From a cyanobiont of Ornithocercus magnificus (GTDB lineage Bacteria; Cyanobacteriota; Cyanobacteriia; PCC-6307; Cyanobiaceae): 64,000 nt of DNA. A program made the translations under genes and the position numbers. How positions within the stretch are numbered: position 1 is the stretch's first letter; each line of letters begins with the position of its first letter. Of this stretch, positions 1 to 64,000 are shown piece by piece. Below the pieces are notes generated by a model. It did not search any database. It was not told the origin of the DNA and worked only from the letters and a program-made list of their open reading frames with translations. The stretch is from assembly GCA_007996965.1 (NCBI GenBank), contig BIMP01000001.1:1426001-1490000 (forward strand). The letters run 5' to 3'.

Positions 1-1
1 T

Positions 2-919
2 GTCGCAGCAAGTGATGGCACCTTTGCACGAGACATCCGTCTACATCAGTCCCAGGGATTGAGTGTGATTGCGGCTGATGGTAATCATCGCAGCAGTGTC
101 GCACGTCGCTATGGCAGTACTGACAAACCCCATGATTTGCGTGTTTGGGATGAGGATGCCTCAGCAGCAGAAGTTTGTGACGGTGCTGGCACTATGCTTT
201 ATGCTGACTACGTTGAAGCAGGTCAGATGCCAGCTATACTGGCCAACCGCTTTGGTGGCGTGATCTTCCACGAAGCCTGTGGACACCTACTTGAAACGAC
301 CCAGATTGAAAGGGGAACAACACCTTTTGCAGAAAAAATTGATAAGCCAATTGCACACACATCTGTCACAGCAATTGATGAAGGCCTAAGTCATGGGGCC
401 TTCGGCTCAATTGCAATGGATGATGAAGGTATGGAGGCACAACGCACAGTCTTGATTGAGAATGGAGTACTGCGCCATTTCATTAGTGATCGTGCTGGTG
501 AACGGCGTACTGGACATCCGCGTACTGGTAGTGGTCGACGCCAAAGTCATGCTTTTGCTGCTGCCAGCCGTATGCGCAACACGTATATTGCTGCTGGTCC
601 ACATACACCTGAGCAGCTTGTTGCTTCGGTTGACCGGGGTCTTTACTGCAAATCCATGGGCGGTGGTAGTGTTGGACCAACAGGTCAGTTTAACTTCTCA
701 GTCGAAGAGGCTTATTTGATCGAGAACGGTAGCCTGACACGCCCAGTTAAAGGAGCCACGCTGATTGGTGAGGCTAAAGAGGTGATGCCAAGAATTTCAA
801 TGTGTGCCAATGATCTTGACCTAGCTGCCGGCTATTGTGGGTCAGTTAGCGGTAGCATCTTTGTAACTGTCGGGCAGCCGCACATCAAGGTGGACTCTAT
901 TACTGTTGGGGGGCGTTAA
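2..919 (+). CDS. tldD: TldD metalloprotease, 5' end outside window
   Basis: TldD is the catalytic, metal-bearing half of the TldD/TldE protease, known in other bacteria for maturing modified peptides and degrading unfolded ones. The reading frame is open from the window edge, so the N-terminal part is missing; about 305 codons remain of a usual 450-480. The metal motif HEACGH, of the HExxxH type, lies at 269-286 and is followed by the family stretch [18 protein letters not shown]. The C-terminal half contains conserved Gly-rich segments ([13 protein letters not shown]). The partner tldE begins 5 bases after the stop, so the two are almost certainly co-transcribed and make the heterodimer. A TTG at 59 is only an internal Leu codon. 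Identification is firm. Confidence 0.93.
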
Positions 920-924
920 AGAAA

Positions 925-2307
925 TTGCCTAATGCTGCTACTATCCGGGGTAACCAACTAGACCCCATACATCTCCGTGATGTTCTTGAACGCAAAGCAC
1001 ATATCCTAGGGATACATCAGTGGGACCTAGGCGCTTCTTACAGCCTCGATAAACTTGTCCAGGTTGATCGTGGTGAAGCTAAACAACTACAGGCTGCGCA
1101 ACAAAGTGGCATCATGGTTCGCACTTGGAACGCCAGAGGTCTTGCTGGAGTTACCAGCACTACTGATTTAAGCGAAGCGGGCTTAGGCCGTGCTCTGGAA
1201 GGCGCACATGCCGCAAGTGCTTTTGGCAACTCTGAGGATACCCCATCTTTTTCTCCACTAGCTTCTGCTTCACTGCCTCTATTCGAGCGCCCATTGCGGT
1301 CACCAAGTAAGATCCAGGTGTTGCTTCAAAGACTTCGCGAGGCAGAAGCAGATCTGCTTGGACGTCATAACGCCATTAGCACAGTGCCGTATAATGGCCT
1401 AGCAGAGTCACAGTCGGAGAAACTCTACCTCAATAGCGAGGGAGCAGTTCGCTGGATAGAGGTATCCCAGGCAAGCCTTTACCTCTATGCACGTGCTGAA
1501 GAACCGGGACGTAAACCACGAAGTAGCGGCGCAATCCGAGTCGGCTATGGCAGTGAGGATATCGACATAGAAAGTTGTGTAAATGAAGCCGCCCAGCGCA
1601 CTATTAGTCACCTTGACTACCGACCAATTGCTACCGGCTCATATACTGTTTGTTTTACCCCAGAAGCATTCCTCGATCTTATTGGGGCCTTCAGTAGTAT
1701 ATTTAATGCTCGAGCAATTCTAGATGGTATCAGTCTTAGTACTACCAAGTCACTGGGAACGGAAATCGCCGCTCCATTTTTTTCGCTATGTGACGACAGC
1801 TTAAATACTAACTATGTAGGCGCTTTACCATTCGACGGTGAGGGAACACCTACAAGTCGTATCACACTCGTGAATAGTGGCCGACTTGAAAACGTTTTGC
1901 ACTCAGAAGCAACCGCCCGACACTTTGGTGTTTCTCCAACTGGTCATGCAAAGCTAGGAGCCAAAGTTTCTGTAAGACCAGGATGGCTTGAAGTTAGTCG
2001 TAATTACAGCATCCCAACACAGGTAAAACTCGATCATAACAGCTGCCAGGAAAAGTTTGTGCTGATCGAAAGCCTAGGTGCACTTCATGCCGGTGTTAAA
2101 GCTAGCCAGGGGTCATTTTCGCTACCATTCGATGGATGGCTAGTCTGTAACGGTGAGAGAGTTTCTATCGATGCCGCCACTGTAGCAGGAGATATTCAGC
2201 AGGTACTGAACTCACTCCTTCATCTTGAAGACGAAATTGAAATAACTCACCAGGGAGCAGCACCACACGTTTGGGTAGAGAGTCTCTCTATTACTGGCGA
2301 AGCGTGA
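925..2307 (+). CDS. tldE: TldE/PmbA, non-catalytic partner of TldD
   Basis: A 460-residue protein of the TldD/PmbA family, close to the usual 450. It lacks the HExxxH metal motif seen in TldD, as expected for the TldE/PmbA subunit, which pairs with TldD to form the protease chamber. The C-terminal domain shows the family pattern of RFxxSPTGHAKLG-like and GxSLPFDGWL-like segments. The start is a TTG at 925, five bases after the tldD stop; no ATG lies near it, and the N-terminus fits the family. The gene ends in a GTGA overlap with fmt, so tldD-tldE-fmt form one transcription unit. The cellular substrate in cyanobacteria cannot be told from the sequence. Confidence 0.9.
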   Translation: MPNAATIRGNQLDPIHLRDVLERKAHILGIHQWDLGASYSLDKLVQVDRGEAKQLQAAQQSGIMVRTWNARGLAGVTSTTDLSEAGLGRALEGAHAASAFGNSEDTPSFSPLASASLPLFERPLRSPSKIQVLLQRLREAEADLLGRHNAISTVPYNGLAESQSEKLYLNSEGAVRWIEVSQASLYLYARAEEPGRKPRSSGAIRVGYGSEDIDIESCVNEAAQRTISHLDYRPIATGSYTVCFTPEAFLDLIGAFSSIFNARAILDGISLSTTKSLGTEIAAPFFSLCDDSLNTNYVGALPFDGEGTPTSRITLVNSGRLENVLHSEATARHFGVSPTGHAKLGAKVSVRPGWLEVSRNYSIPTQVKLDHNSCQEKFVLIESLGALHAGVKASQGSFSLPFDGWLVCNGERVSIDAATVAGDIQQVLNSLLHLEDEIEITHQGAAPHVWVESLSITGEA

Positions 2308-3359
2308 GAGTTTTATTCTGGGGAACACCTACCTATGCAGTCCCTACTCTTGAGGCACTTCTTGATGCGGGTCATGAAATTGTTGGAGTTGTTAGCCAAC
2401 CTGACCGTAGACGTAGCCGGGGTCGTGCACTGCAAGCCTCTCCAGTCAAGTGTCGTGCTTCTGAAGAAGGCCTAACTGTATTTTCGTCCTATTGTATCCG
2501 TAAAGACCCGGAGATACAGAAGCTCATCGCTAACTGCAATGCCGACTTATTTGTTGTTGTAGCTTTCGGCCAGATTCTTCCAAAAGAGGTTTTACAGCAA
2601 CCACCTCTTGGTTGTTGGAATGGTCATGGGTCTCTACTGCCACGCTGGCGAGGAGCTGCGCCAATTCAATGGAGTCTCCTAAGCGGTGACCCGAAGACTG
2701 GTGTGGGAATCATGGCAATGGAGGAAGGACTTGACACAGGACCACTATTATTACAGAGAGAGCAGTCTATTGGACTGCTGCAAAATGCTGACGAACTGGC
2801 GCAGCATCTCAGTCATCTGACGGCAAAGCTAATGGTAGAGGCTCTACCGCAAATCAAGACTGCTGGATCAGGTCTAGAGGCAGGTTGCTGGGACTGCCTC
2901 GGCTTAATACCTCAGCATCAACTGAACAGAGACGTAACCTACGCGCGACTCCTAAGCAAGGAGGATTATTGGATCGACTGGTCTCGGCAGGCACTGGAAA
3001 TTCACAGACAGGTTATGGCTTTGTATCCACATGCCCTATGTAGCTGGAGAGGCCTTCGATTCAAGGTGCAAGCTACAGAGCCACTTATCATGAAACTTCG
3101 CGATCAACTCTCTGACGATGTCAGGAAAATTCTTGACCAGCATGCGACTTCAATGAGAAGAAAACCTGGTGAAATCACTTCTGTTATTCAAGGACTCGGG
3201 GTCATTGTGGCAACGGGAGGAAATCACCAGCTTTTGATCCGGAAGGCTCAAATCGAAAATAAGACAGCAGCAGTAGGCACAGCTTTACTACAGCAAATGC
3301 AGGTTAGACCTGGAGACCAGCTGCTTAGCTTGCATTCAATAAGCCTAAGCACCAACTAA
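2304..3359 (+). CDS. fmt: methionyl-tRNA formyltransferase
   Basis: Fmt adds a formyl group from 10-formyl-tetrahydrofolate to methionyl-initiator tRNA. The protein is 351 residues from a GTG at 2304 that overlaps the tldE stop (GTGA); an in-frame TTG at 2271 would give an implausible N-terminal extension inside tldE. It begins VRVLFWGTPTYAVPTL, the expected first strand of the formyltransferase fold. The signature NGHGSLLPRWRGAAPIQW lies at about residues 104-121 and holds the catalytic Asn and His; the catalytic Asp is in EEGLDTGPLL. The C-terminal OB-like tRNA-binding domain follows (about 205-340). Its initiator-tRNA substrate is encoded in the same window at 48873-48949. Confidence 0.96.
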   Translation: MRVLFWGTPTYAVPTLEALLDAGHEIVGVVSQPDRRRSRGRALQASPVKCRASEEGLTVFSSYCIRKDPEIQKLIANCNADLFVVVAFGQILPKEVLQQPPLGCWNGHGSLLPRWRGAAPIQWSLLSGDPKTGVGIMAMEEGLDTGPLLLQREQSIGLLQNADELAQHLSHLTAKLMVEALPQIKTAGSGLEAGCWDCLGLIPQHQLNRDVTYARLLSKEDYWIDWSRQALEIHRQVMALYPHALCSWRGLRFKVQATEPLIMKLRDQLSDDVRKILDQHATSMRRKPGEITSVIQGLGVIVATGGNHQLLIRKAQIENKTAAVGTALLQQMQVRPGDQLLSLHSISLSTN

Positions 3360-3399
3360 CTACTAAGTGTAGCCATATGTGAAGGACAAGGTAGTGATC

Positions 3400-3738
3400 T
3401 CAACGAAGGACAAAGTGTACACAGGAGTCACAGGGACCATCTGGTAAAACAGCACAGCGGATTAACGGGCTCAAAGCATTGAATTGGCAGTTAGGATTGC
3501 CGATAACCCAACCATGAAGCCAGGGAACAGCATCTACAGGACGCTGCTGATACTGTACCATCAAAGTTACAGATGCCAGTATATATTGACCTGAGCAAAG
3601 TGTATAGCGGTGACAGCGTTGCAGCACTAGGAAACTGTCCTCACCTACTCTAAGCCAGTTACCTGGTTGTGGTGGGTCCTCAAGGCTGAGACAGTATAAG
3701 ATTTGATCGCTGAAAGCTTGGCGCAGCTCGACTAGCAT
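3400..3738 (-). CDS. conserved cyanobacterial cysteine protein (DUF6464-like)
   Basis: A 112-residue soluble protein whose C-terminal third has a dense conserved pattern, GNPNCQFNALSPLIRCAV followed by PDGPCDSCVHFV, with four Cys that could bind a metal. This resembles DUF6464, a cyanobacterial family of unknown function; I recall the pattern and cannot check it. A start at 3765 is open, but the ATG at 3738 is preceded by AGGAGGG about 11 bases upstream (3750-3756), located inside the last codons of terC, so 3738 is preferred. The gene follows terC on the same strand with the two nearly abutting, which points to co-expression. No function is assigned. Confidence 0.7.
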   Translation of the reverse strand: MLVELRQAFSDQILYCLSLEDPPQPGNWLRVGEDSFLVLQRCHRYTLCSGQYILASVTLMVQYQQRPVDAVPWLHGWVIGNPNCQFNALSPLIRCAVLPDGPCDSCVHFVLR

Positions 3739-3745
3739 TTCTATT

Positions 3746-4489
3746 TTAGCCCTCCTCACTTGCAAGTTTGCGGCGGATCGAAAATCCCCATATGAATAAA
3801 GGGATAATGAGTGCTGGCACTAACCACTCAGGCAAGGCAAAAGGATAAACCAACAGTTGAATAATAAGCTTTAGGCCTACAAAACCAACGGCTATGTAGC
3901 CAGAGGACTCTAGCCTTGGGTATTTGTCAAGCCAGCGTATGAATAGAGCAGCAGTGAAGCGCAGAGCAAAAACGCCGACACAAGCCCCAGTAATGATTAA
4001 GATTAACTGATCACTAACAGCTACAGCAGCGGCAATACTGTCGATTGAGAATGCTAGGTCAGTAGCAGCAATAATTAATACAGTGACTGGGAAACTACGT
4101 ATCCTGCTACTAGATTCATTGCTATGCTGGATTTTCCTATTCTCGTCTAAACCTGGGCTAAGCCAGTGATCAGCTGCGAGGAACAAGAGGTATAGTCCGG
4201 CGACTAACTGTAGAGCCTGGAACTTGAGAATCCACTGAGCAGTGAGAATGAGAGCAATACGCAATAATAAAGAGGTTACGATGCCAATATCAAGAGCCCG
4301 GCGTTCCTGAAGCGGATCAACCTGGCGTTTAGCAATAGCCGCCAGCGCAATGGCATTGTCAGTTGACAGAATAAACTCAAGCAGGATGAGTACAGGCAGC
4401 AAAGAAGCAAGCTCGACCCAGCGGTCGATGCTGCTTTGCCAGTGCAAAAGAGATGTGAATGCAGCGGAATCCATATGGCTGGTCTTCAT
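3746..4489 (-). CDS. terC: TerC-family integral membrane protein
   Basis: A 247-residue polytopic membrane protein with about seven hydrophobic segments. The two acidic TerC motifs are present: LEFILSTDNAIALAA at about residues 37-51 and TDLAFSIDSIAAAVAV at about 142-157, which place Asp/Asn residues within the membrane as in the proposed metal-binding site. Family members include tellurite-resistance TerC, the Mn exporters MeeY/MeeF, and the plant thylakoid TerC needed for membrane insertion of thylakoid proteins. In a cyanobacterium a role in Mn handling or thylakoid biogenesis is plausible, but this is inference. The ATG at 4489 is used; a second ATG at 4474 is equally possible. Confidence 0.88.
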   Translation of the reverse strand: MKTSHMDSAAFTSLLHWQSSIDRWVELASLLPVLILLEFILSTDNAIALAAIAKRQVDPLQERRALDIGIVTSLLLRIALILTAQWILKFQALQLVAGLYLLFLAADHWLSPGLDENRKIQHSNESSSRIRSFPVTVLIIAATDLAFSIDSIAAAVAVSDQLILIITGACVGVFALRFTAALFIRWLDKYPRLESSGYIAVGFVGLKLIIQLLVYPFALPEWLVPALIIPLFIWGFSIRRKLASEEG

Positions 4490-5236
4490 GACCAGCCTAA
4501 GAGGGAAAATCTAGACAAAGAAGGTCCTGGAGGTTCAAGGCCAAAATCTTGTTGCGTCGACAAGTGGCGCTGTGTCTGTTTCAGATATGTGCCTAACGGA
4601 GCTGAAGACGATCCTGGCAAACATTTGTAGAGACTTTAGTGGCGCATGGAATCGCAACATTTATATTTCTTAAGCTAGCATCCTAATCTAAGACTGGTAA
4701 ATGCAGAAGTAGATGTCAAGTAGACACATCTTTAGGACTAGCCACTGCTTTTTCTAGTTAGAGCAATGGCCACCAGTATGAATAAAGGCTTGCAACCGCT
4801 TGGCTTAAGTTCACAATCTTAAAATAACTGGTCTTAAGACATACTTCTAACCATACAAGATCAATATCTAGTCTGCTTTCTATACAACTAGAATGGATTT
4901 GTGAGATGCCTAACATGCCTGTAGCTCAAGTATCTAAATAGAGTAACAAGGCATGGAAAGCCTAGCCACGGTAGTAAGCTCGACCACTTCAGGCCAAACA
5001 AGAGGGCCAGCTGCCCGGCTGGATAACTATGCCGTAGAGCAAGTACGCGCTTAGTGTACAGGAATAACTATTTATTAGTAGTTACCAGGCTAGAATCGAC
5101 TTCTACCAGAGCCTTGATGTCCCTCTTGGGGACGCGCTGCCCCAGAAGTTAGCACTTGGGCGTGGCACACCTTGCTCATCATTGTCCTCAGTAGCCTAAT
5201 TACGAGAATTCTGCCACCGCCAAAAGCCCTACCGTC
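4490..5236. other. gene-poor interval upstream of mfd
   Basis: About 750 bases between the divergent terC and mfd genes. All frames are broken by frequent stops and I recognise no RNA gene. A short minus-strand open frame at 5090-5182 could encode 30 residues (ATG at 5182, Cys/Gly/Ser-rich), with no clear ribosome-binding site. A small hairpin, TGGGG/CCCCA, lies near 5127-5144 and has no T-run, so it is not a convincing terminator. Promoters for terC and mfd must lie here, but none is obvious. The interval may be a gene remnant eroded beyond recognition. Confidence 0.5.
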
Positions 5237-8200
5237 ATGTTGCTCAACTCCTTAGTTAATCTGATGCAGAGCGCCACTCTGACGAGTGAGTTAGGTGAAC
5301 GGCTCCACCGAAGTCAGCGCTTGCTAATCTACGGCGGTGGTCGAGGAGCTCGGGCATTAACAGCTAGTGCTCTGGCACGACAACAAAATCAGCCACTGCT
5401 AGTGATAGTGCCAACACTTGAAGAAGCTAGTCGCTGGACTACATTGCTGGAGCTAATGGGCTGGTCCAGCATACAGCTTTATCCGACAAGTGAAGGGTCT
5501 CCATACGAACCACTAGACCCTACAAGCGAGATCATCTGGGGGCAACTACAGGTGATCAGCGATCTGCTAACAGATGGAAAACGCTCAGGACGAGCAATTG
5601 TAGCTACGGAGCGTTGTCTGCAGCCTCATCTGCCACCACCACAGGTTCTTAATAACCGATGTCGGACTTTATATCGAGGCGAGGTAATCGATCTTGAGCA
5701 CCTTGCTGAAATGCTAACCTCCCTCGGTTACAAGCGGGTTAGTAGCGTCGATCAGGAAGGTACATGGAGTCGTCGCGGTTACATCATCGATATTTTTCCT
5801 GTTAGTAGTGAACTTCCTGTGCGGCTAGAATTCTTCGGAGATAGCCTTGACAGGCTCCGGGAGTTTGATGCCTCATCACAACGTTCACTCGATCCAGTAG
5901 AGGAGTTGCGCTTAACACCTACAGGATTTGGTCCGCTTATTGCGGAGGAACTGAGGCAAAAGATGCCTGAGGGTCTTGATTCTCTATTATCAGCTAGGGA
6001 CCTAGAGTGTTTGGTGACGGGCGGCACACCCGAGGGAATGCGCCGATTGCTAGGGATAGCTTGGAAGAGACCCGTATCTTTGCTAGAGTACCTACCAGTA
6101 AACTACTGTGTTGCTATTGATGAGCAAAAGCGTGGGATAGCTCATGGTCGTCAGTGGCTTAAGCACGCAGCCGAGCACCACACTGAAATGGCAACAGCAC
6201 TCGGATTGACCGAGACAGAAGTCAGAAATATTTGGCCAGGCAATCTACATAGTGAAATTGAAAAAGTCTATAACGGTATCAGCGCCTTCTCCGGCTTTGA
6301 CTTAGCTGAATTGCCGGATCAGGGCAGAACTGACAATACCTTCAGTCTTTCCAGCAGACCGGTGCCTGCCTACCCTAATCAGTTCGGCCGGCTTGGTGAG
6401 CTGGTTAAAAGCTATCAAAAAGAGCGGATGAGTATCTGGCTGGTGTCAGCCCAACCCAGCAGAGCCGTAACGCTGTTAGAAGAACATGACTGCATTGCAC
6501 GCTTTGTTCCCAATGCTGCTGATGCACCTGCAATTCAGCGGTTCATTGACCAGGGTGTGCCTGTAGCCCTTAAGAACAGCAGTACCGCTGAATTGGAGGG
6601 AATACAGCTGCCCGCCTGGCGGACTGTTCTGATTACAGATCGGGAATTCTTTGGTCAGCAGAGCTTAGGATTTAGCGGCTACATCCGACGCCGGCGTAGA
6701 GCAGCTAGTCGCACAGTAGATCCCAACAAGATGTGTCCTGGCGACTTTGTAGTTCATCGGAACCATGGTATTGGTCGTTTCCGCAAACTAGAGAAGTTAG
6801 AAATCAACAGTGAGGTACGTGATTATCTTGTTGTAGAGTATACTGATGGCTTGCTCCGTGTGGCAGCTGATCAATTAGGCAGTCTCGGACGTTATCGAGT
6901 CAACAGCGACCACTTGCCTGAACTTAGCCGGATGGGAGGCACAGCTTGGATTAGAGCTAAGGAGCGAGTACGTAGGTCCATACGCCGCGTAGCAGCAGAC
7001 CTAGTGAAACTCTACGCTGAGCGCCATCAAGCTAATGGTCATGCTTTTCCAGAAGATGGCCCTTGGCAACAAGAACTCGAGGAATCTTTTCCTTTTGAGC
7101 CTACGCCTGACCAAGCCAAAGCTACATTAGAAGTCAAGCGAGACATGGAAAAAGCACAGCCGATGGACCGTCTCGTCTGTGGGGATGTTGGCTTTGGCAA
7201 AACAGAGGTTGCTATCCGGGCAATTTTCAAGGCAATCACAGCAGGTCGTCAAGTGGCAATGTTGGCGCCAACAACAGTATTGGCCCAACAACATTGGCGC
7301 ACGCTCTCTGAGCGTTTTGCTCCATATCCGATTAAGGTTGCTTTGCTAAATCGTTTTCGGACGGCAAGCGAACGTCGGAAGATCCTTGAGGGCTTAAAAC
7401 AAGGAACTGTGGATGCTGTAGTAGGCACCCATCAGCTACTTGGGAAAGATACAGAGTTTCAGGCATTAGGTCTGCTAGTTGTAGATGAAGAGCAGCGCTT
7501 TGGCGTAAAGCAGAAAGAAAAAATCAAGCAGCTACGCAAGAATGTTGATGTTCTAACACTATCAGCTACGCCAATCCCCCGGACTCTCTACATGAGCCTT
7601 TCCGGAGTGCGAGAGATGAGCTTGATCACAACCCCACCGCCACTTCGACGACCAATCAAGACACATTTGACATCATATGATGAAGAAATAGTGCGTTCGG
7701 CGATTCGGCAGGAGCTTGACCGCGGCGGTCAAGTTTTTTATGTTGTTCCGCGTGTTGAGGGGATCGAGAATGTGGCAGCGCGTTTGCGTATTATGTTGCC
7801 AGAATTACAACTCTTGATAGCTCACGGCCAGATGGCTGAGGGTGAGTTGGAAAGTGCCATGGTTGCTTTTAATGCCGGCGAGGCTGATGCTATGCTTTGT
7901 ACCTCAATTATTGAGAGCGGTCTTGATATACCACGAGTTAACACAATTCTAATCGAGGATGCCCAGCGTTTTGGGCTAGCACAACTCTACCAACTACGCG
8001 GACGGGTTGGGCGTAGCGGTGTTCAAGCTCACGCATGGCTCTTTTATCCAGATGATTCTGCACTCAGTGACGCTGCACGCCAACGGCTTAGAGCAATTCA
8101 GGAATTTACTCAACTTGGCAGTGGCTATCAGCTCGCCATGCGTGATATGGAAATCCGTGGTGTTGGCAATCTCCTTGGCATAGAGCAAAGTGGCCAGATG

Positions 8201-8815
8201 GAAGCGATTGGATTTGACCTCTATATGGAGATGTTACAAGAGTCACTAGCAGAAATTCAAGGTCAGGATATTCCGGTTGTGGATGACACACAGGTAGACC
8301 TTCAAGTGACTGCTTTCATCCCCGCAGACTGGATCACAGATGTTGATGAAAAGATGTCAGCTTACCGTGCAGTAGCAGACTGCACTTCGACTACTGCTCT
8401 TGTAGAACTAGCGGCAGTATGGACTGACCATTATGGAACTTTGCCAGCGCCTGTGCTATCGCTGCTTCAGTTGATGGAGCTGAAACTAGTGGCAAAACGC
8501 TGCGGCTTTTCCCGCATCCGTTCTGAAAAGCCAAACATCTCACTGGAGACACCTATGGAGGAGCCAGCCTTTCGGCTACTACGTCAGGGATTACCCCAAC
8601 ATTTACATGGCCGTCTAGTCTATCAGGGCAGTAGCAGCACTCCAGCAAAAGTCCTAGCCCGTGGGTTTGGAATCCTGCCGATAGAGGAGCAGATTAAGCA
8701 GCTAATGGAGTGGCTAAAGCTAATGGCAGCGCAAATTCCCAGCGCGGATGCACTTGACGCAGCAAAGCAGCAGGTGCAGGACAACAAGCACAGCAGAGTA
8801 GTTCTAGGAGCATAA
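5237..8815 (+). CDS. mfd: transcription-repair coupling factor
   Basis: Mfd is an ATP-driven translocase that removes RNA polymerase stalled at DNA lesions and recruits UvrA. At 1192 residues it is a normal full-length member. The order of domains is visible: the UvrB-like N-terminal module (about 1-340), the RNA-polymerase-interacting domain around residues 500-570 ([15 protein letters not shown]), then the RecG-like motor with Walker [12 protein letters not shown] at about 648-658, the DEEQRFGV box at about 746-753, and motif [13 protein letters not shown]. The region around [17 protein letters not shown] and QLRGRVGRS is helicase motifs V and VI, followed by the translocation motif and the C-terminal regulatory domain. 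The ATG at 5237 is used. No frame disruption is seen. Confidence 0.97.
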
Positions 8816-8898
8816 CAATGTGCTGGTAGTCAGAATCAAGGGTAATGCTCCCAAGATGCGCAAATGTTCGTTACATTAGCGCCAGCTGTAAGGTTAGA

Positions 8899-9066
8899 GT
8901 GGGAGAGGTCATTGAGGTCACATCACTCCAGGGTTCATTCTCGCTGGTCAGCGGAATTCTCAGCGTGGTAGTTCTTGGTTTGTTCGCTCTCCTAACCAGC
9001 GGGCCCGGTGATGATGATGACTCTAACGGTAGTGGTGGTGGCGGCTTGATGCAGCCTATCGCCTGA
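8899..9066 (+). CDS. small single-span membrane protein
   Basis: A small open frame with one hydrophobic segment (SLVSGILSVVVLGLFALL) followed by an acidic and glycine-rich tail, GPGDDDDSNGSGGGGLMQPIA. The hydrophobic-acidic-glycine arrangement is one I associate with a conserved small protein of cyanobacteria, but I know no function. The GTG at 8899 gives 55 residues; an ATG at 8845 would give 73, adding a Cys-containing stretch less likely to be real. The 3' end overlaps the convergent ctpA by 11 bases. It lies downstream of mfd on the same strand. Confidence 0.6.
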   Translation: MGEVIEVTSLQGSFSLVSGILSVVVLGLFALLTSGPGDDDDSNGSGGGGLMQPIA

Positions 9067-10444
9067 TTAATTCAGATGGATCTAGCCTCTCAGGAATGAG
9101 AGCAGACGCCAGGTTGGTACTGCCTGGAATATAAGCTTGATTTCTACTGGCTTCAGCCATACGCAAAGCCTTGATTAGAGTAGTTTCAGCAATTCTATAT
9201 TGACTGTCCTGAAGTGTTCCAAGATCCTTTACCGTCATTGTCTTAGCTTCATCTTTGGGAATTCCAGCTTCCACGTCAGGGCTAATTCCATTCTGGTGAA
9301 TATCCCGTCCACTAGGAGTGAGATATTTAGCAACAGTTACAGTAAGTCCAGAGCCGTCTGCAAGGCTTCGCACTGATTGAACCAAACCCTTGCCAAAGGT
9401 TTTCTTGCCTACAAGTTTTGCTCGACCATTATCTTGTAGAGCGCCTGAGAGAATTTCACTAGCACTAGCTGAGCCCTCATTGACTAGCACAACAGCCGGC
9501 TTCTGAGTTAGGGCACTACCTGTTGCGCGGCGGGTGTCTTGAACTCCACTACGGGTTTGAGTGCTAACGATCGTTCCATTGTCAAGCCATTGCCGCGCAA
9601 TATCGACGCTAGCCTCGAGCAAACCACCAGGATTACTACGCAGATCCAGTACATATCCCTGAGCTTCTTTCTGCTCTAGGTGATCGATGGCAGCACGCAT
9701 CTCGCGGGCTGCATTTGCATTAAACTGTTTCAGGCGTATGTAACCAACTTTTATACCACCTGTCGTGGTGTTGAGCTGCGAGTCCACCGCATGAATCTCG
9801 ATGCGTGCGCGAGTTAATGGCACCTCGACTACTTGGCCCTTGCGACGAAGACCAAGAAGGACAGCTGTTCCCTCCTTACCGCGAATCATCTTGACTACTT
9901 CGTCGGTACCCATTCCCCAGGTAGCCTGTCCATCGATTGAGACAATTACATCCTGCGGTTGTACACCAGCCCTAAAGGCTGGTGTACCCTCAATTGGAGA
10001 AACCACTATTATTTCACTGTTATTGTCTAGAGAGATCTGTATACCAACACCAGTCAGTTCACCAGAGGTGTCGATCTGCATTTCCTTAAACTCTCTCGGT
10101 TCAAGGAAGCGGGTATATGGGTCGTCAAGGCTGGCGAGCAGACTTCGGATTGCCTCATAGGATTCCTCTGTCCCTGCATAGCTATGAGCCAACAGGTCTC
10201 TGCGCAGTTTCCGCCAACTCTCCGGCGAATAATTACCTGTAGGATCAAGGTAATCCCGGTAAACAATCTGCCAAACTTGATCGATTACCTCTTTGGGACT
10301 ATCACTAATTGCGGTAGTGCTAATAGGTAGACTAAGACTAGGAGAAGCCACAGTAATAGCTGTAGCTATACCTCCAATTCCCAGGAGAGCTAATAAGGCT
10401 CTAGATTCTTGATCACAGCCATGTGGTAAAAAATAAGAGGGCAT
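9056..10444 (-). CDS. ctpA: C-terminal processing peptidase (S41)
   Basis: A 462-residue S41 protease. An N-terminal hydrophobic segment (about residues 17-36) acts as export signal or anchor, so the enzyme is expected on the lumenal or periplasmic side. A PDZ domain follows at about 120-200 (GVGIQISLDNNSEI, AGVQPQDVIVSIDG), then the catalytic domain with LRSNPGGLLEASVDIA, and the Ser-Lys dyad in EGSASASEILSGALQDNG and KKTFGKGLVQ. In cyanobacteria CtpA trims the C-terminus of the D1 precursor of photosystem II; related Prc/CtpB/CtpC paralogues are similar, so the exact paralogue is not certain. ispG lies upstream on the same strand. Confidence 0.9.
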   Translation of the reverse strand: MPSYFLPHGCDQESRALLALLGIGGIATAITVASPSLSLPISTTAISDSPKEVIDQVWQIVYRDYLDPTGNYSPESWRKLRRDLLAHSYAGTEESYEAIRSLLASLDDPYTRFLEPREFKEMQIDTSGELTGVGIQISLDNNSEIIVVSPIEGTPAFRAGVQPQDVIVSIDGQATWGMGTDEVVKMIRGKEGTAVLLGLRRKGQVVEVPLTRARIEIHAVDSQLNTTTGGIKVGYIRLKQFNANAAREMRAAIDHLEQKEAQGYVLDLRSNPGGLLEASVDIARQWLDNGTIVSTQTRSGVQDTRRATGSALTQKPAVVLVNEGSASASEILSGALQDNGRAKLVGKKTFGKGLVQSVRSLADGSGLTVTVAKYLTPSGRDIHQNGISPDVEAGIPKDEAKTMTVKDLGTLQDSQYRIAETTLIKALRMAEASRNQAYIPGSTNLASALIPERLDPSELIRR

Positions 10445-10477
10445 GATGGCAAGCCCAAGCTAGTCTGCCAGGCTAAA

Positions 10478-11707
10478 CTAGGTTAAACTAGGATCTACCC
10501 AACGGCCATCGCTCTTGATTAATTGAACGAGCGCCTGGACACCATCTTGTTCAGGAACACGGCAGATCTCATCGCGTCCGCGGTAAAGAGCGATAGTTCC
10601 TGGGCCCTTACCAACATAACCATAGTCAGCATCGGCCATCTCACCAGGGCCGTTGACAATGCAGCCCATTACAGCGATATCAAGACCGGTAAGATGACAT
10701 GTGGCTGAACGCACCTTTTGTAATACGTCTTCTAGGTTAAATAGGGTGCGGCCGCAACTGGGACAGGCCACATATTCTACCATGGTTTTACGCAGCCCGA
10801 GTGCTTGCAAAATTGAGTAGCAAACAGGAATCTCTTTTTCGGGAGCTTCTGTAAGTGAGACACGAATGGTATCGCCAAGTCCCTCAGCTAATAAAGAAGC
10901 GATGCCGGCAGTGCTCTTAATACGCCCGTAATCACCATCACCAGCTTCAGTAACACCGAGATGGAGTGGGTAATTAAATCCTTCTTGATCCATTGTATCA
11001 GCCATTAGTCTATAGGCTGAGAGCATTACCGGTGCTCGTGATGCTTTCATTGAGACAATAATGCTGTGAAAATCGAGGTGGTCGCAAATTCGGATAAACT
11101 CCATAGCTGACTCAACCATACCTTGAGGTGTGTCGCCATAAGTAAACACCATGCGTTCAGCCAGCGAGCCATGATTGACGCCAATACGCAAGGCTTTGCC
11201 TTGTTGCTTAAGCACTTGCACGAGAGGCTCGAATTTCTCGCGGATCCTATGTCCAATAGCAGTAAATTCTTCTCTACTGTAGTTGAGCCGGCCAGGTTCT
11301 GGCCGATCGCTTACAAATAGCCCAGGGTTGATCCGCACTTTGTCAACATGCTGTGCTACCTCGATAGCAATCCGTATGCCATTGTGATGTACATCTGCAA
11401 CCAATGGCACAGTACAGCCCTGTGAATAGAGCGCAGCTCGGATTTTGCCTACGGCCTTGGCATGCGCGATGCTCGGAGTTGTAACGCGGACGATCTCACA
11501 GCCAACATCCACAAGCCGTCGAATAGCAGTGGTAGCGGCATCAATATCCATGGTATCTTCATTTATCATTGATTGCACTACGACTGGGTACTTGCTGCCA
11601 ATAGGCACATTACCAACCATCACTGTCCGTGTCGGACGGCGGTGAATTTGGGTATCATAGCGATGATTAGCACTAGACAAGTGCATAATCTCTGGTACGG
11701 TAGTCAT
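10478..11707 (-). CDS. ispG: 4-hydroxy-3-methylbut-2-enyl-diphosphate synthase
   Basis: IspG (GcpE) catalyses the penultimate step of the MEP isoprenoid pathway, converting MEcPP to HMBPP with electrons from ferredoxin. The protein is 409 residues with a TIM-barrel-like N-terminal domain ([16 protein letters not shown] at about 39-54) and a C-terminal iron-sulphur domain. The cluster ligands are visible as Cys315, Cys318 and Cys349 (CPSCGRTLF and [11 protein letters not shown]), with Glu356 as the expected fourth ligand. The product feeds chlorophyll phytyl chains, carotenoids and quinones. It lies 33 bases upstream of ctpA on the same strand. Confidence 0.96.
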
Positions 11708-11732
11708 GTTGTGGTGAGGTAAATTGTGTTTG

Positions 11733-12407
11733 CTAATGATCTGTAGTGTCTAAGGCTAGCTTACGGGCTTTCTCTAGATCTTTGATTGTTAGCTTTGACA
11801 TAGGTGAAAGGCCGTTTTTTGTCTCATTTCGAAGCAGGTAAGCAGGATGCAGGATTGGCATCACTGGGATCTCTTTATAAAACTGCCAGGAACCACGCAG
11901 CTTGGTAATCTTGAAACCTTTACCTAGGCCTAGGAGAAAACCAGTCGACACAGCACCTGCTGTTAAGATCACTCGCGGACCCACAGTATAGATCTCACGC
12001 TCCAGCCAGTGCCGACAAGCAGCAATTTCTTCTACTCTTGGGTTACGATTATTTGGTGGTCGGCACTTTACCATATTGGTGATAAAGCAATCACATCTGG
12101 TGTCGAAACCAGCTTTGGTCATCAGACCCTTGAGGAGCACACCAGAAGAACCTACAAAGGGTTTTCCAAATTTATCCTCTTCCTGCCCTGGCGCTTCACC
12201 GATCAATAACATGGGGGCTGCGTAGCTGCCAGAGCCAATAACAACTTTCGTGCGAACCCCTTGCGCGAGGCCACAGGCTTGACAAGCCCTGCAAGCGTCA
12301 GCATCAAAGAGGGGGATATTCTCCGGGCTGCTCTCGCCCGACAGATTTAGTCCCAGTTGGTGAGCCATGTCTTTTTTAGGTTTTGAACCATCTTTATGCT
12401 TGCTCAT
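11733..12407 (-). CDS. udg: family-4 uracil-DNA glycosylase
   Basis: A 224-residue protein of the iron-sulphur uracil-DNA glycosylase family 4, which removes uracil from DNA. Visible landmarks are the Cys pair [10 protein letters not shown] near residues 38-47, the uracil-pocket motif [17 protein letters not shown] at about 69-85, [16 protein letters not shown] with another cluster-associated Cys, and the C-terminal [10 protein letters not shown] motif. Such proteins are often misnamed phage-type DNA polymerase. The N-terminal lysine-rich 15 residues are probably disordered. It lies 25 bases upstream of ispG on the same strand and may share its transcript. Confidence 0.9.
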
Positions 12408-12436
12408 GAGATTTTGAATTAAGTTGTGTTAAGGTC

Positions 12437-12847
12437 TCACAGTTTAAGCAAAGGTACCAAGAGCAGTATGCCATTGCCTTCGGGATCTGCTACCCAGGCC
12501 TCAGTGCCGAATTCTCTTTGACAACTGGGCTTTACTATAGAGACACCATGTTGAAGCAGACGGTCAAGCTGGTGTTGCAGCTCTATGTCAGGAGTATTCG
12601 ATGGAGCGAAGCGTAGGCAAGGCGCAAAAGCGCAGCCACGATTGGTGAGAGTATACTGTCGTGAGGGACGGTAGATATCCAACTCCAGTAAAGGACTGCA
12701 GACCCGCCAGTGTAGGCTATTAACCCCTGGTTCGCACCGGGCATCGAAAACAACTGCGTAGAAATGTGCCAACTTTTCTGGGTCTCTAGCAGCCAAGACC
12801 CATCCTAAAAGGGGTTGAACGGGATTAGTAATGAGTGTGAACTCCAA
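12437..12847 (-). CDS. glyoxalase/VOC-fold protein
   Basis: A 136-residue protein of the vicinal oxygen chelate (glyoxalase/bleomycin-resistance) fold. The pattern GWVLAARDPEKLAHFYAVVF at the N-terminus and FGTEAWVADPEGNGILLLV at the C-terminus are the two characteristic beta-alpha-beta ends of one VOC module. Metal ligands are poorly conserved: the typical His at the start of strand 1 is absent, while an E/D-rich end remains. A catalytic role is therefore uncertain. The start is a TTG at 12847; I see no in-frame ATG or GTG nearby. It is the most upstream gene of the minus-strand group that contains the glycosylase, ispG and ctpA. Confidence 0.72.
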   Translation of the reverse strand: MEFTLITNPVQPLLGWVLAARDPEKLAHFYAVVFDARCEPGVNSLHWRVCSPLLELDIYRPSRQYTLTNRGCAFAPCLRFAPSNTPDIELQHQLDRLLQHGVSIVKPSCQREFGTEAWVADPEGNGILLLVPLLKL

Positions 12848-12955
12848 GGCTAATGTAGCATGGCAGGGAGGATGAGGGATTGTTGATCTAGATCTGGGGC
12901 GTCATATTTGACAGGATAAGCTTTTTCAGCGCATCTGGGGAAGGGATGCGTCGCC

Positions 12956-14140
12956 ATGTCCCGCCCGCCATTGCTGTCTGATCGGGCTGAGGCCCTAGAG
13001 CCATCCCTCACGTTAGCGATTAGTGCCCGAGCTCAAGCCCTGCAGCAGCAAGGACATGATATCTGCAGCCTGAGTGCTGGAGAGCCCGATTTCGATACCC
13101 CAGACTTCATTGTGGAAGCTGCTATACGCGCACTAAGGGATGGCGTAACCCGTTATGGGCCAGCTGCTGGCGATCCAGCTCTGCGTGAGGCGATTGCTGC
13201 CAAGTTGTCTGAGGAAAATGGGATGCCGACAGAACCCGATCAGATTCTTGTTACTAACGGGGGTAAGCAGGCAATTTTCAACCTGTTTCAGGTAGTTCTC
13301 AACCCTGGCGACGAGGTAATTATTCCCTCACCCTATTGGCTTAGCTATCCAACTATAGCAGCTCTTGCTGGAGCGACAGTTAGAACCGTGCCCTCTAATG
13401 CCACTGATGGCTTTCGCCTAAATCTTGAAGCTTTGGAGTCAGCAATTAGCCTCCGCACTCGTATGTTGGTGCTCAACTCCCCGGCAAATCCAACAGGGCG
13501 AGTAATGACTGTAGCGGAGCTTGAGGCTATTGCTGGCCTGCTTCGTCGCCACCCTCAAATGATGTTGTTAAGTGATGAGATATATGAGTATTTACTCAGC
13601 CCACACAACCTACATAAGAGTTTTGGGAGTATTGCCCCTGATCTGGCTAGCCGCTGTTTTCTAGTCAACGGCTTTGCCAAGGGCTGGGCAATGACAGGAT
13701 GGCGCCTAGGTTACCTTAGTGGGCCACGTGATGTAGTTGCTAAGGCAGCTGCATTGCAGAGTCAGAGTACAAGCAATGTTTGCAGCTTTGCTCAGCGGGG
13801 AGCACTAGCAGCACTAAAAGGTTCAAGGGACTGTGTAAGGGCTATGGCCGCAAGTTATAGTAAGCGGCGAGATCACCTTAGTACTGGCTTGAGAAGTATT
13901 CGAGGCATAACACTCACACCACCACGCGGTGCATTTTACGCCTTCCCGCAACTTCCAGAGAACGCTCCAGACTCAGTTACTTTCTGCCGCCAAGCCCTTG
14001 AGGATGTAGGCCTAGCTATGGTACCTGGACGAGTTTTTGGAAACGATCGTTGTGTGCGACTGTCATGTGCTGTACCATGCGAAATAATTACAGATGGCTT
14101 AGGGCGCTTGGAGTCCCTATTATCATCTTTATGGAACTGA
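12956..14140 (+). CDS. aspC: class I/II aminotransferase (aspartate aminotransferase type)
   Basis: A 394-residue PLP-dependent aminotransferase of fold type I, subgroup Ib. Diagnostic parts are SAGEPDFDTPDFI near the N-terminus, LNSPANPTGRVM (PLP-contacting Asn), the aspartate in SDEIYEYLL, the Schiff-base Lys in NGFAKGWAMTGWRLGYL (about residue 241), and VRLSCAVP at the end with the substrate-carboxylate Arg. The likely reaction is transfer between aspartate and 2-oxoglutarate; related enzymes also act on prephenate, so substrate range is not settled by sequence. The phosphonate-type transporter begins about 35 bases downstream of its stop. Confidence 0.92.
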   Translation: MSRPPLLSDRAEALEPSLTLAISARAQALQQQGHDICSLSAGEPDFDTPDFIVEAAIRALRDGVTRYGPAAGDPALREAIAAKLSEENGMPTEPDQILVTNGGKQAIFNLFQVVLNPGDEVIIPSPYWLSYPTIAALAGATVRTVPSNATDGFRLNLEALESAISLRTRMLVLNSPANPTGRVMTVAELEAIAGLLRRHPQMMLLSDEIYEYLLSPHNLHKSFGSIAPDLASRCFLVNGFAKGWAMTGWRLGYLSGPRDVVAKAAALQSQSTSNVCSFAQRGALAALKGSRDCVRAMAASYSKRRDHLSTGLRSIRGITLTPPRGAFYAFPQLPENAPDSVTFCRQALEDVGLAMVPGRVFGNDRCVRLSCAVPCEIITDGLGRLESLLSSLWN

Positions 14141-14174
14141 AAATTTCTTCAGTTCCACACACTTGTTATACCAA

Positions 14175-15080
14175 ATGCATACCCGTGTAAGTAGAATTGG
14201 CCTACTGCTACTAGGATTATTTGGCAGCTTCTGGTGGCTAACACTTTCTATAGCCCTAGCCAAGCCAACATTAAAGATCAGTGCCATTCCTGACCAAAAT
14301 CCAGAGCGTCTGAGCAGGCTTTACGACCTTTTGAGCTTATATCTAAGTAGTCAGTTGAGCGTGCCGGTGCGCTATATACCAGTGACAAACTATCCTGCTG
14401 CGGTAAGTGCCTTCCGCACACGTAGCCTTGATGTTGTGTGGTTCGGAGGCTTGACTGGGGTTCAAGCACGTTTGCAAAGGCCAGGAGCACTTGTACTAGC
14501 ACAGCGTGATATTGATAAGAGCTTCCGCAGCGTCTTTATAGCGAACATCGATAGTGGGCTAGAACCGGTCGACTCGCAGTCAGGATTATCGGTGTTGAAA
14601 GGTAGGCGCTTTACTTTTGGCTCAGAGAGTTCCACCTCTGGTCGTCTTATGCCGCAGTTCTTCTTGGCAGAAGTAGGAGTACTTCCTTCTGACTTCGCAG
14701 GAGGATATGCTGGTTTCAGCGGAAGCCATGACGCAACGATCGCTCTTGTGCAAAGTGGCTCCTATGAGGCTGGTGCACTAAATGAACAAGTCTGGCAGGC
14801 TGCTATCGCCAGTGGTCGAGCCAAGCCGACTGAGGTAATTGTTTTATGGCGAAGTCGACCATACGCAGATTATCATTGGTTAGCACAACCAGATCTTGAC
14901 CGCCGCTTTGGTAGCAACTTTACCAAACGCTTGCAGCAGGCTTTGTTTTCACTTAGTAGTACGAAGCCAGAACATGCACTAATATTAAGCCTGTTTGGAG
15001 CAAAACGTTTTATCCCAGCTAATGAATCGCAATACAACGCGATTGAAGAAATTGGACGACAGCTCGGCAAAGTTAAGTGA
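14175..15080 (+). CDS. phnD: phosphonate/phosphite-type ABC substrate-binding protein
   Basis: A periplasmic binding protein of the PhnD family. From the ATG at 14175 it has 301 residues, with a Sec signal peptide (basic start, hydrophobic segment, probable cleavage after ALA at about residue 30). Family landmarks include YPAAVSAFRTRSLDVVWFG, where a Tyr and an acidic/aromatic pair line the pocket, and FGSESSTSGRLMPQFFL, which carries the Ser-Thr-Ser phosphonate-binding loop. PhnD homologues in marine picocyanobacteria bind phosphite or methylphosphonate; the ligand here is inferred, not shown. phnC overlaps its 3' end and phnE follows, so the complete importer is encoded together. Confidence 0.9.
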   Translation: MHTRVSRIGLLLLGLFGSFWWLTLSIALAKPTLKISAIPDQNPERLSRLYDLLSLYLSSQLSVPVRYIPVTNYPAAVSAFRTRSLDVVWFGGLTGVQARLQRPGALVLAQRDIDKSFRSVFIANIDSGLEPVDSQSGLSVLKGRRFTFGSESSTSGRLMPQFFLAEVGVLPSDFAGGYAGFSGSHDATIALVQSGSYEAGALNEQVWQAAIASGRAKPTEVIVLWRSRPYADYHWLAQPDLDRRFGSNFTKRLQQALFSLSSTKPEHALILSLFGAKRFIPANESQYNAIEEIGRQLGKVK

Positions 15081-15807
15081 GCCCCCTTTGCTAGAGCTTA
15101 AGCATGTTTGTCTAGCAGGACTTCAAGTACCTCGACTAAACAACATCAGCTTATCGTTGCACAGAGGAGAACGTGTTGCACTACTGGGTCCAAGTGGAGC
15201 TGGCAAGAGCAGTTTTCTTGAGGTGTCCTGTGGTAGCTTGACCCCACATGAAGGATGCGTTCTGTGGTGTGGTCGCTCTCTTAAAACATGTCGGCATCGT
15301 GGTCGCATTGGTATGTTATGGCAGAATCTACACCTTATAGAGGAGCTAACAGTCGGGCAAAATATTAATACCGGGATTTTAGGAAGACGCTCACTGCTGT
15401 GGGCATTAACAAATTTACTGACTTGTCCGGAACAAGAAGTATGCTGCCGCTATTTGCAACTTGTAGGGCTTGATCCTGGCCTTGTCAATGCACCCGTGCG
15501 TAGTCTTTCGGGTGGGCAAAGGCAACGCGTAGCACTCGCCCGGGTACTGCGTCAAGCACCAGACTTATTACTAGCTGACGAGCCACTAACAGGTCTAGAT
15601 CCCCGTCTTGTTGACGACATCCTGGCCCTCCTGCTAGAAAAATCTCTACCTTTTACCCCAGAAACAATAGTAGTAAGCCTACATCAGACTTCTTTAGTGA
15701 AGAACTTTGATCGCGTAGTAGGTTTGCGTAATGGCTGTCTAGTCCTCGACTCTTCTGCCAGTTCTTTTGGTATAGAGGAGCAAGAGGCACTCTATAAATT
15801 AGTTTGA
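15022..15807 (+). CDS. phnC: phosphonate-type ABC transporter ATPase
   Basis: The ATP-binding subunit for the adjacent PhnD/PhnE importer. Walker A is GPSGAGKSS, the Q-loop is LWQNLHLIEE, the signature is LSGGQRQRVALARVL, Walker B is LLLADEPLTGLD and the H-loop His is in VSLHQTS. The first convincing start is the ATG at 15022, giving 261 residues and overlapping phnD by 59 bases; a later start near 15080 cannot be excluded, because the ABC domain proper begins at LLELKHVCLAG. It overlaps phnE by four bases (TTGA), indicating translational coupling. Confidence 0.9.
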   Translation: MNRNTTRLKKLDDSSAKLSEPPLLELKHVCLAGLQVPRLNNISLSLHRGERVALLGPSGAGKSSFLEVSCGSLTPHEGCVLWCGRSLKTCRHRGRIGMLWQNLHLIEELTVGQNINTGILGRRSLLWALTNLLTCPEQEVCCRYLQLVGLDPGLVNAPVRSLSGGQRQRVALARVLRQAPDLLLADEPLTGLDPRLVDDILALLLEKSLPFTPETIVVSLHQTSLVKNFDRVVGLRNGCLVLDSSASSFGIEEQEALYKLV

Positions 15808-17366
15808 CAATCTTGCAACGATTGCCGAGACTGTACCCATCAGCTGCAGCGTTGACCTTGCTGTCAGCTACAGCTGTAGTGCCAGTAACCATTGGACTGT
15901 TACCAGGCTGGCACAGCGGTGGCGCCCAGATCTGGATCCAATTTCTTAAAGCTGCTTTCACACCGTCAATGGATGTTGTGGTGCTTAGCAGCGTCTTGAA
16001 CGGTATACAGATAACTGCTGCGATGGCACTGCTGAGCTGGAGTCTCAGCCTAATAGCTGGGACAATATTAGCCCTACCATGCTCATGTTTGTTATGGCGC
16101 TACTTAGGATTTCCTGCATGTTTAGGAGTCTTACTCAGGAGAGTACTCACACTGCCTCGAGCTATACATGAGTTAGTTTGGGGTCTCTTACTGCTACAAA
16201 CTTTTGGACTAAACCTTTGGGCAGCCGTGCTAGCGATCAGTGTTCCCTACGCAAGTACTGTGGCCAGGGTAGTTAGTGACCAACTTGACCACCTTGATCC
16301 AAGACCAATCTGTGCATTTCAGCAACAAGGGGCGAGTCCACAGGCAATGCTGCTTACAGCAGTATTACCTAGTTTACTGCCCCGATTATGTATTTATGGT
16401 AGCTATCAGCTTGAGTGTGCTTTACGAAGTGCGACGGTACTTGGAGTATTTGGGCTTGGTGGACTGGGTACCGATCTTCAACTTACCCTCCAGTCTCTCC
16501 AATTCCAGGAATTTTGGACAGCACTTTGGCCGCTAATTGCAGTTAGTTTTACCTTAGAAAAGTTACTGGCAATTTGGCGCTACAAGACAAAGTTTAAAGA
16601 AGTACCTCTGAAGCAGCTCCTCTGGCTCGCACCCATCACTCTCGTTCTTACCATTGCCAGTGGTGCTTGGCTGTGTCTACTGCAGCCTGACTTGACACAT
16701 ATACCGTCCTGGAGCCCACCACCATTGCCAACAGCCTCAGGAATTATTAGTGCATACCATGCACTACCATGGATAACATTGGTCATTGAAACATTATTGT
16801 TAACTATAATAGCTACTGGAGTAGCTATTGGCCTACCGCCACTGTTGATGCTACTTTTACAGAATATAGGCTGTCGTCACATACTGAACACATGCTGGAT
16901 TTTCCTTCGCCTGCTTCCAGTCCCGCTAATATCGTTACTGTTACTGTTAAGTAACAAACCTAATATAGCTGTTGCAGCACTAGCTCTTGGACTGCATAAT
17001 GCGTCAGTAATGGGCCGTTTTTTAGGTGAGAGTCTTGATAACGTTAGGCCAGTGTACCAGCAAGTCCTGGGAGTAAGTGGGGCCAGGCAACATCAAGCTT
17101 GGCTTTATGGTTCTCTTGTCCCCGAGGCACCGCTATATCTTGCTTACGGGGCCCAACGCATGGACGCAATTCTTAGAGAGACAGCAATAGTTGGATTAGT
17201 GGCTGGCTCTGGCTTAGGACGCCAGCTTGTAGAGTCACTTAGTTTCTTTGCCTGGAGTGAAGTAACACTGCTTCTGCTAGTTTTTACTATCTTGACACTC
17301 TCTGGTGAGCTGATTAGCGAATGGGCTCGCCCCCAATGGCAAGGTCAGTCTGGTCTGCGAAGCTAA
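15804..17366 (+). CDS. phnE: two-domain phosphonate-type ABC permease
   Basis: A 520-residue membrane protein with roughly a dozen hydrophobic segments arranged as two repeated permease halves, each with an EAA-like coupling loop: GASPQAMLLTAVLPSLLP in the first half and GVSGARQHQAWLYGSLVPEA in the second. Canonical PhnE has a single such domain of about 260 residues and works as a dimer; this fused form can supply the whole channel. The fused arrangement also occurs in other marine picocyanobacteria as far as I recall. The start is TTG at 15804 within the phnC stop. The sequence is intact, so phosphorus acquisition through this importer appears functional. Confidence 0.88.
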   Translation: MTILQRLPRLYPSAAALTLLSATAVVPVTIGLLPGWHSGGAQIWIQFLKAAFTPSMDVVVLSSVLNGIQITAAMALLSWSLSLIAGTILALPCSCLLWRYLGFPACLGVLLRRVLTLPRAIHELVWGLLLLQTFGLNLWAAVLAISVPYASTVARVVSDQLDHLDPRPICAFQQQGASPQAMLLTAVLPSLLPRLCIYGSYQLECALRSATVLGVFGLGGLGTDLQLTLQSLQFQEFWTALWPLIAVSFTLEKLLAIWRYKTKFKEVPLKQLLWLAPITLVLTIASGAWLCLLQPDLTHIPSWSPPPLPTASGIISAYHALPWITLVIETLLLTIIATGVAIGLPPLLMLLLQNIGCRHILNTCWIFLRLLPVPLISLLLLLSNKPNIAVAALALGLHNASVMGRFLGESLDNVRPVYQQVLGVSGARQHQAWLYGSLVPEAPLYLAYGAQRMDAILRETAIVGLVAGSGLGRQLVESLSFFAWSEVTLLLLVFTILTLSGELISEWARPQWQGQSGLRS

Positions 17367-17377
17367 CAGACTGGAAA

Positions 17378-18055
17378 ATGATCCTCATGCCACAACCACC
17401 ACCGCGCCAGCTTATTGTTCTTGGGGATAGCGGTGTCTATGGTTGGGGAGACCCTCTAGAGGGTGGATGGTGTGAGCGCTTACGCCGCTGCTGGATGGCT
17501 GCACCTGGGGCACCTGTAATCTACTCACTTGGTATCCGTGGTGATGGACTCGAGGCAGTTGCTGCTCGTTGGAGAAACGAGTGGAGTGCCCGTGGTGAAC
17601 TGAGGCGACAACGACCTGCCGGACTAGTACTTGCTGTCGGTCTGAATGATTCAGCCCGGGTTGGGCGCCCTGACGGCGGACAGAAGCTTGACGCAGATGC
17701 TTTTGGTTTCGGACTAGAGCGGTTATTGCGGGAGATGGCTACGCAGACTCGGGTAATGGTACTAGGACTGACTGCTGTTAATGAGAATGCAATGCCCTTC
17801 GCTGGCTGCCTCTGGTACGCTAATGATGATGTTGCAGTCCACGAAAGCAGGATTGAAGAAGTTTGTATGGAGCTAGATCTACCATTCCTGGAACTACACC
17901 GCCTAATGAGAAAGCAGCCAGCCTGGTCTAGTATGCTTGAACCAGACGGTATTCATCTCAATGGGAATGGTCATGCCTGGATTCATGAGCGGCTGAGGAA
18001 TTGGTCTCCCTTACTTAACTGGGCTGGTTTTGAAGGAGAAATAGCGCAGCCGTAA
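17378..18055 (+). CDS. GDSL/SGNH-family hydrolase
   Basis: A 225-residue SGNH hydrolase (esterase/lipase/acyl hydrolase superfamily). Block I is LIVLGDSGVYGWG with the catalytic Ser; block II Gly is in SLGIRGDG; block III is VGLNDS with the Asn; block V is PDGIHLNGNGHAW with the Asp and His. No signal peptide is seen, so it is probably cytoplasmic. The ATG at 17378 lies 11 bases after phnE; ATG 17387 is an alternative, and upstream starts run back into phnE. Its place after the transporter suggests the same transcript, but the substrate is unknown. Confidence 0.85.
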   Translation: MILMPQPPPRQLIVLGDSGVYGWGDPLEGGWCERLRRCWMAAPGAPVIYSLGIRGDGLEAVAARWRNEWSARGELRRQRPAGLVLAVGLNDSARVGRPDGGQKLDADAFGFGLERLLREMATQTRVMVLGLTAVNENAMPFAGCLWYANDDVAVHESRIEEVCMELDLPFLELHRLMRKQPAWSSMLEPDGIHLNGNGHAWIHERLRNWSPLLNWAGFEGEIAQP

Positions 18056-18329
18056 GCCTGAACTTTAATATCTCCTTATTAGCCTGTTTCCCATATTTGA
18101 GTTCAAAGCTCGAAATTTAGAAAAGCTAATAATGCCGTTAAGACTTTTGGAGCAATTAGTATAGAGTTAAATCTAACCAATAGGCCCATATTTCCTAACA
18201 TTTAACAAGTTAACTAGATATAGTAACGACTTATAACTACTAGCTGTGCTCTGAGCTATAAAATCCAAGTTCATCTATCAACTAGAATTACTAACACTAA
18301 GAGGACTCAAAAGTATGGTCTTAGACTTT

Positions 18330-19079
18330 TTAGCGGGATAATAGAGCTAGAGCCATTGCAAGTAGCGCAGCAGCTGTTGTCTGTAAGGCATTAACAAGTT
18401 CATTGTTGAGCCAACTGACATGCCTCTGAAGAGTAGCACCAATTAGGCTTTCAAAAAGAGTTGCTATTAGTCCGCTGAGAGCAACTGTAGTACATGATAA
18501 TAATCCACCAAAAGGCAGCAATGTCGACATTATAAATGTCATCACTATGCTTCCAAAGATACTCGCCAATGTTCCTTCTAAACTGATAGCACCCTCGGTG
18601 CCAGCTGGTACTGGTTGTAATGTGGTGATAAGCACCGTTGTATGTCCCCAGCGCTTGCCGATCTCGCTGCCACATGTGTCAGCTAACTTTGCAGCAAAAC
18701 TTGCAGCAAAACCAAGACGCAGAGCCTGTGTCGGCTGCACACCTGCAGCGATCAACATTGCTAAAGCTGCGCCAGTGGCAGCCGATCCCCATACATTTGC
18801 AGCAGCTCGCTGGCCTCCACGAGCTTCAGCAATGCCAGCGTAAGTCTTCTCACGCAGGCCTAGTCGCGTGACTATGGAGCCAAGAATTAGATAAAGCACA
18901 ACAGCAAACCATCCACGCCAACCAAGGGAACCCCAAAGAATTGTCCCAAGGATGCCAGCATGTACCCATCCAGCCGGCGTGAGTAGAGGGAGACGTTGAC
19001 AGAGGGTTATCAGTAGTGCATTTACTGCTAAAGCCGAGAGCCAAGCTTGAATAAAGACTGCTGTCTCCTGCATAACCAA
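18330..19079 (-). CDS. DUF92 membrane protein, probable phytyl-phosphate kinase (VTE6-like)
   Basis: A 249-residue membrane protein with about six to seven hydrophobic segments and the DUF92 hallmarks: KLADTCGSEIGKRWG at about residues 130-144 and VPAGTEGAISLEGTLAS at about 158-174. In Arabidopsis the DUF92 protein VTE6 phosphorylates phytyl phosphate to phytyl diphosphate, which allows phytol from chlorophyll breakdown to be reused for tocopherol and chlorophyll; cyanobacterial members are thought to do the same. The acidic DT..SE motif is a plausible catalytic site. Assignment to DUF92 is secure; the exact reaction here is inferred. Confidence 0.8.
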   Translation of the reverse strand: MVMQETAVFIQAWLSALAVNALLITLCQRLPLLTPAGWVHAGILGTILWGSLGWRGWFAVVLYLILGSIVTRLGLREKTYAGIAEARGGQRAAANVWGSAATGAALAMLIAAGVQPTQALRLGFAASFAAKLADTCGSEIGKRWGHTTVLITTLQPVPAGTEGAISLEGTLASIFGSIVMTFIMSTLLPFGGLLSCTTVALSGLIATLFESLIGATLQRHVSWLNNELVNALQTTAAALLAMALALLSR

Positions 19080-19198
19080 GTGTGCTGCGCTGCCCTAAGC
19101 ATTTACTGCTCCGAATAAAGTGAGTAGAGATAGTCAGCTCATTGTGCTGAATCCATAAATCCATGGGTTTCTACCTCGTGCTGGACAGCAAAATCACC

Positions 19199-19570
19199 AT
19201 GACGCCGCTGCTTCTGCAGCCCACGCGAGAGCCTGAGGAAGAAAGTGAAGACAAACTTCCCGACAGCTCGATCCCTATCGACGCTGCTTTGCTGTCAGAA
19301 ATACCGCCACTTGTTGTCACTGATGCAGTTCTTGATGCAGATGCAGTGAAGAACTTGGCCGAGAAGCCCGAGCAAATTGTTGTGACTACAGCTGAAGCTA
19401 TGGCTGCTGAGCTAGCTGCTACTGCTAAGCTGATTTCGGAAAGTCCAGTAGTGACTTATGCGCCTGAGGCTCTATGTCCTGGTGCTGGCCGTTTGCCTAA
19501 CCGTCGTAAGCCTGGGGCAAACTTGCGACCATTCCGCTCCATGGTAGCCGACCTCTTTAAGAAGAATTGA
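19199..19570 (+). CDS. conserved hypothetical protein with basic C-terminus
   Basis: A 123-residue soluble protein from the ATG at 19199 (an ATG at 19163 would add 12 residues). The first two thirds are acidic, alanine-rich and probably disordered (PREPEEESEDKLP, AAELAATAKL). The last 30 residues are basic and look conserved, GRLPNRRKPGANLRPFRSM followed by VADLFKKN. The acidic/basic split could suit binding of RNA or a membrane, but that is speculation. It lies between divergently placed VTE6-like and convergent rsmE genes. No named family is recognised. Confidence 0.6.
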   Translation: MTPLLLQPTREPEEESEDKLPDSSIPIDAALLSEIPPLVVTDAVLDADAVKNLAEKPEQIVVTTAEAMAAELAATAKLISESPVVTYAPEALCPGAGRLPNRRKPGANLRPFRSMVADLFKKN

Positions 19571-19592
19571 TCCGGATACAGCCTGACTGGCG

Positions 19593-20354
19593 TTAGTGGT
19601 CTTGATTGTGGCGCCAAACTGCAAGGCTATGAGCTGCAGCAACAGCTGCTGTGTCTGTTCGCAAAATCGCCTTGCCCAGACAAGTTGGCCTCCAGCCACA
19701 GATTTCAGCTGCTCTCTGTTCATCAGGGTCCCAACCCCCCTCAGGGCCAATAGCAACCCACACTTGATCAAGAGTTGGTGGAAGTTCAGCAAGATCTGCT
19801 TCAAATAAGTCTAGACCCTGACATCGCGCCGTGGCGATAAAGGTGGCAGCTCGATCAACTATGGGGGTTTTGTTCCAAAGACTGGCAGCATCACAACCTT
19901 GATGCAGGTCTGGCAGCCAAAGGCGCTCACACTGCTCGACAGACTCACGCAAAATGCTTGCCCAACGTACAGGGCGTTCCTGTGCCTGTGGCGTCCGTCG
20001 TACTGATTGCAAGGGAATAAACTGATCCATGCCCAGCTCACATATCATACGTAGTAAGTTGTCCATGCCACGTCGTGGCACAGCAACTGCAAGTCCTAAA
20101 CGAGGGAAAGGCCTGCGAGCAAACATGACGGTTGCCCTAGAGAGTTCTAGGTACTCGCGGTCCTTCAGATATGCATAGCAGAGGCGACCAGCTCCATCAA
20201 CAACAGCTACTGTTTCACCTTTCTGGAGTCGCAATACTCGCCACAAGTAATGCTGCTCAGCACTGTTGAGAGGCAACAGCAGTGAGGTGTCACCCATAAA
20301 AGGCCAACGTACTGGGGCAATCAGTAAGCGTCGTGATGCCTCTAACCTAGTCAT
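19593..20354 (-). CDS. rsmE: 16S rRNA (uracil-1498-N3)-methyltransferase
   Basis: RsmE methylates N3 of U1498 in 16S rRNA using S-adenosylmethionine. The protein is 253 residues. The N-terminal PUA-like domain is seen as HYLWRVLRLQKGETVAVVDGAG, and the C-terminal SPOUT domain with its trefoil knot as VAIGPEGGWDPDE and LGKAILRTDTAAVAAAH. The start ATG at 20354 overlaps the stop of the upstream DUF3531 gene by 8 bases, so the two are translationally coupled. Confidence 0.93.
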   Translation of the reverse strand: MTRLEASRRLLIAPVRWPFMGDTSLLLPLNSAEQHYLWRVLRLQKGETVAVVDGAGRLCYAYLKDREYLELSRATVMFARRPFPRLGLAVAVPRRGMDNLLRMICELGMDQFIPLQSVRRTPQAQERPVRWASILRESVEQCERLWLPDLHQGCDAASLWNKTPIVDRAATFIATARCQGLDLFEADLAELPPTLDQVWVAIGPEGGWDPDEQRAAEICGWRPTCLGKAILRTDTAAVAAAHSLAVWRHNQDH

Positions 20355-20796
20355 GCAGCGTAAAGATGCTGTCAGGATGGTCTTCTATTGGCCAATCTTC
20401 ATTTACACCTCCCACTACCAGCTCCTCAAGTTGGACCACATCTACATTAAGCTGGTACAAGGCATTTATAAGTACATCTAGAGCCACAGCGTCACTTGTT
20501 CCAAGATCAATCCAACAGCGAGCCCATGTATCTCGGTACTCCAGTTCACCCATGTTATGCATCAGAGATGGCATAGTAGATGCAGCGCTACTATTGTCGT
20601 AGATCATCCAACTTAAGTCATTGGGTTCTTCATGCACTTGAAGGTTCTCAGCGTTAAAACCACCTAGGCGCCCAAGGACATACCAAGAGTCAAAAATACT
20701 ATCAACGTATTTGCGCTCTCCCGCACTAGGAACATCAGCAAAACGGAGCCATAGCCAGCAGCTAAAGGGATCAACTTCACGAAAATGGACATCCAT
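20347..20796 (-). CDS. DUF3531 protein
   Basis: A 149-residue soluble protein matching the DUF3531 family of cyanobacteria and plastids. It starts MDVHFREVDPFSCWLWLRF at the ATG at 20796 and continues with the conserved blocks SWYVLGRLGGFNAENLQV, MHNMGELEYRDTWARCW and LGTSDAVALDVLINALYQL. An upstream open frame extends to 20913, but this extra part is not family-like and would intrude on the divergent ABC gene. No function is established. It is coupled to rsmE downstream, and its 5' end is 79 bases from the CbiO-like ATPase on the other strand. Confidence 0.85.
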   Translation of the reverse strand: MDVHFREVDPFSCWLWLRFADVPSAGERKYVDSIFDSWYVLGRLGGFNAENLQVHEEPNDLSWMIYDNSSAASTMPSLMHNMGELEYRDTWARCWIDLGTSDAVALDVLINALYQLNVDVVQLEELVVGGVNEDWPIEDHPDSIFTLHD

Positions 20797-20875
20797 AATG
20801 GCGGTAAATAGCATATGTATCATCGCCGCCATCAGCGAGGATGACATAAATCCAGGCATAAGCCTAAGCACAGAT

Positions 20876-21538
20876 ATGTTGGAGCTACTCTCACTTCGAT
20901 ACCAACCTGCCACATCTAGTCACAAAATTTTGCGCGATATCACACTAGTAGCAAAGCAAGGACAACCATGCCTAATAACTGGAGCCAGCGGCAGTGGTAA
21001 AACCACGTTGCTAGAAGTGATTGCTGGTCTCAACACAGGATCAGGTGGACATATCCGATGGAAGGGATCCTTAGTGAATAGCAGGCAGCGTCGCTGGCTT
21101 TGTGGTATGGTGTTTCAGTTTCCAGAAAGACATTTTCTTGGTCTAACTGTTGCTCAGGAGCTATTACTTGGTCAGCGTCGTCTTGACGCTGAGCACAAGC
21201 ACCAAGTGCTGAGGAGGGTTGGTTTAGACTCATTAGACCTGCGCTTAGCCCCAGAACAGCTCAGTGGTGGGCAACAACGTAGACTAGCGTTGGCAGTGCA
21301 GATACTAAGGCACCCAGGAATTCTACTGCTCGACGAGCCTACAGCAGGCCTAGATTGGCAAAATCGCCATGAGATCCTTAATCTTCTAAATATTTTTGCA
21401 CGCGACCTGGTAATGGTTGTGGCAACACACGAACCCGAGTTATTTCTTCAATGGAATTGCCTGCGCCACCAGCTATTAGACGGCCTGCTAATACCAATGC
21501 CTACATCATATCCTGGGTTAGGCACGTCAAATGGCTGA
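20876..21538 (+). CDS. CbiO-like (ECF-type) ABC ATPase
   Basis: A 220-residue ABC ATPase from the ATG at 20876. Walker A is ITGASGSGKTTLLEVIAG, the Q-loop MVFQFPERHFLGLTVAQE is typical of energy-coupling-factor (CbiO/EcfA) ATPases, the signature is LSGGQQRRLALAVQ and Walker B is LLLDEPTAGLD. No EcfT, EcfS or other membrane partner is nearby, so the rest of the complex is elsewhere or unknown. A related plastid protein (AtNAP14) has been linked to transition-metal homeostasis; that parallel is inference. Its stop overlaps the ATG of the decayed hslO. Confidence 0.85.
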   Translation: MLELLSLRYQPATSSHKILRDITLVAKQGQPCLITGASGSGKTTLLEVIAGLNTGSGGHIRWKGSLVNSRQRRWLCGMVFQFPERHFLGLTVAQELLLGQRRLDAEHKHQVLRRVGLDSLDLRLAPEQLSGGQQRRLALAVQILRHPGILLLDEPTAGLDWQNRHEILNLLNIFARDLVMVVATHEPELFLQWNCLRHQLLDGLLIPMPTSYPGLGTSNG

Positions 21539-22160
21539 TTGTCTCATCAGGGCTGCAGTAGCCAGCTGTGGGATTGTGCCGGTCGCGCTAAATGGGGCGG
21601 GGGGTAGTTACGTGAGGCCCGCCGTTGTCACATGCTCTTCTGCTTCACAACCGCAATGCTCGATCGTGCGATGTCAGTAGGTTTTCTACTTGCCAGCTCA
21701 ATGAAAGTGCAGGATGGCCAGGTAAATTTTGTTGGATAACGCATTGGCAGCAGCGGTCTAGATTGCTGTGGAGGATTACTAGTGCAGCTTTTGCCTAAAG
21801 CAATGGCAGAGCCTGACCTAGCTGCTCTACTCGAGCAGCATTACCAAGAGATCAACCATTTCAGCAATTTCCTATAAGCCCACAGCAATGATCTTAATAA
21901 GCTGCTGCAAAAAGCTTTTCCCGAGCTTGACCCACAACCACTTGAGAACACAAAAGCACGGCAAGATATCTGTTTTCAGTGTCGCTGTAGACATGCTCAA
22001 AGCCTAAATGCACTATGACTACTAGGAGTGAAGGATCTATGCAAAATGTTAGAGAAAGAACAGATGTGCAGGGCTAAGCTACCATTTTTGCAATCATGCC
22101 TGTGAGATCTCAGCGGATGAGCTTAATACTCTAATCCGCGAGATTAAGTCCTTAAGCTAA
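21531..22160 (+). pseudogene. hslO: decayed hslO (Hsp33 redox chaperone)
   Basis: Remains of Hsp33, the zinc-bound redox-switched chaperone. The ATG at 21531 overlaps the ABC-gene stop (ATGGCTGA) and gives MADCLIRAAVASCGIVPVA, the expected N-terminus. A frameshift before 21611 moves to another frame, which gives REARRCHML and then [17 protein letters not shown], and stops at TAA 21737-21739. Most of the substrate-binding domain is deleted. The same frame resumes with GGLLVQLLPKAMAEPDLA, stops at TAA 21875-21877, then reads CFQCRC (zinc CxC pair at 21980-21988) and stops again at TGA 22016-22018. A second frameshift restores the start frame, with YHFCNHACEISADELNTLI replacing the usual CxxC motif (first Cys now Tyr, codon 22080-22082). 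About 210 codons remain of about 295. It is not functional. Confidence 0.88.
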
Positions 22161-22838
22161 CAACAAAGTACCTATAAGGAGCAACAGCAGTGCAGGAATT
22201 GCCTCAATCTGATCAGGGTTCAACAGGACTTCTGTTGGCAGTGATATCAGTTGCAGTAGTAAGCCTCCTAAAGCAAGACCAATAGCAAGCAATAAAGCGC
22301 TCCACCCAAGCGAGACTAGTGGGCGACGACCACGGCGGATTTGGCTGATGAATAATCCAATGGTGCCGAGAGAAAGCAGTAGCTCTACAGCTCCAGTGTC
22401 TAGAAGAACCAGTAAGAGACCGGCTGTACCTAGAGCGAGTCGGATCAGCAACCCTTTTCCCTCTGCCAAACGGAGCGTTGGCATGAATGAGGTTGAACTA
22501 CTTGGCTCTGTGGCATATGGCCTAAGAGATTTCAGTCGACTCAGGAGCATATTGGCTCCAGCGGTTAGTCCAGTTGTTACAGGAACACTTTGCTCTCGTT
22601 CAGAGGCAGAGGCAGCTGCTGTGCTAACTCGACCCATCTGACGATCGCGCAAGCGCGACATCAAGACAGCATCATATGAGGACTCGACACGTGCACGGGC
22701 TTGAGGATCATCCCCGACTTCGCGTAGACAGCGGTCTCGAGCAGCCTGGACATCCTCGAAGCTGGCATCAGTATCATCGAGACCCAACTGCTGATATGGG
22801 TCCTGGGAACCTTGGTCAGAAACGGAACCCATGTTCAT
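22152..22838 (-). CDS. CPP1-like membrane protein with J-like domain
   Basis: A 228-residue protein. The N-terminal half has a degenerate J-domain-like region (DPYQQLGLDDTDASFEDVQAARDRCL, then SSYDAVLMSRLRDRQMG) without the HPD motif. The C-terminal half has about four hydrophobic segments (residues ~130-228). This is the layout of the CPP1-like family; plant CPP1 is a chloroplast chaperone that stabilises protochlorophyllide oxidoreductase. A thylakoid or envelope chaperone role is an inference. The start is ATG 22838 (22832 is also possible). Its 3' end overlaps the hslO remnant by 9 bases. A small hypothetical gene and prfC lie upstream on the same strand. Confidence 0.82.
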   Translation of the reverse strand: MNMGSVSDQGSQDPYQQLGLDDTDASFEDVQAARDRCLREVGDDPQARARVESSYDAVLMSRLRDRQMGRVSTAAASASEREQSVPVTTGLTAGANMLLSRLKSLRPYATEPSSSTSFMPTLRLAEGKGLLIRLALGTAGLLLVLLDTGAVELLLSLGTIGLFISQIRRGRRPLVSLGWSALLLAIGLALGGLLLQLISLPTEVLLNPDQIEAIPALLLLLIGTLLLA

Positions 22839-22880
22839 GCGCCTCCATAACTAATTCATGCATTGAGCGTATCGAGGTGC

Positions 22881-23102
22881 TTAGAACAGTGGAGGACCAT
22901 GGCAAAAACCGTGAAGCTTCTCTAAAACTGCGCAGCAGCGCTGGGCTTCTGAAGGAGGCAGCCATTGACGGTGTTTGAGCAAGAGCATTTGTGGTGGCAG
23001 ATAGTTGCCCTCTAACATTTCGATGCCATTTAGGCATGTCCGAAAGCAAACGTAGTCAGTGCCGCCATCACAACTGGGGCGGTGCAGCCATAAAGAGCAC
23101 AC
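22881..23102 (-). CDS. small conserved cyanobacterial protein
   Basis: An open frame whose sequence WLHRPSCDGGTDYVCFRTC, then EMLEGNYLPPQMLLLKHRQW and LPPSEAQRC, resembles a short cyanobacterial protein family I recall only as hypothetical. From the GTG at 23102 it has 73 residues; the frame stays open to 23201, but that would overlap prfC and add a non-family extension. It sits between prfC and the CPP1-like gene on the same strand, with the right spacing for an operon. A second open frame on the same strand (22816-23049) overlaps it and looks like a shadow. Function unknown. Confidence 0.6.
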   Translation of the reverse strand: MCSLWLHRPSCDGGTDYVCFRTCLNGIEMLEGNYLPPQMLLLKHRQWLPPSEAQRCCAVLEKLHGFCHGPPLF

Positions 23103-23172
23103 ATTTGGCTGGTATAGAAGGAGGCTGATTTTGGTGGTATCGGAGGGCGGGGTGTGAATCAGCGGTGCAACC

Positions 23173-24819
23173 CTAAAAAGCAATAGGTTCGACTCCGACA
23201 ACTACTGGTGCTACGGGACTGAGTTCAAATTCTGGCTGGTCTTCTAAAAGTTGATTCAGGTTCCACTCGTTCTTAAACAGAAGAACAGGGCGTGACCATG
23301 AGTCCTGAACAGTACGGGAATTAAAGACTCGTCCAGCCAACTCTAGTGCAGACCAGCCACCACTAACCCAGCGAGCCACTCTGTAGTCCATTAGCTCTAA
23401 AAGCGTGGGTACCCCATACTCAACTTCTAATCTATACTGGACAACGTCTAACTGCAGCTGTCCAACTGCAGCAAGGATAGGATCATGACAACTCTGATCT
23501 ATACTGTAAAGAATTTGAACTGCCCCCTCCTCACGAAGCTCATTGATACCCTTGCGAAAGTTCTTAAAATTTGATGGGTTAGGGTTACGGAGCAGGCCAA
23601 AGATCTCAGGACTAAAGCAGGGAATACCTTCATATTCGACCTCTGGCCCGTGGTAAATTGTATCACCGATAGCAAACATTCCTGGATTGTTAAGGCCAAT
23701 CACATCACCAGGGTAAGCATTCTCGACAACAGTCCGATCTTGGGCAAACAATTTTTGTGGCCTGGACAAACGGATTGTCCGGCCTGTACGTGTATGCCGG
23801 ACGCTCATATCCTTTTCGAAGCGACCACTACAGACTCGAACAAAGGCCACACGATCGCGATGACGCGGGTCCATATTGGCCTGAAGCTTAAATACGAAGC
23901 CGCTAAATCCTGGTGTGAGAGGGTCAACTGGGCCATTAGTACTGTTACGAGCAACAGGGCATTGTGCCATCTTGAGAAAAGAGTCAAGGAAGGGCCGCAC
24001 GCCAAAGCCCGTCATTGCTGAACCGAAGAACACTGGTGTAAGTTCACCAGAGTGCACCATTGCAAGATCGAGCTCTGCACCAGCCAGCTCAAGAAGCTCA
24101 AGTTCCTCAACTGACTGCCTTAGCAGCTCGCTTTCAACCGTTAGAGTAAGAGAGGGATCATCTAGTTGAATATGCTGCTCAGCAGACTGATGACCTCGTT
24201 CAGACCGACTGAACAGAATTACCTGGCGGCTACAGCGGTCAATCACGCCATGAAATTCCTCGCCGCTGCCGATCGGCCAGTTCACAGCCCATGGTGTTAG
24301 CCCTAGCTCTGACTCTATCTCATCCAATAAAGACAAAGGGTCACGTCCTGGACGATCCATTTTGTTGATGAACGTGAAGATCGGCATGCGACGCATGCGG
24401 CACACCTCGAATAACTTGCGCGTCTGTGGCTCAAGGCCCTTAGCGGCGTCCTCTAGCAGCACTGCGTTGTCAGCCGCGGCCAGTGTCCGATAAGTATCCT
24501 CAGAGAAGTCCTTATGGCCAGGTGTGTCGAGCAGGTTGATTGTGCTGCTGCCGTAGTCAAACTGCAGCACTGTGGAAGTGATAGAGATGCCCCGCTGTTT
24601 CTCAAGCTCCATCCAGTCAGCTTTAACGCAGCGCTGCTTACCACGTGCCTTGACGGCACCAGCTTGCTGGATTGCACCGCCGTAGAGTAATAGCTTCTCA
24701 GTAAGTGTTGTCTTGCCAGCATCCGGATGAGAGATGATGGCAAAGTTGCGACGCCGTGCTATAGCCGCAGCTATCACAGGATCGGGAGCACTGGAAGTTG
24801 CAAAATTAACCTGGCTCAT
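23173..24819 (-). CDS. prfC: peptide chain release factor 3
   Basis: RF3 is the GTPase that recycles RF1/RF2 from the ribosome after termination. The protein is 548 residues, near the usual 530. The G domain shows [20 protein letters not shown] (P-loop, about residues 30-49), [16 protein letters not shown] (switch I), [17 protein letters not shown] (G3) and [12 protein letters not shown] (G4 NKMD). Domain II follows ([20 protein letters not shown]) and domain III ends the protein ([15 protein letters not shown]). The ATG at 24819 fits the family N-terminus. Confidence 0.96.
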
Positions 24820-24838
24820 GATGTGATTGGGTCTTGCC

Positions 24839-25573
24839 TTAGCCTGGCAGTCGACCTGGCTCTACGTAGCCGCTCACCTCTAGATAACGATCTGCAACCG
24901 GTGCAACAGAGACGCTCAAGAGAGGATGATGCAATAGCTGAGACTGGACTTCTGCGGTCGTAAAGGCGGCGTGTAGTGAGGCGAGGTAATCGTGACGTAC
25001 TGTCGCGGAAGCACTTTCTGCATAGCGCCGCACTAGATCAAGTGCTGCTTCAGAGTTGGGTGGCCGGCGTAGATCCCTATGTAGTGTTAAGGCACCGGGC
25101 ACTGCCAGATGTTCTACTACTCGCCAGAGAACTGACGGCATGTGCAAGTGATGCAGTAGGCTGTTACTAACAATTATCCTTGCTTGTCGGTAGAAGTTAC
25201 TTGCTTGGTTGCCCAACCTAGTCAGATCAAGTTTGCAATAATGTAGGTTGTGCAGCAAACTGTCCCGACTATTGTCGCGGCGTTCAACTGCAAGGTTCAA
25301 CATTGCAGTTGAACCATCAATACCTAAAACAGTCCAGTTTGACCAGCGACGTGCCAGTTGCTCTGTGACCTTGCCAGGTCCGCAACCAAGGTCAACCAGC
25401 AAGTTGCATGGGGTAGGTGACAGGTCATATTCTCTTGTTAGGCTTGCCAAGCGATCGACGAAAGAAGCATCACTACTCGAGAAGTCGGCAGCCGCGTAGG
25501 CAGCTGCATGGCTGGTTGCTTCCATGAGTTCAGGTTCAGGAGATCGCTCCATAGAGAGAATTGGCGTAGTCAT
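24839..25573 (-). CDS. SAM-dependent class I methyltransferase
   Basis: A 244-residue methyltransferase from ATG 25573 (a TTG at 25615 would extend it). Motif I is [20 protein letters not shown], motif II has [14 protein letters not shown], and the post-motif region [20 protein letters not shown] is typical of the Methyltransf_11/25 type, which acts on small molecules. The C-terminal segment (residues ~180-244) may form the substrate lid. The substrate is not identifiable. It lies 19 bases upstream of prfC, on the same strand, and diverges from nrdJ. Confidence 0.8.
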
Positions 25574-25678
25574 AGCTGTGGCAACTGCAAGATGCTCGGT
25601 TGCTGGTGGTGGCAAACCCTCCTAGGAACACCGCTGTCGGAAGCACTGCTGAGGCAATCAGTGTAGAGTTCCAAGCTC

Positions 25679-28057
25679 GTGATTCTGAGTCGAACTGGCT
25701 TAGTGGCGAAATCCGCCGGTGTTATTGGTCACCCCTGCAGTGACTTCCCTGCCTCAGCGCCGGCAGCAAACCCGGTCTTCTACCGCACCTATAGCCGTCG
25801 CAGTGAGTGTGGGCGCGAAAGCTGGAGCCAGGTTAGCGCGCGCAACCTTGATGGCCTACGCAGGCTCGGTGAACTTAGTGATGAGGAGGTAAGACTGATG
25901 GCACGGATGCAAGATGAGAAAAAGTCTTTACCTTCTGGCCGTTGGCTTTGGATCGGTGGTACGGGATGGATCGAGCGTCAAGAAAACTTTTCCGGGGCTT
26001 ACAACTGCACATCCACTAATCTGGTTGACTGGGAGGCCTTTGGCTTGATGATGGATCTAGCCATGATGGGCTGTGGAACAGGGGCAATCATTGAGCCTCA
26101 TCTAATTAACCAACTTCCAGTTATACTTAATACGATCCACATAGCTCAGGTCACCGACATAGGTGTGACACCAGTCAGTGAACGCCAAGAACACTGCAGT
26201 TACCAAATTGAGGGCAACAGAGTAGCATTACGAGTTGGTGATAGCCGTCGTAGCTGGGTTGATAGCTATCAACTTCTCCTGGAGCTCAGTAGTAACAAGC
26301 TTTTTAATGGAAGCACCATTGAGGTTTCAGTCGACCTGTCGGATGTACGTCCTGTGGGAGAGCCCCTTAAAGGTTTCGGCGGTGTTGCTAATCCAATCAG
26401 GTTGAAAGATTTGTATGGGCGTGTTGCTCAGCTCTTAAATAATGCTAATGGTCGGCACCTGACATCAGTCGAGTGCTGTTTACTAATTGATGAAGCAGCA
26501 CTTACTGTCGTAGCTGGTAACATTCGCCGCAGTGCTGGTATGCGGCAGTTTGCCTCTAGTGACCTAGGCGCTGCAGTCGCCAAGGATGGACTTTGGCAAC
26601 AGGATGCAGACGGCAATTGGTGCATCGATCCGAAACGGGACGTCTTGCGTATGGCTAATCATACCCGTGTTTACCACACTCGCCCCAGCCGTGAGGTGGT
26701 GCTTGAGTCAGTTACCAGGCAATTCTACTCTGGTGAGGGGGCTATCCAGTTTGCGCCAGAGGCAATCGCAAGATCTAACGCTGATCTCCTCAGTACATTG
26801 GAATTGCGACGCGAGTTTGTAGAGGTTTATTGCGATCAAGGACGTGAGGAAGCCAGTCGTTGGCTCGCTCTTAACCATGGCCCAATTGATGATGATGAAC
26901 TTGAGCATCGACTGAGCCGCTACGGCCTTAATCCCTGCGGCGAGATTTTAGGCACTAACTTTCATTGTAACCTTGCCGAGGTTCATCTCAACCAGGTCGA
27001 TGTTTCTGACGAAGAAGAGCAGGCCAATGCTTTCCGTGCCGGAGCACTCTCGGCAGCCTGTCTGCTTAACCATAAATTTACAGTAGAGCGCTATCGCCGC
27101 AGCCGCGAGTGGGATCCAATTGTAGGGATAAGCTTCACAGGCCTGTTCGACTTCTTCGTGCACGCTTTCGGCATTCCCTGGCTACACTGGTGGCAACTTG
27201 GCCGGCCCAATACTCCAGAGGGTTGTGCGTTTAAAGACAGAGAAGCAAGCTTTCTCACCCGCTGGCGCGAGGTTGTGAACACAACTGTCTGGGATTATTG
27301 TGATCGCCATGGCCTTCGGCGACCTAACCGCTGCACGACAGTTCAGCCTGCTGGCACCAAGAGTCTACTAACCGGTGCAGCGCCCGGTTGGCACCCTCCC
27401 AAGGCACAACGCTTCATTCGTCGTATTACCTTTCGTAGGGGTGATCCAGTTGCCATGGCCTGTATAGACTATGGCTATACTGTGGTGCCGTCACAATCTG
27501 ACAAGGATGAGCAAGGACAGCTTTTGAATGATCCTTTTGATTCTCGCTGTACAGAGTGGCTGGTAGAAATTCCTACCGAGGTTAGCTGGGCTAATCTTCC
27601 TGGGGCTGACACTATAGATATCAATGCCTTCTCAGCCCTCGCCCAATTCGATTTTTATATGCAGGTTCAGCGCCATTACACAGCACATAACACATCGGCT
27701 ACAATCGAGTTTCGCGAGCACGAAATAGAGCCACTTGCTGATGCTTTACATCAAGCGATAGTTAGTGGAGAAGGTTACATCTCCGTAGCATTACTGGCGC
27801 GCTTTGACGCGAACGCAACGTTCCCACGTCTGCCTTTTGAGCCTATCGATGCAGGAACCTACGAGAGACTTCAATCAGACGTGATAAAGCGCCGAGTGAA
27901 TAATGACTTCTTTGAGGTTCTACGTCATTACGACAGTGATAAACTGATTGAAACTGGCCCCGCTGGTTGTGACTCTGATAGGTGTCTACTGCCTCTAACA
28001 ACATCTGAAGGACTGAAAGCCATAATAGAATCCCCCTTAGACGCTGATAATCTGTGA
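25679..28057 (+). CDS. nrdJ: adenosylcobalamin-dependent (class II) ribonucleotide reductase
   Basis: A 792-residue monomeric class II reductase that makes deoxyribonucleotides from ribonucleoside triphosphates with B12 as radical source. Landmarks: SGAYNCTSTN (N-terminal cysteine of the redox pair), MMGCGTGAI, NPCGEILGTNFHC (radical Cys in NPCGE and the second redox Cys in FHC), QPAGTKSLLTGAAPGWHPP, and a C-terminal CDSDRC pair that would shuttle electrons from thioredoxin. The start is GTG 25679. No intein or frame break is present. Dependence on B12 agrees with cbiX at 51 kb. tRNA-Ser begins 25 bases after the stop. Confidence 0.94.
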   Translation: MILSRTGLVAKSAGVIGHPCSDFPASAPAANPVFYRTYSRRSECGRESWSQVSARNLDGLRRLGELSDEEVRLMARMQDEKKSLPSGRWLWIGGTGWIERQENFSGAYNCTSTNLVDWEAFGLMMDLAMMGCGTGAIIEPHLINQLPVILNTIHIAQVTDIGVTPVSERQEHCSYQIEGNRVALRVGDSRRSWVDSYQLLLELSSNKLFNGSTIEVSVDLSDVRPVGEPLKGFGGVANPIRLKDLYGRVAQLLNNANGRHLTSVECCLLIDEAALTVVAGNIRRSAGMRQFASSDLGAAVAKDGLWQQDADGNWCIDPKRDVLRMANHTRVYHTRPSREVVLESVTRQFYSGEGAIQFAPEAIARSNADLLSTLELRREFVEVYCDQGREEASRWLALNHGPIDDDELEHRLSRYGLNPCGEILGTNFHCNLAEVHLNQVDVSDEEEQANAFRAGALSAACLLNHKFTVERYRRSREWDPIVGISFTGLFDFFVHAFGIPWLHWWQLGRPNTPEGCAFKDREASFLTRWREVVNTTVWDYCDRHGLRRPNRCTTVQPAGTKSLLTGAAPGWHPPKAQRFIRRITFRRGDPVAMACIDYGYTVVPSQSDKDEQGQLLNDPFDSRCTEWLVEIPTEVSWANLPGADTIDINAFSALAQFDFYMQVQRHYTAHNTSATIEFREHEIEPLADALHQAIVSGEGYISVALLARFDANATFPRLPFEPIDAGTYERLQSDVIKRRVNNDFFEVLRHYDSDKLIETGPAGCDSDRCLLPLTTSEGLKAIIESPLDADNL

Positions 28058-28081
28058 CTTAGATGATCACTGTTTACCGCG

Positions 28082-28168
28082 GGAGAGGTGGTCGAGTGGC
28101 TTATGGCTCTGGTCTTGAAAACCAGCGTGCCTTCACGGGCACCGTGGGTTCGAATCCCACCCTCTCCG
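28082..28168 (+). tRNA. trnS-UGA: tRNA-Ser(UGA)
   Basis: Acceptor stem GGAGAGG (28082-28088) pairs with CCTCTCC (28161-28167); discriminator base G at 28168. The anticodon stem-loop CTGGT-CTTGAAA-ACCAG gives anticodon TGA. A long variable arm (GTGCC-TTCAC-GGGCAC region) marks a class II tRNA, and the T arm is GTGGG-TTCGAAT-CCCAC. CCA is not encoded. It reads serine UCA/UCG-type codons. Confidence 0.97.
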
Positions 28169-28581
28169 TTCAATTGACTAAATTGTGATCTTATGGGGTA
28201 TCCTCCTTGAACTTTTTAGGGATCTTGATGCCGAAGTACCGTATTTTCTTAGATGCACTCTAAAAGAATTTATAAAGAGAATCAAGTTACTTGTCAGTCT
28301 TGTTATGGTGAGAAAACCTTAAAAGTTCTAGTACCAACTGTTGTCCACCGCACTAGTGTTAAGAAACCAAAGATGTTTCACTAAGTTTGTAGACGAAATA
28401 CTTGCCCTCCTTTTGGCGAGTGGACCATGACTTTGATGCACCTTATCCAGCAACAAACGTTACAACCCTGCCCAATACTTGTCTCATAGTAATGTACCTC
28501 TTAGCATATTCAAGAGCCAAATATAAAGCCACAGATTATTGTCACTGCGTTAGATAATAGTTGTGTTGAGCTAATTAGCCA
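28169..28581. other. gap after tRNA-Ser with one short open frame
   Basis: About 410 bases with no recognised gene. One plus-strand frame at 28253-28384 begins ATG and encodes 43 basic residues with a CxxC pair (QVTCQSCYGEK); it has no evident ribosome-binding site. It could be a real micro-protein, a zinc-ribbon relic, or chance. Everything else is stop-rich. No terminator with a T-run was found directly after the tRNA. Confidence 0.4.
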
Positions 28582-28773
28582 GTGCCTAATTCAGAAGCCC
28601 CTCTGCACGGAAGATGTCTGGGTCCAGTTATTGGATGGAGATCAAGAAAACTTAATATTGCTATAGCGCTCCGGAAAGATGGTTGGTCTTATCAGACGAT
28701 AGGTAAACATTTTTTATGTTCCCCGAGAACTATCGGTAGGGATATTATAAATCTTACTGCAAGAGGCTATTAA
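28582..28773 (+). CDS. possible small helix-turn-helix protein
   Basis: A 63-codon frame starting at GTG 28582. Its C-terminal half, ALRKDGWSYQTIGKHFLCSP followed by RTIGRDIINL, fits the helix-turn-helix pattern of resolvase/MerR-type recognition domains (LRxxGxSyxxIgxxfxxSxxTIxRdi). The N-terminal 25 residues have no resemblance to anything I know. No ribosome-binding site is obvious, so it may be a standalone DNA-binding protein or the surviving domain of a decayed regulator. The regular pattern of substitutions compatible with a fold is the main support. Confidence 0.45.
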   Translation: MPNSEAPLHGRCLGPVIGWRSRKLNIAIALRKDGWSYQTIGKHFLCSPRTIGRDIINLTARGY

Positions 28774-28920
28774 CATATCATAGTTGACCTAGGTTAGCCT
28801 GAGATTTGAGCCTGTAACTATACCATGGTGCTTACTTTCAGATGCAGGGCACCAAGTTCTTGGAGTAGCACAAGGCAACATAATCACAGCGTCTATGTCT
28901 ATACTCTTAGAAAAAAGTCA

Positions 28921-29118
28921 ATGGCACGAAAGTATGGTGACGAAAAGCTTAAGGCAGTCCAGGATCTTAAAGAAACACTAGTCGTGCATCTTGAGGCGCT
29001 CTACCTCGACTGTTTTGAGAAACTTAATGATCTTGAGGTTGGTGAGGGTGAGGTTACACGGCTCACGCAGCTTTTCCTGCAGTCTCGAGATGCTGCTATT
29101 AGGCCACTGCAGGAATAG
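28921..29118 (+). CDS. small conserved hypothetical protein, helical
   Basis: A 65-residue protein from ATG 28921 (MARKYGDEKLKAVQDLKETL), highly charged and predicted to be almost entirely helical, with a leucine periodicity suggesting a coiled coil or helical hairpin. The upstream in-frame extension to 28825 is low in similarity to coding sequence and is left out. I regard it as a likely lineage-conserved small protein of marine picocyanobacteria but cannot name a family or function. Confidence 0.6.
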   Translation: MARKYGDEKLKAVQDLKETLVVHLEALYLDCFEKLNDLEVGEGEVTRLTQLFLQSRDAAIRPLQE

Positions 29119-29353
29119 AGATGGTCAATTCGTATGACCTGCAACTCAACTTGATCAGTTCTCTAGCAAGTCTGTCAGCATTCCTGGCTTACACAAGGCG
29201 TGAGTGTATGCAAATATAGGTTGTGAGTAAAAGTTTCATGACCTTATCTTTTCAAGGCATGTGTGGTCGACTAATGAGCTCTACTAATAGCAACAGGAGG
29301 TATTTGATCAGCATAGGCCACTGGCGAGCGACTAGCCCCAATCTTAAGATGAC

Positions 29354-30010
29354 TTAATTGCTATTGCTGGGATATTTGCCACTTCCAATGTGCCCATTTA
29401 CCGCTTTTACTACGGTGTTGGGTACTACGGTGTTGGGCTGAGCCTCTGTTAAGGTAGGAGGGATGGGAAATAACAACGCTATGCCAGCTGTGAGTATAAA
29501 TCCTCCTATCCCAGTTAAGGGAGCGGCAAAACGATGCAGTACCGGCACTCTCTCATCTAATTCGTGGCGATGCAAAGGGAGGCATGGAGGAGGTGACCAA
29601 CAAACCAAGATACGTGAATCTAAGCGGAGATTATCAAGGCAGCGCACTAAATCAGCAAGCTCTGCATCATCAAGAATAAGGCTTGATGGGTTAACGCCAA
29701 TGTTATTGATATTATTATAAATGTCTAGTCGATGTTTCTCACCATCTGGATAAATTCTTACTGGAGAAGAGCTACCACCAAATGGTGTGCGTATTCCAGA
29801 CAGACAGTAACGTGCATAAGAGAGTACACAAATCACCAAAGCTTCTAAATGCTCCCGCTCGCCCTTAACTTCAGGAGCCGCGACAAGCTGCAGTCGCCAG
29901 CTCAAGATAATGCCAATCACATCATCAGTCTGTCCAGCAGAGAGGTCAGGTAATCCGTCTACTAGGAGCCTTACAGAAGTCTGATCATAACGATAGCTAA
30001 GTTTAAGCAT
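29354..30010 (-). CDS. DUF4335 protein
   Basis: A 218-residue protein of the cyanobacterial DUF4335 family, recognised from its opening LSYRYDQTSVRLLVDGLPDL, and from LVCWSPPPCLPLHRHELDER-like text in the middle and a single hydrophobic segment near residues 170-186. The last 40 residues are low-complexity and contain a duplicated PNTVV, produced by a 15-base tandem repeat. In cyanobacterial genomes DUF4335 typically follows DUF3038, exactly as here (9-base gap), so the two products probably act together. Function unknown. Confidence 0.82.
   Translation of the reverse strand: MLKLSYRYDQTSVRLLVDGLPDLSAGQTDDVIGIILSWRLQLVAAPEVKGEREHLEALVICVLSYARYCLSGIRTPFGGSSSPVRIYPDGEKHRLDIYNNINNIGVNPSSLILDDAELADLVRCLDNLRLDSRILVCWSPPPCLPLHRHELDERVPVLHRFAAPLTGIGGFILTAGIALLFPIPPTLTEAQPNTVVPNTVVKAVNGHIGSGKYPSNSN
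29408..29437. repeat. 15-base perfect tandem duplication
   Basis: The unit TACTACGGTGTTGGG occurs twice in direct succession (29408-29422 and 29423-29437), within the DUF4335 gene near its 3' end. Because 15 is a multiple of three it keeps the frame and duplicates five residues (PNTVV) in the protein's low-complexity tail. Confidence 0.95.
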
Positions 30011-30019
30011 AGCAGCTAG

Positions 30020-30649
30020 TCATAAAGTCGAGTCCAAAAGACTGGCGCGTAGCCTATCGATACCAGCAGGGCCAGCAGCAAGCGCGAGAGTGCAGATGAG
30101 CTGACGTCGTATCCTAGGACCATCTGCAGTACTGAGTAGACGCCGGACAGCACCACGGCGAAGATTCATCCGCTCCTCAATCAAGTCACGCAATCGTTGT
30201 TCTAGAAGCCTCCAGCGCTGACGAGTAAGTTGCTCTGGTTCATGGGTAGAAAGTAGCTGATGCAAGAGAGGGTAGAGTCGCTCGGCCATCATGCAAAGGA
30301 GACGCAGTAACGAATTGCTCTCTTCTGTACTAAGCATTCCTCGCCGCGTGGTTCGGCGCAGGGGGTTGTGGCAGCGTCGCTTCCATAGCTCAACACGGTT
30401 GGGAAATAGTTTTTGTAGGCCGAGCTGTTGTACATTCCAAAGCATAGCCTCGCCACCATTTAAATCTAGTGACTCAATGGTGAGTAGCAGTAAGTCAAGA
30501 CGTTCGAGACCTCGTCGGCTAAGGATACCTGCTGACTCACTGCACTTCAATGAGCTGCTATGGGATTTGCTGTCCATGGCAACAGTGCTGCCAAGCTCAG
30601 TTTTTAGTATTAGTCCTTGGTCAGTCTCCACGGGTGCTCGAGTTACCAT
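30020..30649 (-). CDS. DUF3038 protein
   Basis: A 209-residue soluble, mainly helical protein of the cyanobacterial DUF3038 family. Conserved parts are LDLLLLTIESLDLNGGEAML, VELWKRRCHNPLRR and the C-terminal LICTLALAAGPAGIDRLRAS. It is rich in Arg and Leu. It lies directly upstream of DUF4335 on the same strand, the usual pairing. Function unknown. Confidence 0.82.
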   Translation of the reverse strand: MVTRAPVETDQGLILKTELGSTVAMDSKSHSSSLKCSESAGILSRRGLERLDLLLLTIESLDLNGGEAMLWNVQQLGLQKLFPNRVELWKRRCHNPLRRTTRRGMLSTEESNSLLRLLCMMAERLYPLLHQLLSTHEPEQLTRQRWRLLEQRLRDLIEERMNLRRGAVRRLLSTADGPRIRRQLICTLALAAGPAGIDRLRASLLDSTL

Positions 30650-30718
30650 TAAGTTCAGGAATCTTCATCCTACTTAATTAAACCGCTGCTCCGCCATTCC
30701 TAAGGTCGATAGTATCAG

Positions 30719-30832
30719 CTAGTGGGAATTTATGGGTTCTGGCCTTAGCCTAGGCATTGGACCATAAATTGGCAATAGTTCTTGAGTTAGGGCAGTAGCG
30801 GCAGTAGATTGCTTGGTAATGGGTTTATTCAT
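30719..30832 (-). CDS. possible 37-residue small protein
   Basis: A short minus-strand frame, ATG at 30832, between the DUF2949 and DUF3038 genes. It reads MNKPITKQSTAATALTQEL, then a proline-rich tail (LPIYGPMPRLRPEP). There is no membrane segment and no clear ribosome-binding site. Orientation agrees with both neighbours. It may be a real micro-protein or chance; composition alone cannot decide. Confidence 0.3.
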   Translation of the reverse strand: MNKPITKQSTAATALTQELLPIYGPMPRLRPEPINSH

Positions 30833-30844
30833 ATAAGCTTCTTG

Positions 30845-31054
30845 TTACTGAGTAGATTCCCAGTCGAGCACTTGCTCGTATTGACTTAGGCTCAAGAGCC
30901 CAAAGCTCCAAAGGATTATAGGGAGTGGAGCTTGTTCAAGTCTTGCCTGACGTAGGCCGAGGTTTAGGGCATTGTCACTGAGACCAAGATGTTGCCGCAG
31001 GAACGTTAGTAGCTGTGGGAATGTTGTTGGTTGTGGATGACTGCTGATGACCAT
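30845..31054 (-). CDS. DUF2949 protein
   Basis: A 69-residue protein that matches the small cyanobacterial DUF2949 family closely: FLRQHLGLSDNALNLGLRQ, EQAPLPIILWSFGLLSLSQY and a final VLDWE. The start ATG at 31054 abuts the stop of the UbiH-like gene, so translation is probably coupled. No function is known for the family. Confidence 0.85.
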   Translation of the reverse strand: MVISSHPQPTTFPQLLTFLRQHLGLSDNALNLGLRQARLEQAPLPIILWSFGLLSLSQYEQVLDWESTQ

Positions 31055-32245
31055 TTAGATAGAGGTTTGTCTCATTGAACTTGGCAGCAAGTGGCCAAGT
31101 GTTAACGGCCCATCACTCATGCTCTGCAAGGCTAGGCGACGGGCCCAGGATTGCTGTTTAAGAAGTCGAAGTGGTATGCTTCGCACAATCTTAGGAAGAA
31201 GCCTTCGACTAGAAAATAGTCGAACAAGCAAGTCAGTTACTAAGCCTACTAGTACCAGATCTGGCAAGCGCCGTAGACTATAAGCTCGTCCAAGATGCTG
31301 TAGAGACAAGGAACCACGGGTGATGGAGGCGAAGAGACTGTCCAACTCTGCTACATCCCGCCAGCAGAGATTAAGTCCTTGCCCACCAACAGGATGACAC
31401 CGATGACCAGACTCACCAACAAGCAGGCGGGGTCCGCTGTGCAGACGTGGGGCAAGGTTAAGCTCGAGGGGGAAAATCCCAGGACAATCTAGGAGGCGCT
31501 CAGGTTCAAGGCCATTTGGCAGTGCTGTGGCGAGCTCATCGAGCAGATGAGATGGTGTCATAGCGGCAAGATCGCGGCAACGCTTTAGCGGGGCAGTCCA
31601 GACAATTTGGAAAGCAGCACCTCCTAGTGGAAGGACTGCAAAGGGACCTTCGTCGCGGAACAGCTCGTGTGCTAAGTCAGGTGGACACCCGCGTAGTAAG
31701 ACCTTAATAGTTAAGCAGCCCTGTCGATATTGATGCTGTAGTAACGGTAGTTGCCAGTCGTGACGGAGCTGGGATTTTGGACCATCCGCAGCAATGTCAA
31801 CCATCCCTGGACTGTTGCTAGAGGAGGCAGGAAAAGCACCAGGGTCATAACCAAGGTGGAGTTGGAGTGATGACGCAGCAGCAAGTTGGCGAAATAGGCA
31901 GCTCATCAGAGCCTTGTGATCAAGGATCCAGCCAACTGCCTCACTGTGGCGATTGTGTGGCGGCAGGTCGTTGACATCAAACCAAACAGTACTGCGGAGA
32001 CGACGGTCCTCAAGTCTGAGACGGCGGAAGGGAATCAGATCTCCTTGAAGATCCTGCCACAGACTCAATCGCTCTAGAAGGCGGCGACTGGAGTGCGTCA
32101 GGGCGTAGGCACGACTCCTCGCAAGAAGATCTTCCATAGGGCGAGGGTCTTGCAGGGAGACATTTAAGCCACGGCGCCCGAGACATAATGCTGCCATGGC
32201 ACCTGTAGGACCGGCGCCATGGATGGTAATTGTAGTGATGTCCAG
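31055..32245 (-). CDS. UbiH-like FAD-dependent monooxygenase with no usual start codon
   Basis: A flavin hydroxylase of the UbiH/Coq6 type. The dinucleotide-binding motif HGAGPTGAMAALCLGRRGL lies at 32165-32221, and the second FAD motif is GPRLLVGESGHRCHPVGGQG in the C-terminal half, with the conserved DxxH-like Gly-rich tail region. The first ATG in the frame is at 32197, inside the FAD motif, and would delete its first glycines. Between it and the upstream in-frame stop at 32261-32263 there is no ATG, GTG or TTG; the CTG at 32243-32245 is the start proposed here, 11 bases after the HLIP stop. Substrate unknown; quinone or carotenoid-like hydroxylation is possible. About 396 residues. Confidence 0.75.
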   Translation of the reverse strand: MDITTITIHGAGPTGAMAALCLGRRGLNVSLQDPRPMEDLLARSRAYALTHSSRRLLERLSLWQDLQGDLIPFRRLRLEDRRLRSTVWFDVNDLPPHNRHSEAVGWILDHKALMSCLFRQLAAASSLQLHLGYDPGAFPASSSNSPGMVDIAADGPKSQLRHDWQLPLLQHQYRQGCLTIKVLLRGCPPDLAHELFRDEGPFAVLPLGGAAFQIVWTAPLKRCRDLAAMTPSHLLDELATALPNGLEPERLLDCPGIFPLELNLAPRLHSGPRLLVGESGHRCHPVGGQGLNLCWRDVAELDSLFASITRGSLSLQHLGRAYSLRRLPDLVLVGLVTDLLVRLFSSRRLLPKIVRSIPLRLLKQQSWARRLALQSMSDGPLTLGHLLPSSMRQTSI

Positions 32246-32255
32246 TGTTATGAGC

Positions 32256-32507
32256 TCAGCCTAAACCAAGAAGGCCCTTTGTGAAAGCTTCACCGCCGAG
32301 AGCGTATTCAGTAATGAGAAGGGACACAAAGCCAAGCATTGCCATGCGGCCGTTGAGTTTTTCGGCACGCTCGTGGAAGCCCCAGCCACGCTCAGTCTCG
32401 ACGACTTCCATGCGGGGTTCAGTTGCAAAAGCATTGAGACGACCGCCGTCCTCAGTAGTAACGGTGGCGCCACGGATAACCTGAGGTGAGGTTGCTGAAG
32501 AGGACAT
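32256..32507 (-). CDS. hli: high-light-inducible protein (HLIP)
   Basis: An 83-residue one-helix protein of the chlorophyll a/b-binding-like family, from ATG 32507. The helix [19 protein letters not shown] carries the ExxNGRxAMxGF chlorophyll-binding motif, with Glu and Asn as ligands. HLIPs bind chlorophyll and carotenoid and protect photosystem II assembly under light stress. An in-frame upstream ATG at 32579 would add 24 unlikely residues. The UbiH-like gene follows at once, so the two may share a transcript. Confidence 0.92.
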
Positions 32508-32582
32508 AAGAGCTGAAAAATCTTGTGCCAAGTGTAAACCACTATTAAGAACTTTTGCAAAGCATTGCCCGGTTTCCAATGC

Positions 32583-33239
32583 TTAGCGGACTGGTAGCTT
32601 CAATCGCAGACCGCAGAGTTCCTCAAATGCTGGCTTTAGAAGGTAAGGGTAGTCGCCAACCCACATGCGTAGCCTCGGAATCCAAGCATCGCTGAGAGCA
32701 GAGACATGCATGAAGTCTTTGCGCTCGCTAAACACAAGGCAACGGATTAGCATCCCCGGCTGAATACTGCTGTGGCGCTTCTCCATTGGGAATTGAAGAG
32801 ATGCCAAATCACCCTCTTCATCAGCTAGCTCAAGGATCATCCAGGTGCGCCTATTCTCAATAAGCTCGAGTTCCCCTTGTTGGTTGGCCTGCTCACGCCG
32901 ACTCTCGATCTTGTCACGTATGTAAAGGTCAGCAACTTCACCTTCGAATATTGCAGCTGCAGGGTAGCGGCGCAATAAGGCGTTGCGGCGTGCCGCCTCA
33001 ACAATCGGACCCCAAAGAATATAAAGGAGCGAAATGACGCCAATTACCAACCAGATTGAACTCCAGCGGCTAGCTATCTGACTCTGGCTAATGAGAAGAG
33101 TGATTGCTCCGCCAATTGTGGCAATCAGGAGGCGCTGAAGGGTATTCCTCAGGTCTCCAAATGTATAGAGAAACTGTGTGCCAGTAGCTACAGCAGGAAT
33201 AAGACGCTGCAGTTCTCCAGGACGCAGGGGTATGAGCAC
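32583..33239 (-). CDS. conserved cyanobacterial membrane protein
   Basis: A 218-residue protein with two adjacent hydrophobic segments (about residues 37-52 and 60-78), then a long soluble domain containing LRRYPAAAIFEGEVADLYIR and GMLIRCLVFSERKDFMHVSA. Homologues in cyanobacterial databases are often labelled phosphate ABC transporter permease, but I see no permease coupling loop here, so that name should not be trusted. It is probably membrane-anchored with its soluble domain in the cytoplasm. It lies 10 bases downstream of dapB on the same strand. Confidence 0.7.
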   Translation of the reverse strand: MLIPLRPGELQRLIPAVATGTQFLYTFGDLRNTLQRLLIATIGGAITLLISQSQIASRWSSIWLVIGVISLLYILWGPIVEAARRNALLRRYPAAAIFEGEVADLYIRDKIESRREQANQQGELELIENRRTWMILELADEEGDLASLQFPMEKRHSSIQPGMLIRCLVFSERKDFMHVSALSDAWIPRLRMWVGDYPYLLKPAFEELCGLRLKLPVR

Positions 33240-33249
33240 GTCTAACGGA

Positions 33250-34131
33250 TTAGTTATGCACCTGAGGCCAGTAGATAAGGCGCTCTAGTCCATAAACTAG
33301 GGTCTGGAGCTGTCGAACGCGCCGCACAGTTAGTAAAACACCTGGCATGTATGATGACCTATCAATCGTGTCATGTCGCAGGGTGTAAGTCTCGCCGGGT
33401 GCCCCAAATATCACCTCTTGATGGGCTACAAGACCAGGTAAGCGTAACGAGTGAATTCTCAAGCCACTTGACCTCTTGCCACCTCGACAGCCTGCTAAGA
33501 AATTTTGTTCATCTACCACCTCTTGGTTGAATGCTTGCCCAAGCTCTTCCATTAGCTCTGCCGTCTTAACACAGGTACTGCTGGGTGCATCCGCTTTACG
33601 ATTGTGGTGCAGCTCAGTAAGCTCAGCATGTTTGTAGAAGCGGGCTGCTGCTGCTGCTGCCTGTTGTAATAGCACCATGCCTACGGAAAAGTTGGGGATA
33701 ATTGCACCTCCCACTGAGGCTTTACCTGCAAAATCAGTTAGATCCTTCAGTTGCTCTGGAGAAAGACCGGTGGTACCTATCACAGGGTGAATGCCATAAG
33801 CAATGGCAGCTCGGGTATGCTCGTAAACAACTGAGGGGTGAGTAAAGTCAATTAGTACAGCACCGTCTCCGCGACCACCGTGCCTGACAGCTTGACCTGC
33901 TTGACAGAGACATCCTTCGAAGTCCGAGGTGATAGCGATCTCAAGAGCACCAATGCCCAGTTCAATTCCTATATCAGTTCCCTCCTTTTTTGGCGTGGCG
34001 TCGACAGCTCCAAGGAGATGGCAGTCCTTCGCGCTAGATACTGCTCGAATCACCTCAGCTCCCATACGCCCAAGAGCTCCAGCTACGACTACAGGAATTG
34101 ATCCGGCTTGGGGTGTGGTATCAACGCTCAT
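33250..34131 (-). CDS. dapB: 4-hydroxy-tetrahydrodipicolinate reductase
   Basis: DapB reduces tetrahydrodipicolinate precursor with NAD(P)H in the lysine/diaminopimelate pathway. It has 293 residues. The nucleotide-binding loop is VVVAGALGRMGAEVIRAV, the dinucleotide region continues with DFTHPSVVYEH and GTTGLSPEQL, and the active site is ELHHNRKADAPSSTC, with the catalytic His and Lys. In most DapB proteins the last part reads DAPSGTA; here the loop glycine that contacts the substrate is Ser. The gene is otherwise complete. It diverges from chlH. Confidence 0.94.
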   Translation of the reverse strand: MSVDTTPQAGSIPVVVAGALGRMGAEVIRAVSSAKDCHLLGAVDATPKKEGTDIGIELGIGALEIAITSDFEGCLCQAGQAVRHGGRGDGAVLIDFTHPSVVYEHTRAAIAYGIHPVIGTTGLSPEQLKDLTDFAGKASVGGAIIPNFSVGMVLLQQAAAAAARFYKHAELTELHHNRKADAPSSTCVKTAELMEELGQAFNQEVVDEQNFLAGCRGGKRSSGLRIHSLRLPGLVAHQEVIFGAPGETYTLRHDTIDRSSYMPGVLLTVRRVRQLQTLVYGLERLIYWPQVHN

Positions 34132-34248
34132 AACAACCTGGACAGATGTGGTTGAGCCTATGGGCGGCTACATGAATAAGAATCTCAGACGTCCACACAT
34201 TGGTCGTCATGGCTTCGTAAGCTCCTTCACATTCCGCAAAGTCAGCAG

Positions 34249-37200
34249 ATGTTCACGCAGGTTCGCTCTGCAGATCGCCGCGTTGCTCCTGCCGAGAACA
34301 ATGCTCACAGTGCAGTCATGAAAGCTGTGTATGTGGTGCTCGAGCCTCAGTACCAGAACGCACTTTCTCAAGCAGCCAGGTGCGTGAATGCTCAGAATGG
34401 CCCTCTAGGTATTGAGCTATGTGGTTACCTAATCGAAGAGCTACGTGATCCGGATAACTATGCGGGCTTTCAGGCTGACATTGCAGAAGCCGATGTGTTC
34501 ATCGGCTCACTGATATTCATTGAGGATCTAGCCCAGAAAGTAGTCGACTCTGTAACTCCACACAGGGAGAGACTCAAGGCTGCTGTCATCTTCCCCTCAA
34601 TGCCTGAAGTCATGAGGCTCAACAAGCTGGGCAGCTTCTCAATGGCACAGCTTGGGCAAAGCAAGAGTGCTATCGCCGGCTTCATGAAGAAGAGGAAAGA
34701 GGCAGGCGGCGCTGGTTTTCAGGACGCCATGCTCAAGCTGCTAAACACCCTGCCAACGGTCCTGAAATACTTGCCAGTCGAGAAGGCTCAAGACGCTCGC
34801 GCTTTCATGCTTAGTTTCCAGTATTGGCTTGGAGGAACACCGGATAACCTGCGCAACTTCCTGCTGATGCTGGCAGATAAGTATGTTTTCCCTGCTGGGG
34901 ATTCTGCTATGCGGCCCCAGCTAGATGTAGCTGATCCAGAGGTTTTCCCTGATCTTGGAATTTGGCATCCACTGGCACCGTCGATGTTTGAAGACGTTAG
35001 GGAATACCTGAACTGGTTGACTAGTAGAGACGACCTTAGTGAGACTTGCCAAGGCGGGCCAATGATAGGGCTTGTGCTACAGCGCAGTCACATTGTCACT
35101 GGTGATGATGCTCACTACGTTGCGGTGATTCAGGAACTCGAATATCGTGGAGCTCTCGTTATCCCGATCTTCTGCGGTGGTCTGGATTTCTCAAAGCCTG
35201 TCAATGCATTTTTTTACGATCCACTAAATCCTGCAGAACCCCTTGTAGATGGTGTGGTTTCACTGACTGGCTTTGCACTTGTTGGCGGTCCTGCACGTCA
35301 AGACCACCCCAAAGCAGTTGAGGCACTAACACGGTTGAATCGTCCTTATATGGTTGCTCTGCCACTGGTATTTCAGACAACTCAAGAATGGCAAGAGAGC
35401 GACCTAGGCCTTCATCCAGTTCAAGTGGCTCTCCAAATTGCCATCCCTGAGTTAGATGGAGCAATCGAGCCAATTGTACTTTCTGGGCGTGATGATGCCA
35501 CTGGTAAAGCTCATACTCTTCAGGACCGTGTTGATGCTATCGCTGAGCGCGCGATCCGTTGGTCATCTCTACGAATCAAACCAAGATCTCAGAAAAGACT
35601 AGCAATTACCGTATTCAGCTTTCCACCAGATAAGGGAAATGTCGGCACGGCAGCATATCTCGATGTGTTTGGGTCAATCTACCGCGTGCTTGAAGAGTTG
35701 AAACTACGTGGCTATAAAGTTCAAAATCTCCCCATCAATGCTAAGAGCTTGATGGAGGCTGTAATCAATGATCCGGAAGCTCTACAAGGGGCTCCAGAGT
35801 TGGCAGTCGCACACCGGATGAGCGTAGAGGAGTATGAACGTCTGACTCCCTACTCAGGACGGCTTGAGGAAAACTGGGGCAAACCGCCAGGAAATCTCAA
35901 TAGTGATGGCCAGAATCTCCTCATCTACGGCAGACACTTCGGCAACATCTTCATAGGTGTTCAGCCAACCTTCGGTTATGAAGGGGACCCAATGCGCTTG
36001 CTCTATTCTCGAAGCGCTAGCCCTCATCACGGCTTCTCTGCTTACTACACCTACCTTGAAAAGATTTGGAAGGCAGATGCTGTATTACATTTTGGCACGC
36101 ATGGCTCTCTCGAATTTATGCCAGGCAAGCAGATGGGCATGAGCGAGACTTGCTATCCTGATTCCCTTATTGGCTCACTTCCTAACCTATATTACTATGC
36201 TGCCAATAATCCATCAGAAGCAACAATTGCTAAGCGTCGGGGTTATGCCTCTACCATTAGTTATCTTACTCCTCCGGCTGAGAATGCTGGCTTATACAAG
36301 GGCCTAAAAGAGCTGAGCGAACTCGTCGGATCTTATCAACAGTTACGTGAGGGCAGCCGTGGTATTCAGATCGTTAACACTATCATCGAGACGGCAAGAC
36401 AGTGTAATCTGGATAAGGATGTAGACCTCCCTCCTGCTGGCGAGGACTCAGCTTCTGATCTTAACCTCGGAAGCCGTGATGCCCTTGTAGGGGCAGTTTA
36501 CCGGCAATTGATGGAGATAGAGAGTCGTCTACTACCCTGTGGACTCCATACTATTGGTAAGCCGCCTACCGCAGAGGAAGCCATTGCCACGCTGGTAAAC
36601 ATCGCCGCGCTCGAGCGTGAGGAAGATGGTTTACGCTCCTTGCCTGGTCTCCTTGCTGAGGCGGTGGGGCGCAGCATAGAAGATGTCTATACAGGTAACG
36701 ATGAAGGTGCACTTACCAGCGTAGAACTTAACCGCCGCATCACTGAAACTAGTCGATTGGCCGTTAGTGCTATGGTGCGCTCATTGACTGGCCGTGATGG
36801 GCGAGTTAACTTGCGCAACAGCCTTGGATGGTTTTACGGGTTACTAAGTAAGTTTAACATTCAGGTGCCTTCTCCTTGGCTTAGAGCTTGTTGTGCTGCT
36901 GGCTTCATATCAGTTGACTCAAAGCAACTAGACAAGCTCTTTGCCTATCTCCGCTTCTGCTTGGAACAAATCTGCGCTGACATGGAGATGGAGAGCTTGC
37001 TAAAAGCCCTCGACGGCGAGTACATACTTCCTGGTCCTGGGGGAGACCCAATTCGTAACCCTGGAGTACTCCCCAGTGGCAAGAATATCCATGCGCTAGA
37101 CCCTCAAGCGATTCCTACTCGAGCTGCTGTTGCCGCAGCTAAAAGCATTGTTGATAAACTTATCGAACGGCAACGCGCCGAGCGTGGAATGTGGCCAGAG

Positions 37201-38265
37201 ACTATTGCTTGTGTTCTCTGGGGAACAGACAACATCAAAACTTATGGGGAGTCGTTAGCACAAATTCTCTGGTTTGTAGGTGTGCGCCCTATGCCAGATT
37301 CTGTCGGGCGAGTTAATAAACTCGAGCTCATCTCCCTCAAAGAACTTGGCCGGCCTAGAATTGATGTGGTGGTGAATTGCTCTGGGGTATTTCGTGACTT
37401 GTTCATTAACCAGATGGCCTTGATTGATCAGGCTGTAAAGATGGCAGCTGAGGCAGCTGAGCCAATCGAGCAAAATTTTGTGCGTAAGCATGCGCTCGAG
37501 CAGGCAGAATTGCAAAGCGTGACCTTGCGTGATGCAGCCTGCCGAGTCTTCTCGAATGCAAGCGGCAGTTATAGCTCTAATGTCAACTTAGCGGTCGAGA
37601 ATAGTAGCTGGGAGGAAGAGAGTGAGCTTCAGGAGATGTATCTCTCTCGCAAGACCTTTGCATTCAACGCCGATAACCCTGGCAGAATGAACCAGAACCG
37701 TGAGGTATTTGAATCAGTAATGAAGACAGCGGACGTAACTTTTCAAAATTTAGACTCAGCTGAAATTTCTCTTACCGATGTCAGCCATTACTTCGACTCT
37801 GATCCTACTAACCTAATTAAGAGCCTGCGCGATGATGGCAAAGCTCCTACTAGTTACATTGCTGACACTACTACTGCTAATGCTCAGGTCCGGTCTCTAA
37901 GTGAAACTATTCGCTTAGACTCTAGGACAAAATTACTTAATCCAAAGTGGTATGAAGGTATGCTGAGCTCAGGCTATGAGGGTGTACGGGAAGTAGCCAA
38001 ACGCCTCAATTTCACCCTTGGCTGGAGTGCCACCTCTAATCAAGTGGATAACTTCGTCTACGAGGAGGCAAATGAAACATTTATCAACGACCCGGAGATG
38101 CGCAAGCGTCTGCTAGATTTAAATCCTCACAGTTTCCGTCGTATTGTTGGAACCTTGCTCGAGGTCAATGGTCGTGGTTATTGGGAAACCTCTGATGAAA
38201 ATGTCCAGCAACTCCAGGATTTATATCAAGAGGCAGAAGACCGCATCGAGGGAGTCGTTGTCTGA
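34249..38265 (+). CDS. chlH: magnesium chelatase subunit H
   Basis: ChlH is the large porphyrin-binding subunit of Mg-chelatase, which inserts Mg into protoporphyrin IX at the branch point to chlorophyll. The protein has 1338 residues, normal for the family. The start [16 protein letters not shown] is that of marine Synechococcus ChlH. Typical segments include [77 protein letters not shown] and [16 protein letters not shown]. No disruption is seen. Its 3' end overlaps convergent folP by 40 bases. ChlD and ChlI are not in the window. Confidence 0.98.
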
Positions 38266-39143
38266 AATTCTTCTGTAATTAATTTAGGCCTCAAGGCCTT
38301 TGCCATCCGCACTGTCTGGACAATCGGCCCAACGTCGTGAACACGCACAACCTCTACTCCAGCCAGTGCTGCTGCAGTGCAGACGGCTGCAGTTCCCCAG
38401 ATCCTGGCTCTTGGGCGAGGCTGGTTGAGCACTGCCCCGACAAAGCGCTTGCGAGATGGCCCAAGTAAAAGAGGGAAACCTTCCTCTTGCAGAAGGTTAA
38501 TCTTGCGCAAGATTTCTAAGCTCTGCTCGGTAGTCTTGGCAAAACCTAAACCGGGATCCCAAATAATGTTGGTAGCTCGAACGCCTGCTTGTAGAGCTGC
38601 CTCAGTCCGCATATACAGCTCTTCTCTTACATTACCAATAACATCAGAATATGAAGTAAGTGTGTCCATGTTGTGGCTTCTACCGCGGCTATGCGTAAGC
38701 ACAATTGGGCAGGCAGCTTCTGCAGCTAGTGACAATATGCCTGGATCATGACACCCGCCACTAATGTCATTGATCCAGTCTGCACCTGCCATGAGAGCTT
38801 TAGCAGCTACATCGGCAAGGAAAGTATCTACTGATAATATAGTATTTTTATCTATCTTTCGAAGAACCTGTAGTACTGGGAGCAGTCGCCGCAGTTCCTC
38901 GGCAGCCCCAACTTCTGCAGCACCAGGGCGAGTGCTCTGAGCTCCGAGGTCGATGATATCCGCTCCCATCGCAAGCTGATGGAGGGCCATAGCAACCGCA
39001 CGGTCAGGCTGTAGATAGCGACCGCCATCGCTAAAAGAGTCTGGCGTGATATTGATCACGCCCATTACAGCTGTTCGCCGCCGCCATCCGTGTGGAAGGC
39101 GTAATCTGGTCTCAGGTTGTCCTGTAGTTTGCAATGCGTCCAA
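38226..39143 (-). CDS. folP: dihydropteroate synthase
   Basis: FolP joins p-aminobenzoate to dihydropterin diphosphate in folate synthesis. It has 305 residues; the barrel begins [16 protein letters not shown], followed by [49 protein letters not shown] and GPSRKRFVG, all canonical pterin or PABA binding segments. The start is TTG 39143 (TTG 39134 is an alternative), because the first ATG falls inside the first strand. The start region overlaps tpiA by 32 bases and the stop overlaps convergent chlH by 40. The last ~20 residues are specific to this protein. Confidence 0.93.
38286..38301 (+). terminator. weak hairpin after chlH
   Basis: AGGCC-TCAA-GGCCT, a 5-base-pair GC-rich hairpin followed by TT, lies 20 bases after the chlH stop and inside the 3' end of folP. 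It could terminate chlH transcription, but the T-run is too short to be confident. Confidence 0.3.
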
Positions 39144-39843
39144 AGCTTTCAGGATTTAGCGAGGCACCACCGACAAGAACACCATCAATATCAGACATTG
39201 ACATCAGCTCGTCGATGTTGTCTGGTTTGACAGAGCCACCATATTGAATGACCAGATCAGGCGTGGCTACCCAGTCACGAATAAGACCACAGATGCGGTT
39301 GGCCTCTGTTGACTCGCAAGTCTTGCCAGTTCCGATAGCCCATATTGGCTCATAGGCCACGATGAGGCAGGAGGGATCGAGACCTTCTAGTCCTTGCTCA
39401 ATCTGCCGGCGGATAACGCGTTCAGCCTCACCACACTCGCGCTGAACCTCACTTTCTCCAACACAGACAATAGGTATTAGGCCACACTCCTGAGCGGAAT
39501 GTGCACGACGGTTGATCTGTTCATCGCTCTCACTATAATATTTGCGAGGTTCACTATGACCAATGATCGCAAACCTCACACCATGTTCTAGTAGCATTGA
39601 GGGAGCAATCTCACCCGTGAAAGCCCCTTCGCCTCGCCAATGTACATTTTGGCTGGATAGCTCTAAACGTCTGCCATAAATCTGCTTTGCCACAGTAGAG
39701 ATAGCTGTGAATGGTGGAGCAATCACCACATGTCGATCATCGGGGATATCCGCGACCAATGGCAGGAACTTCTCTAGATAGCTGCGAGATTCGGCACAGG
39801 TCATGTGCATCTTCCAATTGCCTGCGATTACTGGCTTGCGCAT
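39112..39843 (-). CDS. tpiA: triosephosphate isomerase
   Basis: TpiA interconverts dihydroxyacetone phosphate and glyceraldehyde 3-phosphate in glycolysis and the Calvin cycle. The 243-residue barrel shows AGNWKMH with the catalytic Lys, the His in [13 protein letters not shown], the catalytic Glu in [13 protein letters not shown] and the phosphate-binding loops YGGSVKPDN and [10 protein letters not shown]. Gly-His-Ser-Glu-Pro-Arg replaces the more common SERR, as in other cyanobacteria. Its 3' end overlaps folP, which lies downstream on the same strand. Confidence 0.96.
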
Positions 39844-40011
39844 GCGTTAGACCCTCAAGAGTTCAGCAGTAACCAACTTACGGCCAAGCGACAGAGAACT
39901 CTTTAGTATATTAACAAGGCATAAACTCTACCTCTATCCGGCTTATAGTAGCAGCATGGTTAAAGCTTTATCCACATTCCGTTAACCAAAACATGTTGAT
40001 AGCATGCTCTG

Positions 40012-41757
40012 ATGCTATCTTCTAATAATACAGACCTGCACCGTCTACTGCCACTGTTGCGGCCCTACCGCAAACGCTTGATCCTAGGTGGCTTGTGCAT
40101 TGTAATTTTTGTTGGTTCTTATCCTCCACTTGCCTGGTTAGCTGGGCAGCTGATCCCAGCTATTGGTGATGGAGACCTAGTACAGGTGGTCTGGGTAATC
40201 TTTTTAATCCTTGGCATCTTCTTAGTCCAGAAAGTTGCACAGTTTGGGCAAGACAGCTTGCTAGCTGATCCAGCTTTGCGGATAAGTCAAGATCTGCGAA
40301 GACAAACCTTTAAAATACTTCAGTATATAGAGGTTAGCTCGCTTGAGAGATTGTCTTCTGGTGACCTTACTTATCGTCTGACCGAAGATGCTGATAGGGT
40401 TAGTGAGGTTATCTACAGGGTAATTCATGACACAATTCCCAGCCTACTGCAACTAATCGTGGTACTCAGCTACATGATCTGGCTTGACTGGAGGATGTCA
40501 GGGGCGACTCTGTTAGTCGCACCGGTAGTGGTGTTGCTAGTTGGCTTCTTCGGTAAGCGAGTTGCACTTGCAGCTGAGCACAGCCAGCGACAAGTCAGCG
40601 GCTTAGCTGGATTGTTGGGCGAGGCGATTCAAGGATTGCCGTTAGTACGAGCTTTTGCAGCTGAACCCTGGTTAGAGAAACGGTTTGAGCAGGAGATTAA
40701 TCTCCATAGGCATGCACGCTACCAGATGATGCAACTTATCGCCTTTCAACATCCTGTTGTGGGATTTATAGAGGCTGCAGGAATCTTGACAGTCCTGGCA
40801 ATTGGCGCGGCTCGAATTCAAAGTGGAGGCCTAGATAGTCAGACTTTTAGTGTCTATGTAGCTGGAATGCTGATGCTGATCGATCCTATCGCTCACTTAA
40901 CCACTAGCTTCAATGAGTTTCAGCAAGGTATTGCTTCCCTAAATCGACTGCAGGAAATCAAGCACGAGCCACGAGAGCCTCTTGATCCTATCTCAGCACT
41001 GCCAATTGGTCGTCTACGTGGCCACCTTAGGTTGGAGGGCCTCCAGTTTGCATATAGGAGTGGTGAAACTGTGCTGCAGGATCTTGACCTAGATATCCCA
41101 GCTGGGCAGACTTTAGCCCTAGTGGGTCCTTCTGGGGCTGGTAAGAGTACACTGTTTTCATTACTGCTCCGCTTTAACCAACCTCAGAAGGGAATAATTT
41201 TGCTGGATGGCCTTGATCTAAGACAGGTAAGGACAAAAGACTTACGCCATCAGGTTGGCTTAGTACCGCAGCGGAGTATCATATTCTCTGGCTCAATTTC
41301 CGAGGCCATCCGATTTGGCAGGAATGTTAATCACAAGGCCATTATTCGTGCGGCACGTCTAGCTAATGCACATGATTTCATCATCTCACTTCCGAAAGGC
41401 TATGACACTATCCTAAAAGAGCACGGAGCGAATATATCCGGCGGTCAGCTACAGCGTATTGCTATTGCTCGTGCTGTGCTTGGTAATCCAGCTCTGTTAT
41501 TGCTTGACGAGGCTACTAGTGCATTAGATGCTGAAGCCGAAGCAGCTGTGCATCTAGGTCTGCGTCAGGCAATGCGAGGGCGTACTGTGTTGGTGATTGC
41601 TCATCGCTTAGCCACTGTTCAGGAAGCGGATCAGATAATTGTCCTAGAACGTGGCCGTATCGTTGACCGTGGATGCCACAATGATCTTATGAGCCGTGGC
41701 GGTCGCTATCGTGATCTTTGCATGCGGCAAATTATTAGAGGCTACGACCTAATCTAG
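40012..41757 (+). CDS. ABC exporter, fused permease-ATPase (MsbA/lipid-A-exporter type)
   Basis: A 581-residue half-transporter. Six hydrophobic segments form the exporter membrane domain (about residues 20-310), with the coupling-helix stretch LSSGDLTYRLTEDADRVSE. The ATPase domain carries Walker A GPSGAGKSTLFSLLLRF, signature ISGGQLQRIAIARAVL, Walker B LLLLDEATSALDAE and the H-loop VIAHRLATVQ. It would function as a homodimer moving a lipid or hydrophobic molecule outward; the substrate cannot be inferred. It diverges from tpiA across a 168-base spacer. Confidence 0.9.
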   Translation: MLSSNNTDLHRLLPLLRPYRKRLILGGLCIVIFVGSYPPLAWLAGQLIPAIGDGDLVQVVWVIFLILGIFLVQKVAQFGQDSLLADPALRISQDLRRQTFKILQYIEVSSLERLSSGDLTYRLTEDADRVSEVIYRVIHDTIPSLLQLIVVLSYMIWLDWRMSGATLLVAPVVVLLVGFFGKRVALAAEHSQRQVSGLAGLLGEAIQGLPLVRAFAAEPWLEKRFEQEINLHRHARYQMMQLIAFQHPVVGFIEAAGILTVLAIGAARIQSGGLDSQTFSVYVAGMLMLIDPIAHLTTSFNEFQQGIASLNRLQEIKHEPREPLDPISALPIGRLRGHLRLEGLQFAYRSGETVLQDLDLDIPAGQTLALVGPSGAGKSTLFSLLLRFNQPQKGIILLDGLDLRQVRTKDLRHQVGLVPQRSIIFSGSISEAIRFGRNVNHKAIIRAARLANAHDFIISLPKGYDTILKEHGANISGGQLQRIAIARAVLGNPALLLLDEATSALDAEAEAAVHLGLRQAMRGRTVLVIAHRLATVQEADQIIVLERGRIVDRGCHNDLMSRGGRYRDLCMRQIIRGYDLI

Positions 41758-41795
41758 ACCTCCATTTAGGGTGCTCTGGTTACAATCCCATTTCC

Positions 41796-42023
41796 ATGAC
41801 ACACTCCGCTACTAGGCAGCAAAATCCTATACTCACTTTTGAGGGTAAGCGTTATGACCTCAATGCACTCCCGGATGACCTTAAAGAGCTAGTGCATAGT
41901 ATGCAAGTGGCTGATACTCAACTCCGGATGTATGAAGACACTCTGAAGATTCTAATTGCTGGGCGTCAATCGATGGCTGCACAGTTAAACAAGCGTCTTA
42001 GAGAAATAACACCGCTGCTATAG
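41796..42023 (+). CDS. small hypothetical protein (DUF6447-like)
   Basis: A 75-residue protein with a short beta-strand start (PILTFEGKRYDLNALPDD) and one long amphipathic helix (LKELVHSMQVADTQLRMYED and on). This pattern resembles DUF6447, a small family common in marine picocyanobacteria; the match is from memory and unverified. It lies 38 bases downstream of the ABC exporter on the same strand. Function unknown. Confidence 0.65.
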   Translation: MTHSATRQQNPILTFEGKRYDLNALPDDLKELVHSMQVADTQLRMYEDTLKILIAGRQSMAAQLNKRLREITPLL

Positions 42024-42166
42024 TCAAGAGGTGGACTGAATTTAGTAGATGGCGGCAAACAAATGCAAAGTAGTAATGGTTTAGACAAGTTAATAAAACT
42101 AGTAAGGTTGTCAATCTATGCGAAGTGGTCGGTTGCTGGTAACAGATGCTAATTTGTTAGAATTGG

Positions 42167-42880
42167 CTACCGCGTTACGCAGCAGTCGAGGAACTGAAAG
42201 ACCTGCTGGTTACTGACTTGATTGTCTACGCCACTTGACTCGATAACCCGTTCAGTCAGAATCCAGGGACTTCCTGGGTTGCTCTCACAAGGGACGAAGG
42301 TATCTTGGAAGCGGTTAGTATCACCAAGCTGTTTACCAGTAGCTGGATCAACATAACGGCTGGTGTAGGCACGACTAAGGTAGCCGCTGCCAGTATCGAT
42401 TGTACTTTCAGTGAAAATTGAAACAGCAGTGTTGTGAATATGTCTATAAACCATTGTCACTACTTTATCTTTAATACGATAGCGATCACCACTGTTCTTG
42501 CCCCCAACAATTACTTCGGTACCTACCGAGTTAGTTTCGCCAGCTGTAAAAGTGTTTTGCTTGTGCACCTGGTCAAAGCTGCGGCGCACACGATGGATGG
42601 TAACTTCCCAGAGTTGAGAGGCCACCGCTTTCTGCACATCGTCGTCATCAATGCCATCAACCCTAACTTTTAGGTCAGCTCCAACATTGAATCGTCCCTC
42701 AATGTGTTGCTTGCCTCTCCTCCAAATACAACGGCCACTATATCCATTAAATGATAGATCCCAAGTGTAACGGTTCTCATATGTAGTCTTGAAGACTTCA
42801 CGACAATCACTTCCTGGTGCAGGAGTAGAGCTAGGAAACATAATTAATGGCTCAGCAATACAAACTTGATTCAAGGGCAT
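42167..42880 (-). CDS. DUF3386 protein
   Basis: A 237-residue soluble protein, mostly beta, of the cyanobacterial DUF3386 family. Typical blocks are [58 protein letters not shown] and [20 protein letters not shown]. No membrane segment or signal peptide is visible. The ATG at 42880 overlaps the carB stop by 10 bases, so the gene is coupled to carB. No function is known. Confidence 0.82.
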
Positions 42881-45800
42881 CGATTAGGGAGCATAGAGTG
42901 GATGTCCTGCAAAGCGCTCACAGTAATGTCCTGAGTTTGCAAAGCAGCAATACCCTCTACAGCGGATCTCGCTCCTGCTAGAGTTGTCAGGGTTGTTACA
43001 GCATGATCTAGGGCTGCCCTTCTCAAACATTTGTCATCATAGGCAGCCTGGCGGCCGATTGGTGTATTGATTACCAGTTGCACTTGGCCAGAACGAATCA
43101 GGTCCTCAATGTTGGGTCTTCCTTCGTGAATTTTGAATACTAGTTCAACGTCCAAACCTGCCTCGCGGATAGCTTGGGCTGTACCGCTGGTAGCTATTAA
43201 CTTGAAGCCGAGTCTGCTAAGCCGTCGTGCGATAGGCAACACTCCGAACTTGTCACGATCATGGGTCGAGAGGAAAACAGTGCCTGCGACAGGTAGAGGT
43301 TCGCCTGCTGCCAGTTCAGCCTTGCTAAAAGCCATGCCAAATGAAGAGGCAGCTCCCATTACCTCGCCAGTGGAGCGCATCTCTGGACCAAGAACTGTGT
43401 CGGCACCAGGAAAACGACGGAAGGGTAAGACCGCCTCTTTGATAGCCTGAAGCTGAGGTATTGGTTCAGAATTCAGACCGATGCTTGCTAGCGTTTCACC
43501 GACCATCAGTCGCGTTGCAACTCGGGCAAGAGGAACTCCAGTAGCTTTAGCTACAAAGGGAATGGTGCGAGAAGCACGGGGATTAGCCTCAATTATGTAA
43601 ACAGTCTCTCTTTCTTGATCATCACGGCATACGGCAAACTGTAAGTTGATCAGTCCACACACATTCAGTGCCAGCGCCAGAGACTTGGTCCAGCTCCTAA
43701 TAGTACTTACGGCTTCTCTACCTAGGGATAATGCTGGCAGACAACAAGCAGAATCGCCAGAATGAATACCTGCAGGTTCAATGTGCTCCATTAAACCACC
43801 AATTATAACATTGCTATCTTGATCACAGAGTGCATCAACATCAACCTCAATAGCATTCTCAAGGTATTGGTCAATGAGGACAGGATAATCAGGTTCAATC
43901 TGTACTGCTTCACTCATGTAGCAGTTTAGTTCTCTCTCATCAAAAACCACCTCCATAGCTCTGCCACCAAGAACATAGGATGGCCTCACTACTACTGGGT
44001 AGCCTATTCCCTCAGCTATGGTACGTGCCTCGGCTTCGCTCCGAGCAAGGCCATTGCGAGGCTGACGTATCGACAGCTGGCTAAGGATTGCCTCAAACTG
44101 CTCACGGTCCTCGGCAGAGTCAATTGACTCTGGTGATGTCCCAAGTATACGACAGCCTGTCGCTCTGCCTGAAGAGGAGCGAAGCCAATTAAGTAGAGGA
44201 ACAGCAAGCTTTAGCGGTGTCTGGCCACCAAACTGTACAATTATGCCTTCTGGCTTTTCGGCTTCAATAACATTTAGCACATCTTCTAGGGTTAGAGGCT
44301 CAAAATAGAGCCGATCACTCGTGTCATAATCGGTCGAAACTGTCTCAGGATTACTGTTTACCATCACCGTGGCGAAGCCAAGATCCCTAGCAGCAAAACT
44401 AGCGTGGCAGCAACAGTAGTCAAACTCAATTCCCTGACCAATTCTGTTAGGTCCACTCCCTAAAATAACTAGCTTGCGCCGGTATTCAGCAGTTACTTCT
44501 GAGGCTGCTGGTAGAGATACCAATATACCATTTCTGTCGATTTGGCTCGTGGATCGCTCATAAGTTGCGTAGTAGTATGGTGTATTCGAAGAGAATTCGG
44601 CAGCGCAGGTGTCTACCGTCTTAAATACTGGTCGTACTCCTAAGGCATCACGCCTACGACGCACGCTAAGTTCTTTACTACCTGTTGCCCAAGCAATTTG
44701 CTGGTCAGAGTAACCCAGTTGCTTAAGACGCAGTAGCGCTTTGTCATCTAAGTCTTTTAGGGACTTGCCGCGCAATAACGCATTTTCAGCCTCTATCAAA
44801 CAACGGAGTTTGGCTAAGAACCATGGGTCAATTTGACTGAGATCATAAATTTCCTGATCACCCCGACCACGAATCATAGCTGTACGAACTGCCATTATCC
44901 TGTCAGGGCTCGGTAGCCGCAGCATCCGGTCAAGTTCAGAGTCTGTTAGGTCTTCCTCTTCAGGCCGATCGCAACCCCAGCCCGAACGCCCTATCTCAAG
45001 CGAACGCAGTGCTTTCTGGAAGGATTCTTCAAAGCATCTTCCTATTGCCATAACTTCCCCCACCGACTTCATTGCAGTGGTGAGAACTGCAGGGCTACCG
45101 CGAAACTTCTCGAAAGCAAAGCGTGGAATTTTGGTAACTACATAGTCAATTGTTGGCTCGAAGCAGGCTGGAGTCTGACCAGTAATATCATTAAGAATCT
45201 CGTCGAGTGTGTAGCCAACAGCTAAGCGGGCAGCAGTCTTCGCAATGGGAAAACCAGTGGCCTTACTGGCTAAAGCCGAAGAACGACTGACACGAGGATT
45301 GATCTCGATAACAACCACTTCACCATTGATGGGATTCACAGCGAACTGAATATTGCTACCGCCAGTTGCAACTCCAATCTCTCGAATAATAGCGATAGCT
45401 TGATCTCTTAATCTCTGGTACTCCCGGTCGGTGAGCGTCTGGACTGGAGCAACGGTAATCGAGTCCCCAGTATGAATTCCTATTGGATCGACATTCTCAA
45501 TACTGCATACGACAATAACATTATCAGCCACATCACGCATTACTTCTAACTCAAACTCCTTCCAGCCCAGCAGTGACTGCTCAACTAGGATTTGTTTAAT
45601 GGGGCTAGCCTCAAGACCTCTCTTGCAAATTGTCTTATACTCATCAGGGTTGTATGCAATACCCCCGCCACTACCTCCGAGCGTAAATGCAGGGCGGATG
45701 ATGCGCGGGAAGGAACCACCAATTTCCACGCCCACCATTTCAGCTTCCTCCAGGTTCGAGGCGATACCAGAAGGACACACGCGAATACCTATGCGCTCCA

Positions 45801-46206
45801 TCGATTGCTTAAAAAGCTGTCGATCTTCTGCCTTACGGATTGCGATGAGATCAGCACCAATAAGTTCAATGCCGTACTGATCAAGCGTGCCATCTTCAGC
45901 AAGAGAGACTGCCAAATTGAGTGCGGTCTGCCCTCCCATAGTGGGAAGGAGAGCATCAGGTTTCTCATACTCAATTATCCGTCTTATAACCTCGGGGGTT
46001 AGAGGCTCGATATAGGTGCGATCCGCCGTGTCAGGATCCGTCATGATAGATGCGGGATTCGAGTTCACGAGGATTACCTTGTAACCCTCCGCACGCAGTG
46101 CTTTACAAGCCTGTGTGCCGGAGTAATCGAACTCGCAGGCCTGTCCAATCACTATTGGACCTGACCCTAGAAGCAAAATGCAATGCAGATCGGTCCGCCG
46201 GGGCAT
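42871..46206 (-). CDS. carB: carbamoyl-phosphate synthase large subunit
   Basis: CarB makes carbamoyl phosphate from ammonia, bicarbonate and two ATP, for pyrimidines and arginine. It has about 1111 residues from ATG 46206 (ATG 46215 adds three). Two ATP-grasp halves are obvious: the first begins [19 protein letters not shown], the second [18 protein letters not shown]. Each has the conserved metal-binding end, [19 protein letters not shown] and [18 protein letters not shown]. The C-terminal allosteric domain shows [11 protein letters not shown] and [14 protein letters not shown]. The small subunit is not in this window. Confidence 0.97.
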
Positions 46207-46296
46207 GAGACGCATTGGTGACCGTACTTAACTAGCTTCTCACGTCGATGGGGTTAGCTAGTCGCTACTGTTGGTTGTCAAGCTAGGGCGAAGTTC

Positions 46297-46932
46297 ATGA
46301 GCGAGCTCCAGCGCCTGAAGGGGTTGCTACCTCCCGAGATGCAGAGCTGGGTGTTTGTCGAATCGGCTGTGGCAGTAGATCCACCGATGATTACTCTGGA
46401 GGAGATAGGTCGCGATGAGGTTGAAATCCAGATCAATCTTGAGACGTGGGACGACCTAGCTATAGATCACAGGAATCTATTGTTCTGGCATGAGGTTGGC
46501 CGCATTCAGAATGATGCTATTCCGCGAGACGGTTGGGAGATGGCTGCTCTTGCTATTGGTCTGGGTGGTGCAATTGGCGAGCTGTGGGTCCAAGATGGCT
46601 TACTTCTACTGATGGCTTTAGGCCTTTCTAGTTTTGCCGGCTATAGGTTGTATATCAAGAACAATAATGAAAAACGACTGCAGGACGCGATTGCGGCAGA
46701 TGAGTGTGCTGTTGATCTAGCATGTCGTTTTGGATACAGTGTACCTAATGCCTACAAAAGCCTTGGTGGAGCACTCAAAGAACTAATCGAGCAGACTCGT
46801 AAGAAACGTAAGCGGGGTTTTTACGAAGATCGTTTAGAAGCACTTCGCAGAAGTGCGTCTAAAGCTCGTGCCGAGATGGCACAACAACAGGGGTCTCGTC
46901 AATCGGTTAGTAGCGAGAATGTTTATGGCTAA
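46297..46932 (+). CDS. DUF3318 membrane protein
   Basis: A 211-residue protein of the cyanobacterial DUF3318 family, starting LQRLKGLLPPEMQSWVFVE. Two hydrophobic segments lie at about residues 85-122, and the C-terminus is a basic, probably coiled segment. An HEVGRIQND stretch at about residue 68 resembles a metalloprotease HExxx motif, but no second metal ligand is evident, so a protease role is not claimed. Its stop overlaps the rsfS start by 8 bases (ATGGCTAA), showing tight coupling. Confidence 0.8.
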   Translation: MSELQRLKGLLPPEMQSWVFVESAVAVDPPMITLEEIGRDEVEIQINLETWDDLAIDHRNLLFWHEVGRIQNDAIPRDGWEMAALAIGLGGAIGELWVQDGLLLLMALGLSSFAGYRLYIKNNNEKRLQDAIAADECAVDLACRFGYSVPNAYKSLGGALKELIEQTRKKRKRGFYEDRLEALRRSASKARAEMAQQQGSRQSVSSENVYG

Positions 46933-47305
46933 GCTGGCAAATGCTAGCAAGCAACTTGCAGATATTGCTGCTGATGCCTGTGATGACCGCAGAGCCACAG
47001 ACATTCGGCTAATTCGAGTTGATAAAGTAACTACTCTCACCGACTGGCTAGTAGTTGCTGGTGGTCAGTCTGATGTGCAAGTCCGAGCAATTGCTCGCTC
47101 TGTTGAGGACCGGATCGAGGAGCACACTCAGCGTCTACCCCTTCGGCGAGAAGGTGTTCGCGAGGGGCGTTGGGCCCTGCTCGACTATGGTGAGCTAATT
47201 GTGCATGTGCTTCAGCCCAGAGAAAGGGGGCGCTATGATTTGGAATCTTTTTGGGGTCATGGTGAATCCCATTTATACGTAGCGTCTGGGTCTGCCCCGG
47301 TCTAG
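46925..47305 (+). CDS. rsfS: ribosome silencing factor RsfS
   Basis: RsfS (Iojap) binds ribosomal protein L14 and keeps the 50S from joining 30S in poor growth conditions. It has 126 residues from ATG 46925 (ATG 46919 is an alternative; upstream starts fall inside DUF3318). The family sequence is clear: TDWLVVAGGQSDVQVRAIA, then EGVREGRWALLDYGELIVHV and YDLESFWGH. It lies in an apparent operon DUF3318-rsfS-CGLD27. Confidence 0.93.
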   Translation: MAKLANASKQLADIAADACDDRRATDIRLIRVDKVTTLTDWLVVAGGQSDVQVRAIARSVEDRIEEHTQRLPLRREGVREGRWALLDYGELIVHVLQPRERGRYDLESFWGHGESHLYVASGSAPV

Positions 47306-47314
47306 TCGAGTCCT

Positions 47315-47809
47315 ATGGACAACACTACCTCTTGTCCGGTACCCCCAGAACAACGTCCACTTCAAGAGTTTCGTGATCTGTGTGACTCTTGGTTCTTTGT
47401 CTGGCCACGCGACACTCAGCGTTCACTTAACCGTGCACTGTTGATTAGCTGGCTTCTAATTCTACCGGTCTCAGCTCTTATAGCCAGTGGCAGTATCACT
47501 CTGCGCAGGCATCCATTACAGCTTGTGTTAGCTGCTGCAGTTGCGTCTCTTGTCCTACCGCTATTGCTGTTAGTCCGTCAGTGGCTAGGTTGGACTTACA
47601 TCCATCGCCGCCTAATGGACCATCGTATTGAATATGAGGAGTCAGGCTGGTATGATGGTCAAGTATGGGAGAAGCCTCTTGTTTGGAGGCAACAGGACTA
47701 CCTAGTTGCGCGCCATCAGGTGGGTCCAATTCTTAGTAGACTTGCACGCGCAATGGCATTAGCTGCTGGATTGATGTTAGCCGGAGCAGGGCTTTGCCAG
47801 GTTCTCTAG
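47315..47809 (+). CDS. CGLD27-family membrane protein
   Basis: A 164-residue protein with the CGLD27 start CPVPPEQRPLQEFRDLCDSW and WFFVWP, followed by two hydrophobic segments (about 38-60 and 70-87), a soluble central loop (EYEESGWYDGQVWEKPL) and a final hydrophobic segment. CGLD27 proteins are shared by cyanobacteria, green algae and plants, and have been tied to iron stress in algae; the molecular role is unknown. It starts 9 bases after rsfS. Confidence 0.84.
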   Translation: MDNTTSCPVPPEQRPLQEFRDLCDSWFFVWPRDTQRSLNRALLISWLLILPVSALIASGSITLRRHPLQLVLAAAVASLVLPLLLLVRQWLGWTYIHRRLMDHRIEYEESGWYDGQVWEKPLVWRQQDYLVARHQVGPILSRLARAMALAAGLMLAGAGLCQVL

Positions 47810-47834
47810 AAATGCCTCTAGCTAATATGGCCTC

Positions 47835-48818
47835 ATGAAGTGCTTTAGCAGTTCTTCTAGCCTGCCTCGGCACTTTAAGACACAGCCTCTCCAGGTAGAG
47901 TTAAAACGCAGTTGCAATGTCGAGTCAAGACATTGTGTTCATGCCGTTGTCTGTGACACTCGTGGACGTATCCTTATGTGTGCGGGAAATGCAGACCACT
48001 TAACTTTTATCCGATCTGCTCTAAAACCATTTCAAGCCCTCCCATTTATTAGTAGTGGCACGTTGGACCAACTTAGCTGCAGTATGAGCAATATAGCAAT
48101 AGCGTGTTCCTCCCATTCTGGTACGGCCCTTCACACTCGTGAAGTTTTTCAGATCCTCTGGAATGCAGAACTTGATGTGGAATTACTTCAATGCCCAACA
48201 CCAGTGGGTGCGAGAAGCCAACTTGAGCACAATTGCTCTGGAAAGCACGCAGCATTTCTTGCTACTTGCCGTCACATGTCTTGGCCACTCGATTCTTATC
48301 TAGCAGGAGATCACCCTTTACAACTACATGTTCGGGGTCAAGTTGGAACACTTTTAGGCGTGTCACCTGATGAACTCGTAGTTGCCCGAGACAACTGTGG
48401 TGCCCCAACACTACTTTTAAGGCTTTCCCAGATGGCTTCACTTTATGCTTGCTTTAAGGGGTCTGGGCAGCAGACTAGTCTTAAACAGATCAGCCAGGCA
48501 ATGCTTGCCTACCCCGAGCTTGTAGCGGGCAGTGGGTGCTTTGACACCGAGCTGATGAACCAGTGCAGCAATCAAGTCTTGAGCAAGGGCGGTGCTGAGG
48601 GAATCCAATGCCTCAGCCACATAAGTAAAGGGCTTGGTATCGCTATTAAAGTAGAGGATGGCTCACGCCGAGCTAAACATGCTGCAGCAATCCATCTGTT
48701 GAGTCAGCTAGGATGGGTTGAGACCACAAAGCTAAGTCAGCTTGGAAAAAGATTTCTTGCAATTGCACCAGAAGTTCAGCTGGAAGTTAGCGGGTCTCTA
48801 TGTCCTCGAGAAAGCTAG
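47835..48818 (+). CDS. asparaginase II-type hydrolase
   Basis: A 327-residue protein of the asparaginase II (Rhizobium type) family, which hydrolyses asparagine to aspartate and ammonia. The sequence shows VCDTRGRILMCAGN, the central AIACSSHSGTALHTREV and HNCSGKHAAFLATCRH, and PELVAGSGCFDTELM with the Gly-Ser-Gly active-site region. The catalytic Ser/Lys/Cys pattern of this family is retained. Start ATG 47835. It is 26 bases after CGLD27 and may share its transcript. Family assignment is good; substrate activity is inferred. Confidence 0.82.
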   Translation: MKCFSSSSSLPRHFKTQPLQVELKRSCNVESRHCVHAVVCDTRGRILMCAGNADHLTFIRSALKPFQALPFISSGTLDQLSCSMSNIAIACSSHSGTALHTREVFQILWNAELDVELLQCPTPVGARSQLEHNCSGKHAAFLATCRHMSWPLDSYLAGDHPLQLHVRGQVGTLLGVSPDELVVARDNCGAPTLLLRLSQMASLYACFKGSGQQTSLKQISQAMLAYPELVAGSGCFDTELMNQCSNQVLSKGGAEGIQCLSHISKGLGIAIKVEDGSRRAKHAAAIHLLSQLGWVETTKLSQLGKRFLAIAPEVQLEVSGSLCPRES

Positions 48819-48851
48819 CTGTATCAGCAAGCACTTAAGCCATCGATCTTG

Positions 48852-48857
48852 TATGAT
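48852..48857 (+). promoter_or_regulatory. possible -10 element of the initiator tRNA
   Basis: TATGAT at 48852-48857 matches a sigma-70 -10 box in five of six positions and ends 15 bases before the mature tRNA 5' end. No good -35 hexamer lies 17 bases upstream, so the call is tentative. Confidence 0.3.
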
Positions 48858-48872
48858 TTAGCTCTTAAGTAC

Positions 48873-48949
<77 letters not shown>

Positions 48950-49006
48950 AGTTGTTAAGTTGACCTAGCTCCTGAGTGGGAGAGAGGCAAACATGAGTCT
49001 CCAGAA

Positions 49007-50698
49007 GTGGATGTTTCTCAATCTGTGATGTCGTCTGGAGAGACAGCATACGATTTGCGGCCTGACGCGATTGTAATTGGGTCTGGAGCTACTGGTGGCG
49101 TAGCCGCCCTTACTTTGGCAGAAAATGGCGCAAGAGTCCTTGTCATAGAAGCTGGGGTAACGCTGCCTGTTAGTGATGTATTTGGATCAGCAGCTGCGAA
49201 TATGACCCGGCGACTGCTCAGCATCGCTTCAGGACGTCAGAGGCAACAGGCACAACATCCTGGATATTGGAAGACCAACCCACGACTCTACAGAGATGAA
49301 GTCCTCCGTCCTTGCACATACCCACCGAATCGACCATTTTTCTGGACGCAAGGAGATCAAATCGGCGGCCGTAGTCTGACCTGGGGTGGTATTACATTGC
49401 GCTTATCTGACATAGAGTTCGGCGCTAGTAAATATGGCCGTAGTTCTGGCTGGCCTATCCGGCATCACGATTTGGAAGAGCACTACACAGAGATTGAGCG
49501 ACTACTAGGTATCTATGGACAGCGCGATGGGCTAGTAAATCTTCCTGATAGCGAAACAATAGGACCACTACCGCTGACCTTGGCAGAGGAAAATCTATTT
49601 CGATGTCTCCAGAATGATCCAAATTTAGACTGTATTCATTCACGGGGCTTTGCAACTCGGAGTAGAGATGGTCTAGGAAGCTGGCCTAGGAGCAGCAGCC
49701 TCGGCAGTACCCTCGCTCTTGCTATAGCTACAGGTAGAGTCTATTTACTAGTCGGCCATATTGCAGAACATCTTGTGCTAGCGCCAGGCAGCTGCCGAGC
49801 AGAGGGTGTAGTAGTAGTCAACCGTACCAATGGTTGCCGCCAATATCTCAGGGCTGGCCTGATAGTTCTTTGCGGATCGACAATCAGAACACTGCAACTT
49901 CTATTGTGCTCCATAGATAACGGCCTCGAGGACCCATCAGGACTGTTGGGCTCTTGCCTAATGGATCATGTTTCGACAAGCCAGTTTTTCACCGTTCCCG
50001 TGCCTGAAAACCAGAGATACAAGCTTCATGGACACAGGAAGGAAGAATTATCAGGAGCAGGAAGCTTCTTCATCTTGCCACGTTTAGAGGATAGTGATGG
50101 CAGACGCACTGAAACAAGGTTCCAAGGACGTTATGGAATTTGGGGTGCGATCGGACGTTTTGAGCCTCCCCGATTGTTGAGACGTTATCCCAACGAAGTG
50201 CTCGGTTTTTTAATTGGGCAGGGCGAAGTACTTCCCCAGCAATACAACCAAGTCAGACTCTCGAGTGAGTCTGATGCCTGGGATATTCCCATCCCACACA
50301 TTGACTGTCGTTGGAGTACTAACGAAGAAGCGATGGTACAACATATGCGCGGCACAATGGAGTATGTTATTGCCAAAATTAATGGTCGGTGCCTACCACT
50401 AATAGATCTTGTGAAAGTACCAGTAATCGAACCAATTTTGCGGTCATCTGTCGCCCTTAATAATGATGCAGCACCACCAGGCTATTACATACATGAGGTT
50501 GGAGGTGCTGCAATGGGTGATCAAGAAGATAGTAGCGTTGTAGACTGTTGGAATCGACTATGGCGATGTGCAAATGTTCTCGTTGTAGATGGTGCTTGCT
50601 GGCCAACATCTGGTTGGCAGAGCCCAACACTTACCATGATGGCAATCACTCGTCGCGCTTGTATTAAGGCAATTAGAACACAGGCTGGGGCGAAATAA
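49007..50698 (+). CDS. GMC-family FAD oxidoreductase
   Basis: A 563-residue flavoprotein of the glucose-methanol-choline family. The FAD-binding start is PDAIVIGSGATGGVAALTLA and the second motif is GRSLTWGGITLRLSDIEFG. The C-terminal catalytic part has HEVGGAAMGD with the active-site His and ACWPTSGWQSPTLTMMAI, corresponding to the conserved GMC ending. The start may be GTG 49007 or ATG 49028. It probably oxidises a polyol or choline-like alcohol, but the substrate is unknown; marine picocyanobacteria carry such genes without assigned roles. Confidence 0.86.
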   Translation: MDVSQSVMSSGETAYDLRPDAIVIGSGATGGVAALTLAENGARVLVIEAGVTLPVSDVFGSAAANMTRRLLSIASGRQRQQAQHPGYWKTNPRLYRDEVLRPCTYPPNRPFFWTQGDQIGGRSLTWGGITLRLSDIEFGASKYGRSSGWPIRHHDLEEHYTEIERLLGIYGQRDGLVNLPDSETIGPLPLTLAEENLFRCLQNDPNLDCIHSRGFATRSRDGLGSWPRSSSLGSTLALAIATGRVYLLVGHIAEHLVLAPGSCRAEGVVVVNRTNGCRQYLRAGLIVLCGSTIRTLQLLLCSIDNGLEDPSGLLGSCLMDHVSTSQFFTVPVPENQRYKLHGHRKEELSGAGSFFILPRLEDSDGRRTETRFQGRYGIWGAIGRFEPPRLLRRYPNEVLGFLIGQGEVLPQQYNQVRLSSESDAWDIPIPHIDCRWSTNEEAMVQHMRGTMEYVIAKINGRCLPLIDLVKVPVIEPILRSSVALNNDAAPPGYYIHEVGGAAMGDQEDSSVVDCWNRLWRCANVLVVDGACWPTSGWQSPTLTMMAITRRACIKAIRTQAGAK

Positions 50699-50806
50699 AA
50701 GTTGGAGATAATACTGTCAGCCCTTAAAAGTGGTTTGTGAGTTTACTTTTCGTACCTGAAAACAGAACGGTCCTCTCCCTAAACAAAACATGCGAGAAGA
50801 TTTTTG

Positions 50807-51865
50807 TTATGTCTGTGGCAGATTGCCTGATGGCCACAGAGTTATTGGACCCAATGGGTGATTTGCGTGGGGATGCCGACTATGAATGCATTTGTTGTTG
50901 TGACCCAATGGTATTAGAACGCCATTGGGCTGACAAGCACCAGTACACTCTCGCTCACAGAGGTTACAGATTTCCGTGAGCCCCTCTACATGGTGATGAT
51001 GACTTTCCTGAACTAGACCAACTTCATTCTCGAAACCTAGCACCTGAGCTCTGTACTTGCAAAGAGAGCAGTTCATGGCAGTATTACCAACTAGTATTTC
51101 ATCAACACGTTCCCGAAAGGTATCAACTACTAGCGAATGGTCTCCTAAGTAATCAGCTGTTAAAAACTCAATGCTAGCATAATCTGCAGCTACCCGATCA
51201 GTATGTCGGTAAACTCGTTGCACAAGCACACCAGAAAAGAGAAAGTAGGGGAAAACAATTATGCGTTGAAATCCAAGTCTAACAATGTGACGTAGACCTG
51301 GTTCTACCAAAGGAAAAGTCACACCAGAATATACAGTCTCTCCCCAGCCAAAACCAAACCCTTCGACAAGCATCCTTGTCACTTTGGCAACATTGGAGTT
51401 AGCATCAGGGTCTGAAGAGCCACGCCCAACTACGGCTAGCAGTGTCTTCTCGGCAGGTACACTAGCTGCACTAGTAAGTGCCTCTCGGATGCGGGCTCCG
51501 GCAGCCGCGATCATTAGTCTGTCAATACCAAGCTCTCGCCCGTAATCTATACGTAAGCCAGTCTCTGTAGCATAGGTATTTAGGAGGGAAGGTATATCAT
51601 TTTTAGCATGCCCAGCGGCAAAAAGCATGGCTGGCACTGCAAGAACCCTCTGCACACCTTGCCTCCGCAATGTGTCTAAGGCGTCACGGAGGATTGGACT
51701 AGCGAACTCTAGATAGCCATACTCTACGGGTACATTTGGCAATCGTAGCCGCAATGCCTCAACTAGTCTCGCGAACTCTTTTGCTGCAAGCCTATTGCGG
51801 CTGCCATGACCGCAGATTAAAACACCAAGACGGGAATCGCTAGGATCCTGAGACAAGCAAGACAC
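50807..51865 (-). CDS. cbiX: CbiX sirohydrochlorin cobaltochelatase
   Basis: A 352-residue chelatase that inserts cobalt into sirohydrochlorin for the B12-type corrin ring. The duplicated chelatase fold gives LGVLICGHGSRN in the first half and LLAVVGRGSSDPDANSNVAK with FPYFLFSGVLVQRV in the second. The C-terminal tail has MNCSLCKYRAQV, SHHHHVEG and a Cys/His-rich end (CNLCERECTGACQP), which may bind metal or an iron-sulphur centre. The start is GTG 51865. Dependence on B12 through NrdJ provides a reason to keep this gene. Other cob genes are not in the window. Confidence 0.88.
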   Translation of the reverse strand: MSCLSQDPSDSRLGVLICGHGSRNRLAAKEFARLVEALRLRLPNVPVEYGYLEFASPILRDALDTLRRQGVQRVLAVPAMLFAAGHAKNDIPSLLNTYATETGLRIDYGRELGIDRLMIAAAGARIREALTSAASVPAEKTLLAVVGRGSSDPDANSNVAKVTRMLVEGFGFGWGETVYSGVTFPLVEPGLRHIVRLGFQRIIVFPYFLFSGVLVQRVYRHTDRVAADYASIEFLTADYLGDHSLVVDTFRERVDEILVGNTAMNCSLCKYRAQVLGFENEVGLVQESHHHHVEGLTEICNLCERECTGACQPNGVLIPLGHNNKCIHSRHPHANHPLGPITLWPSGNLPQT

Positions 51866-51997
51866 GACGACTGACCATCTGAAGAGGTGACCCTATCCCA
51901 CCCTTGACGGAGGCTCTAACGGGTTTCTTGCGTAAGCGTAAACCCTGTGAAAGACACAAGAGTTCGACGAGGAACCAACATTCGGAGCCTAAACCCC

Positions 51998-53239
51998 ATG
52001 GCTGAAGACGCCTTGGTTGCGGGTGTGCTTGAGCCACTTGAGAATGACCTCCTGTACTTACTCCGCCATGGCACACCAAGCGGCACTCCCTGGCTAATTT
52101 GTAGTGGTGGGACAACAAGTCGCTGTGCTGCACCAGCTGCCTGGACGTTAGATCTACGCCCTGGATTCCGGACCTTGCAAATTAGTGCAGACCACGCCAC
52201 GGTCCGAATTGGCACTGGTCTAAGCATGGCTCAGGTTCTGCAAGCCTTGTCAAACGTAGGCCGCTCCATTCCTATCGGACTTTCGAGCTTGACAGGAGCC
52301 GGCTACTTACTTACTGGTGGACTTAGTCCACTTAGCCGTAGTCTCGGCCTAGCTATAGACCGCATCGTAGCAATCGATGGTATTTGGGGGTGTGGAGAGC
52401 CTTTTCACTTGGAGAAAAAGCACCGTAGTTCCACACCGGAACAACAGCGCCGTTGGAGAGGTCTGTTAGGAGCAGCACCGTTCCTAGCTGTAGTTACAGA
52501 GATTACGCTTAAGACAGTTCCCGTTGACAGCCTAGAAATATGGCACGGGCGAGTTGGCCTGAAGGAGCTGGCCAGATTGATCCATCAAGCAGAGAACTGG
52601 CCAGAAAATGTTACTTTGCAATGGTTCTGGCGCGATGCTGTTGAGATCCTTGTGGTACACAGAATAACGTTCAATAACGAAAGCTCACCAGTTTGGCAAG
52701 ACTTGGAGTCTTTGGGAACTGTGGTTTTTGAACATCGGCAGATCAGCGATTCCCGATACCTGCCTCAGTTTGGGTCAATTGCTATGGAGCGCTGTGTATC
52801 TACTCGCCGTCACAGTGAGGTTGTCGGATTGCTTGGGCCAGCTGGGGTTGACTGGAACAAGTGGTTGCAAGACTTACAGCTGTTAATGTACCATCGTCCA
52901 GATCCTGTCTGTGCAGTAGCTGCTCAGCAGATCGGAGGAGTCTGTCGTCTTCAACCTTTTGAGGAGAGCTCATTTATTCATAGGTCATCGGAGTGGAAGC
53001 CATGGATCACAGCAACATGGAAAGCTGGTGATGAGACTGCACGTCAACGCAGTCTCACGTGGTTAGAGAACGTCTGGAAGTGTCTGTCGTCGGCCTGTCC
53101 TGGTGTACATCTTGCCCAGTTACATCCACACTTGACGTGGCATCGTCAGGAGCTGAACGCAGCCTTTGGACCATGGCTAGCTGGTCTACGCAACTTAAAA
53201 GCTGAAGTTGACCCTCGCGGTGTTTTGCCACCACTGTGA
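51998..53239 (+). CDS. FAD-linked oxidase (PCMH-type)
   Basis: A flavoprotein with an N-terminal FAD-binding PCMH domain ([58 protein letters not shown]) and a C-terminal region ending [14 protein letters not shown], similar to the berberine-bridge/glycolate-oxidase type end. From ATG 51998 it has 413 residues; a GTG at 51947 would add 17. The substrate is unknown. It is divergent from cbiX, about 130 bases apart, and runs into the SulP gene on the same strand. Confidence 0.82.
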
Positions 53240-53271
53240 GATATGGTTGCTTTCTCCCCAAACTGCACACC

Positions 53272-54843
53272 ATGCTGATGTGGAGCACACCGTCGCTTAT
53301 TCGAGATTGGTTCCAACGTCCACAAACTGAGATCCTCTCTGGGTTGGTTGTTGCATTTGCGATGATCCCTGAAGCCATCGCATTCTCTGGGATTGCTGGT
53401 GTTGAGCCGCAGGTGGGTCTATTCGGTGCTTTCTGCCTATCAGTCACTATCTCCTTCGTGGGCGGCCGCCAGGGCATGATTACTTCCGCTACTGGCTCTA
53501 CAGCGCTCCTAATGACCGGACTTATATCTAATAGTGAGACCCGTAGTGCAGGCTTGTCATATCTGTTGATTGCTGGGCTACTTGCTGGGGTGCTGCAGAT
53601 CCTCTGGGGCTTTCTGGGCCTTGCGTATCAAATGCGCTTTGTACCTCAGGCTGTGCTGAGCGGTTTTGTCAATGCTCTTGCCCTTCTGATAGCCCAAGCT
53701 CAGTTCCCTCAGCTAGGTTTAGTCTCCCAATCTAGTGGAAAGGCCACAAACTATGTACTCGGTTTAGCTCCCAGCGGTGATCAACTACCAATTGTCTGGG
53801 GTCTAGTACTACTTGGACTATTAATTATTTATGTCTTGCCACGTTTAACTCGCTTTATTCCTCCGCAGTTAGTAGCAATTATTGTATTGACCGTTGTTAG
53901 CATTATCTTTCAGCTAGAGGTTCCTACTGTCGGCGATCTTGGAAAACTGCCCAGCGGATTGCCGCAATTTGCCAATCCTTTTGGTGCTCTTGCTAACGGT
54001 CGTGCTCCATTTGACTTAAATACACTTGGCTTAGTATTGCCAACAGCATTAGCTATTTCTTTCGTCGGATTACTTGAGACATTTCTGACTCAAGACATTC
54101 TTGATGATCTTACTGATACAACCTCTAATAAAAACATTGAGGCTCGTGGTCAGGGCATAGCAAACATTGTGTCCTCCTTTTTCGGTGGTATGGCTGGCTG
54201 TGCTCTTGTTGGACAATCTGTAATGAATACGGAGAATGGTGGTCGTACCCGTCTTTCTACAATGTCTTCAGGGATTAGCCTATTACTGCTAATCCTACTA
54301 GCACGTCAATGGCTTGAACTCATCCCTATGGCCGCTCTAGTTAGCATAATGCTAAGTATTGCTGTTAGCACTGCAGACTTACAAGGAATACGCCATATAC
54401 ATCGCATTCCCCGAAGTGATACAGCCGTAATGCTCATGACTTTTTCGGTGACAATGCTTACTACACCACATAACCTCGCTTTGGGAGTTTTGGCCGGTGT
54501 TTCATTGGCTGCTTTGCTGTTTAGTAGAAAAGTTGCAAAGGTTATCCAGGTATCTAGCGTGGATATAAGCTCTAGCGAACGTCGCTACGAAGTGAGTGGA
54601 CAATTATTCTTTGTGAGTAGAGTTTATTTTCAACAAGGTTTTGACCTTCATAACCACTTGCGAAAAATCACAATCGATATGTCTCATGCACATATTTGGG
54701 ATCAGAGTGGAGTGAACGCCTTAGATCAGGTTGTTCGCAAGCTTAGTCAAAGGGGATCTCTTGTTGAGGTAACCGGACTTAATAATGAGAGTCTGAATCT
54801 GTTCGAGAGAATCGGAAAGACAGGTAAGGTGCTTTCTAATTAA
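53272..54843 (+). CDS. SulP-family inorganic anion transporter with STAS domain
   Basis: A SulP transporter, likely importing bicarbonate or sulphate with sodium. From ATG 53272 it has 523 residues; a GTG at 53236 overlapping the upstream stop would add 12. The membrane part (about residues 15-415) has the SulP signature [31 protein letters not shown] and [22 protein letters not shown] domain closes the protein (about 430-520). BicA, the picocyanobacterial bicarbonate transporter, belongs to this family, and is the best guess, but the substrate is not determined by sequence. Confidence 0.86.
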
Positions 54844-54853
54844 AGTTTAGTGC

Positions 54854-54976
54854 TCAGCGCTTGCTGGGCGGTTCAGGTGTGTCAGAAGGACGCAGAAGGA
54901 CTGCTAGCGTTCCAGCCACAATTACAAGGACCAGCAGACCACCCCCAAGCAATGGTAGCGTTAGATCGGAATCCAT
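54854..54976 (-). CDS. possible 40-residue single-span membrane protein
   Basis: A short minus-strand frame, ATG 54976 to TGA 54854, encodes MDSDLTLPLLGGGLLVLVIV followed by AGTLAVLLRPSDTP and a basic Pro-rich tail. The shape is that of a one-helix membrane protein with a short acidic N-terminus and basic C-terminus, as in photosystem and transport accessory peptides. No strong ribosome-binding site is seen. It lies alone between the convergent 3' end of SulP and the divergent natF. I could not match it to a known small photosystem or cytochrome subunit. Confidence 0.5.
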   Translation of the reverse strand: MDSDLTLPLLGGGLLVLVIVAGTLAVLLRPSDTPEPPSKR

Positions 54977-55161
54977 AAGGCATTAGTGAAGTGACAACCA
55001 TCATGATGACTAAACTCAAAGCACGGGGATTTTACGATTGAAGCGGGGGCTAATGTTATCACTGTGGTAAAGGAAGGAATACACTATTATTCCGGTGCCA
55101 ATGATCCTACTTGGCCAAGAATCTTCAATCTAGCAACTCAATTCAATAGCATGTTGAACAG

Positions 55162-56217
55162 ATGGTAACAGGCTGGTTGAAATCCATCACAGCTACAGTA
55201 TTTCTACTTCTGCTTGGAGCTTGCGCCAAATTTGATGAGATATCCACATCCCGACTCGACACCATAAAACGTCGTGGTGAATTGCAGTGCGGGATTAGTG
55301 GTAGAATCCCTGGGTTTAGCTTTCTTGGAAGCGATGGCCTCTACACTGGTCTTGATGTAGATATATGCCGTGCCTTGGCAGCCGCATTTGTTGGGGATGC
55401 TGAGGCTGTATCGCTACGGCAGCTCACAGCAGCCGAACGCTTTACAGCACTCCAAACTGGAGAAATTGATATCCTTTCTCGCAATACAACTACTAACCTC
55501 AGTAGAGACGCTATAGGAGGAAATAGTCTTAGCTTTGCCCCAGTAGTTTTTCATGACGGCCAGGGGATTTTAGTTAGGCGAGGAAGTGGCATCAGCAAAC
55601 TAGAAGATTTGCAGGGTAAAAGTATCTGTGTTGGCTCAGGCACAACAACAGAACAAAATCTTAGTGATGTTCTGCAATCGCGCGGCATCGCTTATGAACC
55701 AGTGAAATATCAGGATGTGAATCAGGTTTTAGCTGGCTACCAGCAAAGACGTTGTGCTGCAATTACCTCAGACCGCTCTCAGCTAGCAGCAGCTAAGTCA
55801 GCTCTGCCCAACAAAAATGAGCACATAATCCTCAGGGAGGTAATGAGCAAAGAACCTCTTGCACCTGCTACTATAGGGGGAGACCAACGTTTAGCAGATG
55901 CAACTCGTTGGGTTATCCATGCGCTAGTGGCAGCTGAAGAAATGGGAATTACACAAGAGAATATTGAAGAGAAGCTAGAAGAAGTGAAACAGGATCCACG
56001 TCAGAGTAAAATACGCCGATTCCTAGGAGTAGAGGGTGGCCTAGGTAGCAAGCTTGGTCTACCAAATGATTTTGTGGTACGTGCAATTCTGGCCACCGGA
56101 AACTACGGTGAGATCTATGAACGTAATCTAGGAGTTGATAGCAACATATCAATCCCACGGGGACTTAATCACACCTACCGCAATGGTGGCTTATTAATCG
56201 CCCCACCTTTTAACTAA
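55162..56217 (+). CDS. natF: polar amino-acid ABC substrate-binding lipoprotein
   Basis: A 351-residue binding protein of the family 3 (polar amino acid, AapJ/NatF) type. The start carries a lipoprotein signal with lipobox LLLGAC, so the mature protein is anchored in the outer face of the inner membrane. Binding-pocket motifs are LQCGISGRIPGFS, GLDVDICRALAAAF, NTTTNLSRDA and GKSICVGSGTTTEQNL. It precedes two permeases and an ATPase, together a complete importer for acidic or neutral polar amino acids; the exact substrate is inferred from NatF-NatG-NatH-BgtA of other cyanobacteria. Confidence 0.86.
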   Translation: MVTGWLKSITATVFLLLLGACAKFDEISTSRLDTIKRRGELQCGISGRIPGFSFLGSDGLYTGLDVDICRALAAAFVGDAEAVSLRQLTAAERFTALQTGEIDILSRNTTTNLSRDAIGGNSLSFAPVVFHDGQGILVRRGSGISKLEDLQGKSICVGSGTTTEQNLSDVLQSRGIAYEPVKYQDVNQVLAGYQQRRCAAITSDRSQLAAAKSALPNKNEHIILREVMSKEPLAPATIGGDQRLADATRWVIHALVAAEEMGITQENIEEKLEEVKQDPRQSKIRRFLGVEGGLGSKLGLPNDFVVRAILATGNYGEIYERNLGVDSNISIPRGLNHTYRNGGLLIAPPFN

Positions 56218-56242
56218 TCAACTGAACTGGAAATAGGGCACA

Positions 56243-57145
56243 ATGAGACGTCGCCATCGTCAGTACTGGGTGCTCCAGCTAATTGTGGTGCTAATGCTAT
56301 TTATTACCTTAGGAATATTGGCCAATAACTTACTGATTAACTTAGCCCGCATCAATTTAGGCGTAACCTTTACTTGGCTGCTGCAGCCTGCAGGATTCGC
56401 ACTAGCTGAGCACGTAATTCCTTACTCACCCTCAGATAGCTATTTCCGAGCTCTAGTCGTAGGCTGGCTCAACAGTTTGCGCGTTGTCGTTGCAGCACTT
56501 ATCATGGCAACATTACTGGGTGTATTAGCAGGTACTGCCCGCCAGAGCAACAATAAGTTGCTACGAATTTTGGCAGCTAGCTATGTAGCACTCATACGCC
56601 AGATTCCTTTGTTACTTCAGCTTCTATTTTGGTATTTCGTAACTTTCCTTGGAGTTAACAATACACTTCTAGCTCCTCTTGGCAATTTCATCATGTTTTC
56701 AAAGAAGGGAGTTAGCCTACTTAACGTTCAAGTAAGTGTAGAGTTCTCAGCATTGTTGGTAGGACTTAGTATATTCACTGGTGCTGCCATAGCTGAAGTG
56801 GTACGTGGCGGTATTGAGGCTGTTCCACAAGGGCAGTGGGAAGCCTGCTACAGCCTTGGTTTGCCGGGCGGTTTTAGCATGCGTAGGGTGATTATTCCGC
56901 AAGCTCTTCCTGCTATAATACCGGCACTTACAAGCCAGTATCTAAACCTTGCTAAGAATAGTACCATGGCGATTGCTGTAGGATACGCAGACCTTTATGC
57001 TGTTGGTGACACTGTTATTACCCAAACAGGCCGCGCGATTGAGGGATTTTTAATGTTACTGCTTAGCTTCTTACTGCTAAATCTAGTTATTAGCAGAACA
57101 ATGGCATTTCTAAACGCCTTAGTTATCAGAAAAACGGTAGGCTAG
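56243..57145 (+). CDS. natG: polar amino-acid ABC permease 1
   Basis: A 300-residue permease with about six hydrophobic segments and the coupling loop QGQWEACYSLGLPGGFSMRR, which continues VIIPQALPAIIPALTSQYLN. This is the HisM/AapQ type permease. It starts 25 bases after natF. A gap of about 410 bases separates it from the second permease, an unusual feature for this operon. Confidence 0.87.
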   Translation: MRRRHRQYWVLQLIVVLMLFITLGILANNLLINLARINLGVTFTWLLQPAGFALAEHVIPYSPSDSYFRALVVGWLNSLRVVVAALIMATLLGVLAGTARQSNNKLLRILAASYVALIRQIPLLLQLLFWYFVTFLGVNNTLLAPLGNFIMFSKKGVSLLNVQVSVEFSALLVGLSIFTGAAIAEVVRGGIEAVPQGQWEACYSLGLPGGFSMRRVIIPQALPAIIPALTSQYLNLAKNSTMAIAVGYADLYAVGDTVITQTGRAIEGFLMLLLSFLLLNLVISRTMAFLNALVIRKTVG

Positions 57146-57555
57146 CAGAGTGCTTAGGACCTAAGCAGTTGAAGTATGAACCTAAAATATTTATCATTGG
57201 CGGCGAACCTCTAGTGATAAATGTTAAGTATGTAAGGGTTTTATAGCTTAGCCCTACAAAGCCGGGAATAACAACTGTACCATAGTTAATCTGTGACCTG
57301 CTAGTAGGCTAGTCTCAGAATTGTCCCTTGATGTATTCTAGCTTATAGAAGAATAATAAACCTTGCTAGTGCAATCTCTACAATAAGCTTAGTTAACAAG
57401 ACTGCTAAGCTTATTCCTAATAAGACTGAGATTGTAATCTTTGAGTGCTCTCATTTCCAAGCTTGCAATTGTGAGCTTTGAATATTGGAAGGCTTACTTG
57501 AAGCATTAATGCTTTTCTATATCTTTAATCCGGACACCATCTCAGCAAAACCTCA
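57146..57555. other. gap between the two permease genes
   Basis: About 410 bases, AT-rich, with stops in every frame and no tRNA, terminator or motif that I can identify. In many genomes the two permeases of this transporter are adjacent. It may be the scar of a lost gene, or may contain a promoter for natH. Confidence 0.45.
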
Positions 57556-58572
57556 ATGCATTACCGCTGTAGACATTTGTACCGTCGCTATCCAGTAAAA
57601 ATTAATATACGGCTCGATACATTAGTTAATATTTTGCTCCTAATTGTTGCTGCCAGAGCTGCTATTTTGTTAGTTCAGTGGTTAGTTCTAGCTGATTGGA
57701 ATGTTATCGTCTTAAATATTCCTCTTTATGTATTTGGCAGTTATCCAGCTGCTCAACGCTGGCGACCACTACTGTGGCTGTTACTTCTACTATCACTTAC
57801 AGTACTTACATTAGTTGGACTTCGATATAGAGTATTAAGACGCACCCTTCCTATTTTTTGGAGTCTAACAGTACCCTCGGGTGTGGCTTTACTCGCTGGT
57901 GGTTTTGGTCTTGTGCCTGTTCGAAGCCATGAGTGGGGAGGACTTACTTTGACACTATTTCTAAGTGTTTGTAGTGGTGTATTAGCACTTCCCATAGGAG
58001 TCCTATTGGCTCTTGGAAGACGAAGTGGCTTTGTGCTAATTGCACACCTCTGTATTCTGTTCATTGAAGTCATGCGTGCCATACCTTTAATAGCTGTGTT
58101 GTTTTTTGGACAGCTCCTGATTCCACTCTTCTTACCAGTCAACTTTGAAGTAAGCCGCGTTATGCGCGCGGTCTTAGCTCTTAGCTTTTTCACTGCTGCT
58201 TACGTTGCTGAGGATGTTCGCAGTGGCTTACAGGCAGTTCCAAGTACACAAGAGGAGGCAGCTGCGGTTCTTGGACTAGGGCCAATTCAGTCGCTGCGCT
58301 GGGTGATCTTACCGCAAGCACTGCGAATTGCCCTTCCTGTGCTTACCAACCAGGCAATTGCTATTCTTCAAAGTACTACTCTGCTTGCTCTTCTTGGTTT
58401 AGTCGAGTTATTGGGGGTTAGCCGTAGCCTGCTCGGTAATCCTACTTTCATTGGCCGTCACCTAGAAGTGTACGTGGCACTAGCTGTAGTCTACTGGATT
58501 ATCTGTTCTGCAATAGCACTGCTATCTCGTCGTCTTGAACAACAGCTTAATGCATCCACTACTACAAGATGA
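57556..58572 (+). CDS. natH: polar amino-acid ABC permease 2
   Basis: A 338-residue permease with about eight hydrophobic segments; the N-terminal pair precedes the conserved core. The coupling loop is EEAAAVLGLGPIQSLRWVIL, which continues PQALRIALPVLTNQAIAI. It matches the AapM/HisQ type, and is longer than the first permease, as usual. Start ATG 57556. Its stop overlaps the ATPase start in an ATGA arrangement (58569-58572). Confidence 0.88.
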   Translation: MHYRCRHLYRRYPVKINIRLDTLVNILLLIVAARAAILLVQWLVLADWNVIVLNIPLYVFGSYPAAQRWRPLLWLLLLLSLTVLTLVGLRYRVLRRTLPIFWSLTVPSGVALLAGGFGLVPVRSHEWGGLTLTLFLSVCSGVLALPIGVLLALGRRSGFVLIAHLCILFIEVMRAIPLIAVLFFGQLLIPLFLPVNFEVSRVMRAVLALSFFTAAYVAEDVRSGLQAVPSTQEEAAAVLGLGPIQSLRWVILPQALRIALPVLTNQAIAILQSTTLLALLGLVELLGVSRSLLGNPTFIGRHLEVYVALAVVYWIICSAIALLSRRLEQQLNASTTTR

Positions 58573-59309
58573 ATACTGCCATCCTTGCTAGAAGCCTCTA
58601 CAAAACATTCAGCAATGGCTGCCAGGCATTGAAGAGTGTTTCCCTAAGTGTTAAAAATGGTGAGGTTCTCGTCGTAATGGGGCCATCTGGATCCGGTAAA
58701 AGCACACTGATACGCACATTTAACGGTCTAGAGGTACTCGATAGTGGTTATCTGAAGGTGTTAGGAATACCACTAGATGCTGGCCACGACTTGCGGCAAG
58801 TGCGACGTATCCGAGAACGTGTCGGAATGGTATTTCAGCAGTTTAACCTTTTCCCACATCTCTCGATCCTCGATAATATAACTCTGGCCCCTATACGTGT
58901 TAAGCGCCAACAGCGAGAGAAGGCAGAGCACAAAGCAATGAAATTGCTCCAACAGATGGGAATTGCAGAGCAAGCGAAGAAGTACCCATCGCAGCTCAGT
59001 GGTGGTCAGCAACAACGTGTGGCAATTGCTCGTGCCCTTGCACTAGACCCAGATGTGATGCTGTTTGATGAACCCACAAGCGCGCTAGACCCCGAACGTG
59101 TGAAGGAGGTTCTGGATGCAATGCATCAACTCGCATCAGAAGGTATGACCATGATAGTGGTAACCCATGAGGTTAGCTTTGCCCGTGATGTTGCTGACCG
59201 CGTGCTGTTTATGGATGGTGGTTGTGTGGTTGAGACAGCAATACCAGAAGAGTTTTTTGCCAATGCAAAGCAGGAACGTAGCCGGCGATTCCTCAACCAA
59301 ATAAACTAG
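58569..59309 (+). CDS. bgtA: polar amino-acid ABC ATPase
   Basis: A 246-residue ATP-binding subunit of the polar amino-acid family (GlnQ/AapP/BgtA). Walker A is GPSGSGKSTLIRTFNGLE, the Q-loop is MVFQQFNLFPHLS, the signature is LSGGQQQRVAIARALAL, Walker B is VMLFDEPTSALDPE and the H-loop is VVTHEVSFARDVADRV. It is coupled to natH by a 4-base overlap and completes the transporter. In cyanobacteria this ATPase can serve more than one amino-acid permease, so sharing with a distant system is possible. Confidence 0.92.
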   Translation: MNTAILARSLYKTFSNGCQALKSVSLSVKNGEVLVVMGPSGSGKSTLIRTFNGLEVLDSGYLKVLGIPLDAGHDLRQVRRIRERVGMVFQQFNLFPHLSILDNITLAPIRVKRQQREKAEHKAMKLLQQMGIAEQAKKYPSQLSGGQQQRVAIARALALDPDVMLFDEPTSALDPERVKEVLDAMHQLASEGMTMIVVTHEVSFARDVADRVLFMDGGCVVETAIPEEFFANAKQERSRRFLNQIN

Positions 59310-59363
59310 GAAAAGTTGCCCAGATATGCTGAGCTGTTTGAAAAAGCAAAATAGGAAAAGTTG
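59307..59363. repeat. 12-base direct repeat after the amino-acid operon
   Basis: TAGGAAAAGTTG occurs at 59307-59318, covering the last base(s) and stop of the ATPase gene, and again at 59352-59363. The two copies have 33 bases between them. The spacing and location suggest a local duplication with no known role. Confidence 0.6.
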
Positions 59364-59603
59364 TTTTCTTTGAAATCTTCTTAATAAAAACTTGAAAAAT
59401 AGACCACTGCTAGGGTATCATAAATCTATGAGTGGCTGCTTCTCTCTCAAGAGAGTAAATCACATGAAGACATTTTAGTGGAATATAGTTTCATGCTTAG
59501 TAGTGCCGGGTTAGATCCTTCAAATAGCAAAAAGAGCTAAAGCTCGATCAGAAAGTAAGATTTATGCAGGTGTAAGATTAGAGTATCAATAACTATGTTC
59601 TCA

Positions 59604-60215
59604 TTACTGCACTTGAAATCGACGGAATGTAAGATTAATCCGCTGTTCGATAACCTTCCGACGTTTAGGCAGTGAGTGCTGCCAGTCTTGCTGACAAGGA
59701 TAGTACATTAAGAGTAAGTCACCATCTTCTAGTAGTAACATCGCGCGGGCGGATGTATAACGGTGTCGAAGGACAAAGTTGCGGCTAGCGCCGAGCGAAA
59801 GTGATGCGATGGTCGCACCGCAAACTAGTTCAGGTTCATCATCAGCATGCCAACCCATACAGTCATTACCATTCCTGTAGAGATTCAGCAGACAGCCATT
59901 AAAGGTTTCAGCAGCTGCATTAGCAACTCTCTCTGACAATGGGAGGAACCATTTAGGTTGTCCCTCACCATGGTGTATACAGCCACTGTATCGATAAGTG
60001 ATATTGACATCTGCTAGGAAAGCAGCTTGCCTCGGAGCAAAGTAGTGGCGGCCATAAACGGCCACTCGCGGTTGTTGCCAGGTAACTAATCTAACAATCT
60101 GTCTATGCCACGACTGTGATGTTGCTGAAGATAGCCATCCTTTGATCAATCGCCACGGTGGCTGATTGCCACCCGCACTCGCAGTAAGCTCAGGCCAGGT
60201 AGATCCCGTATTCAT
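59604..60215 (-). CDS. alkB: AlkB-like 2-oxoglutarate/Fe(II) dioxygenase
   Basis: A 203-residue dioxygenase of the ALKBH2/ALKBH3 type, which removes methyl lesions from DNA or RNA bases. NLYRNGNDCMGWHADDEPEL holds the HxD iron ligands and the adjacent substrate-facing residues; the second His is in QQDWQHSLPKR and the 2-oxoglutarate Arg is in IEQRINLTFRRF. YGRHYFAPRQ resembles the nucleotide-recognition lid of ALKBH2. All catalytic residues expected for the family are present. The start is ATG 60215; a second ATG 8 bases upstream is out of frame. Confidence 0.87.
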   Translation of the reverse strand: MNTGSTWPELTASAGGNQPPWRLIKGWLSSATSQSWHRQIVRLVTWQQPRVAVYGRHYFAPRQAAFLADVNITYRYSGCIHHGEGQPKWFLPLSERVANAAAETFNGCLLNLYRNGNDCMGWHADDEPELVCGATIASLSLGASRNFVLRHRYTSARAMLLLEDGDLLLMYYPCQQDWQHSLPKRRKVIEQRINLTFRRFQVQ

Positions 60216-60355
60216 GTATTCATGTGCTTATATGAACCATTATGGGTTAAAAAATCCTGTTAGATGTGAGGATTCAATTCCCCGTTACTGGCAGCAGGCA
60301 ACAGGGTATGATGGAAGGATCATAGCTAGCACCTGTATCTCATAAAGTTACTGGG

Positions 60356-60670
60356 ATGGCAGCACGCATTTCCGAGAATGAATTCCTCAGGCGTGCAGCA
60401 GCTCGCTTTGGCAACCGCTTTGACTACACAGGCATTCACTACCGCAGTTATAAGAGCCCACTTAAAATTCGCTGCCGCCGCCACCCTGTGCAGCTAATCA
60501 CTATCAGTCCAGAAAAACATCTACAGACCACTGGTGGTTGTAAGCACTGTCTTCGCGAGCGCAGGATTGCTGCACTGGAAAGGGAACTAAACAGGAACCC
60601 GACAACTTACTCTACTGGGTCTGAGCAGTCAGGTACTCGACTCGATGATGATCTAGTACAAGCTCGCTGA
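60356..60670 (+). CDS. small zinc-ribbon-like hypothetical protein
   Basis: A 104-residue basic protein. The pattern FGNRFDYTGIHYRSYKSPLK, followed by IRCRRHP and HLQTTGGCKHCLRERR, matches the short repeat domain found in DUF723-type and endonuclease-like proteins, where the C..H and CxxC residues would bind zinc. The C-terminal 30 residues look disordered. It stands alone with no catalytic domain, so a nucleic-acid-binding role is possible but unproven. Confidence 0.68.
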   Translation: MAARISENEFLRRAAARFGNRFDYTGIHYRSYKSPLKIRCRRHPVQLITISPEKHLQTTGGCKHCLRERRIAALERELNRNPTTYSTGSEQSGTRLDDDLVQAR

Positions 60671-60765
60671 TCATAAATGGCTACTACTTTAAGTAATAAT
60701 AAGCAATAAACAAAGAAGATTTTAGAGAGACATGTCAAGAGACTGTACAGTGTGTACTTGAGGAT

Positions 60766-61659
60766 TTAGTTCCTTAAACTAATACGCTGATAACAAAACC
60801 ATAGCCACTGCTGAAAGAGAAGATTTCGGTGGGAGCGCCAGAATGTTTGCGGCTGATTAGGGTTAAAGTTACGTGGCGGCGGCACATCACCACGAGCCAT
60901 GTCGCGCTCCATTTCAGCCAAGAGCCTACCAGCATTGTACTCAGGATGTCCTAAGTGCATTAACTGTCGCTGATCAGGAGTCTCGAAAATCGAGTAGCCA
61001 ACATCTTCACCATGAGCAAGTAGCCGCAGCCGGCCCTGCCGCTGTGCAGCTTCCATTGCTCCATCAGGGAGTCCTGCATGACGACTTTGGGGACACAAAA
61101 AGCAGTCATCCTGAGTTCCCATTAGTGCATGCCCTGGAACAAGACTGCGCATAGGAAGTACTCCAAAAAGCTTACGTTTGAATACAGTTTTCTCTACTCC
61201 GGCTAGAAAAGCGAGAGTAAATCCAGCCCAACACAGCCCAAGTGTACTAGCACAGCTATGCTTTGCCTCCGCTATCAACTCTACAAGTTCAAGCCAGTAA
61301 GTTACCTGCTCAAATGGCAAATGCTCCACAGGTGCCCCTGTAATGATTAAGCCGTCAAGCGGAGCACGGGCAGTTGCCTCCTCCCAGTAAATGTAGAGAT
61401 CATTTAAGTGTGTGTGATCCCAAGTTCTGTATGCATGGCTATGCAAACGGATCCAGATCGGCTCGATTTGGAGTGGCGAGAGACCAAGGGGGTGCAGCAA
61501 GTTAAACTCATACTGCTTACCTAGAGGCATGATGTTGAGAATGCCAATACGCAGCGGCCGGATATCCTGACGTTCAGCCAACTCAGGTTCGATCCAGGAA
61601 ATGCAGTTGCGCTCGATGGCGGTGATCTTGTGGTAGCTCCGCGGTAGGATTAGGGCCAC
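60766..61659 (-). CDS. metA: homoserine O-succinyl/acetyltransferase
   Basis: MetA acylates homoserine, the first committed step of methionine synthesis. It has 297 residues from GTG 61659. The family features are IGILNIMPLGKQYEFNLL, the catalytic Cys in STLGLCWAGFTLAFLAG, KLFGVLPMRSLVPGH and the catalytic Glu/His part of LMHLGHPEYNAGRL. Whether the acyl donor is succinyl-CoA or acetyl-CoA cannot be read with confidence. No SAM riboswitch was recognised upstream. Confidence 0.9.
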   Translation of the reverse strand: MALILPRSYHKITAIERNCISWIEPELAERQDIRPLRIGILNIMPLGKQYEFNLLHPLGLSPLQIEPIWIRLHSHAYRTWDHTHLNDLYIYWEEATARAPLDGLIITGAPVEHLPFEQVTYWLELVELIAEAKHSCASTLGLCWAGFTLAFLAGVEKTVFKRKLFGVLPMRSLVPGHALMGTQDDCFLCPQSRHAGLPDGAMEAAQRQGRLRLLAHGEDVGYSIFETPDQRQLMHLGHPEYNAGRLLAEMERDMARGDVPPPRNFNPNQPQTFWRSHRNLLFQQWLWFCYQRISLRN

Positions 61660-62369
61660 AGCCTTACTTTTGTCCTATTACTCACTAGTCTTGACAGTGT
61701 TGATGTACCCAAGACTGATCAAGGTATACATTATTAGTTGGTTTAGCCCTCTCAGACACTCTATTTGTCCGTAAAAGTGGTTGTCGGCATGTGTTTGGAG
61801 TAGAAATGGCAGTACAGGTCATAGCTATCTAAACAGTAAAGGCATCTGCCACTGAATGCTGGTAAGCCCTAAAACTGATTGATCGAGTCTCTATCAGGAG
61901 TTAGCACTATGACTATGCTAGCACCTGCCAAACCAGCGATATATTCAATAACTTTCCAACGTTGTGCTTATTTAGTGACCAACATACTGGTAGCATTAAG
62001 GATAATGCTAATGGATTAGAGAAAGGCTAAATTGACTAAAACTAACTGGGAGGATCTGGCAGAAATGCAAAATATCACAGTGCGGACTGCTTATTTCCTA
62101 ATACTACTGATAATATAATCACTAAACTTACAGAGGTTTGTCCTGAAAAGTAACTACAGTCTATACTAGCAGGAAATGAACAATAATGTGAGTTATTGTA
62201 ACCCTCAGACCGCATGTGGTGGTGAGTAATTTCTGGCCAAATATTTACTGTCTATGCTTGTCGGACAATCAGCATTAATGTAAGCAACAGAAAGAATTAT
62301 TAGTAGGTGAACTTGGAGACATGTGTAGCAGCGAGACATAATAGTAGACCTTACTCTGCTACACTACCT
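61660..62369. other. gene-poor interval upstream of metA
   Basis: About 710 bases between metA and the next gene, both on the minus strand. I see no RNA gene or conserved motif. One plus-strand frame of note, 61909-62019, is listed separately. Stops interrupt all other frames. Confidence 0.4.
61909..62019 (+). CDS. possible 36-residue small protein
   Basis: ATG 61909 is preceded by AGGAG at 61896-61900, eight bases upstream, an ideal ribosome-binding site. The frame encodes 36 residues, beginning MTMLAPAKPAIYSITFQRC and then a hydrophobic stretch (AYLVTNILVALRIMLM). This could be a small membrane peptide or a coincidence in a non-coding interval; nothing else supports it. Confidence 0.3.
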   Translation: MTMLAPAKPAIYSITFQRCAYLVTNILVALRIMLMD

Positions 62370-63068
62370 TCAAAGAGGATTCCAACTAGAAGCTGGCTCA
62401 GGCCGGCTGCTGTTGACTAACGACGGAAAGGTGTTGCGGATTTGAGGTATCAGAGTTCGGCGTACCTCTTCGCGGAAAGACAGCACGGCATTGTCTTTCA
62501 ATACTGGATACTCATCTATATCATAGGGATCTGATCTGCGGAGCGGCTTCCAGCTTGTATTCTCATGTAGTTTTAGTTTCTCTAGCGGTGAAGAAAAATT
62601 GAATTGTTCCAGCCGACCTGCGCCATCGGATATGAGAATGATAGATTTCTGTGCCAGAGCCTCACGCAACTGTGTGAGAGCACGAGCTTTAAGTATATCT
62701 GGCAGGCCTAGCAGAGGCTCATAGTAGTCTAAGATCCTTAACTCTTCTTCCATCAGAATTAACCAGGAGCCACGCTCATCTCTAGAGCAACCCATTGTGG
62801 CTTCCGCTGCCTGCATTGCGTCTCTGTAAAAAGCAAGCCAACGGTAGTAGGACTTTTCCTTCATTGTTTTCCTGGCAGCTGCGCGGCCACTAGGTATCTC
62901 TGGCAGTAGTGCTTCTGCCTGGCGTAGAAATAGCCTGTCGTCTCGCTCGAGGTTCATGGCACCCCAGCGCTGCCGGTATTCCCAGAGCTCAGTGTACCGT
63001 GCTATGTCCTCAATAGACCAGCCAAGCTCTTTAAGCTCGCTACCACGATGGGCAGTTTCCTTTGCCAT
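62370..63068 (-). CDS. conserved hypothetical, lineage-specific
   Basis: A 232-residue soluble protein, charged and mostly helical, with many Trp and Tyr in the first half (LGWSIEDIARYTELWEYRQRW, KSYYRWLAFYRDAMQAAE). The second half (KLHENTSWKPLRRSDPYDID and on) is less helical. No known fold or catalytic motif is evident. Start ATG 63068. Its intact length in a gene-poor area suggests it is maintained by selection. I do not recognise the family with certainty; it may be specific to marine picocyanobacteria. Confidence 0.65.
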   Translation of the reverse strand: MAKETAHRGSELKELGWSIEDIARYTELWEYRQRWGAMNLERDDRLFLRQAEALLPEIPSGRAAARKTMKEKSYYRWLAFYRDAMQAAEATMGCSRDERGSWLILMEEELRILDYYEPLLGLPDILKARALTQLREALAQKSIILISDGAGRLEQFNFSSPLEKLKLHENTSWKPLRRSDPYDIDEYPVLKDNAVLSFREEVRRTLIPQIRNTFPSLVNSSRPEPASSWNPL

Positions 63069-64000
63069 GCTTTGCCAATCTAGATGCTTGACGAGCGTAA
63101 GGGGAGATCTCTCGGCTTAAGTGCATAAACATTGGTAGAGGCTACTGGGGTGGATCTATTCCTTTGAAGGTAATACTTAGTATAAGTGCATATTCATAGC
63201 ATACTGCCAAGGAGAATCTTACGATGTAATGGGTCTTGAGTACGTAAGGGCTGAAGCTAATCTTTCCCACCTTAACTGTATTCATCTACTCTATCCTTTT
63301 GACTAGCATTTGGGCCGCAGCCTTCGCATTGTATTATTGCCAAAAGGATGATTAACAAACTATAATTGTTAACTTGTCTCTATCGCCATAACCCGGCCCT
63401 GTGCTAGATAGCTATTATTCAAGCCCAGACACTAGCCGCACATCTTGACTCTTCCATTCAAAGATAACTAGCTTAAGACTTACAAACACTGACAGCTAGC
63501 AACAGTACTGCACTAGGCACTCAGTTTTAGTGCTGAGCCTATAACTAGATATCTCCTATGCAAGTCACATAGAGTGCCCCACTATGGGACAATAGCAGCA
63601 CAAGCACTTAATTAAGTAATTGCACCTTCGAAGACGGGTCTGAGCCGAAGACACTGATCAAGAAAACAGAATCTACAACATCAATTTACTATAGATATTT
63701 GGAGGCATGTGTCAGGGAGAGCATTTAGCATAAGAAGATTAGCAAAGCGAGTAAAATATTCGCTGGGTGCTAACTAAAATGCAACGGCTGGTATAGCTTT
63801 TAAAAGTGATTAGGGAACGGCGTAGTGATTAGCCTGGGCATTTTGACAAAATCCACAGCGGAGTTATTTAGTAATCTTGCAGCTGGGGATTTGCAGAATA
63901 TGCCAGAGGCATAGCTAGATTTAGCCACTGCCGCTGCTAAAAAAAGCAATAATCATCATATAAGCACTCTCCCATACTGGATTCATAACAAAAGTGCATT
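63069..64000. other. gene-poor end of window
   Basis: About 930 bases with stops in all frames and no recognisable gene. There is a perfect 12-base palindrome, ACTTAATTAAGT, at 63606-63617. A short open stretch near 63837-63914 gives TKSTAELFSNLAAGDLQNMP before a stop, which could be the tail of a decayed gene or chance. No tRNA-like arms were found. The next gene must begin beyond the window. Confidence 0.45.

What the first reader, a model, noticed from the sequence alone, without database searches (positions are those of the whole stretch)
21531..22160. hslO (Hsp33) caught in stepwise decay
Sequence: the N-terminus, a middle segment and the C-terminal zinc region of Hsp33 can all be read, but across two frames, with three in-frame stops (21737, 21875, 22016), two frameshifts and loss of most of the substrate-binding domain. 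Of the four zinc cysteines, the CxC pair survives and the first Cys of CxxC is now Tyr. Because many segments are still recognisable, decay is recent. Knowledge: Hsp33 protects against oxidative unfolding; losing it is more tolerable in a protected or low-oxidant habitat. Inference: this supports relaxed selection or genome reduction in this lineage.
Basis: partly seen in the sequence, partly recalled or inferred. Interest (0 to 1): 0.6.

Follow-up and report, generated by a model that had tools for sequence, protein, structure and literature searches.

The report
Dead hslO chaperone gene, marine cyanobacterium
A gene for a stress-protection protein (the chaperone Hsp33), kept by nearly all related cyanobacteria, has been broken beyond use here by three stop signals, two frame shifts and a large deletion; it is a real but ordinary dead gene, and it says little about the organism's habitat.

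Summary
21531-22151 (+) is an hslO (Hsp33) pseudogene in its ancestral place (rsmE, DUF, ABC ATPase, hslO, CPP1-like gene, prfC). It carries in-frame stops at 21737, 21875 and 22016, two frameshifts, a 97-codon deletion of the client-binding domain, and CxxC changed to YxxC. No other Hsp33 exists in the 1.88-Mb assembly. Of 270 other high-completeness family genomes, 261 have hslO at E of about 1e-42 or better.

The loss is young: 3 stops and 8 of 31 changed invariant columns fit about 0.1-0.2 neutral substitutions per site, while fourfold sites to every relative are saturated. "Stepwise" order cannot be recovered.

The wider inference is weak. Smaller Prochlorococcus-type genomes keep hslO. 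A 2.4-2.6-Mb genus lost it independently and more completely. Four peroxiredoxin-superfamily genes and Ni-SOD are intact here. No second decayed gene was recognised in most of the window's gaps.

The host looks like a symbiont-type lineage (OmCyn-like), which is a plausible but unproven setting. Ordinary pseudogene; low interest.

The parts
21531..22151 (+). hslO (Hsp33) pseudogene, whole extent
   Evidence: frameshift-aware profile alignment, columns 1-303; PF01430 search of own genome
21531..21609 (+). N-terminal segment in frame of ATG 21531 (MADCLIRAAVASCGI...), about columns 1-26
21609..21613 (+). first frameshift, approximate, just after a G-rich run (GGGGCGGGGGG)
21611..21727 (+). second N-terminal segment (REARRCHML...MKVQDGQVN), columns 27-65
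21727..21728 (+). deletion junction: 97 codons (columns 66-162) of the N-terminal client-binding domain missing
   Evidence: domain mapping by alignment to solved Hsp33
21737..21739 (+). in-frame stop TAA
21740..21874 (+). end of N-terminal domain and linker (RIGSSGLDCCGGLLVQLLPKAM...)
   Evidence: Pfam HSP33 weak hit on this fragment
21875..21877 (+). in-frame stop TAA
21878..22015 (+). linker and start of zinc domain; CxC kept (FQCRC)
   Evidence: Pfam HSP33 weak hit on this fragment
22016..22018 (+). in-frame stop TGA
22067..22070 (+). second frameshift, approximate
22071..22151 (+). C-terminal segment; CxxC reads YHFC
20711..21538 (+). intact ABC transporter ATPase, conserved upstream neighbour of hslO
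   Evidence: synteny in intact relatives; ATPase family hits
22152..22838 (-). intact CPP1-like membrane protein gene, conserved convergent downstream neighbour (name from own knowledge)
   Evidence: synteny; no NCBIfam hit
23173..24819 (-). intact prfC (peptide chain release factor 3), conserved neighbour

Best explanation
The stretch is the dead remnant of the cell's only hslO gene, decaying in its ancestral place by ordinary mutation after selection on it stopped. Shown: the gene is in the conserved locus, carries several independent null lesions, and has no intact copy in the assembly. Inferred: constraint ended about 0.1-0.2 neutral substitutions per site ago, late on this lineage's long branch. 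It makes no working Hsp33: each lesion alone (early frameshift, three stops, loss of half the client-binding domain, loss of a zinc cysteine) would prevent the zinc-controlled chaperone from forming. Why it was lost is not known; the likeliest reason is that Hsp33 is a conditional, partly redundant stress chaperone lost by drift in a lineage with weakened selection, such as a host-associated picocyanobacterium.
For: Alignment score 234 against a null of 12-22. Single locus in own genome. Same gene order in nearly all intact relatives with the needed sequence. 261 of 270 other high-completeness family genomes carry hslO at E of about 1e-42 or better; this one scores 8e-13. 7/29 invariant columns changed by MAFFT placement and 8/31 (one of them a stop) by the profile path, against a leave-one-out mean of 1.8% and maximum of 9.4% in intact Hsp33, while four of five neighbouring intact genes here show 0% and prfC 5.8%. 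Neutral simulation gives both about 3 stops and about 26% changed invariants at d of 0.1-0.2. Fourfold sites to all relatives near random.
Against: No reads were available to confirm the lesions. Completeness is 95.6%, so an intact copy on missing sequence cannot be fully excluded. The dating assumes a simple mutation model and an unrelated relative's gene as start point.
Confidence: 0.95

Rival explanations
1. Sequencing or assembly error: an intact gene made to look broken.
For: One frameshift sits beside a G-rich run; the assembly is a 16-contig draft; no reads to check.
Against: Seven separate lesions of different kinds, including a 291-nt deletion and a raised rate of change at invariant residues, in one gene whose neighbours on both sides are intact. 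Errors do not concentrate substitutions at conserved columns.
Confidence: 0.02
2. The lesions mark loss of Hsp33 as an adaptation to a protected, low-oxidant, host-associated habitat.
For: Genome size, isolated deep position at the base of the marine Synechococcus/Prochlorococcus group and a long branch resemble the published dinoflagellate symbiont OmCyn (PMC11150560), whose chamber is described as stable.
Against: Ni-SOD and four peroxiredoxin-superfamily genes intact. A non-reduced genus (2.4-2.6 Mb) also lost hslO. A sponge-associated relative (Aphanocapsa feldmannii, L036; its lifestyle from own knowledge) keeps an intact hslO. A photosynthetic cell makes its own oxidants (own knowledge).
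Confidence: 0.12
3. A fragment of the pseudogene is still used, for example as a short zinc-binding peptide or a regulatory RNA.
For: CxC motif and a linker fragment remain readable; nothing excludes transcription.
Against: No open stretch of the hslO frame exceeds about 50 codons and the fragments after the first stop lack their own conserved start. Conserved residues are being lost at a near-neutral pace.
Confidence: 0.02

Closest known systems
Hsp33 / HslO redox-regulated chaperone family (PF01430)
   Same: Recognisable N-terminus, linker and zinc region over columns 1-303, same genomic locus as intact Cyanobiaceae hslO
   Different: Three stops, two frameshifts, 97-codon deletion, CxxC lost: no longer a gene
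Pseudogenes of reduced cyanobacterial symbionts, e.g. spheroid body of Rhopalodia (PMC2246100), Nostoc azollae (PMC2900214)
   Same: In-place decay of a gene conserved in free-living relatives
   Different: Here one recognisable case in the gaps examined in 64 kb, not a genome visibly full of pseudogenes; lifestyle of this organism not proven. Known from titles and abstracts only; comparison not computed
OmCyn and CregCyn, dinoflagellate cyanobionts with reduced genomes (PMC11150560)
   Same: Marine picocyanobacterial lineage, about 1.9 Mb; OmCyn sits alone at the base of subcluster 5.1, as this genome appears to in a 5-gene tree
   Different: Identity of this genome is not shown by any tool; the paper's text does not mention Hsp33, hslO or pseudogenes

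Membership tests
Hsp33 (functional member) | Uninterrupted reading frame of about 290-305 codons | tested here: not met
   three stops, two frameshifts
Hsp33 (functional member) | Complete N-terminal client/linker-binding domain | tested here: not met
   columns 66-162 deleted, mapped on solved structures
Hsp33 (functional member) | Four zinc cysteines CxC...CxxC (C232, C234, C265, C268 in E. coli, PMC4735815) | tested here: not met
   CxC kept, first Cys of CxxC is Tyr
hslO pseudogene | Significant similarity to the family over the ancestral length | tested here: met
   score 234 against null up to 22
hslO pseudogene | Orthologous position between conserved neighbours | tested here: met
   ABC ATPase - hslO - CPP1-like - prfC order in relatives
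hslO pseudogene | No intact copy elsewhere | tested here: met
   limited by 95.6% completeness
hslO pseudogene | Release from purifying selection | tested here: met
   7/29 and 8/31 invariant columns changed
hslO pseudogene | Lesions confirmed in raw reads | not testable with these tools
   no reads available
OmCyn (organism identity) | Sequence identity to the published OmCyn assembly | not testable with these tools

The most novel reading that the evidence does not exclude
Hsp33 has been lost at least twice independently in a family where 261 of 270 other high-completeness genomes keep it (here as a fresh pseudogene, and completely in an unnamed 2.4-2.6-Mb genus), pointing to a shared but unidentified condition under which a photosynthetic cell can do without it, possibly a host chamber in the present case.
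Probability: 0.15. Interest if true: 0.4.

Novelty: new member of a known kind. Interest (0 to 1): 0.18.

Why it matters
It gives a clear, dated example of in-place gene death in a marine picocyanobacterial lineage and shows, with an independent erased locus in another genus, that Hsp33 is dispensable in some oxygenic phototrophs. It does not by itself reveal habitat or genome-wide decay, so its wider value is small.

Tried and rejected
(1) Second hslO copy: none. (2) Assembly error: judged unlikely from the number and kinds of lesions, untestable at read level. (3) Shared loss with the hslO-less genus (G028, G142): rejected, since G002, sister to that genus, keeps hslO and this genome branches outside both (support 0.954 and 0.998). 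(4) Absence in seven Prochlorococcus-type genomes: not counted as loss, because the adjacent ABC ATPase is also not found in those assemblies, while a control genome of the same genus has both, so the whole locus is probably missing. (5) A remnant of hslO in the G142/G028 gap: both show a short SIATL..ELKSIL stretch at the right columns, but the score (22.3) is within the range of 40 shuffles (up to 22.5), so it is marginal. (6) Other decayed genes in the window: frames of several large gaps scanned with Pfam gave only small known genes (DUF2949, a chlorophyll-binding-like domain) and a weak HTH; not all gaps and frames were scanned. (8) A first ORF script had a bug and was replaced. (9) An IQ-TREE run hit its time limit without support values; FastTree was used instead.

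Full report
WHAT IS THERE. The region 21531-22151 on the + strand was aligned to a profile built from Hsp33 proteins of the same family, allowing frameshifts and stops. It matches from column 1 to column 303 with score 234; fifteen mononucleotide shuffles give 12-22 and the opposite strand 16. In-frame stops lie at 21737 (TAA), 21875 (TAA) and 22016 (TGA), frameshifts near 21613 and 22070, and 97 codons are missing at 21727. The CxC zinc pair is kept; the first Cys of CxxC is Tyr. Two words need correcting: the deletion takes about half of the N-terminal domain rather than most of it (mapping on solved structures), and a stepwise order cannot be read from one genome.

WHERE IT SITS. In nearly all relatives whose locus was fetched, the order is rsmE, a DUF gene, an ABC ATPase, hslO, a CPP1-like gene and prfC. 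In intact relatives the space between the ABC ATPase and the CPP1-like gene is mostly 930-1420 nt (one larger outlier); here it is 613 nt. This is decay in the ancestral place, not an imported fragment. The profile search finds no other Hsp33 in the 1.88-Mb assembly (95.6% complete).

HOW COMMON. Among 270 other Cyanobiaceae genomes of at least 90% completeness, 261 have hslO with E of about 1e-42 or better (not every match row was printed, but each genome's best E was). Nine have none. The other two (G028, 2.6 Mb; G142, 2.4 Mb in one contig) form one genus and keep both neighbours, with only about 420 nt between them and no clear Hsp33 signal. Their gaps are 75% identical to each other, close to the 81% at fourfold sites, as expected of unconstrained DNA. 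In a five-gene FastTree, G002, which has hslO (at contig edges), is sister to that genus (0.954) and the present genome branches outside both (0.998), so the two losses are independent.

HOW OLD. Of 31 invariant columns covered here, 8 are changed, one of them to a stop; by a separate MAFFT placement it is 7 of 29, against a leave-one-out mean of 1.8% and a maximum of 9.4% among intact Hsp33. Neutral mutation simulated on six intact relatives gives three stops and a quarter of invariants changed at about 0.1-0.2 substitutions per site. At fourfold sites this genome is close to random identity with every relative tested, so the gene died late on a long branch. With the Prochlorococcus HLII mutation rate of 3.5e-10 per site per generation (PMC10837832), 0.15 per site is roughly 4e8 generations; the generation time is unknown, so no date in years is claimed.

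WHAT IT MEANS. Hsp33 needs its zinc switch and its linker-docking N-terminal surface (PMC4735815); this remnant can supply neither, so it is not a working gene. The habitat inference does not follow. Ni-SOD and four AhpC/TSA-family genes are intact; smaller genomes of the family keep hslO and a larger-genome genus lost it. Four of five neighbouring genes show no change at invariant columns; prfC shows 5.8%, above the 3.9% maximum among relatives on one column set and 14 changes against 11 and 10 in the next taxa on another, a mild sign of general relaxation. Pfam recognised no second decayed gene in the gap frames scanned, but not every gap and frame was scanned. A window of 64 kb is too small to judge the whole genome.

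WHICH ORGANISM. The genome is the only one of its genus among those held, 1.88 Mb, with a long branch at the base of the marine Synechococcus/Prochlorococcus group. A published dinoflagellate cyanobiont, OmCyn, is described as a lone lineage at the base of subcluster 5.1 with a reduced genome (PMC11150560). The match is plausible (about 0.6) but no tool here names the genome. The paper's text does not mention Hsp33, hslO or pseudogenes. If correct, weakened selection in a host chamber is a reasonable setting for the loss, as inference only.

VERDICT. Real, correctly read, unique among the genomes seen in its state of decay, and ordinary in kind.

Noticed in passing
L109 1109-1482, L121 2128-2546 and L140 7242-7669 (genomes G028 and G142): A two-member, 2.4-2.6-Mb genus of the same family has lost hslO independently; the slot between its conserved neighbours is about 420 nt, with at most a marginal trace of the zinc region.
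   Followed up: yes
G074:C4:63921-64780 (L148, L149): hslO in this 3.2-Mb relative is split into two overlapping matches in different frames, suggesting a single frameshift or a sequencing error.
   Followed up: no
window 14163-17366: Phosphonate/selenate-type ABC transporter genes (substrate-binding, ATPase and a fused-looking 520-aa permease) in a row.
   Followed up: no
window 25679-28057: Adenosylcobalamin-dependent ribonucleotide reductase (TIGR02505), so deoxynucleotide synthesis by this enzyme depends on a cobalamin cofactor.
   Followed up: no
window 28170-29353: A gap of about 1.2 kb without a long ORF next to tRNA-Ser; only weak HTH-like hits in one frame.
   Followed up: partly
window 23173-24819: prfC is intact but has slightly more changes at otherwise invariant columns than any relative tested.
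   Followed up: partly
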